A DNA stretch of 59,398 bases. Source: Dehalococcoidia bacterium. Lineage in GTDB: Bacteria; Chloroflexota; Dehalococcoidia; Lucifugimonadales; UBA826. Location: assembly GCA_029936675.1 (NCBI GenBank), contig JAPYSB010000002.1, forward strand, positions 258,294 through 317,691. Direction: 5' to 3'. Below the pieces are notes generated by a model. The model was not told the DNA's origin, made no database searches, and was given only the letters and a program-made list of their open reading frames with translations. Positions 1-59,398 of this stretch are shown here, in pieces. Made by a program: the position numbers and the translations under genes. Numbering within the stretch: position 1 is the stretch's first letter; each line of letters opens with the position of its first letter.

Positions 1-311
1 AAGTTGGCGCCTTCAAAATTAGCACATCTCAAGTCAGTGCCTCGCATGTCGGTTATAGTTAAATTAGCTCTGGTGAAAATAGCTCCACAAAGGTTCGCGC
101 CATCAAGGCAAGCACCTCTTAAATTAGCTCTGGTTAAATCGGAGCCACTTAGGTCTGATCCTGAGAGATTGCATCCAGCCAGATTCACGCCACGTAGATT
201 CAATTTGGTTATGGATAAATATGACAGATCAAGGCCGGAAAGATTGAGTCCAGACAGGTCTTTACCATTGGCAATATGAGAGTTGAATTGGTCCGCAGTT
301 ACATCTGCCAC
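1..311 (-). CDS. Pentapeptide-repeat protein (3' end outside window)
   Basis: On the reverse strand an open frame runs 103 codons from a GTG at 311 to the window edge without a stop. The translation starts VADVTADQF and then settles into repeated A(D/N)LXX pentapeptides such as SGLNL, SGSDL, TRANL, DGANL and EGANL, typical of the right-handed quadrilateral beta-helix of the pentapeptide family. A GAGGTGA ribosome-binding site lies about eight bases before the GTG. The gene starts 23 bases after the stop of the upstream PQQ-type gene on the same strand, so the two are probably co-transcribed. The family has no single biochemical role, and I assign none here. The C-terminus is not visible. Confidence 0.85.
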   Translation of the reverse strand, partial: MADVTADQFNSHIANGKDLSGLNLSGLDLSYLSITKLNLRGVNLAGCNLSGSDLSGSDLTRANLRGACLDGANLCGAIFTRANLTITDMRGTDLRCANFEGAN

Positions 312-334
312 CTTTAAATCACCTCACATAAATG

Positions 335-1792
335 CTACTTAATCGCGTATATAGAACCATTTTGGGTGGCAACAAATAACCTTTCTCCCGCCACTACCGG
401 AGTCGAGGAAATGTGCCCGTCTAGTTGCATTTCCCAAATCTTCTTTCCCGTTTGCACATTAACACCGTGGATCTTACCTGTTGAATCCCCTGTCAACATA
501 AGGTCGCCAACTACCGAGACCGATTCCGAAATCGTACCATCGGTCGTATATCTCCATTGTATGTCCCCGGTTGTGGTGCTGAGCTTATAGATATGCCCGT
601 TAAGAGAGGGAACATAGACCATACCCTTTGCAATTGTCGGGGTGTTTTGAAAAACCTCTCTCGGGTTTTGAAATTTCCAAACAAATCCTTTCATGACAGG
701 GGGTGTGTCTTCAAACCCCCACAAAAACATAGTCATTCTAGCCCTGCGGGCTATTTTTTCCATGGGATACTGAATTTTTGTCCAATCAATGGCCCTTACT
801 ACACCATCCAGATCAGCAACGAACAGCAATTTCCCATCCATAGCAGGAGCACTATAAGGGGACCCAATAGGGTAATCGAGTCTTAAGTCACCATTCAATG
901 CATCCACAATGTGCAGAACATTGTTTTGGGTTGTGAAAGCAACAACATCTTCATTAACAGCGGCAGCATTAGCAACCCTTGAACCCGCGTCATATTCCCA
1001 AATTTGCTCTCCGGTCAGTGCATCAAAAGCATAAAAATTCTTATCTCCCGACCCTATATAAGCAATCCCATTATGAATTGACGGGGATGAAAAAAACGGT
1101 TCCTTACTTTGGAAATCCCACACTACAGTTCCATTATTTCGGTCTAGAGCAACAAATTTACCCTCTCTCAGCGCAACATAAAGCATGTCACCTGCTACAG
1201 CCGGAGAAGTATCCGTAGGTGCCTCGGCAGGGTATTCCCATATCGGGTTCCCCGTTTCAATCTCTAATGCAAGAATTCGCCTGTCTTCGGTAGTGACATA
1301 AACGGCTTCGTCTGTGACTGCTGGGGAAGAAGATATGGCTCCATTTGCTTGATAACGCCAGACAATCTCGCCAAATTCCGAGTCCGAGCCCAAATCCGGA
1401 TTCGAGATACAATCGAAAATAAGGCAAAAATTAAGAAAGGCTAACTGGTTTAAAGCTCTGCTACCTGAAAGTGCTGGGCCTCCTTGATACATATTCCACT
1501 CAAAATTAGAGAATTGCGCAGAAAGGCCCGTTGATGGTTCAAAGTTTTGATTCCCCGGAGTCCAAAACATTAATCCGAAAATAATCAGTGCAGCAGCGGC
1601 CAGGCTGCCTTTGATGGTGTAGCTCTTTTTCTTCGCTTTCTTCAAGGCCTGAAGTCGGCCAATTTCTATTGTTTCAGCCTCTTCCTTTGGCACTGCGCGG
1701 CCTCTACTTAGCGGACTTCTACAATGGGGGCAAAAAACTTTATCTAGATTATTACTTCGCCCGCAGCCAGGGCATATTGTCAATGGTTTCAC
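335..1792 (-). CDS. Zinc-ribbon, membrane-anchored PQQ-type beta-propeller protein
   Basis: The 485-residue product has three parts. An N-terminal zinc ribbon is formed by Cys7, Cys10, Cys21 and Cys24. One hydrophobic membrane segment spans about residues 61-78, preceded by a Lys-rich stretch. A large C-terminal domain from about residue 140 carries repeated blades with the PQQ-like signature (a-l-d-x-x-t-G-x-x-x-W), as in BamB/PQQ_2 proteins. The layout predicts a cytoplasmic ribbon and an exported propeller. Family members are scaffolds or quinoprotein-like sensors; no catalytic residues are evident. The start is a GTG with no obvious Shine-Dalgarno; upstream ATGs are out of frame. It precedes the pentapeptide gene in the same transcription direction. 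Confidence 0.8.
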   Translation of the reverse strand: MKPLTICPGCGRSNNLDKVFCPHCRSPLSRGRAVPKEEAETIEIGRLQALKKAKKKSYTIKGSLAAAALIIFGLMFWTPGNQNFEPSTGLSAQFSNFEWNMYQGGPALSGSRALNQLAFLNFCLIFDCISNPDLGSDSEFGEIVWRYQANGAISSSPAVTDEAVYVTTEDRRILALEIETGNPIWEYPAEAPTDTSPAVAGDMLYVALREGKFVALDRNNGTVVWDFQSKEPFFSSPSIHNGIAYIGSGDKNFYAFDALTGEQIWEYDAGSRVANAAAVNEDVVAFTTQNNVLHIVDALNGDLRLDYPIGSPYSAPAMDGKLLFVADLDGVVRAIDWTKIQYPMEKIARRARMTMFLWGFEDTPPVMKGFVWKFQNPREVFQNTPTIAKGMVYVPSLNGHIYKLSTTTGDIQWRYTTDGTISESVSVVGDLMLTGDSTGKIHGVNVQTGKKIWEMQLDGHISSTPVVAGERLFVATQNGSIYAIK

Positions 1793-1888
1793 TAAATTGC
1801 TGCTGTCTTAAGAGATTTTGGCATAAATAAATTTCATAAATAAATTTCAAATGAGAAATTAAAGGTTGATTTAGGTTTTCAATATAGA

Positions 1889-1917
1889 TTGACCTTATCT
1901 AGTTTATCCCTTATTGT
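1889..1917 (+). promoter_or_regulatory. Probable sigma-70-type promoter for the binding-protein gene at 2039
   Basis: TTGACC at 1889-1894 and TATTGT at 1912-1917 are separated by 17 bases, which gives a reasonable -35/-10 pair pointing at the lipoprotein gene. The predicted transcript would have a 5' leader of roughly 115 bases. The call rests on motif similarity only. Confidence 0.45.
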
Positions 1918-2038
1918 TCCCCAACAGTCAATCATTATATGCGGTGATTCATTCAGTCATCCTGTGTAATGATGGCGGTTTTCTGTGTTGTAATTTGGAA
2001 CGAGGAAACTAAACCATTTAATAGATGGGAGGAAAACG

Positions 2039-4051
2039 ATGAGAAGTAAACTAATCATGATGTTGGGAGCCATAACAGTTATTTCACTGTTCATGGCTTG
2101 TGCGGCTCAAGAGGCCGCAGCTCCGGCAGCTCCAGCAGCGGCAGCTCCGGCACAGGCAGCGGCAGCTCCAGCAGCTCCGGCAGCGGCAGCTCCGGCGCAA
2201 CCAGCGGCGGCAGCTCCGGCAGCTCCGGCACCTGTAGCTTTGGTACAGAAAGAGGTCGCTAAAGAAGCTAAGGCAACCGCTGTGCCCACACCGGTACAGA
2301 AGGCTGCTGAGCAAACTTGGATGAGCCTTTACATGTCTGGCCCAGGCTACAACCCAGAATGGGGCGAGCCAAAGAAAGGGGGGATTTTCAGGTATGGAGC
2401 TTCTCATAAACTAGCTGGCCATGACCCGAACTATGGACACAGCTTTGAAGGTCCTCAATTCCTTCCTACCTACAACGCTCTTCTAAGGTATGACCCTTGG
2501 ATGGGACTAGGTGGAGAAATTGAGGGTGACCTTGCTGAGACATGGGAGGTGCAGGACGGTGGACTTACTGTACTTTTCAAGCTGAGAGAAGGCATTAATT
2601 TTCAGATTAACCCAAACCTTCCAGCCGAAATAGCCTCAGCTGTATCTGGGGATAGTTTTACCTGCGAGGATGCCCAAGCCAGCTTGGAATATGCTTTGAA
2701 TCCTCCAGACGGAATCCTGCACTCAGGACCAAGAGCAGCCTTGGGCCACTATAAACAATCATCGTGTGTCGACGACTACACGTTCAAGGTTGAATTTAAG
2801 GAAGCCCTGGCTAGGACACTGCCTCAGTTCGCAGGAATGCTAGGTTCGCCTAATAATATGGACAAGGATTTCGTTGCCTACATTAGGCAAGAGGGGGAGG
2901 ATCCCGACTTAGAAATCCCATACATCGACATGCTCGATGAGACCACACCCGTGACATTCTTATATGGCACAGGAACAGGAGCTTTTGTTCCTACAGAATT
3001 TGAGGTTGATATTCAATCCAAGGTCCGGGCAAACCCTGACTACTGGCGTGAAGGGTTACCTCTGACCGAAGGTCAAGACCAATTCATCATCACAGACGCC
3101 ACAGCTAGATTCTCTGCCCTTATCACTGGACAGACTGACTACTATGGTGAAGGTAGCGCATCACTGCTGCCAGCTCACGTAGAGCAAATTAAATTACGGT
3201 TTGCGGATAAATTCACGATTATGCCAGCCCTCCATTCTTGGGGTAAAGGCCTCCAGATCAACATGGAAAGGGAGCCCTTTAACAATCCTGATATCAGAAT
3301 GGCAATGCACTTAGCGCTTGACCGTGATGACTGGGTAGAGTTCAACATGGCCGGTGGCGTGTCAGGTGTGCATAGGCACACCTTGTGGATGCCACCAGGA
3401 AGTATCTGGGCTCTGCCGGATTCAGAGCTAGGCGAAATGCCTGGCTGGAGAAGAGGCGATGGAAAAATCGCTGACATAGCAGAGGCAAACCGGTTGGTAG
3501 ATGAAGTGCTCGGAGCTGGAAACAGATTCAGCGTTGAATGTATGGCGCAAAGTGCACAGATATACATAGACGGATGCTTATACTTCCAGGACCAGATGAG
3601 CAGAAACCTTGACGTAGAAGTAACTATTGCCTCTGTAGAAAGTGCTGTACAAAGCACTCGTGGTAAAGATGCGGACTACGACGTTCACTACGGTTCTAAG
3701 GTACGAACCAACGTTGCAGACCCAGATGACTTCTACATGATTCACCTGGTCAAAGACAAAGAAAGCTGGTACTACCGTGGTACAGGTCGGGAAACTGCTG
3801 ACCCAGAATTGGCAGCCAGGCTAGAAAAGCTGGCTCTTGAACAGTCCAGTGAACTGGATGTGGCAAAACGCGTAGAACTAGTACACGACATAGAGAGAAT
3901 CCTGGCAACAGAGGCCATGTACTCTATTCCATATCCATGGACCTACATATTCCCAGCCTGGTCGAATGAAGTTAAAGGCTGGCAACTGTACCCTCACCCA
4001 TCCCAGAATAAGTGGGCGCAGTGGGAGAGGATGTGGTTAGATAGAAACTAA
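2039..4051 (+). CDS. Peptide/solute ABC transporter substrate-binding lipoprotein (SBP family 5)
   Basis: The 670-residue product starts with a lipoprotein signal peptide whose lipobox LFMAC puts the modified Cys at residue 21. A low-complexity Ala/Pro linker follows (about residues 22-66), then a family 5 extracellular solute-binding domain of the DppA/OppA type (from about 110: GGIFRYG, LAETWEV, FKLREGINF, NPDIRMAMHLALDRD). A GGGAGG site stands seven bases before the ATG. Two permease genes follow on the same strand after a hairpin, so this is the binding component of one importer. The ligand cannot be read from sequence; oligopeptides are the family default. No ATPase gene accompanies it. 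Confidence 0.9.
   Translation: MRSKLIMMLGAITVISLFMACAAQEAAAPAAPAAAAPAQAAAAPAAPAAAAPAQPAAAAPAAPAPVALVQKEVAKEAKATAVPTPVQKAAEQTWMSLYMSGPGYNPEWGEPKKGGIFRYGASHKLAGHDPNYGHSFEGPQFLPTYNALLRYDPWMGLGGEIEGDLAETWEVQDGGLTVLFKLREGINFQINPNLPAEIASAVSGDSFTCEDAQASLEYALNPPDGILHSGPRAALGHYKQSSCVDDYTFKVEFKEALARTLPQFAGMLGSPNNMDKDFVAYIRQEGEDPDLEIPYIDMLDETTPVTFLYGTGTGAFVPTEFEVDIQSKVRANPDYWREGLPLTEGQDQFIITDATARFSALITGQTDYYGEGSASLLPAHVEQIKLRFADKFTIMPALHSWGKGLQINMEREPFNNPDIRMAMHLALDRDDWVEFNMAGGVSGVHRHTLWMPPGSIWALPDSELGEMPGWRRGDGKIADIAEANRLVDEVLGAGNRFSVECMAQSAQIYIDGCLYFQDQMSRNLDVEVTIASVESAVQSTRGKDADYDVHYGSKVRTNVADPDDFYMIHLVKDKESWYYRGTGRETADPELAARLEKLALEQSSELDVAKRVELVHDIERILATEAMYSIPYPWTYIFPAWSNEVKGWQLYPHPSQNKWAQWERMWLDRN
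2102..2236 (+). repeat. Ala/Pro low-complexity coding repeat (SBP linker)
   Basis: The linker codons are built from short GCAGCTCCGGCA-like units repeated many times, giving APAA-type protein repeats. It should act as a flexible tether between the lipid-anchored Cys and the binding domain. Similar linkers occur in the lipoproteins encoded at 32359-34176 and 59078. The reverse strand is also open here as a sequence artefact. Confidence 0.8.
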
Positions 4052-4129
4052 CTACAGAAATAACATCGAGGGGTGGGAAGAAAGTTAAATATAGCTCGCA
4101 ATCTCACCTTTTGATGACAAAAGAAACCA

Positions 4130-4171
4130 GAAAGCGGCTCGCTAGCCCGGAAAGGCCAGCGGGCCGCTTTC
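4130..4171 (+). terminator. Hairpin between binding-protein and permease genes
   Basis: GAAAGCGGC at 4130-4138 pairs perfectly with GCCGCTTTC at 4163-4171, with partly paired GC-rich bases inside. There is no clear T-run. A second small hairpin (CGAGT/ACTCG) follows at once. Such a stem between a binding-protein gene and its permeases usually stabilises or attenuates the transcript so that the lipoprotein is made in excess; that role is inferred. Confidence 0.5.
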
Positions 4172-4273
4172 GAGTAATAACTCGGTTAGGTAGGTTCAAA
4201 ATGGATTGCACCTCCTTTCATATATATAATGTAGCGAGTAAGAATAAGAGACATCCAGCAGGGAACAGATAAA

Positions 4274-5239
4274 ATGAAGGAATATTTGATTCGAAGACTC
4301 CTATTTGGAGTGGTTACCCTATTCACAGTTTCTGCGTTGATTTTTGCCCTGTTGAGAATCGCCCCTGGCGATGTAGCCTTAATGATAGCCGAAGCAAATT
4401 CCGGCGGTGAAGGAATTGATGTTTCAGAAGAAGACCTAGACAAAATACGTGAAAAACTTGGACTTAACAGCCCTTTACACATTCAATATGTCACCTGGAT
4501 AAAAGGATACGTGGTAGGTGATTGGGGTGATTCGCTATTTACGGGAAGGGATGTTTTCGACGAGTTTAAATTAAAGTTCCCGGTAACACTTGAATTAGTC
4601 ATTTTCTCTCAAATAATCGCCATTGTTTTGGGTCTTCCTGCGGGAATAATTATGGCCCTTAGGCAAGATTCATGGATGGATTACACTATTCGTATAGCAT
4701 CCCTAGCTGGTCTGTCATTGCCATCTTTCTGGAGTGCCACATTACTTCTCTTGGGTGGCGCTTATTTTTTTATGTGGAACCCGGAATTAGGCTCATTCAA
4801 AATAACTCAAGAACCCTTGCAGAATATACAACAGTTCTTCTGGCCATCAATGATGCTTGGGTACATCAGCGCGTCGACGAAAGCGCGAATGATGAGATCA
4901 ACCATGTTGGAAGTACTACGGCAAGATTACATTCGAACAGCAAAGGCCAAAGGTCTCACCGAATATGTAGTTACCGCCCGGCATGCACTTAAAAACGCAT
5001 TCATTCCTGTAATAACAGTAATTGGAATAACTACTGCTTTGGCGCTGGGTGGCTCAGTTGTAATGGAAAGGGTTTTTTCAATGCCTGGACTTGGAAGTTT
5101 TATCTTAGAGGGAATGCTCGCTAGAGACTTCCCAATAGTACAATCAATTACCCTTTTCTTTGCCATAGCTGTGGTATTTGTCAACTTACTAATAGATATT
5201 TCATACGGGTGGTTTGACCCTCGAGTGAGATATCAATAA
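4274..5239 (+). CDS. ABC transporter permease, DppB type
   Basis: The 321-residue integral membrane protein has the family N-terminus (YLIRRLLFGVVTLFTVS with RIAPGD about 30 residues later), several hydrophobic helices and the binding-protein-dependent permease EAA-like motif near residue 220 (DYIRTAKAKGL). It ends with DPRVRYQ, as DppB-like proteins do. It should form half of the membrane channel of the importer fed by the lipoprotein at 2039. The gene lies about 220 bases after that lipoprotein and 21 bases before the second permease. Length is normal for the family. Confidence 0.9.
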   Translation: MKEYLIRRLLFGVVTLFTVSALIFALLRIAPGDVALMIAEANSGGEGIDVSEEDLDKIREKLGLNSPLHIQYVTWIKGYVVGDWGDSLFTGRDVFDEFKLKFPVTLELVIFSQIIAIVLGLPAGIIMALRQDSWMDYTIRIASLAGLSLPSFWSATLLLLGGAYFFMWNPELGSFKITQEPLQNIQQFFWPSMMLGYISASTKARMMRSTMLEVLRQDYIRTAKAKGLTEYVVTARHALKNAFIPVITVIGITTALALGGSVVMERVFSMPGLGSFILEGMLARDFPIVQSITLFFAIAVVFVNLLIDISYGWFDPRVRYQ

Positions 5240-5260
5240 ATCGGAATCACAGGGAATTAA

Positions 5261-6178
5261 ATGTCAACAGAATTAGCAGAAATTGCGGACTCAACCCCTT
5301 CATTACCGGTAAGAATACTGTCTGGTTCGTTGCGGTTTACAGTGAAGCGGCCTTTGGCAGCAGCTGGGCTTCTTATCATTATACTGATGTGCTTTATGGC
5401 AGCAGCTGCTGAATTAATTACCTGGTATGATCCCATTGAATGGCGACTGTTTGACAAGCTTTCCAGCCCTTTAACTTCAAGTGAAAGGGAGCCATATTCA
5501 ACCTTCCTTATGGGAACAGATGACAAAGGTAGGGATATTTGGGCACAAATGGCCATTGGGGCACAGGTATCGCTAATGGTGGGATTTCTCTCGGTAGCAT
5601 TTGGATCAGGGCTCGGTGGGGTCCTTGGTGTGATTAGCGCATGGTTCGGCGGAAAAACTGACCAGATTATACAAAGAGCCATGGATGCCCTAATGTCAAT
5701 TCCAACCTTGATCTTAGCGTTGGCTGTAACTTCAGTGTTGGGACAAACGATAGAAAATATAATAATTGCTGTTGGGGTAGTCCAAATACCACGAGCAAAT
5801 AGAGTTGTTCGGGCTCAAGCGTTAACCGTCAAAGAAACTCAGTACGTGGATGCTGCGAGGGCTATTGGTGCGAACAATATCCGCATAATGGTTCAGCATA
5901 TTACGCCACAATGCGTTGCACCTTTTTTGATAATTGCAACCAGCGCATTAGGTATTGCCATATTGACAGAGGCTTCCCTAAGTTATTTGGGGCTCGGAGT
6001 TCCGCCTCCTAGACCGTCATGGGGTGGTATGTTGTCAGGCGCAGCGAGAGACTATTTTATCCTTGCGCCTTGGATGGCAATTTGGCCTGGGGTAGGTTTA
6101 TCTCTCTCAGTATACGGCTTCAACCTTTTTGGAGATGGATTAAGGGACGCCCTAGACCCAAGGTTGAGGGGCACCTAA
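5261..6178 (+). CDS. ABC transporter permease, DppC type
   Basis: The 305-residue membrane protein matches the DppC/OppC half of peptide importers. It has an N-terminal helix (about 30-50), the GTDDKGRDIWAQM segment typical of the family, an EAA-like motif (YVDAARAIGA) and the C-terminal GDGLRDALDPRLRGT signature. It partners the DppB-type protein encoded just upstream. The operon closes with a strong bidirectional terminator and has no DppD/DppF ATPase genes, so the ATP-binding subunits must come from another locus. Confidence 0.9.
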   Translation: MSTELAEIADSTPSLPVRILSGSLRFTVKRPLAAAGLLIIILMCFMAAAAELITWYDPIEWRLFDKLSSPLTSSEREPYSTFLMGTDDKGRDIWAQMAIGAQVSLMVGFLSVAFGSGLGGVLGVISAWFGGKTDQIIQRAMDALMSIPTLILALAVTSVLGQTIENIIIAVGVVQIPRANRVVRAQALTVKETQYVDAARAIGANNIRIMVQHITPQCVAPFLIIATSALGIAILTEASLSYLGLGVPPPRPSWGGMLSGAARDYFILAPWMAIWPGVGLSLSVYGFNLFGDGLRDALDPRLRGT

Positions 6179-6193
6179 CCTCCATTTAATGCA

Positions 6194-6237
6194 AAATAAT
6201 AAAGGCCCTGAGGTTTATCTCAGGGCCTTTATTATTT
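6194..6237. terminator. Bidirectional intrinsic terminator
   Basis: Nineteen bases, AAATAATAAAGGCCCTGAG at 6194-6212, pair perfectly with 6219-6237 around a six-base loop. A/T-rich arm ends provide a T-run on either strand. The stem serves the convergent permease operon (plus) and the ThDP-enzyme gene (minus), and it contains the TAA stop codon of the latter. Confidence 0.85.
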
Positions 6238-7953
6238 CATCCGGTACTGTTGATCGGCTACACCGCCTTCAGGCAGACCAAGGGGAAGGCGAACATCTAA
6301 TAAATAAGGCCTGTTTTGTTTCATGACTATTTCTAGTGCTCTTTCGATAGTCTGATTCAGCTTCTCTTCATCATCAACTCTTTCACCTTCCATGCCAAAT
6401 GCCTCGGCAATTTTAACCGGGTCTATACCATCCAAAACAACCCCTTGATAACTTCCCGTATCCGACATTCTGCCACCACTCTGACCAAAGAATCCAGCTA
6501 CAATTCCATAGGCCCCATTATTAGGTATTACGTAGAGTAGGGGCACATTATGATGTACCGCTGTCCACAGCCCTGAATCCGCATAATAAAGGGATCCATC
6601 GCCAACCAACCCTATTACAGGCTTTTCGCCAACCGCCAATTTTGCACCAATAGCGGCCCCTACACCCCATCCTTCTGATCCACCAGCCCCTTTCATCAAA
6701 ATGTTATTTTGTTCTGACAATCCCGGACCCACAGCATCATACCTAGCAGCAAATTGCTCATTGGCAATATATCCTCCCCCTATTTTTTCCAATTCCGTAT
6801 CTATTGCATCGACTAGAAGGGTAGGTCGTACCCTACCTTTCTCATGGGAAGGCATCAAGTAATCTCGAAGTTTAGACCGTTGCTGGCCCACGAGGGTCAA
6901 AGTTTCCTCTCTTCGTTTAGAGTACCTCTCAGCCTTGTAGTCGGTTTTGGCTATTTCTAGCATTCTCGATATAGAGGAGGTCTCGTCAGCGATGATTCCC
7001 ACTTCTAACCCAGGATAGTTTTTCAAATATTCCAGGCCAGATCCCAAGGCCAAAATTTGTTTGACCTTTCTCAGGGGATCAATATCTTCTTTTTTCCCCG
7101 AACCTTGATGCCTTACCCCAAGGGAGACAATTACGTCAGGCTCATATGAGTCGAAAGCCGTATTTGACATGCCAATATGCTGTGGGTGTTTGAGGGAAAT
7201 ACCTCTAAGGTCAGTTTCCGGGGAGGCGATTACCGTTCCAAAATGAGTAGCCAGCTCTGCAGCTAATTTATCGGCTCCACTTTTCCAAACTCCGTCACCC
7301 ACATAAAGAAGAGGCCTATCTGCCTTATCAAGAGCGTCCAGTATTTTGTCAATATCTTGATCCGTGGCATTTCCCGCCTTTATGTTCTTGGCACCGCCGT
7401 GAATTATCTCTGTTGAAACTTGTTGGTTTTCCAACATTTTGTCGTATACGGCCAGATGAACCGGACCAAAGGGTGGAGTCGTTGCTACCCTCAATGCCCT
7501 ATCGACCGCCGCTGGAAGGCCCTCAGGTTCAATGATTGTCCATGTTTCCTTTACCATTGGGACTGAAATCGAGGCAGGGCTATAGCTTGAATCCAAATCC
7601 AAATTGATTCTGTCTGTAAAACTGCCTGTGTCTCCAGCAAAGGTAATTACAACTACAGGTAGACCACCAAACCAAATGTTATATAGCTGCCCCATGCATT
7701 GGGCCAGCCCTGCACCTAAATGAACCACCATGACGGCAGGTTCACTATTTACTTGAGTATATGCTCCTGCCATGGAAGCCACTGAGCCTTCATGCAGAGC
7801 CAAAATCCCATCAATGTTGGGGTTATTGTTCAAAGCATCAAAAAATAACGCCTCTCTAGATCCTGAATTGTAGAAAACATATTTAATTCCCGAAGCTACT
7901 AGCTGCTCAACTAACACTTCCGAGGGTGTTCCTGTAATAGGTGTGGTTAACAT
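6232..7953 (-). CDS. Thiamine-diphosphate-dependent decarboxylase/acetolactate synthase-like enzyme
   Basis: The 573-residue protein has the three-domain layout of the POX/ALS/benzoylformate decarboxylase superfamily. The N-terminal PYR domain carries the activating Glu at residue 55 (LHEGS). The middle domain covers about 195-340. The C-terminal PP domain has the ThDP/Mg motif starting GDGS at 451-454 and ending NNGAYG near 478-483. A good AGAAGGAG site precedes the ATG. The substrate is a 2-oxo acid, but I cannot say which; benzoylformate decarboxylase-like and sulfo- or phosphonopyruvate decarboxylase-like roles are alternatives to acetolactate synthase. The gene is divergent from the MFS exporter at 8035. 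Confidence 0.85.
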   Translation of the reverse strand: MLTTPITGTPSEVLVEQLVASGIKYVFYNSGSREALFFDALNNNPNIDGILALHEGSVASMAGAYTQVNSEPAVMVVHLGAGLAQCMGQLYNIWFGGLPVVVITFAGDTGSFTDRINLDLDSSYSPASISVPMVKETWTIIEPEGLPAAVDRALRVATTPPFGPVHLAVYDKMLENQQVSTEIIHGGAKNIKAGNATDQDIDKILDALDKADRPLLYVGDGVWKSGADKLAAELATHFGTVIASPETDLRGISLKHPQHIGMSNTAFDSYEPDVIVSLGVRHQGSGKKEDIDPLRKVKQILALGSGLEYLKNYPGLEVGIIADETSSISRMLEIAKTDYKAERYSKRREETLTLVGQQRSKLRDYLMPSHEKGRVRPTLLVDAIDTELEKIGGGYIANEQFAARYDAVGPGLSEQNNILMKGAGGSEGWGVGAAIGAKLAVGEKPVIGLVGDGSLYYADSGLWTAVHHNVPLLYVIPNNGAYGIVAGFFGQSGGRMSDTGSYQGVVLDGIDPVKIAEAFGMEGERVDDEEKLNQTIERALEIVMKQNRPYLLDVRLPLGLPEGGVADQQYRMK

Positions 7954-8034
7954 ATTTTTTTGCTCCTTCTTTACTCAAGACGCAGTATATACTCAAAGAT
8001 GCAGGCATGACGCACTAAGAGTACAATTAATTTA

Positions 8035-9519
8035 ATGCTCAAATCCCTATATTCTTCCTCTAACTACAAATGGCTGGTTTTCTCGGCAATTGGGTTAGGC
8101 TCACTGACTAATGTGATTCATCATGGGAGTATTAGCATTGCTTTACCTACGATCGCCAGAGAATTTGACGTATCCTTAACTACGATCCAGTGGGTGGTTT
8201 TGGCCGAATCCTTAACCATCAGTGCGCTGTTATTACCAATGGGACGCCTATCAGATATTATCGGCAGAAAACCAATGTATTTATTGGGGGTTGTCCTATT
8301 TGGTGCGATGGCCCTATTTTCAGGCAGTTCTCCGGCTATTGCCCAGTACCTCGGGTATGCTCATCCCATCATGTTGATGATTCCTTTTCGTATTTTTCAA
8401 GGGGTTGGAGCAGCAATGACCCAGGCCAACGGAATGGCAATGGTGACCTCTGTATTCTCAGACCGAGAACGAGGGAAAGGATTGGGGGCTCATGGCAGTA
8501 TTATTGGCACGGGGGGCATAATTGGGCCCATTGTGGGGGGATTTCTAGTAACCTACGCTAGCTGGCATTGGATTTTTTGGATTAATGTACCGTTGTGTGC
8601 CATCACATTTTTAGGTACGGCGCTTTTATTGGATTCATCAAGATTTCGGGGAGCCACTCAAGGAGATAAAAGCTTTGATTGGTTAGGGGCGACTTTATCC
8701 TCTTCCACACTCCTTTTGTTCCTTCTCACTTTATCAAATGGGGCTGAGTTGGGATGGTTCTCTCTGCCTATCATTGCAGGTTTCCTGATCTTTATTGGAC
8801 TAATTACAACTTTTATTTGGTGGGAATTAAAATCATCTTCACCCATGCTGGACTTGTCTTTATTCCGTAGTAGACTATTTTCAGTGGGAATTGGCTCTAG
8901 CTACATTTCCTTCTTGGGGGTAACGTCATTTCGATTTCTAATTACATTTTACCTTCAGGCCGCTTTAAGGCTAACCCCGGCGCAAATTTCATGGGTGCTC
9001 GTTCCAAATGCTATAAGTCGCATCATCTTAGGCCCACTAAGTGGTAACTTATCTGATAAATATGGTACTAAGCCATTCACCACCTTTGGATTATTACTTG
9101 CAGGGTGTGGATTATTGCTGATGGCTTTTATGGCTGATAGTACCCCGATTTGGTTTGTCATTTTATCCATTGTGATTATGAGCTCAGGTTCCGGAATGTT
9201 TATGTCTCCCAATAGCGCTGCCATCTTCTCTTCTGCTACTGGAAATAAATTCGGTGTTACATCTGCCTTGGTCAATCTCTCTCGAAACTCAGGTAACGTG
9301 ACAGGTATCGCCATTGCTACAGCAATAGTTAGCGGAACAATGCTTTCTGCTGGTTTTTCTTCAAATGTAGAAGAGGTCATGATAGCTGAGACAGGAAGCA
9401 CAATCTTGCGCACTTTTATATCGGGAATGCGATCAGTCTTTCTTCTGATGGCTATTCTCCAATTTATGTCATCGATCGCTCATTTAACAACATCAAGGGC
9501 GCCACTCTCAGAAGCCTAA
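8035..9519 (+). CDS. MFS transporter, DHA2 (14-TM, EmrB/QacA-like)
   Basis: The 494-residue protein has about 14 hydrophobic helices. Motifs include the early TIQWVVLAESL segment, the loop 2-3 motif (GRLSDIIGRKP, near 80) and motif C-like GIIGPIVGG in helix 5. Members are proton-driven exporters of drugs or metabolites. It is divergent from the ThDP-enzyme gene with an 81-base shared promoter region. A paralogue is encoded at 41887. The ATG has no strong Shine-Dalgarno. The substrate is unknown. Confidence 0.85.
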   Translation: MLKSLYSSSNYKWLVFSAIGLGSLTNVIHHGSISIALPTIAREFDVSLTTIQWVVLAESLTISALLLPMGRLSDIIGRKPMYLLGVVLFGAMALFSGSSPAIAQYLGYAHPIMLMIPFRIFQGVGAAMTQANGMAMVTSVFSDRERGKGLGAHGSIIGTGGIIGPIVGGFLVTYASWHWIFWINVPLCAITFLGTALLLDSSRFRGATQGDKSFDWLGATLSSSTLLLFLLTLSNGAELGWFSLPIIAGFLIFIGLITTFIWWELKSSSPMLDLSLFRSRLFSVGIGSSYISFLGVTSFRFLITFYLQAALRLTPAQISWVLVPNAISRIILGPLSGNLSDKYGTKPFTTFGLLLAGCGLLLMAFMADSTPIWFVILSIVIMSSGSGMFMSPNSAAIFSSATGNKFGVTSALVNLSRNSGNVTGIAIATAIVSGTMLSAGFSSNVEEVMIAETGSTILRTFISGMRSVFLLMAILQFMSSIAHLTTSRAPLSEA

Positions 9520-9606
9520 TTCATGAATTGAATATGGATTGACAGGGGGGATGGATTATTCTTATCATAAATAGGTTAATTAGCTATATAAACACTGAAT
9601 AATTAT

Positions 9607-9627
9607 GTCATATTGGTTTAATATGAC
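9607..9627 (+). promoter_or_regulatory. Inverted repeat upstream of the HTH gene (putative operator)
   Basis: GTCATAT at 9607-9613 and ATATGAC at 9621-9627 are perfect inverted repeats around a seven-base spacer. They lie 28 bases before the start of the small HTH gene. Position and symmetry suit a dimeric repressor site, possibly autoregulatory; that role is inferred. Confidence 0.35.
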
Positions 9628-9655
9628 TTTAAATAAAGCCTGAGGGGGTGTAGCC

Positions 9656-9850
9656 GTGATCAGCAATGATCTTATGACTACCAAAGAATTAGCAGAATAC
9701 TTACAATTGGATAGAATGACAATTTATAAGTTATTAAAGGCTGGTGATATCCCAGCTAACAGAGTAGGTCATCAGTGGAGATTTTTCCGATCTGATATTG
9801 ACGAATGGATTCGTTCAAAAAAGGTTGATCCAGCCACGATTCAAATCTAG
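9656..9850 (+). CDS. Small helix-turn-helix DNA-binding protein, excisionase family
   Basis: The 64-residue protein is almost only a MerR-like winged HTH of the excisionase (HTH_17) type: MTTKELAEYL, DRMTIYKLLKAG, a wing IPANRVGHQWRF and the closing helix DIDEWIRSKK. The start is a GTG at 9656 with GAGGGGG seven bases upstream; an in-frame ATG at 9674 is the alternative. No integrase or transposase is nearby, so it is more likely a chromosomal regulator or DNA-architectural protein than an active excisionase. A perfect inverted repeat lies just upstream. Confidence 0.85.
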   Translation: MISNDLMTTKELAEYLQLDRMTIYKLLKAGDIPANRVGHQWRFFRSDIDEWIRSKKVDPATIQI

Positions 9851-9869
9851 GAATGGTAAGTTTCTTTGT

Positions 9870-10436
9870 TTATACTTTTTCTTTTGGTTGATAATGCAAC
9901 CAAGAGGCTGTGTTTTCGGATGTTCGAAGCCAAGAATTTACTAATGTTCCTTTCTCATCTTCTATTTCCACCCCCAGTCCATCTGCAAGTCTATTCATAA
10001 AGGCAAACATAGCCGTTATCATGACTACAGAAAGGATCTGATTGTCTGACAAACCTGTCTTTCTAAGAGTTTGGATATCGTTTTCCGTCATCTCAGAAGG
10101 TTCGTTGGTCAACTTCTCTACATACCCAACTATGGCCAGTGTTTCAACATCTAAAGCAGCGTCGCCATAATCCTGCATCACAATAGATGCCATTTCAGGA
10201 TCCTCTGTCGCCTGACGGAGATACTCCCCGTGCGAAACAGTTCAATATTTACAGTGATTTATGGAGGAAACTACGGTCGCTATTACTTCTTCTTGAGACC
10301 TAGTCAACGCCGAGGAGCCAAAACTGATTTTATTCCCCATATCCCACACCGCATGCATAGCTTCTTCGTTAATTGACATGCATTTAATGACATTGGCGAT
10401 ATCGGCATATTTAGGATCTTCTTTTATCCAGGACAA
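9870..10436 (-). CDS. AhpD-like/CMD-family selenoprotein with in-frame UGA (Sec65)
   Basis: Read through one TGA (10242-10244), the frame encodes a 188-residue carboxymuconolactone decarboxylase/AhpD-fold 'peroxidase-related' protein. The first part ends VVSSINHCKY, then UGA, then TVSHGEYLRQA. In the family this segment is NxCxYCxxxH, so UGA stands exactly at the second redox Cys, giving CKYU. Similarity continues unbroken in the same frame (NRLADGLGVE), which excludes a frameshift. A hairpin with SECIS features starts two bases after the UGA. The start is TTG at 10436 with GGGAGGG seven bases upstream. The gene follows the molybdoenzyme gene by 36 bases, probably in one operon. Expected role: thiol/selenol peroxide reduction. 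Selenium-insertion genes are not in this window. Confidence 0.8.
10205..10240 (-). promoter_or_regulatory. Putative bacterial SECIS element
   Basis: On the minus strand, starting two bases after the UGA, CUGU pairs with ACAG, CGC with GCG, and ACGGGG with CUCCGU (one G-U pair). Small bulges (UU, CAG) interrupt the stem, and the apical loop is AGUAU. A G in the first two loop bases and an apical loop 16 bases after the UGA fit what is known of bacterial SECIS elements. The pairing was found by eye and not folded with software. Confidence 0.65.
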
Positions 10437-10472
10437 CTAATAACCCTCCCTACAGGCGGATTTAATTGCCGG

Positions 10473-11525
10473 TTAAGGCGAGACAATTATTTTTATGGGT
10501 TTCGAACCATTTATAGCATAGCCCAATTCATTCCAAACTGCTTTTAAAGGCTGTTGCTCACCATCGCTGTTGGTGGCTCTCGATAGTAAGGTGTGTTCAC
10601 CAGGTGTATTTGGGGTCCATTTGTAATTCCACTGCTGCCATGAATACTGCTCCGACGGCCCTGTAAGTTCAGCTTCGATCCAACTATTCCCACAATCAAC
10701 AGAAACCTCTACTTTTGCTATGCCTGTTCGGCCCGACCAAGCGTTCCCGCTCATATGATAATCGGTGCAGCATTTCAAAGATTCATTTTCGCCAGGAGAG
10801 GTTATGGCTGATTTTACCTGCATTTCCTGCACAGGTTTCTCCGTTCCGTCCTCGTATTTGAGAACATATTTTTCCCCCTGAAAATAGCCGGAGAATGGTT
10901 TTGTCAGTGCTGTTATCTTGGTAAGCCATTTCACATGAGCCATACCGTACCATCCGGGAACAAGAAGGCGAACAGGATACCCGTGTTCAAGGGAAAGAGT
11001 TTCACCATTCATTTCATAGGCCAGCAAAGTGTCTTGGTGCCTAGCTAAATCTAGAGGTAAACTTCGCAAATAGGGCTCCGGATCTTTATCTGCCGTAGGG
11101 GATCCAATATCAGCCCCTTCAAAAAGTATTTCTACCACGTCTTCACTCAAATTCATACTCGAAAGCACCGAGTTTAATGATGTCCCTGACCAAACTGCAT
11201 TGCTAACCGCACCATTATCAAACTGATTACCCGGGGCCTTCGGATTCAAATCTGCCCTGTTGTTTCCGGCACATTCCAGTGTGACTGGTAGTGTATGTTT
11301 GGGTAACTGCCTAATATCATCTAGGCTGAAAGTTATTCTTTGGCCTCCTCGGCTGGTTGCTTGCAACCTCCAGGACTTTTCATCCACATCTGGATAATCA
11401 AATTGAGAGCGGACATAAAATAACGGATTAGGGGTCAGCCAACTGCCCAGAGCAATTTGCGGAGTTTCTCCAACATAAGGTTCGGTTCCCACAGTTTTTA
11501 GCCCAGAAGCATTAACATCATTCAT
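10473..11525 (-). CDS. Sulfite-oxidase-family molybdopterin oxidoreductase
   Basis: The 350-residue protein carries the oxidoreductase molybdopterin-binding domain (about 25-230), with the Mo-ligand Cys85 in TLECAGNNR and the typical NPLFYVRSQF segment. The C-terminal Mo-co dimerisation domain follows (about 240-345: VDCGNSW, WNYKWTPNTPGEHTLLSRATN). This is the core of sulfite oxidase/sulfite dehydrogenase. There is no heme domain, signal peptide or Tat motif, so it appears cytoplasmic, unlike many bacterial relatives. The substrate may be sulfite or another oxyanion. MoaA and MoaC, encoded 4-6 kb away, belong to the cofactor pathway. The AhpD-like selenoprotein gene follows directly. Confidence 0.85.
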   Translation of the reverse strand: MNDVNASGLKTVGTEPYVGETPQIALGSWLTPNPLFYVRSQFDYPDVDEKSWRLQATSRGGQRITFSLDDIRQLPKHTLPVTLECAGNNRADLNPKAPGNQFDNGAVSNAVWSGTSLNSVLSSMNLSEDVVEILFEGADIGSPTADKDPEPYLRSLPLDLARHQDTLLAYEMNGETLSLEHGYPVRLLVPGWYGMAHVKWLTKITALTKPFSGYFQGEKYVLKYEDGTEKPVQEMQVKSAITSPGENESLKCCTDYHMSGNAWSGRTGIAKVEVSVDCGNSWIEAELTGPSEQYSWQQWNYKWTPNTPGEHTLLSRATNSDGEQQPLKAVWNELGYAINGSKPIKIIVSP

Positions 11526-11640
11526 TTGGTTTCACATCTCCTGAATAATAGCTTTTATCGGACAAACGACCAAATAACCGACAACACTTTATAGCATTGT
11601 AGTTCACTGGAAAATTCGTAGTCGACTGGGGAATTCGGGT

Positions 11641-11678
11641 AAACAAGGAGCCCCACTGATCAGTGGGGCTCCTTGTTT
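11641..11678. terminator. Perfect palindromic terminator
   Basis: AAACAAGGAGCCCCACTGA at 11641-11659 is followed immediately by its perfect reverse complement to 11678, giving a 19-base-pair palindrome. A T-run ends the plus side and GTTTA the minus side. It lies 10 bases after the RRM gene (minus) and probably ends that transcript. The second RRM copy keeps only half of it. Confidence 0.75.
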
Positions 11679-11688
11679 TCACAAAAGC

Positions 11689-11940
11689 CTATCTGGGTTC
11701 TCTAGGCCTAGCCTCATTAACTCTAAGATCACGACCCATGAAATCATTGCTATCCAAAGCTGCAATAGCTTCTTTAGCTTTTTCATCCTCGGCCATTTCA
11801 ACGAATCCAAATCCTTTGGATCTACCTGTGTCCCTGTCAGTGATGACACGAACCGCGCTAACCTCGCCGTACCTAGTAAATAAATCTCTTAAATCGTCTT
11901 CACCAGTTCCGTACGAGATATTTCCAACGTAAATGTTCAC
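11689..11940 (-). CDS. RNA-binding protein, single RRM domain (copy 1)
   Basis: The 83-residue protein is one RRM domain, with RNP2 IYVGNI at 3-8 and RNP1 KGFGFVEM at 42-49, and a short basic tail RPREPR. It resembles the small RRM proteins of cyanobacteria and other bacteria linked to cold or RNA handling. The start is GTG, with AGGAAGAG a few bases upstream. It differs from copy 2 at only five of 83 residues. A conserved inverted repeat sits 28 bases before the start, inside the likely leader. Confidence 0.95.
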   Translation of the reverse strand: MNIYVGNISYGTGEDDLRDLFTRYGEVSAVRVITDRDTGRSKGFGFVEMAEDEKAKEAIAALDSNDFMGRDLRVNEARPREPR

Positions 11941-11967
11941 TTCTTCTCTTCCTGCTTCTAAACTAAT

Positions 11968-11988
11968 GGATATGCATAGTACATATCC
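11968..11988 (-). promoter_or_regulatory. Leader inverted repeat of RRM copy 1
   Basis: GGATATG and CATATCC are 7-base inverted arms around a 7-base spacer, 28 bases upstream of the start codon. The same element, with a 6-base spacer, precedes copy 2 at the same distance. Retention in both copies suggests a leader hairpin or protein-binding site, possibly feedback by the RRM protein itself (inference). Confidence 0.45.
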
Positions 11989-12124
11989 GGGCTAATAATA
12001 AGTATAGAATTCTACCACAATTGGCAACTCTATGCCCAGTATATATCTATTTTATATCTTATAAAGAATATGTATTCAGCACCAATTATACCGATCGGTG
12101 GCGGCTCCTTGTTCTCACACAAGC

Positions 12125-12376
12125 CTATCTGGGTTCTCTAGGCCGAGCCTCATTAACTCTAAGATCACGACCCATGAAATCATTGCTATCCAAAGCTGCA
12201 ATAGCTTCTTTAGCTTTTTCATCATCGGCCATTTCAACGAATGCAAATCCTTTAGATCTACCTGTGTCCCTGTCAGTGATGACACGAGTTGCGCTCACCT
12301 CGCCGTACTTAGTAAATAAATCTCTTAAATCGTCTTCACCAGTCCCGTACGCAATATTTCCAACGTAAATGTTCAC
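12125..12376 (-). CDS. RNA-binding protein, single RRM domain (copy 2)
   Basis: This is the second 83-residue RRM protein, with the same RNP2 (IYVGNI) and RNP1 (KGFAFVEM) motifs. It differs from copy 1 by S9A, R23K, V30T, G45A and E51D. The GTG start at 12376 matches copy 1; the open frame reaches further upstream, but that part crosses the conserved leader and is unlikely to be coding. It lies upstream of copy 1 on the minus strand, and its own terminator has decayed, so read-through into copy 1 is possible. Confidence 0.93.
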   Translation of the reverse strand: MNIYVGNIAYGTGEDDLRDLFTKYGEVSATRVITDRDTGRSKGFAFVEMADDEKAKEAIAALDSNDFMGRDLRVNEARPREPR

Positions 12377-12403
12377 TTCTTCTCTTCCTACTTTTAAACT
12401 AAT

Positions 12404-12423
12404 GGATATGCAAGTACATATCC
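12404..12423 (-). promoter_or_regulatory. Leader inverted repeat of RRM copy 2
   Basis: GGATATG at 12404-12410 and CATATCC at 12417-12423 repeat the copy 1 element with a spacer one base shorter, again 28 bases before the start codon. Preservation of both arms while the spacer changed argues for paired or palindromic function. Confidence 0.45.
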
Positions 12424-12540
12424 GGCTAACAATAATGGCAGAGTTGTACCACAATTGGCAACTCTATGCCCAGTATATATCTATTTTATACCTTTAAAGA
12501 ATATGTATTCAGCACCAATTATGTGGAATTACCCTTGAAT

Positions 12541-13752
12541 TTATAGCACCTTATAGCCTGTTGATTGAATCGACATTATCTTGCTCTCATCCCATGGGTG
12601 AGCCTTGGCTACTTCCTCATTGATATCAGTGCCCCAGCCGGGCTTATTAGGAACTGTCATATATCCGTCTAGTAATTCGGGAGCGGAAGTGGTCAACTCA
12701 TCCTTCCATGGAACATCGTCGATATCTATTTCCATTATCCGAACATTAGGTAATGAAGCACAAAGTGAGGCGCTTACAAATGTAGCTAGATGGCTATAAT
12801 AATTATGAGGGGCCACATTATGTTGAAATACCTCGGCTAGGTCTCCAATCTTTTTCGACTGACTGAAGCCATTCCACGGAACATCGATCATAAACATATC
12901 TGCAGAGTGATTTTCAAAATAAGGAAGGTAATCACTCATGTAAAATAGATTTTCTCCAGTACAAATCCGAGTATCGGTAGAATCTTTAATCTGCCTTAAG
13001 CTCAAAGGATCATACATATCGATTTCTAGCCATAGCATGTCAAATTTCTCAAGCACTTTAGCAATTCTTAAACAAGCTTCTGTTTTGAAATGGAAATTTA
13101 AATCCAAATTGATATCTATATCATCGCCAACGGCATCTCTAAAAGTGCCAATGAGGGTTTCTATATGCGGAATTAACCATTTTGGGGCTACTTGATCTGT
13201 AGTGCCAGACCCACCAAAAGAGCCTCCCCCGAATGTAGCACTCTGGCCGGGGAGTAAAACATTAGTTTTTAAAGCCGTAAATCCTTTGCTTTTAACTTCC
13301 TTACCCAGCCTAGTAACATCATCCCAAGTCTCTATAGGCGGTGTCCCTAGAATATCCGTATGCCTAATCCTGCTCGAACCACAGTGAGACCAATAAACTC
13401 TCACTTTATCTCTAGTTGGTCCGCCGAATAGCTCGGCCACTGATATATTTAATGATTTAGCTTTAATATCAATAAAAGCGCAATCCAGCCCTGCTAAGGC
13501 CTTGGCAGCTATCCCGCCTTTACTAGCTCTTGTCCCTATATACATTTCTTGAAATCTCATTTCAAAGGCACATGGGTCTTTGCCAATTAAAACAGGTTTC
13601 AAGTCCCTGATAACACCTTCAATCCCGTGCGGCGATTTTCCATCACTACATTCTCCCCAACCTGTAATGCCTTCATCAGTTTCAACTTTAACAAAGGTCC
13701 AGGGACGCCAACCAGCATCCACTATCAAGGTGTCTATATTAGTTATTTTCAT
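12541..13752 (-). CDS. Mandelate racemase/muconate lactonizing (enolase) superfamily enzyme
   Basis: The 403-residue protein has the N-terminal capping domain and the C-terminal barrel of the enolase superfamily. Metal ligands are probably Asp217 (in LDLNF), Glu243 (WLEID) and Glu267 (TGENL); a likely general base is His316 (APHNYYSH), with Lys162 (LKTN) on the opposite side. Members dehydrate or racemise sugar acids and other carboxylates; the closest-looking class is galactonate dehydratase-like acid sugar dehydratases, but the substrate is not readable. AGGAGAAG precedes the ATG. A second, distant paralogue is at 24779. Confidence 0.85.
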   Translation of the reverse strand: MKITNIDTLIVDAGWRPWTFVKVETDEGITGWGECSDGKSPHGIEGVIRDLKPVLIGKDPCAFEMRFQEMYIGTRASKGGIAAKALAGLDCAFIDIKAKSLNISVAELFGGPTRDKVRVYWSHCGSSRIRHTDILGTPPIETWDDVTRLGKEVKSKGFTALKTNVLLPGQSATFGGGSFGGSGTTDQVAPKWLIPHIETLIGTFRDAVGDDIDINLDLNFHFKTEACLRIAKVLEKFDMLWLEIDMYDPLSLRQIKDSTDTRICTGENLFYMSDYLPYFENHSADMFMIDVPWNGFSQSKKIGDLAEVFQHNVAPHNYYSHLATFVSASLCASLPNVRIMEIDIDDVPWKDELTTSAPELLDGYMTVPNKPGWGTDINEEVAKAHPWDESKIMSIQSTGYKVL

Positions 13753-13869
13753 TAAATCTTCTCCTGATTAGCAGTAGTTAATCTTATTTGTGAATTTAAC
13801 AAATTTCTCGACGGAAATACATTTCTGTCTATTTACGAACCTCTCTTCCCGCTACAAGGTACAACAATT

Positions 13870-15138
13870 TCACCGGGCTAGTTCGCTACCACATCCAGTA
13901 CAAAATCGTTCCAGCTTTCTGAAACTCATTCCACAGCCAGGACACACATTTCCGAAATTTGATCCCCGGTGTCGTTTACCGTTCAAAAATAGGCCTATAA
14001 AAGTAGCTCGTACAAAATACCGATAAGTTACTAAGCAAACCCCGGCAGTAAAACTTGTTGCTATGACAAATTTAATTTCTGGGTATATTGGCCACCCAAA
14101 CATGAGAAATGTCGTAAATGCGACGACAGGCAAATGAATCAGATACATCCAATATGAACCATCTGATATAAATCGGAAAAAACGATTATAAGAACCAAAT
14201 TTATCTTCCGCCAGACCAATGAATCCAATTGAAAACAAGACGGCACCAATAATTTCCATACTATACCGTGTCAGTACAAATAGACTTACATCCGGGGTTT
14301 GGTTTTCTCCTATCCGTGTTTGATAAATCACCTCAGTTATATCTTTGGCTACTCTCATATCCAACCCTATATACAAAGAAAAGATGAGAGTAGCGATTAA
14401 TAAATAGTATTTCCATTCCTTTTTTATAAAAGAAAGCAAAGAGGGGTTTTTATATAAGCTAAACCCAAAAAGGAAATATAGCCCGCTACCTAAGGGGTTT
14501 ATTATTAGCTCTCCTCCTGCCCATAAATTAGTGATTCCGCATGCGAGCATAAATCCGATTGGGAATTTAGATTTAAAAATAATTACTGCTATAACGTTTT
14601 TAAGTTTATAAAGAAATGAGGTTAATACCTCCAGCCCGCCGCCGTTTAGTAGGCGCATCAAAGCAACAAGGGATTTGCCGGGCATTCGAAATAGGATCGA
14701 AAATAAGACAAATATTAAGAGGTGCCATAAAAACCACAAATGAAAAGGCTGACCTGTATTCGAGTAAAAAAAGTAAAATTCCCCGGTTCGTCCATATTTC
14801 CAAATCCAAGGTAGTGTTAGACCCATAACAGGAAAAAATACCGCGATAGGTAGCCCAACTCGCAAAAACCGGTTATTACACCAGAACATCCAGGACTTAC
14901 GGGTAATAATCAAATTAGCAAAAAATCCGGCTAATATGAAAAATACTGGCATTCGCCACATATGGATGAATTCAAAAACAATCTTTATCGGATATGAAGA
15001 ACTATTATCAGAAGGCCAAATGGCTGAAGGCATCCCCGGTATATATGGAAAGGCAGCATGCAGGACTATTCCCAAAACCATGGCAATGCCCCTCAAGGCA
15101 TCTAGCCCATGATACCGTGCCGTTGAAGTAGTCATCAT
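13870..15138 (-). CDS. Acyltransferase 3 family membrane protein with C-terminal zinc ribbon
   Basis: The 422-residue protein begins with the hallmark YHGLDALRGIAMVLGIVLHA of acyltransferase-3 proteins (OpgC/MdoC-like), including the membrane His. About ten hydrophobic helices follow, to around residue 390. The last 30 residues form a zinc ribbon of two CxxC pairs (CPGCG and CTGCG), which is unusual for this family. Such proteins O-acylate sugars or glycans at the membrane; the acceptor is unknown. It is the last gene of a minus-strand run after moaC, starting 21 bases past the moaC stop. Confidence 0.8.
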   Translation of the reverse strand: MMTTSTARYHGLDALRGIAMVLGIVLHAAFPYIPGMPSAIWPSDNSSSYPIKIVFEFIHMWRMPVFFILAGFFANLIITRKSWMFWCNNRFLRVGLPIAVFFPVMGLTLPWIWKYGRTGEFYFFYSNTGQPFHLWFLWHLLIFVLFSILFRMPGKSLVALMRLLNGGGLEVLTSFLYKLKNVIAVIIFKSKFPIGFMLACGITNLWAGGELIINPLGSGLYFLFGFSLYKNPSLLSFIKKEWKYYLLIATLIFSLYIGLDMRVAKDITEVIYQTRIGENQTPDVSLFVLTRYSMEIIGAVLFSIGFIGLAEDKFGSYNRFFRFISDGSYWMYLIHLPVVAFTTFLMFGWPIYPEIKFVIATSFTAGVCLVTYRYFVRATFIGLFLNGKRHRGSNFGNVCPGCGMSFRKLERFCTGCGSELAR

Positions 15139-15159
15139 TGATCTTCGGAACCAGCCACC

Positions 15160-15657
15160 TTATTTTGAAAAAGGAGGTTCAAAGGCAACCTTGCCTGATT
15201 GCCCTCCTGATTTGGTGGCAAGCCATACCCTAAAATTCATACCCCTATCGACAGCTTTACACATATCGTAGATCGTGAGTGCGGTTACAGAGGCTCCTGT
15301 CAATGCCTCCATCTCAACCCCCGTTTTACTATTAGTTTTAACGGTGGATGCGATTTTTACGCTATTATTTTCTTCATCTAATTGAATATCAATCTTTACC
15401 TGACTGATTGGTAAAGGGTGGCACAATGGTATCAATTTGGAGGTCTCCTTAGCAGCCATTATTCCAGCGATGCGGGCCGTGGCTATCACATCTCCTTTAT
15501 CAAAAGAATTGTCCCGAATCAGAGCAATAGTTCCTCTTTGCATATAAACTTCGGCTTTCGCCTCGGCAATTCTCTCAGTGTTTGGCTTTGATCCCACATC
15601 AACCATATTGGCGGTGCCGGTTTCATTAACATGCGTTAATTTTTTTTCTTTGGCCAC
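15160..15657 (-). CDS. moaC: Cyclic pyranopterin monophosphate synthase MoaC
   Basis: MoaC works with MoaA in the first step of molybdenum cofactor synthesis, turning 3',8-cyclo-GTP into cyclic pyranopterin monophosphate. The family motifs are present: THVNETGTANMVDV, AGIMAAKETSKLIPLCHPLP, EMEALTGASVTALTIYDMCKA. I place the start at GTG 15657, which has AGAGGAG six bases upstream and gives 165 residues, the usual MoaC length; the open frame further upstream overlaps rnhA and lacks similarity. It follows rnhA by 31 bases and precedes the acyltransferase gene. Confidence 0.93.
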   Translation of the reverse strand: MAKEKKLTHVNETGTANMVDVGSKPNTERIAEAKAEVYMQRGTIALIRDNSFDKGDVIATARIAGIMAAKETSKLIPLCHPLPISQVKIDIQLDEENNSVKIASTVKTNSKTGVEMEALTGASVTALTIYDMCKAVDRGMNFRVWLATKSGGQSGKVAFEPPFSK

Positions 15658-15688
15658 TTTTGGCTCCTCTGATGTAAGTATTATGCTG

Positions 15689-16117
15689 CTATCTTTCTTT
15701 AGCCACTTTTGAGGCTTCTCCATACGCCAATTGGTCGGCTTCTTCATTAAACCGGTCCCCCGAATGGCCTTTCACCCATTCCCACTCAACATTCCGAAGC
15801 CCTACCTCGTTATCTAACAAGGGCCATAAATCTTGATTTTTCTTTCTCTTCCAATTCTTTGTCATGGTATTTATTACGTATGTTGAATCAGAAAAAATTT
15901 TCACATCGGCATTTCTAGGAATGGTTCTCAAAGCTTCAATCACCGCCATAATCTCCATCCTGTTGTTGGTGGTATTTTCTTCTGACCCCTGAAGTTGTTT
16001 CTTTTCTCCATTTTCAAAAATGACGGCCCCCCAGCCACCGGGACCAGGATTCCCCAGGCATGCTCCATCGGTGTATATGACTATCCGAGGTCCTCCTAGG
16101 TTTTTACTAGCCTCCAA
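15689..16117 (-). CDS. rnhA: Ribonuclease HI
   Basis: The product cleaves RNA in RNA-DNA hybrids. Its catalytic acidic residues are visible: Asp in YTDGACLGNPGPGGWGAV, Glu in NNRMEIMA, Asp in FSDSTYV and the final Asp in NEEADQLA; WVKGHSG holds the loop His. From the TTG at 16117 the product has 142 residues and overlaps the moaA stop by 11 bases. A strong AGGAGG lies after that TTG, seven bases before an in-frame ATA at 16084, which would give MVIYTDGA..., the usual RNase HI N-terminus. The real start may therefore be the AUA codon. Confidence 0.93.
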   Translation of the reverse strand: MEASKNLGGPRIVIYTDGACLGNPGPGGWGAVIFENGEKKQLQGSEENTTNNRMEIMAVIEALRTIPRNADVKIFSDSTYVINTMTKNWKRKKNQDLWPLLDNEVGLRNVEWEWVKGHSGDRFNEEADQLAYGEASKVAKER

Positions 16118-17123
16118 TGTGATACATCTCTACTTTTTTTCTTTTTACTGTTTCTTCAGACCGTTCTTCGGAATATCGATCCTCTCTCTCCCCCCATATC
16201 CCAATGATGGCGTCTTTTATTTCATCATCGGTGGATCCATTTCGTAACCACTTCCTTAGATCAGTCCCTGATTCTGCAAAAAGACAAGTAACTGCTTTCC
16301 CTTCCGGAGACAGGCGCATTCGCGAACAGTCCCCACAGAATGGCTGGGATACTGAGGAAATGACGCCAAATTCGCCTTCCCCATCCTTGTAGCGATATCT
16401 TTTGGCAACTTCCCCAGGATAAGTGGGCCCTACTGGATCAGCCGGAAATTTTTGTCTTATTAACTCAACAATTTCGTCAGCCGCAACAACCTGTTCCAAC
16501 TTCCAATCATTCAGTGTGCCAACATCCATGTATTCAATAAACCGAGGAGTATGCCCATTACTCTTGCACCACTCTGCCAAACCCACAACAGTGTGATTAT
16601 TAACTCCTTTTTGGACAACAGCGTTAATTTTAATTGGCTGTAACCCGGCTTCTTTTGCTGCCTTTATTCCATCTAGTACACGGGCTGTGCTAAATCCTCT
16701 TCCATTCATCTTCTGAAAAATATCATCTTCCAGCGAATCGAGGCTTACTGTTATCCGCTGCAACCCTGCGTCTTTTAACTTTTGTGCATACCCGGATAGC
16801 AAATAGGCATTTGTCGTCATAGCTAAATCTTCAACCCCGTCCACAGCTGCAATCATACCTATCAATTCCTCTATGTTTTGACGTACTAGTGGCTCTCCTC
16901 CGGTGATTCTCACTTTTGTGACACCTAGCTCAACTGCGATATTTACAACGCGAGTGATTTCTTCGAAAGTAAGCAGGTCTGCTCTGGGAAGGAATTCATA
17001 CCGATCTCCAAAAATTTCAGCCGGCATGCAGTAAGGGCATCGAAAGTTACAACGATCTGTTACAGAGATTCTTAAATCTCGAAGCGGTCGATTCAACGTG
17101 TCGAATATCAGGCTGTTTCCCAT
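16107..17123 (-). CDS. moaA: GTP 3',8-cyclase MoaA (radical SAM)
   Basis: MoaA makes 3',8-cyclo-GTP for molybdenum cofactor synthesis. The 338-residue protein has both iron-sulfur clusters' ligands: Cys25, Cys29 and Cys32 (radical SAM, CNFRCPYC) and Cys263, Cys266 and Cys280 (C-terminal GTP-binding cluster). The C-terminus ends in Gly-Gly, as MoaA requires. CGAGGAGA precedes the ATG by a few bases. The gene starts two bases after rdgB stops, and rnhA and moaC follow. Confidence 0.95.
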   Translation of the reverse strand: MGNSLIFDTLNRPLRDLRISVTDRCNFRCPYCMPAEIFGDRYEFLPRADLLTFEEITRVVNIAVELGVTKVRITGGEPLVRQNIEELIGMIAAVDGVEDLAMTTNAYLLSGYAQKLKDAGLQRITVSLDSLEDDIFQKMNGRGFSTARVLDGIKAAKEAGLQPIKINAVVQKGVNNHTVVGLAEWCKSNGHTPRFIEYMDVGTLNDWKLEQVVAADEIVELIRQKFPADPVGPTYPGEVAKRYRYKDGEGEFGVISSVSQPFCGDCSRMRLSPEGKAVTCLFAESGTDLRKWLRNGSTDDEIKDAIIGIWGEREDRYSEERSEETVKRKKVEMYHIGG

Positions 17124-17125
17124 TT

Positions 17126-17761
17126 TTAGTCTCCTCGAAGACTAAATACATTTTCTGCCATGTATGATATGGCCTCTCTCATCGCTTTTCCCCTATGGCT
17201 AACGGATTCTTTTTCTTGTGAGGTCAATTCTGCCAAGGTCCTATTCTTTTCAGGAATGAAAAATAGGGGGTCATATCCAAACCCATTTCTTCCTTTCATC
17301 TTCCTAGTAATACTGCCTTCAATTTTACCCTCAAATGTCACCACAGTATCATCAATAGGGTTCCATAGAGCAACAACACATCGAAACCTAGCCGTTAGTT
17401 CATTTTCTGATATCCCGTCTAGCTCTGTTAATAACAGTTGATTCCTGTCATTGTCATTTTTGCCCTCGCCACCGTAGCGGGCAGAATAAATTCCCGGGAA
17501 CCCATCTAACGCATCTACTTCTATACCGGAATCATCTGCCAGAGTTAATCTGCCGGTTAATTTACCATAGGTCTCAGCTTTCAATATGGCATTTTCTTTG
17601 AAAGTTGTTCCTGTTTCCTCTACTTCTTCAAACACTCCGGCCCGTTTAAGGGAAATCGGCTTATAGGCACTGTTGAATAACATTCTCCCCAACTCATCCA
17701 TCTTTCCTGAATTGTGGGTTGCGATCACTATATCAATTGGCAGGTTATCAGTATTTTTCAT
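17126..17761 (-). CDS. rdgB: XTP/dITP diphosphatase (Ham1/RdgB family)
   Basis: This house-cleaning enzyme hydrolyses non-canonical purine triphosphates (XTP, dITP) to monophosphates. The 211-residue product has the family's substrate loop IVIATHNSGKMDEL, the ADDSGIEVDALDG motif with the metal-binding acids, FPGIYSARYGG, GFGYDPLF and SHRGKAM. The ATG at 17761 is chosen over a TTG two codons upstream. It is first in the rdgB-moaA-rnhA-moaC run; a 141-base gap separates it from the divergent CoA-transferase gene. Confidence 0.93.
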   Translation of the reverse strand: MKNTDNLPIDIVIATHNSGKMDELGRMLFNSAYKPISLKRAGVFEEVEETGTTFKENAILKAETYGKLTGRLTLADDSGIEVDALDGFPGIYSARYGGEGKNDNDRNQLLLTELDGISENELTARFRCVVALWNPIDDTVVTFEGKIEGSITRKMKGRNGFGYDPLFFIPEKNRTLAELTSQEKESVSHRGKAMREAISYMAENVFSLRGD

Positions 17762-17902
17762 AGACAAATTATATGCAATCAGCGTTTTTATTCATCAAAA
17801 GTACTTAGTTCAGGCACTTATTCAAAGAATGCTCACCTCCTGTATAATCGGAATTTCCGAGTATTTTTTACATGTTGGCCCAACATTTAAGGAGTAAATA
17901 AG

Positions 17903-19018
17903 ATAGGTTCCCTAACTGGATATAGAGTTATTGAGTTTAGTTCGTACCCTGTAGGTTCAATTTTAGGAATGCTATTATCTGACCAAGGCGCTGAGGTAGT
18001 TAGAATTGATTCTCCAAAAGATTACCCTATGCAGTTTGAAGGCCCCGCAAACTCGGTATGGAACAGAGGGAAACAGTCTTTTGAAATAGATGTGAGCAAT
18101 CACCAGGGAAAAGAACAGCTCATTAAATATATCAACAATGCTGATGTAATCATCTACGACAAACACCCTGACTCCTATGAAGATTTCAATCTATCTTATA
18201 ACTCTCTGGCAAAAGAGAATCCAGGTCTGATATGTGTTTCCTTGCCCGGGTTTCCAAAAGGACATACCTATGAAGACCTTCCTCCAGACGAGGGAATCGT
18301 GGCTTCGGCTTCAGGAATCTATTCTTTCAATCCGTCAGGGGAACTTCCGGTTGCGGGAGAAGGGCCATCCTTCCATGGGTTGCCATACGCCAGCACATTT
18401 GCTGCCATAACAGCTTCCACAGCCGTAGTCGCTGCACTTTACCACAGGGCAAAACATGACACTGGTCAGCAAATTACCGTTCCTGTCCATGACGCTATGT
18501 ACCAAGGCATGGGCACAGCTCTGGTACGACATTCAAAAAGAAGCACCGGCAACCAAGAAGGTCATCCCGTCATAAAAAGATTTTACCAGTGCAAAGACGG
18601 GCGATGGGTTAACGTCAATATATCTTTCCCTAGGTTCTTAAAGCCATTTCTGGCAAGTATTGATCATATGGAATGGTTAGAACAGCTGACTGATACAAAC
18701 ACCCTACTGTCTAATAAAACAGACTTGAGCCACTGGATCAGCCGATTTGCCGCGGTTTGGCAAAATAAAACCGCCTTAGAGTGGGAAAACATCATGGACG
18801 AATTGGGAATTCCAGGAACAATGTGCCGGACTATAGATGAATGGATGGATTCTGAACACTCTGTGATCTCAGGGGCCACTATCACTATTGATGATCCTGT
18901 TTTCGGAAAAATGAAGCAGCCGGGAAAACTTGTCCGCCTTAATAATCATGATCATGCAAATTTAGACCCTGCCCGTGCCTCACAAATTCAAAAGCCTTCC
19001 CCTGAGGTGAAGCGATGA
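17903..19018 (+). CDS. CaiB/BaiF (family III) CoA-transferase-like subunit, apparent AUA start
   Basis: The protein belongs to the family III CoA-transferase fold (GAEVVRID, DVIIYDKHP, GLICVSLPGF, TGQQITVPVHDAM). The conserved first strand (TGYRVIEFSSYPVGSILGMLL) lies upstream of the first ATG (17969). The frame opens after a TAA at 17888 and holds GGAG at 17891-17894, then eight bases, then ATA at 17903; no ATG, GTG or TTG exists there. From ATA it has 371 residues. The usual catalytic Asp region (GDYxxG) reads LPYASTFAAI, so the Asp seems absent. The gene overlaps the next CaiB gene by ATGA, suggesting a heteromeric transferase with this as the non-catalytic half. Confidence 0.8.
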   Translation: MGSLTGYRVIEFSSYPVGSILGMLLSDQGAEVVRIDSPKDYPMQFEGPANSVWNRGKQSFEIDVSNHQGKEQLIKYINNADVIIYDKHPDSYEDFNLSYNSLAKENPGLICVSLPGFPKGHTYEDLPPDEGIVASASGIYSFNPSGELPVAGEGPSFHGLPYASTFAAITASTAVVAALYHRAKHDTGQQITVPVHDAMYQGMGTALVRHSKRSTGNQEGHPVIKRFYQCKDGRWVNVNISFPRFLKPFLASIDHMEWLEQLTDTNTLLSNKTDLSHWISRFAAVWQNKTALEWENIMDELGIPGTMCRTIDEWMDSEHSVISGATITIDDPVFGKMKQPGKLVRLNNHDHANLDPARASQIQKPSPEVKR

Positions 19019-20211
19019 CTAGGCTACCCCTAGCCGGGATCCGGGTTTTAGATTTATGCATTGTTTTGGCTGGACCAACCTGTGGAAGAACTCTCGCACA
19101 ATACGGTGCTGAAGTAATAAAAGTTGACCCTCAGCACCGTCCGCCTCAATTGACTCCCTGGCTAGATGTTGGTAGAGGAAAACGGAGCATATCTTTAAAC
19201 ATCACGAACCCAGACGGATTAAATACATTTCTTAAATTGGTTGATTCCTCTGACGTTATTTTAGAAGGCTTCAGGAAGGGGGTAACCAATCGATTAGGAA
19301 TAGGCTATGAACAACTTAAGCCTAGAAACCCCAGATTGATCTACGCTTCTATTAACTGTTTTGGCAGATCCGGCCCTTGGGAGTTTAGGCCGGGGTTCGA
19401 GCAAAACGCCCAGGCCGCCACGGGGGTTCAGCTGCGAAATAGCGGAGGCAAAGGGCAACCGAGACCAGCTACATTTACCTTAAATGACTACGGAACCGGT
19501 ATTGCCGCAGGATACGGGATAATGATGGCCCTTCTAGAAAGAGAAAAAACTGGGGAAGGTCAGCAAATTGAGGCAGCCTTGTCTTATACCTCCGCCACAC
19601 TTTCGGGCCCATATCATGTCACATATGAAAATTATGTAAGGAATGATATCGGCGGGCCGGGAGCTCGGGGTTTACATGCCTTAAATGGGTTGTATGAGTC
19701 TTCAGATAGTTGGATGTTCTTGAGTGTTTCTTCTAACAAGGAATGGGAAACACTTTGCAGGGTAGAGGAGTTTTCGGAGCTAGGGTTACGGCAAGAGTTT
19801 TTCTCATCTGATTTGAGGTCGAAAAATGATTTGCTTTTACGTGAAGCCTTCGAAAAAATCTTTGCGGCTAATTCCACCGCATTTTGGATTAGAACCATGA
19901 GCTCAATTGGGATTCCTTTGGTGAAAAATGTAACGGCAGCTGAAATACATGGTGATGAATTCAATCACGAGCGAGGCCTTATCAGAGATAAGGATTATGC
20001 GAGTTCGGGGGAACTAAATTCCTCATGGGGCAGCACATCTTGGGCAGGAAATCCCGTCGTTATGTCTGAGACTCCTTTGCAAGACGTATTTCCTCCTATT
20101 TTTGGAGGGGATACCGTCGGTGTATTGGAGGAACTAGGATTGACAACAGAGGAAATTGATCACCTGAGGGAGACCGGTGCTATTCCCATGGTTTTACCGA
20201 TAAAGATATAG
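19015..20211 (+). CDS. CaiB/BaiF (family III) CoA-transferase, catalytic-type subunit
   Basis: The 398-residue protein starts with the classic LPLAGIRVLDLCIVLAGPTC, followed by GAEVIKVD, VDSSDVILEGFRKGV and the likely catalytic Asp158 in TLNDYGTGIAAGYG. Family III enzymes move CoA between carboxylic acids through an aspartyl-CoA thioester. GAGGTGA stands before the ATG, and the start overlaps the stop of the upstream CaiB-like gene, so the two subunits are translated together. Substrates are unknown. It converges with the lyase gene, four bases apart. Confidence 0.9.
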   Translation: MTRLPLAGIRVLDLCIVLAGPTCGRTLAQYGAEVIKVDPQHRPPQLTPWLDVGRGKRSISLNITNPDGLNTFLKLVDSSDVILEGFRKGVTNRLGIGYEQLKPRNPRLIYASINCFGRSGPWEFRPGFEQNAQAATGVQLRNSGGKGQPRPATFTLNDYGTGIAAGYGIMMALLEREKTGEGQQIEAALSYTSATLSGPYHVTYENYVRNDIGGPGARGLHALNGLYESSDSWMFLSVSSNKEWETLCRVEEFSELGLRQEFFSSDLRSKNDLLLREAFEKIFAANSTAFWIRTMSSIGIPLVKNVTAAEIHGDEFNHERGLIRDKDYASSGELNSSWGSTSWAGNPVVMSETPLQDVFPPIFGGDTVGVLEELGLTTEEIDHLRETGAIPMVLPIKI

Positions 20212-20215
20212 TGTG

Positions 20216-21571
20216 CTAATTATCAATCAATTCCTTACTTTTTTGCTCCGCTTTTAATGCAAACTCCTCTGCAAAATAGGAGCATAGACCTGTGTATTCT
20301 TCTGGATCCAATAACCTTAGTATTTCCTCTTTAGTTAACTGGCTGGCCACTTCTGGTTCCTCTTGCAAGGTCTGAGAAAATGGCCTCCGTTCATTGACGG
20401 ATCTTTGCGCTGCCTCATAAACTACATCATGCGCCTTTTGTCGACCCATTTTCCGGCCAAGCTCCAGCATGATTCTCTCTGAAAGTATTAGCCCTCCACT
20501 AAGATCTAGATTTTGTCTCATCCTATCTGGAAAGACCTTTAGGTCAGAGAATATTTCGACGAGACCTTTTGTGATCTGGCCCATTAGTACGCATGTCCTG
20601 TCAATAGCTGAATTTATCATCATGCTGGTAGTCTTATCAGCTTCGTGCTCCGTTTGCATAGCTTCTAGAGACATCGGCACAAATGTCCTGATTTCAGAAG
20701 CCCACGCGACTACATCTTGACATAAACGAGGGTTTCTTTTCTGAGGCATAGTTGAGGAGCCAACCGCGCCTACAGGAACAGGCTCTTCCACTTCACCAAA
20801 CTCTTGTTTCATCATGGTATAGATTTCTCGAGCCATTTTGGTAGAGGTAGCCGCGAGCATGGCAAGAATAGTGATGTATTCGGTCAGATGATCTCCTATC
20901 ACTCTAGAGGGCATCGTCATGGATCCCAACCCAAGTTCTTCTCCTATCAGCCTTTGGGTTTCAAGACCTTCAAGACCTACAGAAGCCATAGTCCCCGCTC
21001 CTCCTCCAAGCATTGCCACAAAAACACGTTCCTCGCTTGCTTGCAAACGATCCACATGCCGCATCAACTCATCTATCCAGACTGCAACTTTGTAACCAAA
21101 GGTGGCTGGCACAGCATGTTGGCCATGTGTCCTTCCGGGCATCGCATAATCTTTAGTTGTTTCTGCCAGCTTCCCAAGTATATGAAGCAAGCTACCTAGG
21201 TCTTCCAGGTAACTGTTATGGCACTTTTTAATTAATAGCAGTTTTCCTGTCTGTGTTATATTTTGAGTCGTGGCACCCCAATGTATATATCCGCCTGCTT
21301 CCTCGCCACATATCCGGTCTAGCTCCCAAATTAAAGGAACCAGAGGATGCCCTGTTTTATCTAATCCATCATAAACATTTTGTATATTCAGAAGATCGAG
21401 CTTAGCTTTTTGCGATATTATCTCGGCGGCCTTGGTGGGAATAATTCCTTGGCTTGCCTGAGCTCTTGCAAGGGCTGCTTCCACATCTAAATAGGACTGA
21501 AACAGGTTAGACTCACTGAACATTTCACTCACTGCTGTCTTGTTTTTAATGTAAGGTGCCATTTCTTCCAT
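20216..21571 (-). CDS. Adenylosuccinate lyase/3-carboxymuconate cycloisomerase family lyase
   Basis: The 451-residue protein belongs to the fumarase/aspartase superfamily. The signature loop GSSTMPQKRNP is at 271-281, HWGATTQNIT near 97-106 and GRTHGQHA near 146-153 with a catalytic-type His149. The C-terminal domain resembles the adenylosuccinate lyase/CMLE subgroup. Members eliminate fumarate or cycloisomerise muconates; adenylosuccinate lyase and PcaB-like activity are both possible. GAGGAG precedes the ATG. No purine or protocatechuate genes flank it, so a catabolic role next to the CoA-transferases is only a guess. Confidence 0.8.
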   Translation of the reverse strand: MEEMAPYIKNKTAVSEMFSESNLFQSYLDVEAALARAQASQGIIPTKAAEIISQKAKLDLLNIQNVYDGLDKTGHPLVPLIWELDRICGEEAGGYIHWGATTQNITQTGKLLLIKKCHNSYLEDLGSLLHILGKLAETTKDYAMPGRTHGQHAVPATFGYKVAVWIDELMRHVDRLQASEERVFVAMLGGGAGTMASVGLEGLETQRLIGEELGLGSMTMPSRVIGDHLTEYITILAMLAATSTKMAREIYTMMKQEFGEVEEPVPVGAVGSSTMPQKRNPRLCQDVVAWASEIRTFVPMSLEAMQTEHEADKTTSMMINSAIDRTCVLMGQITKGLVEIFSDLKVFPDRMRQNLDLSGGLILSERIMLELGRKMGRQKAHDVVYEAAQRSVNERRPFSQTLQEEPEVASQLTKEEILRLLDPEEYTGLCSYFAEEFALKAEQKSKELIDN

Positions 21572-21877
21572 TTATCTCCTCAACAATATAAATCTACTAA
21601 TATCCAAAAAGAATGCCACAGACCCTGTGGAAAACTTGTGCAATTATATGTCTATTTTATTAATAACAAGAGGTTAGGCAGGGGACAAAGTACTACTGAT
21701 ATCCACACTCAATATAAACAGCAGACAATATTCACAAAATTTTCTATTAATCCTCTAATCTTCCACAATCTATCATGATAAAATCTATATATATCCCCCG
21801 CCTAACAGATGCTAATATCCACTATTTACACAACCTTATTGTTATTACTGTTATCTACAAGGAAAGAAAGGCTATTT
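21572..21877. other. AT-rich intergenic region with DnaA-box-like cluster
   Basis: This gene-free stretch separates the divergent lyase and obg genes. Four sites have one mismatch to TTATNCACA: 21626-21634 (reverse), 21699-21707, 21728-21736 and 21851-21859. Three more have two mismatches (21759, 21815, 21824). GTTAGGCAGGGG at 21673-21684 is matched 11/12 by the inverted CCCCCGCCTAAC at 21795-21806, enclosing several boxes. An A/T-rich run at 21641-21670 could act as an unwinding element. The promoters of both flanking genes must also lie here. An origin or DnaA-titration role is an inference. Confidence 0.45.
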
Positions 21878-23149
21878 ATGATTGATAGCGTATTAATACA
21901 AATAATAAGTGGTTCTGGAGGTGACGGAGCAATCAGCGGCCGCCACGAAAAATTTGTGCCGAGAGGGGGCCCTGATGGAGGAGATGGCGGAAGAGGGGGC
22001 AACGTCATCATAAAGGGAGACCATAACGAAAACACACTTATTAATTTTAGGTACGTGAAAAATTTTGCGGCTGGAAAGGGAGGAAATGGATCTAAAGCAA
22101 AGAAGCACGGTAAGGACGGTGAAGACACGATAATAAAAGTTCCAGTGGGAACTCAAATAATGGATGAAGAAGGCTCAGTTGTTGCCGATATTGTGGTCTC
22201 AGGAGAAGAATATCTTGCAGCCGCAGGAGGAAAAGGGGGGTACGGCAATGTCAAATATTCTTCTTCCACAAGTCAGTATCCAGTGATCGCTCAAGCGGGT
22301 GAATTAGGAACTGAACACAATCTTAGACTGGAACTGAAATTGATCGCCGATGTAGGGATAATAGGTGTTCCAAATGCCGGGAAATCGAGCCTTATCTCAT
22401 TTCTCACGGCCGCACGCCCAAAGGTGGCTAGCTACCCTTTCACAACCATTGAACCGGTACTTGGGTTGGTAGAACACCGGGAAAAAGATTTTGTGATGGT
22501 AGATATCCCTGGTCTGCTTGAAGGAGCCCACCAAGGGATTGGTCTCGGACATGAGTTTCTTAGACATATTGAAAGGACCCGAGTTCTGGTACACCTTGTA
22601 GATGGAACAGCGGAAAACCCTGGAGGGGATTTTCACAAAATTAACCGAGAATTGGCATTATTCGACGAGTCTCTTAAAAATAAACCACAAATCTTAGCGA
22701 TTAACAAAGTTGATCTTGAAGAAGTGAGAATACTCGCAGAGGATATCAGGGACGCAATGGGAGAAGATGCTTGGAAGTTTCATATAGTTTCGGCAATATC
22801 AGGCGAGGGAGTGTCTGAAATGATGGATGAGGTGGTGCAAATTTTATCTGAGCAACCGACTCTAAACCGTCCAAAGCTTTCCGTCGAACCAGAAGAAGAA
22901 CCTATTCCGATATTACGCCCAGAGCCTCGACGGAGGGGTGTTTCAGTGCATCAAGAAGATGGTGTATATATTGTGGAAGCTCCAGGAGTCGAAAGAATAG
23001 CGCAGAGGATAGATTACGAGGATTGGCTTGCCCGCATGCAATTCTATAAACACATGCAAAAAACAGGAATCGTGAAAGCTTTAGAGGACGCGGGAATTAC
23101 CGAAGGGAATACTGTTCGAATTGGTGACGTGGAGTGGGAATGGGACTAA
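21878..23149 (+). CDS. obg: GTPase Obg/CgtA
   Basis: The 423-residue protein has the three Obg parts. The Gly-rich Obg fold (1-155) includes SGSGGDGAISGRHEKFVPRG. The G domain has G1 GVPNAGKSS at 163-171, DIPGLLEGA as G3 and NKVD as G4. The C-terminal OCT domain ends IGDVEWEWD. It binds the 50S subunit and takes part in ribosome assembly and stress control; in some bacteria it is tied to replication and segregation. The start is taken at ATG 21878, because the 23 preceding codons are hydrophobic filler without family similarity. Confidence 0.95.
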   Translation: MIDSVLIQIISGSGGDGAISGRHEKFVPRGGPDGGDGGRGGNVIIKGDHNENTLINFRYVKNFAAGKGGNGSKAKKHGKDGEDTIIKVPVGTQIMDEEGSVVADIVVSGEEYLAAAGGKGGYGNVKYSSSTSQYPVIAQAGELGTEHNLRLELKLIADVGIIGVPNAGKSSLISFLTAARPKVASYPFTTIEPVLGLVEHREKDFVMVDIPGLLEGAHQGIGLGHEFLRHIERTRVLVHLVDGTAENPGGDFHKINRELALFDESLKNKPQILAINKVDLEEVRILAEDIRDAMGEDAWKFHIVSAISGEGVSEMMDEVVQILSEQPTLNRPKLSVEPEEEPIPILRPEPRRRGVSVHQEDGVYIVEAPGVERIAQRIDYEDWLARMQFYKHMQKTGIVKALEDAGITEGNTVRIGDVEWEWD

Positions 23150-23178
23150 TATTTCGATAAATACGCGGAGACAATAAT

Positions 23179-23739
23179 TTAAAAAGCTATATCGAACTTG
23201 AACGATTTGTGAAGTTGATCCCTAACGCTGCTGGCGTGACCTCTGAAATTCACGTTCATCCATTTGTGAACTAAAATGCCATCCTTGTCTATGAGGAAAG
23301 TACAACGAACTACAGACCAAGCACGAAGACCTTCATCAATGTCAAACCCAAAACCCTTGGCATATTCCGCCTCCATATCATTTAATTGATATTCACCCCA
23401 GACCCCATATTCCTTGATCGTATTCAGATCTGGATCTACGCATAAATCAAAAGGTAAATCGTGCTTATCAGCCATATCTTGATGAGAGACCTCGTTATCT
23501 GGGCTTATTCCATAAACCGGACAATCGAGCTCAAGGAAATCGTGATATACATCTCGGAAGTCACAGGCTTCTTGTATACATCCTGAGGTGCCATCTTTAG
23601 GATAAAAATAGAGGACGGCGGGAGAACCAAGTAAATCACGGAGCCGTAAGGTTTTATTTTCATGGTCCACTAAAATGAAATCCGGAACCTTTGCTCCTAT
23701 CTCTATATTATTTTCCGGTTGATACCTTAAAAGTTCCAT
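23179..23739 (-). CDS. Peroxiredoxin, BCP/AhpC-TSA type
   Basis: The 186-residue thioredoxin-fold protein has the peroxidatic Cys54 in YFYPKDGTSGC and a second Cys59 five residues on, the pattern of atypical 2-Cys BCP peroxiredoxins, followed by DFRDVY. The C-terminal part (RCTFLIDKDG, FRGHASSVRDQL) is longer than in E. coli BCP. It should reduce hydroperoxides in the cytoplasm. The encoded residue is Cys (not UGA) here. TTAGGAGA precedes the ATG, and the membrane-protein gene lies 15 bases upstream on the same strand. Confidence 0.9.
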   Translation of the reverse strand: MELLRYQPENNIEIGAKVPDFILVDHENKTLRLRDLLGSPAVLYFYPKDGTSGCIQEACDFRDVYHDFLELDCPVYGISPDNEVSHQDMADKHDLPFDLCVDPDLNTIKEYGVWGEYQLNDMEAEYAKGFGFDIDEGLRAWSVVRCTFLIDKDGILVHKWMNVNFRGHASSVRDQLHKSFKFDIAF

Positions 23740-23754
23740 CTTCAGTCTCCTAAG

Positions 23755-24273
23755 TTAAGAGTTTCGTACTTCTGGGTCAAGTACGGATAGATCTTGACCA
23801 TCTTCGCCTACATTATTTTCTATTTCTTTTATGTATTCATCAACCTTTTCAATGAACTCGACGGGTAGTGTAAACCTAATTAGACTTTCCTTGTAGAATT
23901 TTCGCCTTCCAGGGAAAAGGGCGAAACTGGTCTTTAGTGCCAAATCTGGATCCACGTGTAACAAATCCGCGTATTCCTGAGCTATGTTACTAAGACTCAT
24001 CTCTGCTGCAAATAATCTATTGAAGCGTATTCTTTCGGATTGATTATTCAAATCTGCGAAATCGTGACCACCACGGAAATTTATATCAGATAAATCCGGG
24101 TTGGTAGCCACTGCTACGGCGAGATCTTGTCGTTGTTGGTTGATTGCGAGTACAAGTTCTCGTTGTGCCACTGCACGTTGCTGTTTCAATTGAAAAAACA
24201 AAACAAACGCTACCACTAAAGTGGCTAGCCCAGTTACAATTTGTGCTCCATAGATTACGATTTCAGCGCTCAT
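23755..24273 (-). CDS. Hypothetical membrane-anchored protein, one N-terminal TM helix
   Basis: I do not recognise the family. The 172-residue product has one hydrophobic helix near residues 8-28, a Gln/Arg-rich coiled-coil-like stretch (QLKQQRAVAQRELVLAINQQRQD) and a soluble helical C-terminal region with an acidic tail. It ends 15 bases before the peroxiredoxin start, so the two are probably co-transcribed. A membrane-tethered, mostly cytoplasmic protein is the likely topology. Confidence 0.7.
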   Translation of the reverse strand: MSAEIVIYGAQIVTGLATLVVAFVLFFQLKQQRAVAQRELVLAINQQRQDLAVAVATNPDLSDINFRGGHDFADLNNQSERIRFNRLFAAEMSLSNIAQEYADLLHVDPDLALKTSFALFPGRRKFYKESLIRFTLPVEFIEKVDEYIKEIENNVGEDGQDLSVLDPEVRNS

Positions 24274-24447
24274 AGTGGGGTGATTCTTTTTTCTAAGTTA
24301 TTTAAATGTATTGGTATTGCAATTCAGATAATTGATGATACGTGAAAAATAGGAATGGAATCATATCAGTCTTGTACAATAGTATTGAAGTTGTTGGTAC
24401 AACATTTGTGGCTGCACTAAGTTTTGGGTTGTAAATGAAAATGTTAT

Positions 24448-24522
24448 GCCGACGTAGCTCAGTGGTAGAGCAGCTGTTTTGTAAACAGCAGGTCGTCAGT
24501 TCGAACCTGACCGTCGGCTCCA
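24448..24522 (+). tRNA. trnT: tRNA-Thr (anticodon UGU), CCA encoded
   Basis: The acceptor arms GCCGACG (24448-24454) and CGTCGGC (24512-24518) pair perfectly. The D-arm contains AGCTCAGTGGTAGAGC. The anticodon arm GCTGT-TTTGTAA-ACAGC exposes TGT. The T-arm carries GTTCGAA. A discriminator T and the CCA follow. It reads ACA and, by wobble, other Thr codons. Confidence 0.95.
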
Positions 24523-24548
24523 AGAAAACATTCAAAAGGATTCATCTC

Positions 24549-24701
24549 ATGCCAGAGGATGACAAAAAGTTACAAGCGGATTCAGTTGATGCCTTTGAAT
24601 TCATAGGGAAAATGGCCCAAACAAGAAAAAAACAGGTTGAAGAAACTAAGGATCTATCTAAAGAAGTAGACCAAGAGAAATCTGATACTGATTTGCAGTA
24701 A
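24549..24701 (+). CDS. Small acidic hypothetical protein (50 aa)
   Basis: Just after the tRNA, an ATG with AAAGGA eight bases upstream opens a 50-codon frame. The product is highly charged, begins MPEDDKKLQ and is predicted mostly helical, ending KSDTDLQ. The same frame continues upstream through the tRNA, but that part cannot be coding. I do not recognise it, and it may not be translated. Confidence 0.4.
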   Translation: MPEDDKKLQADSVDAFEFIGKMAQTRKKQVEETKDLSKEVDQEKSDTDLQ

Positions 24702-24778
24702 CGGGCAGCACACCTAACAATGTGTAGGACGTATCTGAAATTAAAGTCTAGCACCCCAACAGCCGTGATAATTTCGTT

Positions 24779-25906
24779 ATGAAAATCAAAGATATAAAAG
24801 TTAGCGAATTTGAAATCAAGGACAATACACCGCGATTCAAACTTCGTAAGACAAATGAAGCGTGGGAGAAATATGACCTTAAATCGCCTACAGGTTATCT
24901 CCATGTAATGCATGTAATAACCGATGAAGGGTTGGAGGGAATCTGTACGGTAGGGGATGCTCGGTATACAACAATGACCGAAAATGCTCTTGCACACCTG
25001 AAACACCTTACAGTTGGGGAGGACCCAACCAAAAGGGAATACCTGTTCGATATGCTAACCAAAGCGACCAGAATGGTTTTTATGCCCCCAGGATGGTTTG
25101 GGGGGTTTGATAATTGTTTATGGGATATAGAGGGACAAAGGAGAGGCAAGTCAGTCGCAACACTTATTTCTAATAAGAGCAAACCGGTCAAAGCTTACTA
25201 TAACTACCGAGGGGCAGACCTTAATGCGTTGATCGATGATGCAAATGTGGGTATTGGAAAAGGGTTCAAGGTTCTAAAGGATCATTTTGCTTGGAATGCA
25301 ACACAAAATATAAAATCTTTCGAATCTGTCAGAGCCACCGTAGGAGAAGATATTATTTTGTTGCATGACGCGGCTGGCTGCAGCTATTCACTGGATGAGG
25401 CTGTCGAGGTTGCGAAGCAATTAAGCCAACTGAATTTTGGATGGTTTGAGGAACCTTTGAATGATAGAGAATTGGGCTCATTGAAAACACTTTGCTCACA
25501 ATCAGATATACCAATTTTGGCCCTTGAAACTTTGATGAATGATTTTGTGATAATGAGAGAATGGGTGAGAGAAGCTGCGGTTAATATAGTTCGCGGAAAT
25601 GCACGACATGGTACCACTGGGATTATTCGGATCGCAGAAGACCTGGCTAGAATTGGAATGAACATCGAATTAAATGGTCCAGGAGGATTATTCGGGCACG
25701 TCCACGCCCAATTGGTCGCGGGTATTAGTAATACGTCCTATTATGAATACTTTCCGGACGGTAGTAGAGATTCCATAGGTAAGGAGATTGGTCTTCTAAA
25801 TCCTCCGGTGCCTGTAAAAGGAGAGGTAAGGTTAACTGAAAGGCATGGGTGGGGGTATGAGTTTGATCGGGAATATTTCAACAAAAAAAGAGTTCGGGTT
25901 TTTTAG
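24779..25906 (+). CDS. Mandelate racemase/enolase superfamily enzyme
   Basis: The 375-residue protein has the enolase-superfamily fold. Metal ligands are probably Asp197 (LLHDAAG), Glu224 (GWFEEP) and Glu250 (LALETL), and Lys167 (VLKDHF) may act on substrate. FEEPL is the classic second-ligand motif of the mandelate racemase subgroup. It is only distantly related to the enzyme at 12541 and differs in length. The substrate, probably an acid sugar or other carboxylate, cannot be named. The ATG has no clear Shine-Dalgarno; about 75 bases of leader follow the small ORF. Confidence 0.85.
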   Translation: MKIKDIKVSEFEIKDNTPRFKLRKTNEAWEKYDLKSPTGYLHVMHVITDEGLEGICTVGDARYTTMTENALAHLKHLTVGEDPTKREYLFDMLTKATRMVFMPPGWFGGFDNCLWDIEGQRRGKSVATLISNKSKPVKAYYNYRGADLNALIDDANVGIGKGFKVLKDHFAWNATQNIKSFESVRATVGEDIILLHDAAGCSYSLDEAVEVAKQLSQLNFGWFEEPLNDRELGSLKTLCSQSDIPILALETLMNDFVIMREWVREAAVNIVRGNARHGTTGIIRIAEDLARIGMNIELNGPGGLFGHVHAQLVAGISNTSYYEYFPDGSRDSIGKEIGLLNPPVPVKGEVRLTERHGWGYEFDREYFNKKRVRVF

Positions 25907-25958
25907 TTAAATCAATAATTGCTGGAAGCGTGCTTATCTGTGCATGTCGATATTGAAA

Positions 25959-26672
25959 CTACCACCAAGTCTCCGATTTAATTTGGCCCTTATTGAAACC
26001 TGTCTTTTGTAATTGAGCTGACAGAGATTCGACAAAGCTGTCCGGACCACAGACAAAAGCGGTATCGAAGGTGGAGGCTTCTAACTGATTTAACATGTCA
26101 CCATTAACCCTGCCTGAGAATCCTTCAGCAGAGTGATGGGGTGCGCCGGATATCGTGTAGACATAGGAAAGCTGATCAGGGTTTTTCAGGCAAAGGTCTT
26201 TTAATTTCCTGGGGAACAATAATTCTTCATAACAGCAAACACTATGTATGATTGTTGCTCTGTGATTAGTCGCCTCCCCGATGTACCTAAAAATACTCAC
26301 CAAAGGGGTAATTCCGATTCCTCCGGCTATTAATATCACATTACCCTGCTCAGGGGTATAAACGCAGGTTCCGCCGGTTGAAAAAGAAACAGTATCCCCT
26401 TCCCTCATAGATTGATGAATATATTGGGTTACTTCATCATCGCCTGTGTTTTTTACGGCTAAAGAAATGAATTCTGTGTTGCATGGGGTTGATGTGATTG
26501 AATAACCAGCCACTTGCTCACTCCCGTGTAAGGAGACAAACAGATCGATCCATTGCCCAGGAAGAAAATCGATTTTGCCTTTATAGGGAAACAAATCGAA
26601 AGATTTCGTAGAGGTGGTTTCTTGCTTGATGTTAGTAACCTTCGCAGTGACTATATGTCTATCAGGTTGCAT
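25959..26672 (-). CDS. FNR-type FAD/NAD(P)H oxidoreductase without iron-sulfur domain
   Basis: The 237-residue protein is a ferredoxin-NADP reductase-like module: an FAD-binding barrel (about 5-105, PGQWIDLFV and AGYSITSTP), then an NAD(P) domain (about 110-237) with LIAGGIGITPLVSI and the late CGPDSF. The usual RxYS flavin motif reads AGYS. It lacks a fused 2Fe-2S or heme domain and so needs a separate electron partner. It is the last gene of a minus-strand block beginning with a binding lipoprotein at 34176, 30 bases after ald. Its acceptor is unknown. Confidence 0.85.
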   Translation of the reverse strand: MQPDRHIVTAKVTNIKQETTSTKSFDLFPYKGKIDFLPGQWIDLFVSLHGSEQVAGYSITSTPCNTEFISLAVKNTGDDEVTQYIHQSMREGDTVSFSTGGTCVYTPEQGNVILIAGGIGITPLVSIFRYIGEATNHRATIIHSVCCYEELLFPRKLKDLCLKNPDQLSYVYTISGAPHHSAEGFSGRVNGDMLNQLEASTFDTAFVCGPDSFVESLSAQLQKTGFNKGQIKSETWW

Positions 26673-26702
26673 CTTGTCTTAAACCCTGTGCTTAATATGA
26701 AA

Positions 26703-27821
26703 TTATGAGAGCATTTCCTCTAAACTTGAAAATGTCATGCTCAGACTCTCAGCCAGAGCAGGATAGGTTATTTGTCCACCTATAGTGTTGACTCCTTTAG
26801 CAAGGCTACTGTCTAAGGCGATAGCTTTGTGAGCACCATTGTTCGCGATAGACCGAACGTATGGCAGAGTAGCATTCGAAAGCGAAGTACTGGCGGTATG
26901 GCCGACTATCCCCGGCATGTTAGTTACTGCATAATGAATAACGTCGTCTTGGATATACGTTGGGGTTTGGTGCGAGGTTGGGCGAATCCCTTCAACACAG
27001 CCGCCTTGGTCAATCGCAACATCGATAATAACGCCTCCAGGCATCATATCTTTAACCATATCGCGACTGACTATTTTAGGAGCTTTTGCCCCTGGTACTA
27101 ATACTGCACCCACGACAACCTCTGAGCGTTGAACCTTCTCCGCCAGTGCGGCTGGGGTCGGATAAATGGTTTTCACGTGGCCATTGGTTAGGGTGTCTAT
27201 TTCTCTAATCCTATCTAGATTGATATCAGCAACGGTTACGTCGGCCCCTGCGCCCATTAATGCCGTCGCCGCATTTAACCCCACGGTTCCTCCCCCAATA
27301 ATAAAGGCGCTGCAATTGCCAGACCCAGGCACACCACTAAGTAATTTACCAACCCCGCTGTCTATATTGGTTAGAAGGCGAGCTGAAACTTGAGAAACTA
27401 AACGTCCTGCAATTTCACTCATTGGATGAAGGAGTCCAAGCCTACCTTTGTCATCTTCTACAGTCTCATATGCGATCCCGGTCACATTTTTCTTCAATAG
27501 GCAATCAAGTAAATCTAGTTCAGCAGCTAGGTGGAGATAGGTGAAAAGGGTTTGTCCTTCTTGTATTAAATCAAATTCGTTAGGCTGAGGTTCTTTCACT
27601 TTGACGATGAGCTCTGCTGTGCCATATATTTCAGCGGGGTCTGAGACTATTGTGGCACCTGCACCGTACAGGTAAACATCATCGGAAAACCGAGACCCTT
27701 GGCCGGCACCAGATTCTACGAGGACTTTATGCCCGTCAGAGACTAAAACCTCGACTTTGTCGGGAGGCAAGGATACCCTGTTCTCATCAGGTTTTATTTC
27801 TTTTGGGATACCTATTATCAC
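26703..27821 (-). CDS. ald: Alanine dehydrogenase
   Basis: The 372-residue protein aligns end to end with bacterial Ald, which interconverts L-alanine and pyruvate plus ammonia with NAD. Visible features are MIIGIPKEIKPDENRVSLPP, ESGAGQGS, the catalytic region FTYLHLAAE and the NAD-binding GGGTVGLNAA with Asp in VADINLDR; NMPGIVGHTAST is near the C-terminus. The start is a GTG with GGAG eight bases upstream. It sits between a class I aminotransferase gene and an FNR-type gene, which suits release of amino-group nitrogen in amino-acid catabolism. Confidence 0.93.
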   Translation of the reverse strand: MIIGIPKEIKPDENRVSLPPDKVEVLVSDGHKVLVESGAGQGSRFSDDVYLYGAGATIVSDPAEIYGTAELIVKVKEPQPNEFDLIQEGQTLFTYLHLAAELDLLDCLLKKNVTGIAYETVEDDKGRLGLLHPMSEIAGRLVSQVSARLLTNIDSGVGKLLSGVPGSGNCSAFIIGGGTVGLNAATALMGAGADVTVADINLDRIREIDTLTNGHVKTIYPTPAALAEKVQRSEVVVGAVLVPGAKAPKIVSRDMVKDMMPGGVIIDVAIDQGGCVEGIRPTSHQTPTYIQDDVIHYAVTNMPGIVGHTASTSLSNATLPYVRSIANNGAHKAIALDSSLAKGVNTIGGQITYPALAESLSMTFSSLEEMLS

Positions 27822-27865
27822 AACTTAAACTCCACACCTTGATAATATATAAACGCTGACCACAG

Positions 27866-29134
27866 TTAATGTTGAATATCTAAAACCTTTTCAAAAGCTT
27901 TTCCAATTCTTCTGCTGGCTTCCTCAAGATGTTCAAATGGAGCACGCGTGAAGGCTAGTCGAAAATGCGAATCATCTAGTGAACTATCAACATAAAAAAT
28001 AGATCCTAGCGGAAAAACAACACCCTCTTCCGCGGCGGCCTGAATCAAATCAAAAGCTTTAGTTTGAGTACATTTTACCCAAAGAAAGTAACCGCCTTCT
28101 GGTTCTTCCAATTCAATATAGGGATCGCAGTATTTCTTGAGGGAATCTACCATTGTTCTACACTTCGATTTGTATAAATTTCGCATCGAGGTAATGTGGC
28201 TGTCCAACTTTCCTGACTCTATTAGATCTGCTAACGCATAATGGACTAATGGGCTGGTGCCCATGTCAAAACGTACTTTCGTTAGTGGTTCAGCCAACTC
28301 ATCCCTGGCTTGAATCCAGCCAGCCCTTAATCCGGTGGCCAAAATTTTGCTAAAACTACACATTTTTATTACCCCATGGCCATCAGAAAGCGCATAGTAC
28401 GACGGTGGCGGCGGTGCATCGTAATAAAGTTCGGTGTATGCGGCGTCTTCCGCTATGAGAATTTTGTGCTCCGCGCATATTTCCAGAATTGCTTTTCTAA
28501 TTTCTAATGTAGTCACATTACCCATCGGGTTGTGATAATCAGGGATGGTGTAAAAGAGTTTTACTCTTCTACCTTGGGCCGCAAGGGATTCGACAGTTTC
28601 CTTAAATAAATCCGGGTTAATGCCCTCTTTATCCATTGGCACTTCAATAACTTCTGCCCTGAATCCCCTAATGGCTCTTACCGTTCCCGAGTAACTTGGG
28701 GATTCTACAATTGCGATGTCTCCAGGCCCTACGAAAGCCTTGCAGACGTTTTCTAGACACCCAGAACTTCCATTGTGCATGATGATATTGTCAGGCAGAA
28801 GATTTGTTCCTTCAATTTTATTTTGGCGGTCAGCTATTAATTGACGTAGGCCTTCATAGCCAAACCAACCTCCGTACATAAGAGAATCACTGAAATGGTC
28901 TCTAATTGATTTGGAAAAACTATCGATTAAGTCTTCGGTTGGAAGAGCAGTATCGTCCGGAATTCCACCAGCCAAAACAATGGGGTCTGGATGTTCTGTG
29001 GGGAGTCTCCAAAAACGACCAGCATCGGTTGCGCTTCCTGCACCTATGCTGCGCGCTGCTTCCGAAAGTAAGTCGTTTTCTATGTCCAAGGATTGCCATT
29101 GGCCGGCGAGTGTTTCTTTTTTGAATTGCACCAT
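27866..29134 (-). CDS. PLP-dependent aminotransferase, class I/II (LysN/ARO8-like)
   Basis: The 422-residue enzyme has the fold-type I core. Asp230 (AEDAAYTELYYD, with Tyr233) pairs with the PLP ring nitrogen, and Lys263 in SFSKILATGLRAG forms the aldimine. GGIPD and GWFGYEGLR resemble 2-aminoadipate or aromatic aminotransferases and the MocR-associated subgroup, but no HTH domain is present. It should move amino groups between an amino acid and 2-oxoglutarate or pyruvate. The amino acid is not identifiable. It is flanked by ald and by two permease genes. Confidence 0.88.
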   Translation of the reverse strand: MVQFKKETLAGQWQSLDIENDLLSEAARSIGAGSATDAGRFWRLPTEHPDPIVLAGGIPDDTALPTEDLIDSFSKSIRDHFSDSLMYGGWFGYEGLRQLIADRQNKIEGTNLLPDNIIMHNGSSGCLENVCKAFVGPGDIAIVESPSYSGTVRAIRGFRAEVIEVPMDKEGINPDLFKETVESLAAQGRRVKLFYTIPDYHNPMGNVTTLEIRKAILEICAEHKILIAEDAAYTELYYDAPPPPSYYALSDGHGVIKMCSFSKILATGLRAGWIQARDELAEPLTKVRFDMGTSPLVHYALADLIESGKLDSHITSMRNLYKSKCRTMVDSLKKYCDPYIELEEPEGGYFLWVKCTQTKAFDLIQAAAEEGVVFPLGSIFYVDSSLDDSHFRLAFTRAPFEHLEEASRRIGKAFEKVLDIQH

Positions 29135-29264
29135 ATCAGTAAACCTTATGCCTATTGATGCCTTAGGCGAATAGGACAGTGAATCGTTTTATTTCAAATA
29201 AGGATAACCTGTCAGGACTAACTAGTGAAGCTATAAAGGGATAGTAAAAAGTAGGGCCAAGGGC

Positions 29265-30140
29265 CTATCGGTTCATTGTAGGATCTAATGCATCTCTCAA
29301 GCCATCACCTACAAATGTAAAGCCCATCGTAATAACCGCTATCATGAGGCTCGGGAACAGACCCATATGCCAGTAGGTGCGGACATAACCAAGGCTGGTT
29401 GATATCATTTTGCCTAAACTTGGCACCGGCTCATCAATCCCAAGTCCTAAAAAGCTAAGTCCGGCCTCATTGAAAATCACAGCTGGAACTTGAAAGGCCA
29501 ACAAGACAGCCAATATAGGTACGATGTTTGGGAAAATATGTCTAAATGCTACTCTGAATCTACTGGCACCGATTGCTTGTGCTGCGATTACAAATTCCCT
29601 CTCTTTAAAAGCTAAAAACTGCCCGCGGGTGATACGTGTTTCTACCACCCAGCCCGAAATTCCCAAGGCAAATATCACGTTCCACATGGAATGCCCAAGC
29701 AATCCCATAATAAACATTGCTATTAGTAAAGCTGGAATGCCGGTTGCTATTTCTATTATCCTGACCACTATCTGGTCTACCCATCCCCCAAGATATCCAC
29801 CAAGAGTGCCTAAACTGATTCCTATACTTAAGGTGATGACTTGTACTCCCAAAGCTACAATGATAGAGGTCCGCGTGGCATAAAGCATACGGCTGAGGTA
29901 ATCGCGGCCCACTGCGTCGGTGCCAAATACGTGAGACCAACTGGGAGGCTGCCTCGCTTCAACCAAGTTTCCCACATCATATGAGGTAGGTGCCAAAAAG
30001 TTCGCGAACATAGCGATGAAAATACATGCAAGCACGATGCCAGAGCCAGCGACTGCCAATTTGTTACGCCTAAAGCGCCACATGAAATTGGCCTTGCGTC
30101 GCTTCTGGCCTTTTTCTTCGGCTTCTTTAAGGCTGGTCAT
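29265..30140 (-). CDS. ABC transporter permease, DppC type (second system)
   Basis: The 291-residue membrane protein has the DppC-like N-terminal helix, the GTDAVGRDYLSRMLY segment, an EAA-like loop (FVIAAQAIGASRFRV) and the C-terminal FVGDGLRDALDPTM. Its start overlaps the stop of the DppB-type gene by four bases, so the two are translationally coupled. With the lipoprotein at 34176 it makes a second peptide-type importer, again without an ATPase gene nearby. Confidence 0.9.
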   Translation of the reverse strand: MTSLKEAEEKGQKRRKANFMWRFRRNKLAVAGSGIVLACIFIAMFANFLAPTSYDVGNLVEARQPPSWSHVFGTDAVGRDYLSRMLYATRTSIIVALGVQVITLSIGISLGTLGGYLGGWVDQIVVRIIEIATGIPALLIAMFIMGLLGHSMWNVIFALGISGWVVETRITRGQFLAFKEREFVIAAQAIGASRFRVAFRHIFPNIVPILAVLLAFQVPAVIFNEAGLSFLGLGIDEPVPSLGKMISTSLGYVRTYWHMGLFPSLMIAVITMGFTFVGDGLRDALDPTMNR

Positions 30141-31069
30141 GTTTGGCGATCCGTCAGTCTCACCCGAGGGTCAGCCCAAGTGTAGAGAATATCACTGATA
30201 AAATAAGTAAGACCAAACAGAACGGCGACCAACATGAAAACCCCCATGATGACCGGGTAATCTCTATCAAAAATACTGGTTACGAAATGGCGACCGATTC
30301 CCGGTATCCCGAAGGTGTTTTCTATAAAAATGCTTCCTGTCATCAGGTTTGGGATTAAAGGCCCTACGAGAGTAATAATAGGGATCAAGGCATTCTTAAA
30401 AACATGCCGAAGGATCACTACGGGTTCTGCTAATCCCTTGGCTCGTGCAGTCCTGATGTAGTCAGACCTCATTGCCTCGAGCATACTAACTCTTGTAAAA
30501 CGCGCTATGAGGCTTGTAGGAGCAAGGGAATAGGCTACCACCGGTAGGACCATATGCTGCCAAGTTCCCCAGCCTTGGGTTGGAAGGAGGTCCATTTTCA
30601 CGGAAACAAACATAACTAACCACACCGCAACGGCAAAATTTGGAACAGTGATACCTGTTGTAGCTAGAAAAGTTACGGTGTAGTCCAGCAGGCTATTTTG
30701 TCGGAGTGCGGCAATAATGCCCACAGGAATTCCGATTGAAAAGGCTATTAGAAGTGTGACAGAACCTATCTTTGCGGTGGCAGGCCAGCCTCTTGCTATT
30801 GTTTGCCAGACAGTATCCGTTTTGTATATGAATGAATTGCCTAAATCTAAGTGAAATAAATTCCACAAGTATTTTGCATATTGAATATAGACTGGTTGGT
30901 CCAATCCATATTTTCTCATCATGTTTTCTTTTGCGGCTCCCTGCAAGGGTATTTCCGCCTCATTCCACGGAGTACCAGGCAACCATCTCACTGCGATAAA
31001 CAGGATTAGAGAAATGATTAAAACAGAGCCTATTAAACCAAGTAATCTTCCTAAAGAATATCTAATCAT
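30137..31069 (-). CDS. ABC transporter permease, DppB type (second system)
   Basis: The 310-residue membrane protein starts MIRYSLGRLLGLIGSVL, has VRWLPGTPW, the helix-rich core and the EAA-like motif DYIRTARAKGL, and ends DPRVRLTD. It forms the transmembrane channel with the DppC-type partner that follows with a four-base overlap. It is separated from the binding-protein gene by a class V aminotransferase-type gene, an unusual insertion in such an operon. Confidence 0.9.
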   Translation of the reverse strand: MIRYSLGRLLGLIGSVLIISLILFIAVRWLPGTPWNEAEIPLQGAAKENMMRKYGLDQPVYIQYAKYLWNLFHLDLGNSFIYKTDTVWQTIARGWPATAKIGSVTLLIAFSIGIPVGIIAALRQNSLLDYTVTFLATTGITVPNFAVAVWLVMFVSVKMDLLPTQGWGTWQHMVLPVVAYSLAPTSLIARFTRVSMLEAMRSDYIRTARAKGLAEPVVILRHVFKNALIPIITLVGPLIPNLMTGSIFIENTFGIPGIGRHFVTSIFDRDYPVIMGVFMLVAVLFGLTYFISDILYTWADPRVRLTDRQT

Positions 31070-31093
31070 GGTCAGATTTTCTCTTCATTTGGG

Positions 31094-32251
31094 CTAAGAT
31101 GCAAGTTCTGATAATTTGTCCGCAAGTAAATCTATTTCTTCTTCCAATAAATAAAAAGCGGCAGCAATCCGCATCGAGTGTGTTTTGGGGTTGTGCGCTG
31201 TCAAAATTCTATGCTCATTCCATAGCCAATTGCCTGGTTCAGGGTGATTCAGACCCGCTGTAGAAAAGGCGACTATCCCTGTGCTATCAGCTTTATCCAT
31301 CGGTGTTTTAATTGTTATACCCTGAATGTCGATTAGACGTCTTTTTAGTTGGCTGGCCAAATCGTGGCTTCTTCTATATATATTTTCAGGACCTATGTTG
31401 TTATGGAATTCTAGAGCTTTAACTCCTGATGCGTGGGTTGCCCAATACCTAGTGCCAAATTCAAATCGTTGTGCAGTCTTAAGGCTTGTGTAGGACAATG
31501 AGTCAAGATCGTATTCCTCAGTCATTCCCCAGCCTACCCAGCTCGTCTTCAACTTGGTTATCCAGTCTTTTTTCACATAGAGAAAGCCAGTTCCTTGCTG
31601 GCATAATAGCCATTTGTGACCACATCCGGCGTAAAAATCACAGCCAAGTTCTTTCATAGAGACTGGAAACTGACCTACTGCGTGAGCCCCATCCAACATA
31701 TAAGGGATGTCTCGAGCCTTCAGAAATTCTCCAACTTCCCTCGCGGGCAATCTAGCTCCATCTACAGTTGATACATGGCTGAGAAAAACCAGCCTAGTTT
31801 TATCAGTTACTAGAGACTTCAAATCTTTTAAGAGCTGAGTTGGCTCTGTTTGGAATTTAAGCAGTTTCACCTGGACTCCGTACCGTTCAGATAAGTTCAT
31901 AAACGGAAGGGAACCACTAGGATGTTCTTCATTGGTGATTATCACCTCGTCACCAGGAAGCCAATCAAATCCAGTGGCTACTATATTAATTCCATCAGAC
32001 ACATTTCGGGTTAGTGCTATCTCGTCTGAGGAGGCCCCGATATAATCACCAAAGCCTTTTCTAGAGTCTTCAAATAAGGTTAACACTTCATCATTAACGT
32101 CCCTGTCGTAGGGCCCTTTGTGTTCTATAAGACGGGCCAATCTGACAGCTTCTTCTGCGACCACGCTTGGAGTAGGTCCGAAAGTTCCACAGTTCAAATA
32201 TGTGCAACTCTGGAGTGCGGGTATTTGGGTGCGGATTGATTGAATATCCGT
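31094..32251 (-). CDS. Class V aminotransferase-fold protein (IPN epimerase/cysteine desulfurase-like)
   Basis: The protein has the class V PLP fold. Numbered from the TTG at 32197, Asp169 and His172 are in LDGAHAVGQ, and the PLP Lys195 is in GCGHKWLL; TRNVSDGINIV binds phosphate. The conserved N-terminus IPALQSCTYLNCGTFGP begins upstream of that TTG, so the true start must lie further up. A GGGAGG (32258-32263) is six bases before an in-frame ACG at 32251; an ATT at 32245 is the alternative. No ATG, GTG or TTG exists there. From ACG it has 385 residues. Epimerase, lyase or desulfurase activity are all possible; placement with peptide importer genes suggests amino-acid conversion. Confidence 0.82.
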   Translation of the reverse strand, partial: TDIQSIRTQIPALQSCTYLNCGTFGPTPSVVAEEAVRLARLIEHKGPYDRDVNDEVLTLFEDSRKGFGDYIGASSDEIALTRNVSDGINIVATGFDWLPGDEVIITNEEHPSGSLPFMNLSERYGVQVKLLKFQTEPTQLLKDLKSLVTDKTRLVFLSHVSTVDGARLPAREVGEFLKARDIPYMLDGAHAVGQFPVSMKELGCDFYAGCGHKWLLCQQGTGFLYVKKDWITKLKTSWVGWGMTEEYDLDSLSYTSLKTAQRFEFGTRYWATHASGVKALEFHNNIGPENIYRRSHDLASQLKRRLIDIQGITIKTPMDKADSTGIVAFSTAGLNHPEPGNWLWNEHRILTAHNPKTHSMRIAAAFYLLEEEIDLLADKLSELAS

Positions 32252-32263
32252 TTTGTGCCTCCC

Positions 32264-32309
32264 TAAAAAAACGGCCCGCTTGATACAAAAAAGTACCGAG
32301 CAGGCCGCT
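32264..32309 (-). terminator. Rho-independent terminator after the binding-protein gene
   Basis: Read on the minus strand, GCGGCCTGCT pairs with AGCGGGCCGT across an 18-base loop, with one mismatch and one G-T pair, and is followed by seven Ts. It lies about 50 bases after the lipoprotein gene and directly abuts the ribosome-binding site of the aminotransferase gene. The downstream genes are thus likely expressed by partial read-through. Confidence 0.8.
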
Positions 32310-32358
32310 CAATTTATCTCTCTTGTTTCTTGCTAATAGCGAGAAACCTTATATACGG

Positions 32359-34176
32359 TTAGTAGGCTGATCGAGTGTGCTCTTGAACATTCTCGCCAAC
32401 ATACACCTCATAGATGTTTTGGGCTCCAAAACCAGGATTCCAGTTAGGGAACTGAAGACCTGACCAACCAGCCTCGTTAGTTTCGAGCCATGTACCTTTC
32501 AGGTATGGCTTGTGCAACTGGTTCTGAACCTGTGACCAGAAGAATACGCTACCAACATCCTCAGAGAGAATTTCTTGTAGCTTGAGCATCTTGGCAGACC
32601 TTTCAGCCGAAAGTGCCATCGCACCTGCTTCTATTCTTAAGTCCTCGAATTCTTTGTTGTTCCAGTTATGTCGGCCATCCGTCTTGAAGACACCCATAAA
32701 GTTTGAAGCATCGACATAGTCAAAACCGTAGGAAACCATAGCAAATTGCAGGTCGTGGCCATTTAGATGACCCATGTAGGTTTTGCGGTCCATATTGTTG
32801 ATAGTGACATCGACGCCGAGGTTTTCCTTAAGTTGCTGGGCAACGGCGGCTGCAGTTGCTTGGAAGAGCTCGGTTTCTTGTCTTAGAGCCAATTCTAGTT
32901 TTGGAAAACCTGAACCGTCTGCAAAGCCTGCGTCAGCCATCAGTTTTTGGGCTGCGGCGACATCAAGACCTTGGTATTGTTTGAGTTTGTCAGGTCCTGC
33001 AGCATCTGGGAAGCCAGGTATTAATACACCGTACCTAGGCTCGCCGGCCTCTGACCCAACTATGTTATTGATAATCGCATCTCTGTCTATAGCTTTGGCA
33101 AAAGCCTGCCTGACTTTGACATCGTTAAACGGTGCGCTCTGGTTGTCGAAGAAAAGGTAGTGTGTTCGGAAGTCACCTGGGGAAAGACCTCTTTCTGACA
33201 TCAACTTCGCGTCATTCTCCAGATATTCTTGGTCTGCTGGAGTAAATGGTCCGTTGATAGTATCGACCTCGCCAGCGAGGTAGGCATCAAATTTTCGCTC
33301 ACCATACACAGACTTATAATTTTCTATGTAAGGCTTGATCTTGCCAGTGTAATTCAAATTGGGTTCAAATTCCGCATGCTGATTTGGTACCCATTCTTTT
33401 AGGATCCACGGAGTGCTTGAAAGCGTTGTCGCTGGATCATTTGAATAGTATTGGCCATGTTTCTCAGCTGCATGCTTTGCGAGCGGAGAACCATACATCA
33501 TAAACCCGGGGACATATGGCGCTGGCGTATCAAGCTGGAACACAAGGGTTTTGTCGTCTGTTGCTGTAACACCTAGAGTGTCCAAAGCCTTCTCGCCGGC
33601 TTCAATTGCCCCATAGTTTTCTACTTCAAGCATACCGAAGTACCACGTGAAGTCGTAAGCGTGTTCTGGGTCAGCGTAATACTGCCATGTATATACGTAG
33701 TCATGAGCAGTTAGTGGGACACCGTCACTCCATGTAAGATCTGGGTCGATGTTGAATGTCCAGGTTTTCATATCGTCTGAAGATGACCAACTAGTGGCAC
33801 CACCAGGGACGGTAGAAAGGTCTGTGCTCAGTAGAGCTAAGCTAAAACCACTCTGGATTCCTCCCGCGGCAGAGTTGTAAACACTGACCGGGAATTCTAG
33901 AGACTCACCTTCTTTTTCATAGTTGACCTTGAGAAATTGATCAGCTGCTGGAGCAGCGTCACTTGGCATTTCACGTCCAAATACGTTGGTTGTTTTTGCT
34001 GCTGGAGCTGATTTTGTAGCCGGGGCCGGAGCTGCTGCTGGGGCTGCTGCTGGGGCTGCTGCTGGGGCTGCTGCTGGGGCTGTCGCTTCCTCTGAAGAAC
34101 TACATCCAACTACGACCGTAAGCATCAGGGCCGTCATGGCACCAATCACCAAAAACATGAAACCGTTCTTGCGCAT
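32359..34176 (-). CDS. Peptide-type ABC substrate-binding lipoprotein (second system)
   Basis: The 605-residue product has a signal peptide with lipobox VVVGC (Cys25), an Ala/Pro linker (about 33-55) and a family 5 solute-binding domain (DLTWSDGVPLTAHDYVYTW, KVRQAFAKAIDRDAI). I take ATG 34176, with GGAGG seven bases upstream, rather than a TTG six codons earlier. It heads a minus-strand block of class V PLP protein, two permeases, class I aminotransferase, ald and FNR-type reductase, which makes amino acids or peptides the likely cargo (inference). Confidence 0.92.
   Translation of the reverse strand: MRKNGFMFLVIGAMTALMLTVVVGCSSSEEATAPAAAPAAAPAAAPAAAPAPATKSAPAAKTTNVFGREMPSDAAPAADQFLKVNYEKEGESLEFPVSVYNSAAGGIQSGFSLALLSTDLSTVPGGATSWSSSDDMKTWTFNIDPDLTWSDGVPLTAHDYVYTWQYYADPEHAYDFTWYFGMLEVENYGAIEAGEKALDTLGVTATDDKTLVFQLDTPAPYVPGFMMYGSPLAKHAAEKHGQYYSNDPATTLSSTPWILKEWVPNQHAEFEPNLNYTGKIKPYIENYKSVYGERKFDAYLAGEVDTINGPFTPADQEYLENDAKLMSERGLSPGDFRTHYLFFDNQSAPFNDVKVRQAFAKAIDRDAIINNIVGSEAGEPRYGVLIPGFPDAAGPDKLKQYQGLDVAAAQKLMADAGFADGSGFPKLELALRQETELFQATAAAVAQQLKENLGVDVTINNMDRKTYMGHLNGHDLQFAMVSYGFDYVDASNFMGVFKTDGRHNWNNKEFEDLRIEAGAMALSAERSAKMLKLQEILSEDVGSVFFWSQVQNQLHKPYLKGTWLETNEAGWSGLQFPNWNPGFGAQNIYEVYVGENVQEHTRSAY
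34022..34082 (-). repeat. Ala/Pro low-complexity coding repeat (SBP linker)
   Basis: The plus strand shows GCTGCTGCTGGG units repeated in tandem, coding for AAAP repeats just after the lipobox of the second binding protein. It is the same kind of tether as in the other two lipoproteins, but with a shorter and more exact repeat unit. Confidence 0.8.
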
Positions 34177-34243
34177 TGAGTAACCTCCACACAATACTTC
34201 TTTAACAAGCCTACGAAAATACTCGTAGCTTTTGACTCTTTCT

Positions 34244-34249
34244 ATTATA
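34244..34249 (-). promoter_or_regulatory. Putative -10 element (TATAAT) of the second binding-protein gene
   Basis: A perfect TATAAT on the minus strand lies 68 bases before the ATG at 34176. A TTGACT occurs only seven bases upstream of it, too close to act as its -35, and no good hexamer sits at 17 bases. A small leader hairpin (CTACGA/TCGTAG, 34211-34228) follows. Confidence 0.35.
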
Positions 34250-34289
34250 TGATGAAAGTCAACAATAAGATAATACTAAATCAATGGTA

Positions 34290-34340
34290 CATGAATATTA
34301 CCTTTGGGAATACAAACCATTCCCAAAGGTAATATTCATG
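34290..34340. other. Long perfect hairpin (22 bp stem, 7-base loop)
   Basis: Bases 34290-34311 are exactly complementary to 34319-34340 around ACAAACC. The stem is AT-rich with a central CCTTTGGGAAT block and has no T-run on either side. It lies between the end of the NHL gene (stop at 34376) and the promoter of the second binding-protein gene, both minus strand. It may end the upstream transcript or insulate the promoter. Perfect symmetry suggests a recent origin or selection for structure. Confidence 0.7.
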
Positions 34341-34375
34341 GTAGGGTATTAGTGGAAACACTGATATTTGACCAA

Positions 34376-35371
34376 TCAGATGTTGAATTGCGGATCACTA
34401 TAATTGGTAATTTTATCGAATATTTGTATTCGCCATCTTTGTGAATCCACGGCTAGTAACCTAGATTTTGAGTCGTCGAAACTAACGCAAGTTGGCAATG
34501 CAAAAAGTGTTTCAGGTTCTAAACTTGGTACCCGTCTTCGAGCCTTATGTACGTCAGGGCTAGCGGCCACGTATTGCTTTTGCCATTTCGACAGCTCAAC
34601 TGCTGAACCAGTTAGGCCTGCTATGTGAATACCGGCTGAATCGTAAATCTGCACTCTGTTGTTGACCCAATCTGCCACATAAATATCGCCGGATTTATCT
34701 GTAGAAACGTCTGAAGGATGGTTCAGGTTTGAGGCGCTGGAACCAAATTCTCCTACCGACAGTATGAAGGCTCCGTCTGCATTAAACTTTTGAATTCTGT
34801 GATTTTTATGGTCAGCTACATAGACAAAATTGTCGTCGTCCGTGCAAATCCCCCAAGGGGCATTTAACAATCCGTCGGTCTCGCCCAACTCTCCCCACGA
34901 TTGGATGAACACTAAATCTGGGGAAAATTTTTGGATGCGATGGTTAAGAGTATCGGCTACATAAACATTATTATCGGAATCTATCGTTATTCCTGACGGG
35001 CGATTAAATTGGGATTCCCCATTTCCTGGGGCACCTATGGTTTTGACAAGATCTCCTTGAGGAGTGAAAACAGAAATTATATTTCGGAGCTCATCCGTGA
35101 CCAACAAGTGTTCGCCATTGAAAACTGCGCAACTAGGCCAAGAACCATTGAAGTTTTCTTCAGCAACTTCCCTGAATGAAATCACAATCTCTTCATCATC
35201 TATGTTGGAACCAATTGTTAATTTGATTACATCTGATCCGTAGGTGTCTCTTAACACTACAAAAAAATCATTTCCCACTCCTTTCGTGGCGTAAATTATT
35301 CCTCTGAATGCCCGACCCCCTACAACCCGATTGTAATCAAAAGCACGTCCCTTTACCGATGTAGTTAGCAT
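34376..35371 (-). CDS. NHL-repeat beta-propeller protein
   Basis: The 331-residue protein is built of NHL repeats: PSGITIDSDNNVYVADTLNHRIQKF, with GICTDDDNFVYVADHKNHRIQKF-like copies and PSDVSTDKSGDIYVADWVNNRVQIY-like copies between about residues 120 and 250. There is no signal peptide, so it appears cytoplasmic. NHL propellers bind partners or act as lactonase-like enzymes; no metal site is obvious. It follows the DUF1501 gene by 36 bases, in a DUF1800-DUF1501-NHL run. Confidence 0.85.
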   Translation of the reverse strand: MLTTSVKGRAFDYNRVVGGRAFRGIIYATKGVGNDFFVVLRDTYGSDVIKLTIGSNIDDEEIVISFREVAEENFNGSWPSCAVFNGEHLLVTDELRNIISVFTPQGDLVKTIGAPGNGESQFNRPSGITIDSDNNVYVADTLNHRIQKFSPDLVFIQSWGELGETDGLLNAPWGICTDDDNFVYVADHKNHRIQKFNADGAFILSVGEFGSSASNLNHPSDVSTDKSGDIYVADWVNNRVQIYDSAGIHIAGLTGSAVELSKWQKQYVAASPDVHKARRRVPSLEPETLFALPTCVSFDDSKSRLLAVDSQRWRIQIFDKITNYSDPQFNI

Positions 35372-35407
35372 TTTGAATCTACCTATAATCTACTTAAATA
35401 GCTAATT

Positions 35408-36550
35408 TCAATTTGAAGAACCCATAAATCCCGGCTTTTCAAAATGCCCGCCGACAATAGGCACAGGATCTAATTTCATCCAGTCTTCAGCCAGAGTGGT
35501 GTACACGCTTCGGAAATCCATGTCAGGTACTAAATCGCCCTGATCAAGATCGCCTTCCTTCATTGATGGATATTGCCCATATTCTCCACCCTTTACGTTT
35601 TTGCCAATAGCAAGACAAACACCGCCAGCCCCATGGTCGGTTCCTGCACCGTTGTCATACACTCTCCTGCCAAACTCAGAAAACAGAAACATGGTCACAT
35701 TATCAGCGGCCTGGTGTTCTTCCAAATCATCAAAGAAATCTCTTATAGCAGATGAAGCTGAGGACCAAAGTTTATTATGGGTGGAGAGTTGATCCGCATG
35801 AGTATCAAAACTTCCAAGGTCACAATAAAAAATCCGAGTACCTAAATTTGCCAAATGTATTTGAGCAATTCCCTTGAGTTTTTTGGCGATCGAGGAATCT
35901 GCGTATTCAACAGTTGATGAATACAAACTAGGTGCGACATTTAATATGTCTGCTCCTTTAATTGCGTCAAGTCCTGTTTGACCAAGAAATTCCATAACTG
36001 GGCCAGACCCAATCATTGGAGAGTACATTTTTTTGTACCTATCTAGCACTCGGTCTCTTTTTTGCTCTGGGGAAATATCAGTAAGGAGTCCGTAATTATC
36101 TAGATTTTCCACTGTGGCTACTGGAACGTCAGGAGCTACCAAAGCCCTATAAAGTGATGGGCCCATACTTACGGCTGTCACCACGTTTTTTTTGTTGGGA
36201 TCAATTTGCTTGATTGCTCTACCAAGCCAACCTTCGGTTCCGAGTGTTTCAGGTTCACATGTGTGCCAGATATCCATGGATCTAAAATGGGACCGAGGAG
36301 AGTTTTCATAGCCAACCCCATGAATAATGGCAACATCACCCTCCTTATACATTGCGGCCAAAGGGGCCATGGCAGGATGAAAACCTATTTCTGAGGTGAG
36401 CTCGATTACGTCAGTCTCATTTATGCTAACTGAGGGTCTGTAGTCTCTATACAAAGAGTTACTGTGAGGCACCACGGTATTCATGTAGTCATTGCCACCA
36501 GATAATTGAACTACCACTATCACGGGGTCTTTTGATGGGGCTTCAGGCAT
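35408..36550 (-). CDS. DUF1501 family protein
   Basis: The 380-residue protein matches DUF1501, an alkaline-phosphatase/sulfatase-like fold of unknown activity. VVQLSGGNDYMNTVVP, GFHPAMAPLAAMY, NSPRSHFRSMDIWHT and SLGSFDTHADQ-type elements are present, as are the C-terminal FGRRVYDNGAGTDHGAGG residues that would bind metal. Most relatives have a Tat signal; this one begins at the domain itself. It follows the DUF1800 gene, its usual genomic partner, by 38 bases. Confidence 0.88.
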   Translation of the reverse strand: MPEAPSKDPVIVVVQLSGGNDYMNTVVPHSNSLYRDYRPSVSINETDVIELTSEIGFHPAMAPLAAMYKEGDVAIIHGVGYENSPRSHFRSMDIWHTCEPETLGTEGWLGRAIKQIDPNKKNVVTAVSMGPSLYRALVAPDVPVATVENLDNYGLLTDISPEQKRDRVLDRYKKMYSPMIGSGPVMEFLGQTGLDAIKGADILNVAPSLYSSTVEYADSSIAKKLKGIAQIHLANLGTRIFYCDLGSFDTHADQLSTHNKLWSSASSAIRDFFDDLEEHQAADNVTMFLFSEFGRRVYDNGAGTDHGAGGVCLAIGKNVKGGEYGQYPSMKEGDLDQGDLVPDMDFRSVYTTLAEDWMKLDPVPIVGGHFEKPGFMGSSN

Positions 36551-36588
36551 GTTTATCCTCTATCCTTTTCTTTACAACACAACGGCAG

Positions 36589-37986
36589 TTAAGCAAATTG
36601 ATATTCTCTGGTTGCGACTATAAGTTGGAGCAATTCCAAGGTTCTTGTTACCCCGGTTGATTGCCAATCAAAATCTCCTTGTGAAGAAACGTGATCTATA
36701 AGCTCAGCCCTTGTCTCAGCTATAACCTCTAGAGGCCCCATGATGTCAAGACAGGCATCTACTACGTCTTCGGGTTTGAAAGATGTGGAGCTAACTCGAT
36801 CTATCATTTTTGCAACACCTGGTCGCGAATAGTCACCGACCATTTCCGACATGAAATTTGTACGCTTCATTAAGGTGCCACTGTTGATCCACTCTACACC
36901 AGAGTGCCACCCTTCAACACTTGGAGGATTTAAGAGATCCTGACCCATATAAACGATCTGGCTGGTCCAATTCAATATATCCGGCCCAGGAAGACTACTA
37001 TTCCCAACCAACCTCAGAGTACTCACTACAACTTCAGCGGGATTCTTAACCCGTGAGAATTGTGAATCCTTAAAAAAATTGCTATTGAATAATTTTCTAA
37101 GGACCGTTTCCATATGGTAGTTACTGTCCATCAAGGCATCAGCCAAAAACTGTACCGCCTCGGGGTTGTTTGGTGGAACAACAGACCATGCCGGTACCTG
37201 GGGCTCGTCTTCTACAAAAAAGTTATAAATATGCCTAGCCATAAAGTTCGCCGTTGCGGGTTTAGAAAGAATGATGTCTATTACTTCTTCCCCGTCGAAG
37301 GTTCCTTTGTGCCCTAGGAATACCTTTTCTCCAAAATCGTGATCTTCTTCTATAAACTTGAAATGCCAATCCCACCTACCCATATGAAATCTAGGTAACT
37401 TGTGTTCTAGGGTCCATCCTGTGAAAGCCCTCGAACACTCTTGGACATCGTCCTCTGTATAATTTCCTACCCCCATCGTGAACAGCTCTAACAACTCTCG
37501 ACCCCAATTTTCGTTAATGGAATCTGCATGATTTTCGTTGTTGTCCAACCAGTAAATCATAGCGGGGCTTTTTGCTACTTCAAGGAGAATATCTTTATAG
37601 TGACCAAGACCTTTCTCTCGGAACATATCAATCATGTCTTGGATTTCGTCGTAGTGATCAACTTTAGCGACACCAGTGGCAAAAATATTGTGATAAAAAA
37701 TGCATAACTTCTCCTGAAGTGGTGAGGCGGTATTGATCATTGTCCAAACCCATGGGGCTTGGCCTAACCCTCCCATGGTTCCGGGTTTCCACCACATTGG
37801 GTAGTATCTTAGAAATTCGTATATATCAACAGGGGTTTGAGTTAAGGGAGCCAACAACTCCTCTACAGTTTCCCTGTACCCTTTTGTGCACCTGGTTTCG
37901 AGCTCCTCTCGGGAAGCTCCAAATCCGGCCCTTCTCATAAGGTGTGCCATCAAGCTAATTTCTGTATTGGCTTTAGTACTAACCAT
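36589..37986 (-). CDS. DUF1800 family protein
   Basis: The 465-residue protein carries the DUF1800 pattern: HLMRRAGFGAS near the N-terminus, LQEKLCIFYHNIF, NENWGRELLELFTMGVGNYTE, DVQECSRAFTGWT, GEEVIDIILSKPATANF and SVEGWHSG. The function of the family is unknown; it is nearly always encoded next to DUF1501, as here. No signal peptide is visible. GGAGTAGGG precedes the ATG. It is first in the three-gene run with DUF1501 and the NHL protein. Confidence 0.9.
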   Translation of the reverse strand: MVSTKANTEISLMAHLMRRAGFGASREELETRCTKGYRETVEELLAPLTQTPVDIYEFLRYYPMWWKPGTMGGLGQAPWVWTMINTASPLQEKLCIFYHNIFATGVAKVDHYDEIQDMIDMFREKGLGHYKDILLEVAKSPAMIYWLDNNENHADSINENWGRELLELFTMGVGNYTEDDVQECSRAFTGWTLEHKLPRFHMGRWDWHFKFIEEDHDFGEKVFLGHKGTFDGEEVIDIILSKPATANFMARHIYNFFVEDEPQVPAWSVVPPNNPEAVQFLADALMDSNYHMETVLRKLFNSNFFKDSQFSRVKNPAEVVVSTLRLVGNSSLPGPDILNWTSQIVYMGQDLLNPPSVEGWHSGVEWINSGTLMKRTNFMSEMVGDYSRPGVAKMIDRVSSTSFKPEDVVDACLDIMGPLEVIAETRAELIDHVSSQGDFDWQSTGVTRTLELLQLIVATREYQFA

Positions 37987-38156
37987 GTACCCTACTCCAA
38001 ACTCGTCTTAAATTTTTGCCCCTAGGAAGTGAGATACAGAATAGCAGAAAACCCTCAAAGTGCACGATTTGATCCCAATTAAATTATCCGAGTTGGTGCC
38101 TGTTTTCTGCCTCCAATTTAAATGCAGACGCTAAGAAATTAGCTATTTCGGCCTAA

Positions 38157-38936
38157 CTAACAGGAGCCGTCGATGAATTTCTCAACCTCGAAGTTGAATA
38201 TTTCTGGTTTCTCAAAATAAACAGAGTGACCACAATCAGGAACGATGATTAATTTGGACCCTTTAATATGAGCTGATGCCAGGTCAAGAATGTGAGGTGG
38301 GGTTATTTCGTCATCCTCTCCAACGATGAACTGGACAGGCATAATTAATTTTTTAAGATCTTTAGCTTTAGGCCCCCCATAAAGAACACCTCCACTCTCA
38401 GGTCTCTGAGGATTAGACCTTTGTATTTGAAGATAAAGGTTTGCCATCGATGGGTTACGGGTACGAAATCCATCTGAAAGGGCCCTAAAGCCTATTCCTT
38501 TCGTGTCAGGGTTACTTTCCCTCCAATGAGAAAGGGCTGTTTCGACATCTATCTCACCCATCGCTCCTGTTGTGTCAGCAAAAGTTATACTTGAAACTCT
38601 TTCGGGGTGAGTGACCGCAAATCCCAAAGCTGTTCTTCCGCCCATCGATTGGGCTACCAAACGCATATTTTTGATTTCTAGTGCGTCCACGAGGCTCCTC
38701 AAATCATCGGGGAAGGATTTCATACCTGGGCCGTGTTTCGAGTCATAGGAATGCCCAAATCCTCTGTGTGAGAAGACTATGCAGTCGTATTTACGAGAAA
38801 AATAAGGTATTTGTTGAAACCATGAGAGTAGATTACCCCCGGCACCATGAAGAAATATTATCGATTCTGCTTCCCCTGTATTTGGCCCATACCGCTGATA
38901 TTCTATTTCGATATCGTTAATAGCAATTTTCGGCAT
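38157..38936 (-). CDS. Alpha/beta hydrolase
   Basis: The 259-residue protein has the hydrolase fold: the oxyanion motif HGAGG at 30-34, the nucleophile elbow AQSMGGR (Ser near 96), an acid in VGEDDEITPP and the catalytic His in DCGHSVYFE. Esterase, lactonase or C-C hydrolase activity cannot be told apart. AGGAAT precedes the ATG. It lies 25 bases after the GMC oxidoreductase gene, so the two may act in one oxidation-hydrolysis route. Confidence 0.88.
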   Translation of the reverse strand: MPKIAINDIEIEYQRYGPNTGEAESIIFLHGAGGNLLSWFQQIPYFSRKYDCIVFSHRGFGHSYDSKHGPGMKSFPDDLRSLVDALEIKNMRLVAQSMGGRTALGFAVTHPERVSSITFADTTGAMGEIDVETALSHWRESNPDTKGIGFRALSDGFRTRNPSMANLYLQIQRSNPQRPESGGVLYGGPKAKDLKKLIMPVQFIVGEDDEITPPHILDLASAHIKGSKLIIVPDCGHSVYFEKPEIFNFEVEKFIDGSC

Positions 38937-38961
38937 TTTTATTCCTACCTTTGGATACTCC

Positions 38962-40551
38962 TTAAACGCGACCTTTCAAAGAATCGGACAACCTTTCTCC
39001 TATCATCATTGTTGTTACATTGGTGTTTGCTCTGACATTGTTCGGCATTATGGAGGCGTCAGCAATAAATAGATTATCGACCCCGTACACTCGACAATTT
39101 TCATCTACGACCGCATATTTATTAGAAGATTTTCCCATGGAACATGTGCTGGTCAGATGATTTCCTGTAGTTGTTGTGGAGTGGAGCCATTCGTGAAATT
39201 TATTTTTATCGCCGAGTATGTTGTTCGTCGGGCTCGTCCGAATACCTACTATGTCCCTTAAGTAAGAACTATCCATAATTTCAGAGGCCATTTGGACACC
39301 TTCGGCCATCCTGTTAATATCACTTTCAGTTGCTAGCAAATTTAAATTCACAACAGGCTTGTCATCGGGGGCCGCAGACTTAAGGGCAACGCTTCCTCTG
39401 CTCGTGCCTAGGTAGAGAGAAGTGGTAATCTGTATCCCTGATAGCTGTGGTTGAACTTGGTTATGAGATTTGTGTAAGGACAATATGTCTCTATAATCCC
39501 CGCTAACTGCATAAGAACCCATCCACATCATCATATCGTCAGTTGGGGCCGAATCTTGAGATGTGTATCTTAAACCAACCTGTAGCCGTGGAGATTTAGG
39601 ATCTAAAGATTCTATATTTTTTACTTTGGCCAGCACAAAATTTTGTGGGTGATCCTGAAGGTTCTTACCAACCCCCTCCAGGTTTATTAAGGGTTTTATT
39701 CCACATGATGTTAGATTGTCTACGGGACCTATTCCAGACAGCATTAATATTTTAGGGTTGGCCAAACTTCCGGCTGAAAGTATCACTGTTTCTGCTTCCA
39801 CCCTAAATATATCTCCGCCACTTTCCACCTCAGCGGCTGAAATCTTATTTTTGTCTACTATGAGCCTTGTTACTGTGCAATTTGATCGTAGGGTGAAATT
39901 CATACGGTGCCTTGATTGAGTTAGATATCCAAGAGAAGTACTCATGCGGATACCATTTGGGTTGTTGCACGGAAATGCACCTACGCCGGTTTCGTCTGGA
40001 AGATTGAAATCTGTGGCTTTGCCAAAGTCCCTATCGATACACGCTTGATAAAATCCTTCTTGGGGTGCGGTCCATTGATCCCTGGGAAATCGCCTCGCCA
40101 CGATTGGACCGTCTTCCCCATGAAAATCCCCATGAAAATCCAAATCTGTTTCTAGTTTTCTGAAATAAGGCAGAACTTTTTGGTAATCCCAATTGTGGAG
40201 TCCGTTTTCAGACCAACTTTCGAAATCGTGAGTTAATCCTCGAAGAAATATCTGTCCGTTTATTGAACTTGTGCCGCCGGTTAGTTTACCTCTGGGCAGT
40301 CGAATCATTCGATTGCCCAGTTCACTTTGATTGCTCACGGTGGCAACGTATCCCCAATCATGTTCATCAGAGACTGCTAGATCGGTACCAGTGGCATATC
40401 CATATTTAACGTCATCTGGCAGATTTTCAAATATAGGGTAGTCAGGTCCTCCTTCTAAGAGCAAAACAGAGCTTTCAGGATTTTCTGAAAGTCGAGTGGC
40501 CACTATCGCTCCTGCCGAACCTGCTCCTATCACTAAATAGTCATACTTCAT
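38962..40551 (-). CDS. GMC-family FAD-dependent oxidoreductase (choline/alcohol dehydrogenase-like)
   Basis: The 529-residue protein starts with the FAD-binding YDYLVIGAGSAGAIVATRLSE and has the GMC signature 1 region (RGKLTGGTSSINGQIF) and signature 2 (ILSAGSLANPKILMLSGIGP). The C-terminal part has TTGNHLTSTCSMG with the likely active-site His and NVRANTNVTTMMIGERLS with its Asn partner. It should oxidise a primary alcohol or polyol. The electron acceptor and substrate are unknown. The alpha/beta hydrolase gene follows closely. Confidence 0.9.
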   Translation of the reverse strand: MKYDYLVIGAGSAGAIVATRLSENPESSVLLLEGGPDYPIFENLPDDVKYGYATGTDLAVSDEHDWGYVATVSNQSELGNRMIRLPRGKLTGGTSSINGQIFLRGLTHDFESWSENGLHNWDYQKVLPYFRKLETDLDFHGDFHGEDGPIVARRFPRDQWTAPQEGFYQACIDRDFGKATDFNLPDETGVGAFPCNNPNGIRMSTSLGYLTQSRHRMNFTLRSNCTVTRLIVDKNKISAAEVESGGDIFRVEAETVILSAGSLANPKILMLSGIGPVDNLTSCGIKPLINLEGVGKNLQDHPQNFVLAKVKNIESLDPKSPRLQVGLRYTSQDSAPTDDMMMWMGSYAVSGDYRDILSLHKSHNQVQPQLSGIQITTSLYLGTSRGSVALKSAAPDDKPVVNLNLLATESDINRMAEGVQMASEIMDSSYLRDIVGIRTSPTNNILGDKNKFHEWLHSTTTTGNHLTSTCSMGKSSNKYAVVDENCRVYGVDNLFIADASIMPNNVRANTNVTTMMIGERLSDSLKGRV

Positions 40552-40678
40552 CGAGTAAAATGCCTCAAGTTAGGGTGCTCAATGTTTTTAGAGTATCAGG
40601 AATTTGCAACTATATCCTGTACCCTGTCATATAAATGACTAGTAAATAGAGAGATAGTTAATTCATTAGGAGTTTGTA

Positions 40679-41272
40679 TTGTTCATCGGGCTCTTCGGGG
40701 GAACTTTCGATCCCATACATAATGGTCATATTCAAGCTGCAAACTCTGCTCATCGAATTCTCAAATTGGATAAAGTAATCATGATTCCTGCTGGAGATCC
40801 CTATCTAAAGAGAACTGAATTAGTGGCGTCACCAAAAGAAAGACACCATATGGTGTCCCTGGCAATTCAAAAAATCCCCTTTTTAGAAGTTTCAGATATT
40901 GAGATTCTCCGGCCTGGGCCTTCCTATACCATAGATACGGTGAAGGAATTGAAACAAAATGGGGATGAAGTGATTGTCCTGCTAGGGGCGGATTCAATAA
41001 TTGAAATGGATAAATGGGAAGACCCAGATTCACTTCATTCCGAATGTGAAGTTGTTGGGTTAACTCGTCCTGGGTTCCAAATCGATGAATCGAAATCATA
41101 TCTGTCTAGGCAAAGAAAATATTCGTTAAGAACGATCGAAGTTAGCTCTCCCGCTATTTCATCCACTAAGGTAAGAAACCGTATTCAAAATGGACTGGAT
41201 GTTGAAGAGTTAGTTCCTCGGGGAGTAAATGAATACATTCAGAAGGAAAAGCTATATCATTTATTGGCCTAA
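40679..41272 (+). CDS. nadD: Nicotinate-nucleotide adenylyltransferase
   Basis: NadD joins nicotinate mononucleotide to AMP, making deamido-NAD. The 197-residue protein has GLFGGTFDPIHNGH at its N-terminus, the family's ATP-binding motif, then MIPAGDPYLKR, ERHHMVSLAI, SYTIDTVKELK, LLGADSI and the closing ISSTKVRNRI. The start is TTG with AGGAG six bases upstream. It leads a tight plus-strand run with pyrE, an MFS gene and a histidine phosphatase. Confidence 0.95.
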   Translation: MFIGLFGGTFDPIHNGHIQAANSAHRILKLDKVIMIPAGDPYLKRTELVASPKERHHMVSLAIQKIPFLEVSDIEILRPGPSYTIDTVKELKQNGDEVIVLLGADSIIEMDKWEDPDSLHSECEVVGLTRPGFQIDESKSYLSRQRKYSLRTIEVSSPAISSTKVRNRIQNGLDVEELVPRGVNEYIQKEKLYHLLA

Positions 41273-41304
41273 ATTAATATTGTGGAACACATTCTATTAT
41301 TGAA

Positions 41305-41874
41305 ATGAATGATATCGAGAGATTATTAGAAGTAGCTAAAGAGAAAAAAGCACTGCTATTCGGTGAATTCACCCTGTCGTCAGGAAATAAAAGCAGTTAC
41401 TACTTTGATGGTCGGCTATTGACTCTTGATCCGGAAGGATCATACCTCACAGCTAGGTGCTTTTTACCTATTTTGTACAAATGTAACGCAGAGGCTTTGG
41501 CAGGACCTACCTTAGGAGCTGATCCGATTGTTTCCTCCGTTAGTACTTTGAGCTACATCGAAGGAAAACCAGTGCCGGCTTTGATTGTACGAAAGGAAAA
41601 AAAGATTCATGGCGGCGGTAGAAATATTGAAGGACATTTTTATAAAGGGCAGAAGGTTGCCGTGGTTGATGACACCTGCACAACAGGAAGCAGTTTGTTT
41701 CACGCCATAGAAGCGGTTGAAGATGAAGGTTGCGAGGTTGTTAAAGTGCTAGCCATCATGGATCGAAGGGCTGGTGGCAGTGATGAGCTTAAACGTAGAG
41801 GTTATGATTTTCAAAGTCTATTTGTTGCTGATGGCAAGGGAGAAATCCACATTGCCCAAATTGGATCACAGTAG
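41305..41874 (+). CDS. pyrE: Orotate phosphoribosyltransferase
   Basis: The 189-residue protein has the PyrE layout: FGEFTLSSGNKSSYYFDGR, ALAGPTLGADPI, VRKEKKIHGGGRNIEG (the flexible catalytic loop) and the PRPP-binding VAVVDDTCTTGSS near 114-126. It transfers phosphoribose from PRPP to orotate in pyrimidine synthesis. It starts 32 bases after nadD. The rest of the pyrimidine pathway is not in view. Confidence 0.9.
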   Translation: MNDIERLLEVAKEKKALLFGEFTLSSGNKSSYYFDGRLLTLDPEGSYLTARCFLPILYKCNAEALAGPTLGADPIVSSVSTLSYIEGKPVPALIVRKEKKIHGGGRNIEGHFYKGQKVAVVDDTCTTGSSLFHAIEAVEDEGCEVVKVLAIMDRRAGGSDELKRRGYDFQSLFVADGKGEIHIAQIGSQ

Positions 41875-41886
41875 AAAATAGTATTG

Positions 41887-43404
41887 ATGAATTTCCTTTT
41901 AAGTCGAATCCAAGATACACCCTCATATCGATGGTGGATTTACGGGGCAGTTGCTATTGGCACTTTCATATCCATTGTTGAACAGTCTGCGACATCTATA
42001 GTTGTTCCCAGTATTGCAGAATATTTTGGGGCAGATATTCCCACCGCTCAATGGATGGCCATCGCCTACATGTTGAGCGTAAGTGCTTTAATGATGCCGG
42101 CAGGCGCTATTGCTGACTCCATCGGGAGGAAAAGGATATGGATATGTGGGCTGTTGATATTTGCTTGTGCTACCGCTCTCACCGGTTTTTCTCAAGAATT
42201 TTGGATGGTCATAGTAGGCAAAATTTTTATGGGTATTGGTGCTTCAGCCTTGCAGGCGAATGGCATGGCAATGATTGCGCGTTCTTTTCCTGACGAAGAG
42301 AGAGGCAAGGCCCTCGGGTTACACATGACAATCGTTGGGCTGGGGGCTATTGGTGGCCCAATATTAGGTGGAACTATTGATAGTTATTTTGGATGGAGGG
42401 CCATTTTTATTTTCATAGCAGTGTTTAGCATTTTTGCAATGTGTATTGCTATGTTAGTTTTGACGCCGGACCCTCAGAAAAAACCTGGGAAAGAAGATTC
42501 CATCAAGAATTTTGATTGGAGTGGTACTTTCATCTCTGCGTTATTTCTCCTCTCACTAATGCTGGTTATAACTTTTAGTACCAAATTATCTTTGTCCTCT
42601 CCATATATTATTTTGGGAACTCTGTGTTCTGTATTGTTGTTCACTGCGTTCCTTTTTAGAGAAAAAACAGCAAAAAACCCGATATTGCCACTTAGTCTAT
42701 TTAAATCTCTTTCCTTTTCTTTGGGCTCCTCATCAAGATTTATATCTTTTACTGCAAGCTCAAGCACGTTTTTCTTAATGCCATTTTTTCTGGTTTCAGG
42801 GCTGGGATTAACGACAGCCACTGCAGCACTGTATTTACTACCTGGGTCCGTTGCATTGGCTATTTTTGGTCCGATTAGTGGGCGATTAGCTGACAGAATT
42901 GGTACCACTGGGCCATCAGTTATCGGAATGGCTTTTTGTTCGGTGGCGATGTACTTGTTCTCTGAAGTGAGTCTGACTTCTACCCTGGTTTTAGTGGGTA
43001 TAGCGTCAGGGTTGTCTGGCATGGGAATGAGTATTTTTATGGCCCCTAATACGAGTGCGATTATGGGGAGTGCTGGTAGAAAACACTATGGTATTGTCTC
43101 TGCATTTTTAAATTTAACCAGGAATGGCGCTCATATTGTAGGAATCGCAATACCAACCGCCATCGTAGTATCAGTAATGGCCGGGTTAGGGTACGAAGCA
43201 GATTTATCGGATCCTGAGAAGCTTAAAGATATCGGGTTGCGAACCGCATATGCCTCAGCAATGGCAAGGGCATTTCAGCTGTCTACCATTTTGATGATAT
43301 TTGCGGGCCTTTTGGTTGTTGCTGGAGGGATTTTCGATAGATTTAGAAAACAGGCTAACCAGTTCAAATCGGACACCGTCCTACCGGCAGGTATAAAAAA
43401 ATGA
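41887..43404 (+). CDS. MFS transporter, DHA2 (14-TM) family
   Basis: The 505-residue membrane protein has about 14 helices, TAQWMAIAYMLSVSALMMPAGAIADSIGRKR (early helices plus loop motif A), GLGAIGGPILGGTID (motif C-like) and a second loop GPISGRLADRIG. It is a paralogue of the exporter at 8035. ATG 41887 is preferred to a TTG one codon upstream. It starts 12 bases after pyrE and overlaps the next gene through ATGA. The exported compound is unknown. Confidence 0.87.
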   Translation: MNFLLSRIQDTPSYRWWIYGAVAIGTFISIVEQSATSIVVPSIAEYFGADIPTAQWMAIAYMLSVSALMMPAGAIADSIGRKRIWICGLLIFACATALTGFSQEFWMVIVGKIFMGIGASALQANGMAMIARSFPDEERGKALGLHMTIVGLGAIGGPILGGTIDSYFGWRAIFIFIAVFSIFAMCIAMLVLTPDPQKKPGKEDSIKNFDWSGTFISALFLLSLMLVITFSTKLSLSSPYIILGTLCSVLLFTAFLFREKTAKNPILPLSLFKSLSFSLGSSSRFISFTASSSTFFLMPFFLVSGLGLTTATAALYLLPGSVALAIFGPISGRLADRIGTTGPSVIGMAFCSVAMYLFSEVSLTSTLVLVGIASGLSGMGMSIFMAPNTSAIMGSAGRKHYGIVSAFLNLTRNGAHIVGIAIPTAIVVSVMAGLGYEADLSDPEKLKDIGLRTAYASAMARAFQLSTILMIFAGLLVVAGGIFDRFRKQANQFKSDTVLPAGIKK

Positions 43405-44042
43405 GATTAATCTTAATCAGGCATGCACAATCCAAGGCTAATGCTGAGGGTCGCTGGCAGGGGACCATGGATTTTGATCTTTCGAAAGATGGCCAAGACC
43501 AATGTGAAAAGCTTCGTGAAAGATTCGTTAAGGAAGAATTGGAACCTACTCACGTTTATTCTAGTCCATTAATAAGGGCTTACAAAACAGCCGAAATATC
43601 TTTGCCCACGACTCCTATCTATAAAATTCCAGATTTGAGAGAAAACGATGCCGGAGTATTTTCAGGGAAAACATCTGACGATTTATCAACGGAATACTCT
43701 GTGATATTTGAAGAATTTCGCAGATCCAGAAATTTTGATTTAGTCCCAAAGGCTGAAACTCGCTATCAGATTAGGCAAAGAGCTGAAACAGTTATAGGAT
43801 TTCTTGTTAAAGGTCATAACTCCAAAGATTTTGTTATTGCCTATTCACATAGTGGATTTTTAGTTCATTTGATCGCAGTAATTCTTGGAACCAATCGTGT
43901 ATGGAATCTAAGAATACCTAACACAGCAATATTTGATTTTGAAATTGATCCTGATAGCTGGGACCCAAGTAGCTCTATAAACGGTGACCGCAGGCGTTTC
44001 CAAATAAATAGATTTGCAGATGCAGGTCATTTATTCAGCTGA
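43401..44042 (+). CDS. Histidine phosphatase family protein (phosphoglycerate mutase-like)
   Basis: The 213-residue protein has the phosphohistidine motif LIRHAQS at 4-10, an Arg in VYSSPLIRAYKTAE, Glu in LRENDAGVFSG and the second His in AYSHSGFL. It is translationally coupled to the MFS gene. Its 3' end overlaps by 16 bases the convergent gene at 44027, a clear paralogue. Substrates in this branch range from sugar phosphates to alpha-ribazole phosphate; none is indicated here. Confidence 0.9.
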   Translation: MRLILIRHAQSKANAEGRWQGTMDFDLSKDGQDQCEKLRERFVKEELEPTHVYSSPLIRAYKTAEISLPTTPIYKIPDLRENDAGVFSGKTSDDLSTEYSVIFEEFRRSRNFDLVPKAETRYQIRQRAETVIGFLVKGHNSKDFVIAYSHSGFLVHLIAVILGTNRVWNLRIPNTAIFDFEIDPDSWDPSSSINGDRRRFQINRFADAGHLFS

Positions 44043-44692
44043 GGGAGATGAGGTTGTTCATTAAATCTAAGTATTCGCCATGAGGTAGGATTGAAACGGT
44101 GCCTTGATAAATCCGACCATTTATTTGCATCCAGTTGGAATTCGAATATAGCTGTGTTTTTTGTGGCTATGCCCCAGAGCTTTGGTGACTCAAATATGCA
44201 GCTCACTGTGTGTTGAATTATTCCCGCATGGCAAAACATGACCACAATATCGGTGTCAGAGTGTTGGGATAAAGCTAAACCCAAGATTCTATTGGCCCTG
44301 TCCCTCCGGTCGTTTTCTTGTTCTGATTCCTCGACATATGACCAGTCCCTACTATCTCTAAAATTCGCTGCTTGTTTCGGGTACTTTGCCTCAACTTCAT
44401 TCCATGTAAGGCCCTCAAAAATTCCGGCACCGGTCTCTTTTAAGTCATCTATAGTGACAAAAGGAATGTTCCAATGTGCACCTGCTAGACGAGCAGTGTC
44501 TTGGGCTCTTTTTTGTGGGCTCACGTACACATGTGTAGGAATAAAATTCTCTTTTTTAAACCAACGTCCTAATTTCTGTGCCTGATTTTTGCCAGCCGTT
44601 GTAAGGTTGGTGATTTCAAGGTCCTTTGAGCCCGACCAACGCATCAATAAATTTGCGTTGGTTTCACCATGTCTAATTAAAATGAGTCTCAT
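44027..44692 (-). CDS. Histidine phosphatase family protein (paralogue)
   Basis: The 221-residue protein mirrors its plus-strand neighbour: LIRHGETNAN at 4-13, VYVSPQKRAQDTARLA, LKETGAGIFEGLTW and the second catalytic His in MFCHAGIIQH. C-terminal segments of both proteins end with similar FxLDANKW/FEIDPDSW patterns, which points to an old local duplication followed by inversion. It lies 41 bases after dnaA on the same strand and may be co-transcribed with it. Confidence 0.9.
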   Translation of the reverse strand: MRLILIRHGETNANLLMRWSGSKDLEITNLTTAGKNQAQKLGRWFKKENFIPTHVYVSPQKRAQDTARLAGAHWNIPFVTIDDLKETGAGIFEGLTWNEVEAKYPKQAANFRDSRDWSYVEESEQENDRRDRANRILGLALSQHSDTDIVVMFCHAGIIQHTVSCIFESPKLWGIATKNTAIFEFQLDANKWSDLSRHRFNPTSWRILRFNEQPHLPQLNK

Positions 44693-44733
44693 GAAGAAAA
44701 ACCTTTAGCAGTTCTAACGGTGGGTCAGCTAAA

Positions 44734-46164
44734 TCACCTGGCAATACCGGTCAAGTTGTTTCTAATAGCTAAAACATCGCTTCTGAGCTTGCCGTCTACA
44801 TTGATCAATGAGGCGACTTTTTCGTAGCCATGTATCACGGTTGAATGGTCTCTTCCACCAAGTATTTTACCTATTGCAGAAAGACTCAAGGATGTTTCTT
44901 CTCTGAGAAGAAACATCGCGACTTGCCTAGGCACCAAACATGTTTTGGTTCTGAGAGGTCCCATGATTTGATCAGAGGTTACTCCAAAGTAGTTCGACAC
45001 CTCTGAAATAATTTTGGAATCCGATATAGGTTCTTTGCTGAGTTTTTCAGAATCTCCCACCATTCGCTTGACGGACTCAATTGTAATGGGCTCATCGCGA
45101 AACTGAGCCAAAGCAACGACTCGATTTAGAAGGCCTTCCAATTCTCTGATATTTGAACGAATTTTATTTCCTAAAAATTCAATTACATCCGGAGGTATGT
45201 CATACCTTTGCTGGGCCGCCTTACCCCTTAATATAGCTATTCTGGTTTCTAGCTGGGGTGCCTGAATATCAGTTACCAAACCGCCAGTTAGTCTTGAGGT
45301 GATGCGCGATTCCAAGGTTCTTAGTTCGTCAATATTTCGATCACTTGCAACCACTATCTGTTTGTTTTCTACATGCAGGGAGTTGAAAGTATGAAAAAAT
45401 CCTTCCTGTGTTTGTTCTTTTCCTATTAGAAATTGAATGTCATCAATTAAAAGGACATCTACAGTCCTATATTTATTTCGGAACTCCTCAGTTTGTCTAT
45501 TTTGAATCGCCTTCACATACTGATTTGTAAATTCCTCGGAGGTTACATACATCACGGTCAGGCCAAGTTTTTTGGTTTCGTGCCCAATTGCCTGTAATAA
45601 GTGTGTCTTTCCTAAACCTACGGGTGAGTGAATCACTAAAGGGTTAAAAATTGTACCAGGGTTTTCTGAAACCGCCTTTGCCCCGGCAAACGCTAGTTGA
45701 TTGGAATTTCCAACAATAAAATTCTCGAATGTATATCTTGTATTAAAGTCATAGGATCCGATACGTGGTTCACCTACAACATTGGAAACTGGGTCTTGGA
45801 ATAAATCATGGCCAGATATTGTGTGTTTCGCAGTAGGGCCTGATCTGCTATATGGGCTAGATGGGATTACAGGTTGCTCATTTTCCCCTGGAATAATAAT
45901 TTCATTAGTTACGGCGAATTTGAGCTTAACATCGAAGCCGATTGTTGTCCTCAATTCTTGTTCTAGCATGTCTAGCATACGCTCTTCTAAATATTGAGCA
46001 GTGAAAGCGTTTGGAGTTTCCACACTGAATTCATCAGAAGTAAACGAAATGCCAACTGTGTTTCGAAGCCAAGTATCATAGCTAGGCTTTGGAATGCTTA
46101 GTTCTACTTTACCCAGAACAGAATTCCAGATTTTATTAGCTTTTTGAATTGTTTCTCGGTCCAT
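44734..46164 (-). CDS. dnaA: Chromosomal replication initiator protein DnaA
   Basis: The 476-residue protein has all four DnaA domains. Domain I covers about 1-85 (WNSVLGKVELSIPKPSYDTWL), a linker 90-140, and the AAA+ domain has Walker A PVGLGKTH at 181-188, Walker B VLLIDDIQF at 237-245 and the Arg-containing ESRITSRL. The DNA-binding domain IV ends the protein, with VPRQVAMFLLRE and the signature GGRDHSTV. It opens DNA at oriC in its ATP form. Neither dnaN nor rpmH is adjacent, unlike the usual arrangement. One box-like TTTTACACA lies beside the start codon. Confidence 0.97.
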   Translation of the reverse strand: MDRETIQKANKIWNSVLGKVELSIPKPSYDTWLRNTVGISFTSDEFSVETPNAFTAQYLEERMLDMLEQELRTTIGFDVKLKFAVTNEIIIPGENEQPVIPSSPYSRSGPTAKHTISGHDLFQDPVSNVVGEPRIGSYDFNTRYTFENFIVGNSNQLAFAGAKAVSENPGTIFNPLVIHSPVGLGKTHLLQAIGHETKKLGLTVMYVTSEEFTNQYVKAIQNRQTEEFRNKYRTVDVLLIDDIQFLIGKEQTQEGFFHTFNSLHVENKQIVVASDRNIDELRTLESRITSRLTGGLVTDIQAPQLETRIAILRGKAAQQRYDIPPDVIEFLGNKIRSNIRELEGLLNRVVALAQFRDEPITIESVKRMVGDSEKLSKEPISDSKIISEVSNYFGVTSDQIMGPLRTKTCLVPRQVAMFLLREETSLSLSAIGKILGGRDHSTVIHGYEKVASLINVDGKLRSDVLAIRNNLTGIAR

Positions 46165-46585
46165 AAATTTTACACAAAACTACCTTCGGTATTTGAGCCC
46201 CTTTTTTCAAAAGGCAATATCGGAGATTTCCCGACTCCTCAACTCCTATCCCCCATCGCTTACATTAACGCTGCTCTCGATATGAGCAGGCCTGTATAAG
46301 ACATAAACCCGGAAAATTTCTTGGAGAGGTCATTTAAGATGACGTTGTATATTTTCTGGTCTCTCCAGGACTCCTGAAATTCAACTAAAATTGAACTTCT
46401 TTTCAGATATATGTTGTACACCCCATATTTGACACTGTGCAAGGGGGGCAAGGGGTCATTTTGATGTCAATTTATTTCAAGCCATTAAAGGCCAAAATTA
46501 TCGTTCATGAAACACAATTCATGCGTTAAGGGGGATACTTGCAGTAACCCTTTCAAATTGAAACAAATTGATGTTGTTTCTAAAT
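46165..46585. other. Intergenic region upstream of dnaA
   Basis: No convincing gene lies here; a 63-codon minus-strand frame (46260-46451) lacks a ribosome-binding site and family features. The region holds one DnaA-box-like TTTTACACA (46168-46176, one mismatch), a near-duplicate GCAAGGGG pair (46438-46454), an inverted TGGAGAG/CTCTCCA (46322-46328 and 46361-46367) and TTGACA/TTGCAC hexamers on the minus strand that could belong to a dnaA promoter. Unlike 21572-21877, it shows no cluster of DnaA boxes. Confidence 0.5.
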
Positions 46586-47620
46586 TTACCTCAATCCATT
46601 ATAGATTAGCTCGGAGGTTCCTTTAATCATTTGAAGATATGATTCCCCTTCATTTAAATATTCGACCTTCAACCCTTCTACTATTTTAGTATTGGTATCT
46701 CGTGCTATTTGGGTTGTTACTTTCTCTTGTATTCCCTCTTCCATAAAAATGGCCGGAGCCTTAGTAAGTTGGATTATGTCTATTAGGTTGGCGAGATCAG
46801 AAGCTGTGGGGCCCGAATCAGTACTTAAAGCAGGGATCACCGATCCGATAATTTGCAACCCATACGCGTCTTCTAAATAACCGAGTGACTCATGGGATGT
46901 TACTAACATCCTCTTGGAACTTGGAATGCGCTCGTAAGTAGATCGAACCGATTCCTCAATTTTTGAAAGTTTCGTTATATAGTCCAAGGCATTATTTGAG
47001 TAGTAATCAGTTCCTCCAGGATCTACGCTGGCAAGAGAATTTTGGATTTGTTTTATGGCAATGGTTGTACGAGAAGGATCTAACCAGAAATGAGGGTCAT
47101 ATGAATCATGCTGATCTTGGTGTTCAGTTTCTCTATGGCGGCCTAGTTTTATTGGGCTAGTTTGAGGACCGAGCTCAACTTGTATAGCATTCGGGCTGAG
47201 GGAATTTTGAAGAAGTGTCGATATGTTTTGACCTTCTAGCGACAAACCTATAGAAATTACCAATTTGGAATTGGATAATCTCGCGACTTGCTGGGCGGTT
47301 GGCTGATAGGTATGAGGATCTTTCCCGGCAGGTGTTAAACTCTCAACCACCACCCTTTCTCCCCCTACGATCTTAACCCAATCAGAAATGATGCTCGTGG
47401 TGGTATGTATTGTTAGCAAACCATCTTTGGTTACATTTCCAGGGTTTGTGCCCTCCGGGTATGAATGGGAAGGTTTTTCAGCCATAGATAATGTATCAGA
47501 GCTACTGGCGCAACCTATGCTTGCAGAAAAAATTCCCAGCGCAAAGAGGACCATTGCAAATCTAAAAATTATTTGTTTATATCGCGATGAATGCGCACTA
47601 TTGAAACTGAAATTGACCAT
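46586..47620 (-). CDS. Zinc/manganese ABC transporter substrate-binding lipoprotein (ZnuA/TroA family)
   Basis: The 344-residue product has a lipoprotein signal with SIGC (Cys37), then the cluster A-1 metal-binding fold: DPHTYQPTAQQVA (first His), a His-rich loop near 175-190 (HRETEHQDQHD) and SYDPHFWLDP (second His), TSHESLGYL (third His), and a late Asp in STDSGPTASDL. It delivers Zn or Mn to a membrane permease. No ZnuB or ZnuC gene is next to it, so its partners lie elsewhere or it is an orphan. The neighbours are dnaA and an IMPase gene. Confidence 0.88.
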   Translation of the reverse strand: MVNFSFNSAHSSRYKQIIFRFAMVLFALGIFSASIGCASSSDTLSMAEKPSHSYPEGTNPGNVTKDGLLTIHTTTSIISDWVKIVGGERVVVESLTPAGKDPHTYQPTAQQVARLSNSKLVISIGLSLEGQNISTLLQNSLSPNAIQVELGPQTSPIKLGRHRETEHQDQHDSYDPHFWLDPSRTTIAIKQIQNSLASVDPGGTDYYSNNALDYITKLSKIEESVRSTYERIPSSKRMLVTSHESLGYLEDAYGLQIIGSVIPALSTDSGPTASDLANLIDIIQLTKAPAIFMEEGIQEKVTTQIARDTNTKIVEGLKVEYLNEGESYLQMIKGTSELIYNGLR

Positions 47621-47759
47621 TGGGTAGATGCCTATTGAGACTAGGTATCAGATAACCAAAATAGTTTAGATAGCGTGCCCGTTTCTTGTCAATATCCACT
47701 ATAAGTTGGATATGGGTTCAGAATCTTAGAATAATTTTAGAAAATTAAGATATTCTGTG

Positions 47760-48647
47760 ATGGTGAAAACCATAAAACGGGAGGGGAAATTGGCAAAACA
47801 CAAATTTCAATTGCCAGTATCGGTATCTGGAAAGGATGCATGGGAGGTAGGGAGGGAAATAGCTTTATCTGCAGGTGACATACTGCTGGACTGGTGGCCA
47901 AAAGCCAAGGAGATTTCTGATAAAGGGCAGAACGATATTGTCACGAATGTGGATCAAGAGTGCGAAGATCATATTAGAACTGCTATTCGGAGATACTTTC
48001 CTCAACACGGGGTTTTTGGAGAGGAAAGGAAAGGCGATGATCCAACGGTGGGTTGGGTCTGGATAATTGATCCCATTGATGGTACCCAAAATTACGCTTG
48101 GGGTATTCCTTGTTTTTCTATAGTTATTGCACTTGCAAAGGATGGAGAAGTCGTCACAGGTGCTAATTTTGATCCACTTAATAACGAAATGTTTCACGCA
48201 GCTAGAGGCCAAGGCGCATTTCTTAATGAAGAAAAAATCCAGGTAAGCGATCTTTCAGAATTTCAGAATGTCGTTATTGGAACGGACCCTGCGTATGGAC
48301 CTGTAGAAGGCACAACAGATACCTTGCAAATGTTGAGAAAAATGTGGCCTGGGATAAAAACTACTAGGATGATGGGCTCATCGGCCTTAGGAATATCCTA
48401 CGTAGCGGCAGGCAGGACGGATATTTATGTTCATCATCGACTGCAACCGTATGACCAAGCAGCTGGAATTATATTGATGGAGGAAGCAGGAGGTCTTCTG
48501 ACTGATAGACATGGGAATAGGGCTGGCCTTTACTCCGACGGACTTGTAGCATCCTCCTCAGTAATCCATCAGCATTTCATGGAACAAACAAAATATTTGC
48601 AATGGAGAAGGCCCTCTACAAGGGCATTGAATCCTAGGGAGAGATAG
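47760..48647 (+). CDS. Inositol monophosphatase family protein
   Basis: The 295-residue protein has the Mg-dependent phosphatase motifs: FGEERKGDD (metal-binding Glu), WIIDPIDGTQNYAWGIP (the DPIDGT signature) and PYDQAAGIILMEEAGG (C-terminal metal-binding Asp). It may act on inositol phosphate, fructose-1,6-bisphosphate, histidinol phosphate or PAP. ATG 47760 is chosen over a GTG one codon upstream. The HtrA-type gene starts eight bases after its stop. Confidence 0.9.
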   Translation: MVKTIKREGKLAKHKFQLPVSVSGKDAWEVGREIALSAGDILLDWWPKAKEISDKGQNDIVTNVDQECEDHIRTAIRRYFPQHGVFGEERKGDDPTVGWVWIIDPIDGTQNYAWGIPCFSIVIALAKDGEVVTGANFDPLNNEMFHAARGQGAFLNEEKIQVSDLSEFQNVVIGTDPAYGPVEGTTDTLQMLRKMWPGIKTTRMMGSSALGISYVAAGRTDIYVHHRLQPYDQAAGIILMEEAGGLLTDRHGNRAGLYSDGLVASSSVIHQHFMEQTKYLQWRRPSTRALNPRER

Positions 48648-48655
48648 TTAAGAAA

Positions 48656-49852
48656 ATGATTAAAATCACTCTCGCAATTGCAATATCTTTAATGCTGGTT
48701 AACTTTGCTTGTAACCGTGTTGAAGATACAAATCAATTCCCTTTGGAGGATGGATTAACACCAAAGACAGAAATCCAGGTAACATCGGCAGATGGGGCCC
48801 AGAGTCTGCCTTCAACATTAGAGAATGTGGAAACTCCGGTGTCGGCTACTCAAATTCCCGTTTCGCCATTGGCAACGTCAATTTCTACGCCGGTTGAGTT
48901 TATATCGGTCTCTTCTCATGACGATTCCATGACCACTGTCGAAGCTGTCCGTGAGTTGGAACCTTCAGTTGTTCAGATATCTACCGATACAGTAGCAATT
49001 AGCCAATATAATCGAATTGTTCCACAAACCGGAGTTGGTTCAGGGATCATTCTTGATAAAGCTGGGAATATACTTACGAACAATCATGTTGTTGAGGGTG
49101 CAGACTACGTAACTGTCACCTTGAGTGATGGTCGTTCTTATCCTGCGAATCTGGTTGGAAGCGATAGCATTACCGATTTGGCAGTAATAAAAATAGCGGC
49201 GACTAAGTTAACCCCGGCAAAGTTTGGCAACTCCTCAAATTTAGAAGTTGGTGAAGATGTTATTGCCGTCGGACATGCCCTAGGCCTTAAAGGAGGTCCT
49301 ACAGTAAGTAAAGGTGTTGTGAGTGCCCTTAATCGCACAATACAAACTGATGCTCAAAAAGCGATGGTTGATCTTATACAAACTGATGCGTCCATTAACC
49401 CCGGTAATAGTGGCGGCCCTTTGGCCAACAATAGAGGAGAGGTTATTGGCATCAACACAGCAATAATTAACGACAGCAATGGAATCGGATTTGCCATAAA
49501 TATTGATGATGCCCATGTCGTGGTTGACCAGATACTGCATTCTGGGTATGTAATGCGAGGGTTTCTGGGGATAACTCCTTTTAATGTGACTGATTCCATC
49601 AGGGAACAGTTAAATCTTCCCGTTGCGGATGGCGTAATTATTGCGGGAGTCGTGAAAGGATTTCCTGCCGACGAATCAGGTTTACAAACAGAGGATGTAA
49701 TCGTCATGTTGAACAAAGCGGCCATTGAAAATTCAGGAGATCTTTCCAAGTTTTTACTCAATAATCCGCCCGGCTCCAGTGTTAAGGTGAGTTTCTATAG
49801 AAACGGTGAACTTGGGAAGGTGGAGCTAGTATTGGCAGACAAACCAAATTAA
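48656..49852 (+). CDS. HtrA/DegP-like serine protease lipoprotein with PDZ domain
   Basis: The 398-residue protein starts with a signal peptide and lipobox VNFAC (Cys19). A Ser/Thr/Pro-rich linker runs to about 90, and a trypsin-like domain follows with His144 (NNHVVEGAD), Asp174 (ITDLAVIK) and Ser252 (NPGNSGGPL). One PDZ domain covers about 295-395 (GFLGITPF, GFPADESGLQTEDVIVMLN). Lipid anchoring instead of a TM anchor is a variation on the usual bacterial HtrA. It should degrade misfolded envelope proteins. It stands between the IMPase gene and the cytochrome maturation genes. Confidence 0.93.
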   Translation: MIKITLAIAISLMLVNFACNRVEDTNQFPLEDGLTPKTEIQVTSADGAQSLPSTLENVETPVSATQIPVSPLATSISTPVEFISVSSHDDSMTTVEAVRELEPSVVQISTDTVAISQYNRIVPQTGVGSGIILDKAGNILTNNHVVEGADYVTVTLSDGRSYPANLVGSDSITDLAVIKIAATKLTPAKFGNSSNLEVGEDVIAVGHALGLKGGPTVSKGVVSALNRTIQTDAQKAMVDLIQTDASINPGNSGGPLANNRGEVIGINTAIINDSNGIGFAINIDDAHVVVDQILHSGYVMRGFLGITPFNVTDSIREQLNLPVADGVIIAGVVKGFPADESGLQTEDVIVMLNKAAIENSGDLSKFLLNNPPGSSVKVSFYRNGELGKVELVLADKPN

Positions 49853-49956
49853 ACCTTTGGCTTCAAGGTATGGGATTATGTCTCAATATCTACCCCTTTG
49901 GCCTACTACCATTTAGGATATTAGGTGATAATGGATATTGGATTTCTAATAGTGGA

Positions 49957-50478
49957 ATGAAAAACTCACCCTACCAAAATATTCGCCTTAGTTTGATAAA
50001 TTCTCTACTTATGCTTGTTTTGTTTCTTAATACCTCATGTATAGCAGCGAATTCTGACTTTGTTTCCCAAGAAGAAGACAGAATCAATCAGATGAATAGG
50101 GTGATTATGTGCCCAGTCTGTCCCGGGGAATCCATAGATCAATCACAAAACGAAATTGCTTCAAACATGAGAGCAATTGTGAAAGATTTGGTAAGACAAG
50201 GGAAAACAGAGGATGAAATAAAAGACTACTTTATTGGTAAATATGGCCCTGTTATTCTCTTGGAACCATCTACCGAAGGAATAAGCCTTTATGTTTGGGT
50301 TGTGCCCCCAATCGCGCTCAGTTTCGCGATGATAGTCGTTGCATTGGCTGTAGCCCGTATGAGGAAAAGGCAAAAAAACAGTTCTTTAAATATGAATCAT
50401 GACTTAGCAGACGAGGTTATTTCTGATGAAGAAAAGGAAAAATATTTCGCTGTGATTAATAGAATCAGCAATGAGTGA
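49957..50478 (+). CDS. ccmH: Cytochrome c-type biogenesis protein CcmH (CcmH/CycL/NrfF family)
   Basis: From ATG 49957 the product has 173 residues: a signal peptide (LINSLLMLVLFLNTSC), the CcmH domain with the redox motif MCPVCPGESIDQS, the helical KDLVRQGKTEDEIKDYFIGKYGP segment and a C-terminal TM helix. CcmH reduces the apocytochrome CxxCH cysteines before heme attachment. The frame is open up to 49870, but the extra residues do not look like a signal. The ccmF gene follows 37 bases later. Confidence 0.9.
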   Translation: MKNSPYQNIRLSLINSLLMLVLFLNTSCIAANSDFVSQEEDRINQMNRVIMCPVCPGESIDQSQNEIASNMRAIVKDLVRQGKTEDEIKDYFIGKYGPVILLEPSTEGISLYVWVVPPIALSFAMIVVALAVARMRKRQKNSSLNMNHDLADEVISDEEKEKYFAVINRISNE

Positions 50479-50515
50479 TCTGGGGCGTAACCTCTCTAAT
50501 AATGGTGTTTTTTAA

Positions 50516-52516
50516 ATGGTAGAACTCGGCCAAATAGCCCTCATGCTTTCATTTATGATGGCGACATACTCCACTGTTGTCGGGTTTGCTGGGGGAATGC
50601 TGAACGGTAGAGACCTTGCAGCTAGTGCTAGATGGGGGTTTTATTCGATATGCCCTCTTCTCATGTTGGCCACCGCATCTTTGATTTACGCATTTGTCAC
50701 AAATGACTTTTCCGTTAAATATGTCGCTGAAAATAGCAACATAGCAATGCCAAAAATCTACGCTTGGGTAGCTTTTTATTCCGGAAATGCAGGGTCACTT
50801 CTCTACATCGCAGTCGCTTTTTCTTTAATGGCTGGAATTACAATAAGAATTCTCAATAGTAAATTGCCGTACACATCTCCCTATGCTTTGGGAGTAATGA
50901 GCATGGTGCTGTTATTTTTTCTAGCAGTCATTTTGTTTTTAGCAAACCCATTAGATAGGCATCCGATTGCTCTTGAAGATGGTCAAGGAATGAATCCATT
51001 GTTGATTCATTTTGGGATGTTTATCCATCCACCATTTCAAATGCTTGGCCTTATTTCAGTTGCCTTGCCTTTTTCTATTGCTATTGGTGCCTTATTAGCC
51101 GGTAGAGGAGGTCGAGACGAATGGGTTGATCAAGGCAGGCTATGGGGGATGGTTTCATGGTTACTTCTCACCACAGGATTATTGTTGGGCGCTTGGTGGG
51201 CTTATACCATTTTAGGTTGGGGTGGCTACTGGGCCTGGGATCCTGTGGAAAATTCTGCATTAATGCCATGGCTGGCAATGACGGCCTTTGTGCATTCCAT
51301 TATGGTGCAGAAACGCCGCGGAATGTTTCGGATGTGGAATATGGTATTGATCATAGTGGCGTTTGCCATGGCTCAAATGGGCATGTTCATCAATCGAGGT
51401 GGTCCGGTGCCATCAGTGCATTCCTTTGCTGAATCCACCATGGGATGGGTTTTTCTGGCCGTGATGGCGGTAACCCTATTCATTTCTCTAGTTATATTCA
51501 TCTTTAGATTTGACACTTTAAAAAGCCGCTCCGGGTTGGATTCGATAATCTCAAGAGAATCAGCTTTCTTGGCCCAAAATATGCTTTTTTTACTTATCGC
51601 ATTTATAACTCTATGGGGAACTATATTTCCTATATTGTCTGAGGCAGTCGATGAAACAACCATGACTATCGGACAACCATTTTTTAACAAAGTGAACGGT
51701 CCGTTAATGCTTTTATTAGTCTTTTTGATGGGCATTGGACCTGTTTTGCCATGGAGGAAAGCTGGTTGGGGGTCAATTAATAGGATGTTGCGGTTGCCTC
51801 TAATAGTCTCCTGTCTGGTATTTCTCTTAAGCCTAATAAGTGGAATCAGGGAATATTGGGTGTTGATATCTTTTGCCATATGCAGTGTATCTCTCGTGAC
51901 GGTGTTTCAAGAGCTAATCAGAGGAAGTAAATCAAGACATTCACATGGAGAAAGCTGGGGACGTGCTTTTTTTTCACTGATTGGTGCCAACCGACCAAGG
52001 TATGGAGGATATGTTGTCCATCTAAGTATAATCATGCTTGCTGTGGGGATAACAGCATCCTCTTTCTATGATGTTCAAAAAGATGTGGTCATGAGGCCAG
52101 GAGATTCTGAGGTACTCGGGAAGTACACTTTTAAATATCTTGAAGTATCGGAAAAATCATACCCAGATAGAGTGGAAGAAATTGCTAAATTTGAGGTGTG
52201 GTCGGGTAATAAAAATATCGGGTACATGTACCCGTACCGTGCTTTTTATCCTGAATTTCAGATCGCTGCTACCAAGGGCGCAATTCATAGTACTATTCTA
52301 GAAGATTTTTATCTTGTTCCTTCAGAATTTAAAGAGGATGGCCAGGCAGTTTTTAGAGTATTAGTTAATCCACTAGTATCATGGATGTGGGCTGCAGGCC
52401 CTGTGTTGATTTTGGGAACCCTGATTGCACTGTCTCCAAAAAACCGGACTCAAAGAAAGAGATTACAGTTACCAAATGTGAATGTAGATCAAAATCCATT
52501 GAGGATATCAGAATAG
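50516..52516 (+). CDS. ccmF: Cytochrome c heme lyase subunit CcmF
   Basis: The 666-residue membrane protein has about 14-15 helices and the heme-handling WWD motif GWGGYWAWDPVENSALMPW near residues 237-255, with conserved His residues around it (GMFIHPPFQMLG and FVHSIMVQ). The C-terminal exported domain (about 500-640) is followed by a final helix. CcmF joins heme from CcmE to apocytochrome c. No ccmA, B, C or E gene is in the window. The next gene begins on the base after its stop. Confidence 0.93.
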   Translation: MVELGQIALMLSFMMATYSTVVGFAGGMLNGRDLAASARWGFYSICPLLMLATASLIYAFVTNDFSVKYVAENSNIAMPKIYAWVAFYSGNAGSLLYIAVAFSLMAGITIRILNSKLPYTSPYALGVMSMVLLFFLAVILFLANPLDRHPIALEDGQGMNPLLIHFGMFIHPPFQMLGLISVALPFSIAIGALLAGRGGRDEWVDQGRLWGMVSWLLLTTGLLLGAWWAYTILGWGGYWAWDPVENSALMPWLAMTAFVHSIMVQKRRGMFRMWNMVLIIVAFAMAQMGMFINRGGPVPSVHSFAESTMGWVFLAVMAVTLFISLVIFIFRFDTLKSRSGLDSIISRESAFLAQNMLFLLIAFITLWGTIFPILSEAVDETTMTIGQPFFNKVNGPLMLLLVFLMGIGPVLPWRKAGWGSINRMLRLPLIVSCLVFLLSLISGIREYWVLISFAICSVSLVTVFQELIRGSKSRHSHGESWGRAFFSLIGANRPRYGGYVVHLSIIMLAVGITASSFYDVQKDVVMRPGDSEVLGKYTFKYLEVSEKSYPDRVEEIAKFEVWSGNKNIGYMYPYRAFYPEFQIAATKGAIHSTILEDFYLVPSEFKEDGQAVFRVLVNPLVSWMWAAGPVLILGTLIALSPKNRTQRKRLQLPNVNVDQNPLRISE

Positions 52517-52855
52517 ATGTTGGTTATATCTGCAATAATTATCAGCCTTATCCCTGCCGTTTTGGTTGCATACCCAATAATCAGAAAAATCGCCTCCAAA
52601 TCACCGTTTCCTGAAGATGAATCTTCTCTCAAGGCAGACTTGGAGAGGAGATGGGAGTCTGCATTGGAAGGGCTCAGGCATGCTGAACTCGAGATGTCTG
52701 TCGGCAATGTAAGTGAATCGGATTACCTTTGGCTAAAACAGGTGCATATGACTGAAGCCGCTCTAGTTTTGAAAACTTTGGAGATACCTGACAAAGAGAA
52801 AGGGTTTCTCATTAAACAAACCTCCTTAGATAGCGGTTATGAAGAGGATAACTGA
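52517..52855 (+). CDS. CcmI-like small membrane protein of the cytochrome maturation operon
   Basis: The 112-residue protein has one N-terminal TM helix (about 1-24), then a charged helical hairpin (KADLERRWESALEGLRHAE, then VSESDYLWLKQVHMTEAALVL). That pattern is typical of the short CcmI/CycH-type segments found beside CcmF in many bacteria. It may hold apocytochrome near the CcmF/H complex. It begins directly after the ccmF stop and overlaps the next gene by 17 bases. The assignment rests on pattern and context. Confidence 0.65.
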   Translation: MLVISAIIISLIPAVLVAYPIIRKIASKSPFPEDESSLKADLERRWESALEGLRHAELEMSVGNVSESDYLWLKQVHMTEAALVLKTLEIPDKEKGFLIKQTSLDSGYEEDN

Positions 52856-54032
52856 GTTGAAAATAGTAGGGTTTGTGTTAATCAGTTTTGTTTGTTTCTG
52901 TTTAATCCAAGGTGACATTTTATATGCTGAGCAAACCACGATCGATATAGGAGGCGAGATAGTTAACTCTACTCAGGAGACGGGGGTAGGTGAAATGGTT
53001 TCTGTAGCGTTACACATAAACGCATTAGATTCCGAACCGCAAACTCAACACACTTTTACCGATTCTAAAAGCCGTTTCCTATTCGAAAATGTTCCCTATG
53101 GTCAGGATAAGTTGTACGGTGTTTCCACTATTTTTAAGGGTGCAGCATATGTCAGCAGCATAAATATTGAATCTGGAATTGCCAAACCTGCCCTGTTATC
53201 GGTCTATGACACCTCCACGGAAGACGATATGATTTTCTTATCAAAAGGATCTTTCTCTGTAACTGGGATCGACAGCCTGAATCGGAGAATATCAATTCTG
53301 GAATTAGCGACTATTTCCAATAGATCTAAATTAACCTATGTGAAAGGTTCAGGTCCCATGGATTTAATAAGATTTGGTATTCCGGAAGATGCCACAAATT
53401 TCGTCTTTGACACTTTAATTCCCGCGGCAGAGTACATACAAGTTGACAAGGGGTTTGCTCTTATCGCCACCATTTCCCCAGGGGACCATGAAGTGATGTA
53501 CAGCTATGATATTCCTTACGAAGGCCAACAGGCCGAGATTTTAAAAACATGGAGATATGGTGTTCAAAAGGCCAGCATTTTATTTCCACATGATATTGTT
53601 GATATACGTACGGATTTTAAGATTAAAACCCAAGAGACAATAGCTGGGACGGTTTACACAATATATGAAGCAAAGAATATTTCTAAAGGCAGCCAAACCA
53701 AAATGGTTTTAAGCGGCCTGCCTACATCGAAATTTGTGGAACGAATCTCAAATGAATTTGAAAGCATGCGCTACGAATATACCGGCCCAGTAGCCTTACT
53801 ATTGTTTTTGGTAGCTATAGGAGTTGTTGGTATTTCACGGACTATCAAATTACGGAATCGTCAACAATCTTGGTTGATTGGATCTAATGAGGCGCAGGTT
53901 ATTGAGGATCAAATAGCGGAGCTTGACAATCAATATAGCAAAACTGACTCGGGTAGCCAGAAGTATAGAGATAGAAGAGATTACCTCGTTAAAAGGTTGC
54001 GTATAATTTCACAAGAAACTGAGATTAAATAA
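52839..54032 (+). CDS. Exported membrane protein of the ccm operon, unrecognised
   Basis: The 397-residue protein has a signal peptide (ELKIVGFVLISFVCFCLI), a beta-rich exported domain resembling a carboxypeptidase-regulatory-like fold at about 32-110 (IDIGGEIVNSTQETG, FLFENVPYG), a further beta region to 320, one TM helix near 324-342 and a cytoplasmic tail. The tail (IEDQIAELDNQYSKTDSG, RDRRDYLVKRLRII) has the same helical-hairpin pattern as the preceding CcmI-like protein. The 17-base overlap with that gene and its strand tie it to cytochrome c maturation. I know no named family for the full architecture. Confidence 0.75.
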   Translation: MKRITELKIVGFVLISFVCFCLIQGDILYAEQTTIDIGGEIVNSTQETGVGEMVSVALHINALDSEPQTQHTFTDSKSRFLFENVPYGQDKLYGVSTIFKGAAYVSSINIESGIAKPALLSVYDTSTEDDMIFLSKGSFSVTGIDSLNRRISILELATISNRSKLTYVKGSGPMDLIRFGIPEDATNFVFDTLIPAAEYIQVDKGFALIATISPGDHEVMYSYDIPYEGQQAEILKTWRYGVQKASILFPHDIVDIRTDFKIKTQETIAGTVYTIYEAKNISKGSQTKMVLSGLPTSKFVERISNEFESMRYEYTGPVALLLFLVAIGVVGISRTIKLRNRQQSWLIGSNEAQVIEDQIAELDNQYSKTDSGSQKYRDRRDYLVKRLRIISQETEIK

Positions 54033-54126
54033 AACAACATTTCAAATTGAGTTCATGTATGGTAAAAAGCGCCTACCAAAAAAATACACCAATGAATACA
54101 AAAATAATTCAGAAATATCTTAGTAG

Positions 54127-54369
54127 ATGATAAGCACAATAATTCTTACAGGTTCGTGCCCTAGATGCGGAACTGGAACTCTGACCAATGATGAAGACAT
54201 GTTTGGCGTGAGGCTGTTCTGCATTATGTGTGGTCATAATAGAGACCTTGGAAAATTACCTGTTAAGGTAAAAAATATTCGCGATCTAGTCTTGGCTGTT
54301 TTGGAAAGCGACCGCATTTCTCTTCAAAAGCAAAGAACGGCCACTTATCCCTCATCATTATTTGGTTAA
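54127..54369 (+). CDS. Small zinc-ribbon protein
   Basis: The 80-residue protein carries two CxxC pairs, CPRCG at 11-15 and CIMCG at 32-36, separated by an acidic turn (NDEDMFGV), the layout of a zinc ribbon. The rest is short, helical and basic. No ribosome-binding site is evident. It could be a nucleic-acid-binding or adaptor protein; I cannot assign a role. It lies about 95 bases after the ccm operon. Confidence 0.6.
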   Translation: MISTIILTGSCPRCGTGTLTNDEDMFGVRLFCIMCGHNRDLGKLPVKVKNIRDLVLAVLESDRISLQKQRTATYPSSLFG

Positions 54370-54527
54370 ATGCCAATCATAAATTTTTTGGGAATAGGTC
54401 TGCAGAAACGCTTGGAACCCACCGTTATGATTTACTTAAATCCAGGTCTAGGGAAATGTTCAGAGGCTATCAGAGCATGCAGATTTTCCATTAAAGTCCT
54501 CAGAGACGGAGCGAATGTCAAAACCCC

Positions 54528-55568
54528 CTATTTTGATTGAACTTGCGGGCATGTGGTACCTACCTTTTTGAAGATACCTTTTTTGCATTTAATCCAAGTT
54601 GGGGAACTTAACCCAGATAAAGAACTTGTGATCTGGATTTGATTTTTTCCCATGGCGTCCATAACGTAAATATTTTTCGAGCCTGATCGATCAGACACAA
54701 ACGCGATCAGGTTAGTCTCGGGAGACCAGGATGGTTGATCGTCGTTGTATTTATTATTTGTCAAACGTTCAAGGTCGGTTCCATCAGTTCTTATTTTGAA
54801 TATCTCGGAATTATTGTGCCGAAGAGAGCTAAAGACTATCCAATGCCCATCAGAAGACCAATCAGGTTGGTAATCTAAAGCCCTAGCTGAAGTTAGCCTT
54901 ATTGTGTTTGAGCCGTCTATATCTGAAGTGAAAATGTCTATATTATGGTCTCGATATGTGTTGTAGTTGATTCCTCGTTCAGTAAAATTCCATTCCTTAA
55001 TATTTTCTATGGCTTGTCTATCGCTTAGTGGCCTCTCGTTTGTATATATGTCTGAATTGCTGATTCGGTCACTGGTAAATACTAGAGCTTTTTCGTCAGG
55101 CGATACGGAAGGTTCAAAATCCATTGATCTGAATTTAGTAATATTTCTAGTTTGTTTGGAGGAATATATATCTAGGTAGGATGTATTTAGTCCGGAGAAT
55201 ACGTAGCCAGATGAATTAAAAGGTGAAGGGCTGAAAATGTATGACCCAAATTCAGGGTGCTCATACCACGTAATTTTGGAACCACCTTTCCACATACCAA
55301 CAAGTCTCTGAGAAGATTTATTTGTGACGAAACTTAGAGATTTTCCATCGGCGGAAGCTTGTGGGCTTATTCCTTCGATCCCATTTACCAAAACTTCTGG
55401 GACTGCTTCTTCTACAGTGACCATGTAAAGGAGGTTGTCGTCATCGTAAACAATGTAGGATTTTTCATTCGAACATCCGATTGTAAGAACAAATGTAACC
55501 CCCAGAACTAGAAGCACATGATACAGGCGGAGGCGGGCTTTACCTTCATCAAAGTTACAGTTAGCCAC
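54528..55568 (-). CDS. TolB-like/PD40 beta-propeller lipoprotein
   Basis: From the GTG at 55568, which overlaps the stop of the LLM gene by eight bases, the product has 346 residues: signal peptide with lipobox LTIGC (Cys32), then WD40-like PD40 repeats (SPDEKALVFTSDRISNSDIY, QPDWSSDGHWIVFSSLRHNN, QPSWSPETNLIAFVSDRSG). These propellers act as protein-interaction domains in the envelope. The frame is open further upstream into the LLM gene, but those residues are not signal-like. It probably shares a transcript with the LLM and HAD genes. Confidence 0.85.
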   Translation of the reverse strand: MANCNFDEGKARLRLYHVLLVLGVTFVLTIGCSNEKSYIVYDDDNLLYMVTVEEAVPEVLVNGIEGISPQASADGKSLSFVTNKSSQRLVGMWKGGSKITWYEHPEFGSYIFSPSPFNSSGYVFSGLNTSYLDIYSSKQTRNITKFRSMDFEPSVSPDEKALVFTSDRISNSDIYTNERPLSDRQAIENIKEWNFTERGINYNTYRDHNIDIFTSDIDGSNTIRLTSARALDYQPDWSSDGHWIVFSSLRHNNSEIFKIRTDGTDLERLTNNKYNDDQPSWSPETNLIAFVSDRSGSKNIYVMDAMGKNQIQITSSLSGLSSPTWIKCKKGIFKKVGTTCPQVQSK

Positions 55569-56505
55569 GGTGGTAGCGAGGTACGATGTGTTTCCCAAGT
55601 AAACGCATTTGATCGAATGTGATTTCAGGGGGACAAGCCGACCGCAAAGTAAATTTGGTTGCGCCGGCCTTAATGAAATCATCGAGAAGGTTGATCAGAA
55701 TGTCTGGTGGCCCAAAGGCAGTAACATCTTTCAAATCAACATCTTCTCTTCGTACAACGTTGTAATTCTCCGCTAATTTTTCACCCTCTTTGCGGGTATC
55801 TGCGAAACAGAAGCTTATCAACGCACCATAATGGTCATCTTCTATGTGATTTCCGTATGCAAGAGCCTTTTCTTTTATTTTTGGGATACTTACAGATACT
55901 TCCTCAGCAGTTGCATAGGAAACTAGCCAGCCATCACCTATTTTCGCTGTTCTGTTGATAGCAGGTTCACTCCTTCCTCCAAACCAAATGGGCGGCAAAT
56001 CTTTTTGAACCGGTTTTGGTTCAATAGAAACATTACTAAGGGTAAAATGATTACCTTTGTAGTTGACATTGTTGCCAGACCATAGAAGGCGCATAATTTC
56101 TACAGCTTCTTCTGTTCTCCCCGCACGTGATTTTTTATCGGTACCGCAGGCTTCATAGTCATTTTCTGTTTCTGGCCCTAAACCTACTGCAGGTAACGAC
56201 CTACCGTTGGACAGATAGTCTAATGTAGCAATCTCTTTTGCGAGAATTGTAGGGTTTCTTAACGGCAAACCTATCACGCTGGTACCGAATTTTAATTTCT
56301 CCGTAAGGGCAGCGACAAACGACATCGCTACTACGGTTTCTAAGGTGAAAGTTTCCGATACTATGCGGTCAGTGAACCAAAGCGAATCAATATCCAGTTT
56401 CTCCATTTCGGTGACGTAGTCTCCAAGTAGGGAAGGGTTGTTACCGGGGAACGGCCAACCTGACATAGCCATGCCAATTCTAACCTTGTCATAATTTGTA
56501 ATCAT
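55561..56505 (-). CDS. LLM-class (luciferase-like) F420/FMN-dependent oxidoreductase
   Basis: The 314-residue protein has the bacterial luciferase-like barrel: SLWFTDRIV, GTSVIGLPLRNPTILAKEIATLD, GRSLPAVGLG, RAGRTEEAVEIMRLLWSG and PPIWFGGRS, the pattern of the F420-dependent subgroup. It uses reduced F420 or FMN to reduce or oxygenate a substrate. Cofactor choice is not certain from sequence. The HAD gene ends 16 bases upstream, and the TolB-like gene overlaps its 3' end. Confidence 0.88.
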   Translation of the reverse strand: MITNYDKVRIGMAMSGWPFPGNNPSLLGDYVTEMEKLDIDSLWFTDRIVSETFTLETVVAMSFVAALTEKLKFGTSVIGLPLRNPTILAKEIATLDYLSNGRSLPAVGLGPETENDYEACGTDKKSRAGRTEEAVEIMRLLWSGNNVNYKGNHFTLSNVSIEPKPVQKDLPPIWFGGRSEPAINRTAKIGDGWLVSYATAEEVSVSIPKIKEKALAYGNHIEDDHYGALISFCFADTRKEGEKLAENYNVVRREDVDLKDVTAFGPPDILINLLDDFIKAGATKFTLRSACPPEITFDQMRLLGKHIVPRYHRG

Positions 56506-56521
56506 TTGCCTTTATTCTCCA

Positions 56522-57232
56522 CTAAACCTCTAACGTGTCACAAAGTTCGTAAAAATTTTCAGTTGTGATGTCGGGGACATAATCAGATTCGTCATAGGGC
56601 AAATCATAGCGATTAACATATGCTCCCCTAAACCCGCTATGCCTTGCTCCCAAAATGTCGAAAGAATGCGCGGCTACCATCATTATCTGTTGAGGTTCCA
56701 GATTTAACTTTTTTGCAGCAAATCTATACACAGACGGATGAGGTTTAAATTGGCCAACAGTCTCCGCAGACAGAATCTGATCAAAATCTATTCCGATCCT
56801 GGTTGTTGCCAAATGTTCTAGATAGTGCTGTTCACCATTGGAAAGCATAACCAACCTGTATTTGTTCGACAGTCTTATTAATCCATCAACCGCGTCTTTA
56901 AATGGAGTCAATAGTTGATAAGCCTTCATGAATTCATCTAAGTTTTCAGATGTAAAATCAACTTTTAAGCTTCGCAATGTGTACATTAGCGCCTTTCTTT
57001 TAACCGTTAAATAACCGCTGTGTCCAAGCATAAGCATGTTGTCTTGATATTGCTCGATTCTTTGCCTTAATCTCCACTGAGCCCATACTTTTTCTCCGGT
57101 TAAGGCAGGCGGAGCATCGCAAACTTTCAGCAAAAGGTCGAGAGAAGGAATCAAACTTCCCGCTAAGTCAAGAACGGTTCCAAAAATATCGAATGTGAGT
57201 GTGGTAACTGAATCTAAATTGGTAGAGGACAT
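56522..57232 (-). CDS. HAD-superfamily hydrolase, haloacid dehalogenase type II-like
   Basis: The 236-residue protein has the nucleophile Asp15 in TLTFDIFGTVLD, motif II Ser in MLSNGEQHYLEHL, motif III Lys in FKPHPSVYRFAAKKL and the late MVAAHSFDILGARHSGFRGAYVNR, which closely follows L-2-haloacid dehalogenases. The enzyme may remove halide from 2-haloacids or dephosphorylate a small metabolite. It starts the HAD-LLM-TolB-like run, with GAGGAG upstream of the ATG. Confidence 0.85.
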   Translation of the reverse strand: MSSTNLDSVTTLTFDIFGTVLDLAGSLIPSLDLLLKVCDAPPALTGEKVWAQWRLRQRIEQYQDNMLMLGHSGYLTVKRKALMYTLRSLKVDFTSENLDEFMKAYQLLTPFKDAVDGLIRLSNKYRLVMLSNGEQHYLEHLATTRIGIDFDQILSAETVGQFKPHPSVYRFAAKKLNLEPQQIMMVAAHSFDILGARHSGFRGAYVNRYDLPYDESDYVPDITTENFYELCDTLEV

Positions 57233-57327
57233 TCCAATGGTCTCCTCAAGATATCTTTATTAAGAAGTATTTTAGCTTAGTAGCCCAAGTTCGAATTTGA
57301 AAATAATCGCCGGAGTAAAGCTTGACC

Positions 57328-57753
57328 TTAATCTTCGTTGTACATCCAGAGTCTGTATGCGTACCAGGCCGATGTAGAGGCTGTTGATATGAATGTTCCC
57401 ATATAAACAAAAGGTGCCACATCTGGTGAGGTAAGCGAGCTAGCTACCAGACGAACATTTCGAACACCTTCTGGGTCTGCCAAAATCGAACCTAGGTACC
57501 CTCCGAGTATCCCGCTTAAACAAGCGATTAAAAAAGTCGTTAGATTAATCACCCTCTTTGCTTCTGGCTTGAGAAAACATATGAAAGCCGCAAGCCCGCA
57601 GCCGAACCCGACTGAAAGCGATAATGCCCACATAGGTGGAATCATGATTTGTGGGACTACCCAGAAAGTGCCTATCATGAACATTGATCCAAACATAAAC
57701 CCAAAAATTGCGGCCAGACCGGCACGTATGAAAAGAGCAAAAATTCGCTCCAT
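57328..57753 (-). CDS. Small integral membrane protein, about four TM helices
   Basis: The 141-residue protein is strongly hydrophobic, with helices near 5-30, 38-60, 68-90 and 108-132. It ends in an acidic WMYNED. AAGGAA precedes the ATG. I recognise no family. It lies between the HAD gene and the DapA-family gene on the same strand, with about 95 bases on each side, so it may be transcribed on its own. Confidence 0.65.
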   Translation of the reverse strand: MERIFALFIRAGLAAIFGFMFGSMFMIGTFWVVPQIMIPPMWALSLSVGFGCGLAAFICFLKPEAKRVINLTTFLIACLSGILGGYLGSILADPEGVRNVRLVASSLTSPDVAPFVYMGTFISTASTSAWYAYRLWMYNED

Positions 57754-57854
57754 AGTCGGATTCCTTGTTCCTTTTAAAGATTAATTATTAATAAGTTGGG
57801 CTCTTTGACTTGAAAGCCCCACTTCTTAACTGTACAGGCTAATCACGGTTATGG

Positions 57855-58760
57855 TTAGTCATCTGAGGCCATAGACATCACCGCACCAATTCCCAAATCC
57901 GCCACTCTTTGGAGGATGTTTTCACGTCTTTTTCCTTCCAGAGGTGGATTTGGGAGTCTTCCACTTCCACAATCAATCCCGAGCCTTTCTGTTAGCACGG
58001 CTTTTGTACCACTATGAACTCCGGCTTCCCTCATTATTTCCGTGAAAGAGGAAGCTTTCTTCTGAGCATCCATCGCTTCATCAATATTACCCGTTTGCCA
58101 GGACTTCCAAATGTTTACCCATAATTCCGGAGCCGCACATGGGGGACCATCGATGCAACCTACAGCTCCAATAGACAAGGCGGGGACCATTAGCATACTA
58201 CTTCCAATAAAACATTTAAGGTCCATTTTTACCCATTCCCTTACATTGGCAAAATTTATAGAGGAATGTTTTAGTCCTGCTAACTGTGGAACCGCATCTT
58301 GTATTTTTTGCATTAGTTCAACAGTTATTTCTACTCCTGTGGATTGGGGTAGGTTATAAACATAAAAAGGTAAGTCTGCTGAAGCTGCAACAGCCCTGTA
58401 ATGTTCTACGATTGCTTCATCGGTTTGTCTGTAGAAAAATGGAGGTACACAGCAGATAGCTTCAGCGCCAGCTTTAGCTGCGTGCTCGGCTAATTTTACG
58501 GCGCTCTTAGTAGTCGGAGCGCCAACATGCATGATGTTATTGATTCTTCCCCTGTTTTGGTCCGAGGCGATTTCTGCTATTCGCATGTTTTCTTCATCTG
58601 ATAGAAGCACGCTTTCTCCGTTTCCACCAGCGACCCAAAACCCTCCCACGCCAGCTTGAATATTGAACTCCATTACTTCTCGGAAAGCCATTTCATTTAG
58701 TGTCCCATCAGGGGACATTGGGGTGACAATTGCTGGGAAAATACCTTCATATGGTGCCAT
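57855..58760 (-). CDS. DHDPS/N-acetylneuraminate lyase (DapA) family aldolase
   Basis: The 301-residue class I aldolase-type barrel has the Schiff-base Lys164 in LAGLKHSS, Tyr135 in YVYNLPQ and the phosphate/carboxylate loop GGNGES at 45-50 in place of the GTTGE of true DapA. These differences favour a catabolic member (keto-acid lyase or dehydratase) over lysine biosynthesis. AAGGAG precedes the ATG. No other genes of one clear pathway flank it. A third lipoprotein gene diverges from it. Confidence 0.87.
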   Translation of the reverse strand: MAPYEGIFPAIVTPMSPDGTLNEMAFREVMEFNIQAGVGGFWVAGGNGESVLLSDEENMRIAEIASDQNRGRINNIMHVGAPTTKSAVKLAEHAAKAGAEAICCVPPFFYRQTDEAIVEHYRAVAASADLPFYVYNLPQSTGVEITVELMQKIQDAVPQLAGLKHSSINFANVREWVKMDLKCFIGSSMLMVPALSIGAVGCIDGPPCAAPELWVNIWKSWQTGNIDEAMDAQKKASSFTEIMREAGVHSGTKAVLTERLGIDCGSGRLPNPPLEGKRRENILQRVADLGIGAVMSMASDD

Positions 58761-58896
58761 CAGGGTACTCCTTGTTTATGGTGCTGATTGAATGTTTGGA
58801 ACTGCGTCGAGTAAGTTTATGAGCCAGACATTGAGGATTCTAGCACGTGTTTAAAAACCGGGCTTAGCTTATCGACCTGAAGGAAGTTTTTAGGCA

Positions 58897-58932
58897 GGGC
58901 GGTGACGATATATAGTGGGCGGTGATGAAATA
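58897..58932 (+). promoter_or_regulatory. Direct-repeat operator candidate (GGGCGGTGA x2)
   Basis: GGGCGGTGACGATATA at 58897-58912 and GGGCGGTGATGAAATA at 58917-58932 match at 14 of 16 positions with a 20-base period, close to two helical turns. They lie upstream of the -35-like site of the lipoprotein gene, where an activator would bind. Confidence 0.45.
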
Positions 58933-58967
58933 TCAGATTTTCATTGTTAAACGTATACATCCAACTG

Positions 58968-58997
58968 TTGACTTTGAAGAAAGCGATATGGTCTAAT
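58968..58997 (+). promoter_or_regulatory. Probable promoter of the third lipoprotein gene
   Basis: TTGACT at 58968-58973 and TCTAAT at 58992-58997 are 18 bases apart, pointing at the lipoprotein gene with a leader of about 70 bases. The assignment is by motif only. Confidence 0.4.
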
Positions 58998-59077
58998 TTC
59001 CCACGCCTTTTTCTAATTGGAACAAGGTGAAGGTTGGCTATTCTGGTCAAAAGACCAAAGTAGAAGGAGGATCACTT

Positions 59078-59398
59078 ATGTGGCCTAAAATGTTAAATAG
59101 GAGAATTGCATTAGGCATCGCCGCTGCTGCGTTAATCGGCGCCGGTATTGCTTGTAGTTCTTCTGACGATGACGCTGCACCTGCTGCAGCACCTGCTGCT
59201 GCACCTGCTGCTGCACCTGCTGCTGCACCTGCCGCTGCTGCTAAACCTGCTGCTGCTGCACCTGCTGCTGCTCCCGCAGCCGCTGCTGCTAAACCTGCTG
59301 CTGCTGCACCTGCTGCTGCTCCCGCAGCCGCAAGTTCAGGTGGACCGAAAGGGCATGTCAAACTAGCTGCCGCAGACATCAATTCGCCAAACGGATTG
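59078..59398 (+). CDS. Lipoprotein with Ala/Pro linker, probable ABC substrate-binding protein (3' end outside window)
   Basis: The ATG at 59078 has AGAAGGAGG seven bases upstream, a near-ideal ribosome-binding site. The 107 codons in view give a signal peptide with lipobox GIAC (Cys26), an acidic SSSDDD stretch, an Ala/Pro/Lys low-complexity linker (about 33-86) and the beginning of a folded part (GPKGHVKLAAADINSPNG). The architecture matches the two binding lipoproteins at 2039 and 34176, so a solute-binding protein is likely, but the diagnostic domain is outside the window. Confidence 0.8.
   Translation, partial: MWPKMLNRRIALGIAAAALIGAGIACSSSDDDAAPAAAPAAAPAAAPAAAPAAAAKPAAAAPAAAPAAAAAKPAAAAPAAAPAAASSGGPKGHVKLAAADINSPNGL
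59173..59332 (+). repeat. Ala/Pro coding repeat (GCACCTGCTGCT units)
   Basis: Tandem GCACCTGCTGCT-type units, including a longer near-exact duplication containing GCTAAACCTGCTGCTGCTGC, code for repeated APAA and AKPAA. Both other forward frames and the reverse strand are open here for the same reason. This is the longest of the three lipoprotein linkers in the window. Confidence 0.8.

Follow-up and report, generated by a model that had tools for sequence, protein, structure and literature searches.

Gene content of the locus

The window (the whole stretch of 59,398 nt of DNA that was analysed) contains, on its minus strand, a gene for an AhpD-like protein that is interrupted by a single in-frame TGA and that follows a gene for a molybdoenzyme in the same orientation. 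The features on which the analysis is based are:

9870-10436, minus strand: gene of the predicted AhpD-like selenoprotein (TIGR01926/COG2128-type, CMD fold), with a TTG start, a TAA stop and 188 aa including one Sec
10242-10244, minus strand: UGA codon predicted to encode Sec65, the second redox position of CxxU; TGA in 7 of 7 family genomes with the gene
10215-10231, minus strand: putative SECIS apical hairpin (7 bp; loop GUA of 3 nt) whose start lies 10 nt past the UGA; covariation in 24 Sec sequences
10444-10450, minus strand: GGGAGGG, from its sequence the likely ribosome-binding site ahead of the TTG; purine-rich in relatives
10473-11525, minus strand: gene of a molybdoenzyme of the sulfite-oxidase superfamily (Oxidored_molyb and Mo-co_dimer), upstream of the AhpD-like gene

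When the TGA at 10244-10242 is read as a residue, one frame of 188 aa runs from 10436 to the TAA that ends at 9870, and the TGA, within NHCKY-U-TVSH, is its sole interruption. The list of open reading frames made under translation table 11 alone shows this gene only from an ATG at 10193 onward, and annotation that halts at the TGA will leave it truncated or split. For the profile searches the protein was entered with Cys replacing Sec. It matched Pfam CMD with 38.7 bits (cut-off 23; residues 25-84) and the NCBIfam model TIGR01926, “peroxidase-related enzyme,” with 135.6 bits (residues 3-160), well past the curated cut-off of 81.8, both matches spanning the TGA. A sequence-only reading of this DNA had claimed that an in-frame TGA splits one AhpD-fold protein without a change of frame, that it falls at the second Cys of the CxxC motif, and that a perfect GGGAGGG site precedes the gene. 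All of this was borne out: the continuous frame and the two profile matches cross the TGA, the aligned codon specifies Cys in remote relatives, and GGGAGGG is found at 10450-10444, 7 nt ahead of the TTG. Relatives of the gene have a purine-rich stretch at this place that does not always contain the exact motif. Elsewhere in the window, two neighbouring genes (11689-11940 and 12125-12454, minus strand) encode near-identical small proteins that, from the look of their sequences, are of the RRM RNA-binding type.

Conservation of the TGA codon

Of the eight genomes in the genus, six have the AhpD-like gene; within the family, a second genus has it too, and TGA occupies the identical codon in all seven genomes. 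The encoded protein shows 78-99% identity in the six members of the genus and 62% in the member of the other genus. More distant Dehalococcoidia also have TGA at the Sec65 codon, and remote relatives have Cys. Alignment with Cys-containing homologues, which had been proposed as a check, placed TGC or TGT at codon 65 in 12 of the 37 aligned homologues extracted, TGA in 24 and GAG in one. Of 393 genomes drawn from the class, 88 contained relatives, many of them with one TGA within the match, and the named records in the species collection are SAR202, Dehalococcoidia or Chloroflexi MAGs from separate projects. Among the pairs of genus members with a computable dS, dN/dS of the part after the TGA is approximately 0.02-0.12 (Nei-Gojobori), many of the dS values being saturated; such low values indicate that this part is under purifying selection as protein. 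The UGA is thus aligned to the Cys of homologues and followed by a frame that stays open and conserved, as in bacterial selenoproteins.

In draft assemblies, a gene may show a lone in-frame stop because of a sequencing error or because it is decaying and has acquired a nonsense mutation, and the TGA could, on such general grounds, have come about in this way. However, the same TGA recurs in six species of the genus, assembled separately, and in other families, the sequence past it is under purifying selection, the codon specifies Cys in remote homologues, and the hairpin that follows covaries (see below). The probability of an error or a pseudogene is therefore practically nil, conservation across separate assemblies being the point that rules it out. 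A second in-frame stop (TAG) that had been reported in one homologue (G011) is the natural end of its gene. The viral contigs searched yielded no relatives, and the plasmid homologues of the protein are uninformative on its origin since all are less than 60% identical.

Some genomes contain several such genes. Four tandem AhpD-type genes lie within ca. 3 kb of a contig of another genome (L089, 5659-8251, minus strand; G253 contig C22), each with a TGA in CRYU or CRFU that is followed by a strong CGCAGGG..CCTGCG hairpin, and the array adjoins a LigXa-type oxygenase gene. A further genome (L087, 3120-4231; G020 contig C124) has a tandem pair of Sec AhpD-like genes, of which the second reads CRDU and not CRYU, and several more Sec AhpD copies were noted in G356 and G371.

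A covarying hairpin downstream of the UGA

The best pairing of the hairpin in the window comprises 7 bp and the 3-nt loop GUA. When columns are numbered from the T of the TGA, columns 14-20 pair with columns 24-30 to form the helix (window 10231-10215). With the uppermost A-U pair open, the hairpin obtains a 5-base loop with G in second position, so that, as in other selenoprotein genes, a hairpin with a G in its apical loop lies just downstream of the UGA. Folded as a single sequence it is moderately stable (z -1.85; 12 of 200 shuffles were as good); it becomes convincing because it is conserved. In an alignment of 24 distinct Sec sequences, standard pairs make up 93.5% of the pair cells, and changes on both sides occur in 17, both figures being above those of all 500 shuffles. 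The cells paired, the both-side changes and the covariation score stand out from the shuffles in this set; the counts of doubly changed pairs (3) and of pair types are not above them. None of the slid registers of the helix exceeds 54.2% of cells paired in the same sequences. At the loop-adjacent position, G-C, A-U and C-G pairs were all observed; columns 17/27 show G-C, C-G and G-U.

In a smaller set of 20 Sec sequences, without four Sec rows of which two are L049 and L050, 97.9% of the cells are paired and RNAalifold recovers the helix unaided. The drop to 93.5% in the larger set is mostly due to L049 (G343) and L050 (G147), two remote Sec homologues with CRYUAVGH that do not form the hairpin in the shared register; any SECIS element that they may have must look different from the shared form. 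The loop G is missing in one Sec relative (G012). The same columns of 11 Cys homologues have 51.9% of their cells paired, without excess over shuffles, and RNAalifold found no structure in them. The helix thus tracks the Sec codon and not the conserved HGxxLR protein sequence, although the Sec and Cys sequences also come from different phylogenetic groups. On the basis of these sequence comparisons, we identify the hairpin after the UGA of the AhpD-like gene as a SECIS element. The sequence-only reading had described a SECIS-like hairpin with bulged stems and a 5-base apical loop with G in second position. Its apical part stands, with the loop in that form if the A-U pair is open, but the bulged lower stem is absent from the conserved structure in the RNAalifold fold of the alignment.

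Selenocysteine machinery

The genome contains selA, selB, selC and selD; absence of selB and selC had been named beforehand as evidence against a selenoprotein. The tRNA-Sec (selC; anticodon tca) scores 65.5 bits (gathering score 47), SelB 351 bits (cut-off 242), SelA 530 bits (cut-off 268) and SelD 384 bits (cut-off 125). The source genome is a draft assembly with an estimated contamination of 3%, and the sel genes sit on contigs other than that of the window; their G+C content is 42-44%, that of the window 43%, and other members of the genus carry sel genes too. Among 20 related genomes, 18 have a selB above the cut-off, and selC is present in 17. Furthermore, the active-site motif of the genome's own SelD (L022, contig C10), CAGUASK, includes an in-frame TGA, which is an independent sign that UGA specifies Sec in this genome; as SelD would itself be a Sec protein, selenophosphate synthesis would rely on Sec insertion.

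It might be argued that the UGA encodes Trp or some other amino acid instead of Sec. We found no support for this, an open frame under such a code not being counted as such, and it is very improbable, given that homologues have Cys at this position, that a SECIS element follows and that a full Sec system is encoded. The gene almost certainly encodes an AhpD-like (peroxidase-related, TIGR01926) selenoprotein of a SAR202 bacterium (Dehalococcoidia) in which the UGA is read as Sec. The original interpretation of the locus as a selenoprotein gene with a CxxU site is, therefore, upheld by the conserved TGA, the purifying selection after it, the covariation of the SECIS element and the Sec machinery. 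Insertion of Sec at residue 65 in the cell is predicted from this same set of genomic features.

Active site and proposed mechanism

The active site of the AhpD-like protein comprises E50, C62, Y64, U65 and H69, i.e., CxxU together with a complete proton-relay set. AhpD of Mycobacterium tuberculosis works through Glu118, Cys130, His132, Cys133 and His137, and PA0269 of Pseudomonas aeruginosa through Glu36, Cys48, Tyr50, Cys51 and His55 (PMC3141380). The spacing of Glu50, Cys62, Tyr64, Sec65 and His69 is identical to that in both sets. Of the 24 Sec homologues, 22 have E-C-U-H at the AhpD spacing; the remaining two have D-C-U-H.

In the mechanism that we propose, the hairpin just past the UGA would recruit SelB and Sec-tRNA(Sec), so that the UGA would be read as selenocysteine and the gene would give rise to a small oxidoreductase with the AhpD fold and a CxxU site. 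Sec65, in the place of Cys133 or Cys51, would be activated by a proton relay of Glu50, Tyr64 and His69 and attack a peroxide or a disulfide. Cys62 may serve as the resolving thiol, yielding a selenenylsulfide that a cellular thiol reductant would reopen. These roles of Sec65 and Cys62 are assigned by analogy with M. tuberculosis AhpD, and the activity of the protein is predicted to be that of a peroxidase or thiol reductase.

The adjacent molybdoenzyme gene

The molybdoenzyme gene ends 36 bp upstream of the AhpD-like gene on the same strand. Its product matches Pfam Oxidored_molyb (173 bits) and Mo-co_dimer (58 bits), which places it in the sulfite-oxidase superfamily, and it contains VTLECAGNNR, which we take to be the usual Cys-containing motif of these enzymes. 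It reached none of the cut-offs for SorA (235.6 vs. 600 bits), SoxC (211.2 vs. 420 bits) and SorT (178.1 vs. 570 bits). Sulfite oxidase has been reported in SAR202 in general terms (PMC5395668).

The two genes are adjacent in all six genomes of the genus that have either of them, and both are missing in the other two. In addition to the identification as a selenoprotein, and without excluding it, they could form a dedicated unit: in this one SAR202 genus, the AhpD-like gene and that of the molybdoenzyme, which has no recognisable signal peptide, would be co-transcribed, and the selenoprotein would remove a peroxide or thiol oxidant arising from the oxidation of sulfite or organosulfur compounds. 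The shared strand, the short gap and the adjacency in the genus would fit such a unit. However, in sister genera each gene is found without the other, the AhpD-like gene in G006 and the molybdoenzyme gene in G001-G003 and G015, and in other families of the order the neighbours of the AhpD-like gene are different and include Rieske oxygenases. Within the genus, the flanking genes are equally syntenic: one flank holds the same MFS gene and the other, on contigs that extend far enough, the gene for an RNA-binding protein. The adjacency may therefore merely reflect common descent. Moreover, in G010 (L033, 5494-5970) an in-frame deletion has removed ca. 185 residues of the molybdoenzyme, including the molybdopterin-binding domain, and the AhpD-like gene is intact; either the molybdoenzyme gene has degenerated there or the assembly is wrong. 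A functional coupling of the two proteins is thus possible and weakly suggested by the gene order, and we consider the dedicated unit rather unlikely. The sequence-only reading had suggested that the operon with a sulfite-oxidase-like enzyme may be new; support for this is weak, as the two genes stay adjacent within the genus but occur apart outside it.

Comparison with known AhpD-like proteins

The peroxidase-related AhpD proteins of PDB entries 2oyo, 6k40 and 3c1l align with residues 3-161 of the protein in the window, and their CxxC falls at the position of its CxxU, with Cys where the latter has Sec. M. tuberculosis AhpD and P. aeruginosa PA0269 share the equally spaced Glu, Cys, His/Tyr, Cys and His (PMC3141380), but also have Cys in place of Sec and show little similarity beyond the active-site helices. 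NF041238 (AhpD_rel_CFYUT; Sargasso Sea hypothetical protein 1) represents a related AhpD domain with CxxU, of which the protein in the window is not a member (72 bits vs. a cut-off of 175). The AhpD-like marine selenoproteins are an abundant but functionally orphan family, known mainly from metagenome surveys. The Global Ocean Sampling survey of 2008 (PMC2398784) listed 299 Sec sequences of AhpD-like 1 (COG2128, CxxU), placing this group among the most frequent marine selenoproteins, and a 2026 review (PMC13188914) represents the AhpD-like selenoprotein by the model TIGR01926 with CxxU. As the protein in the window scores above the TIGR01926 cut-off, it belongs to this already described family, and the earlier remark that the family is not new but known from marine metagenomes is in agreement with both papers.

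A literature search of partial coverage returned no paper that names both SAR202 and selenoproteins. Judged by its published description, AhpD-like 1 shares with the protein in the window TIGR01926, a CxxU with Sec as the second residue, a SECIS element right after the UGA and a marine origin. There is no difference in kind; what distinguishes the present case is its placement in a SAR202 host that encodes the entire Sec system, and its position next to a molybdoenzyme gene. This family is now tied to SAR202 bacteria with complete Sec machinery and has a clearly covarying SECIS element.
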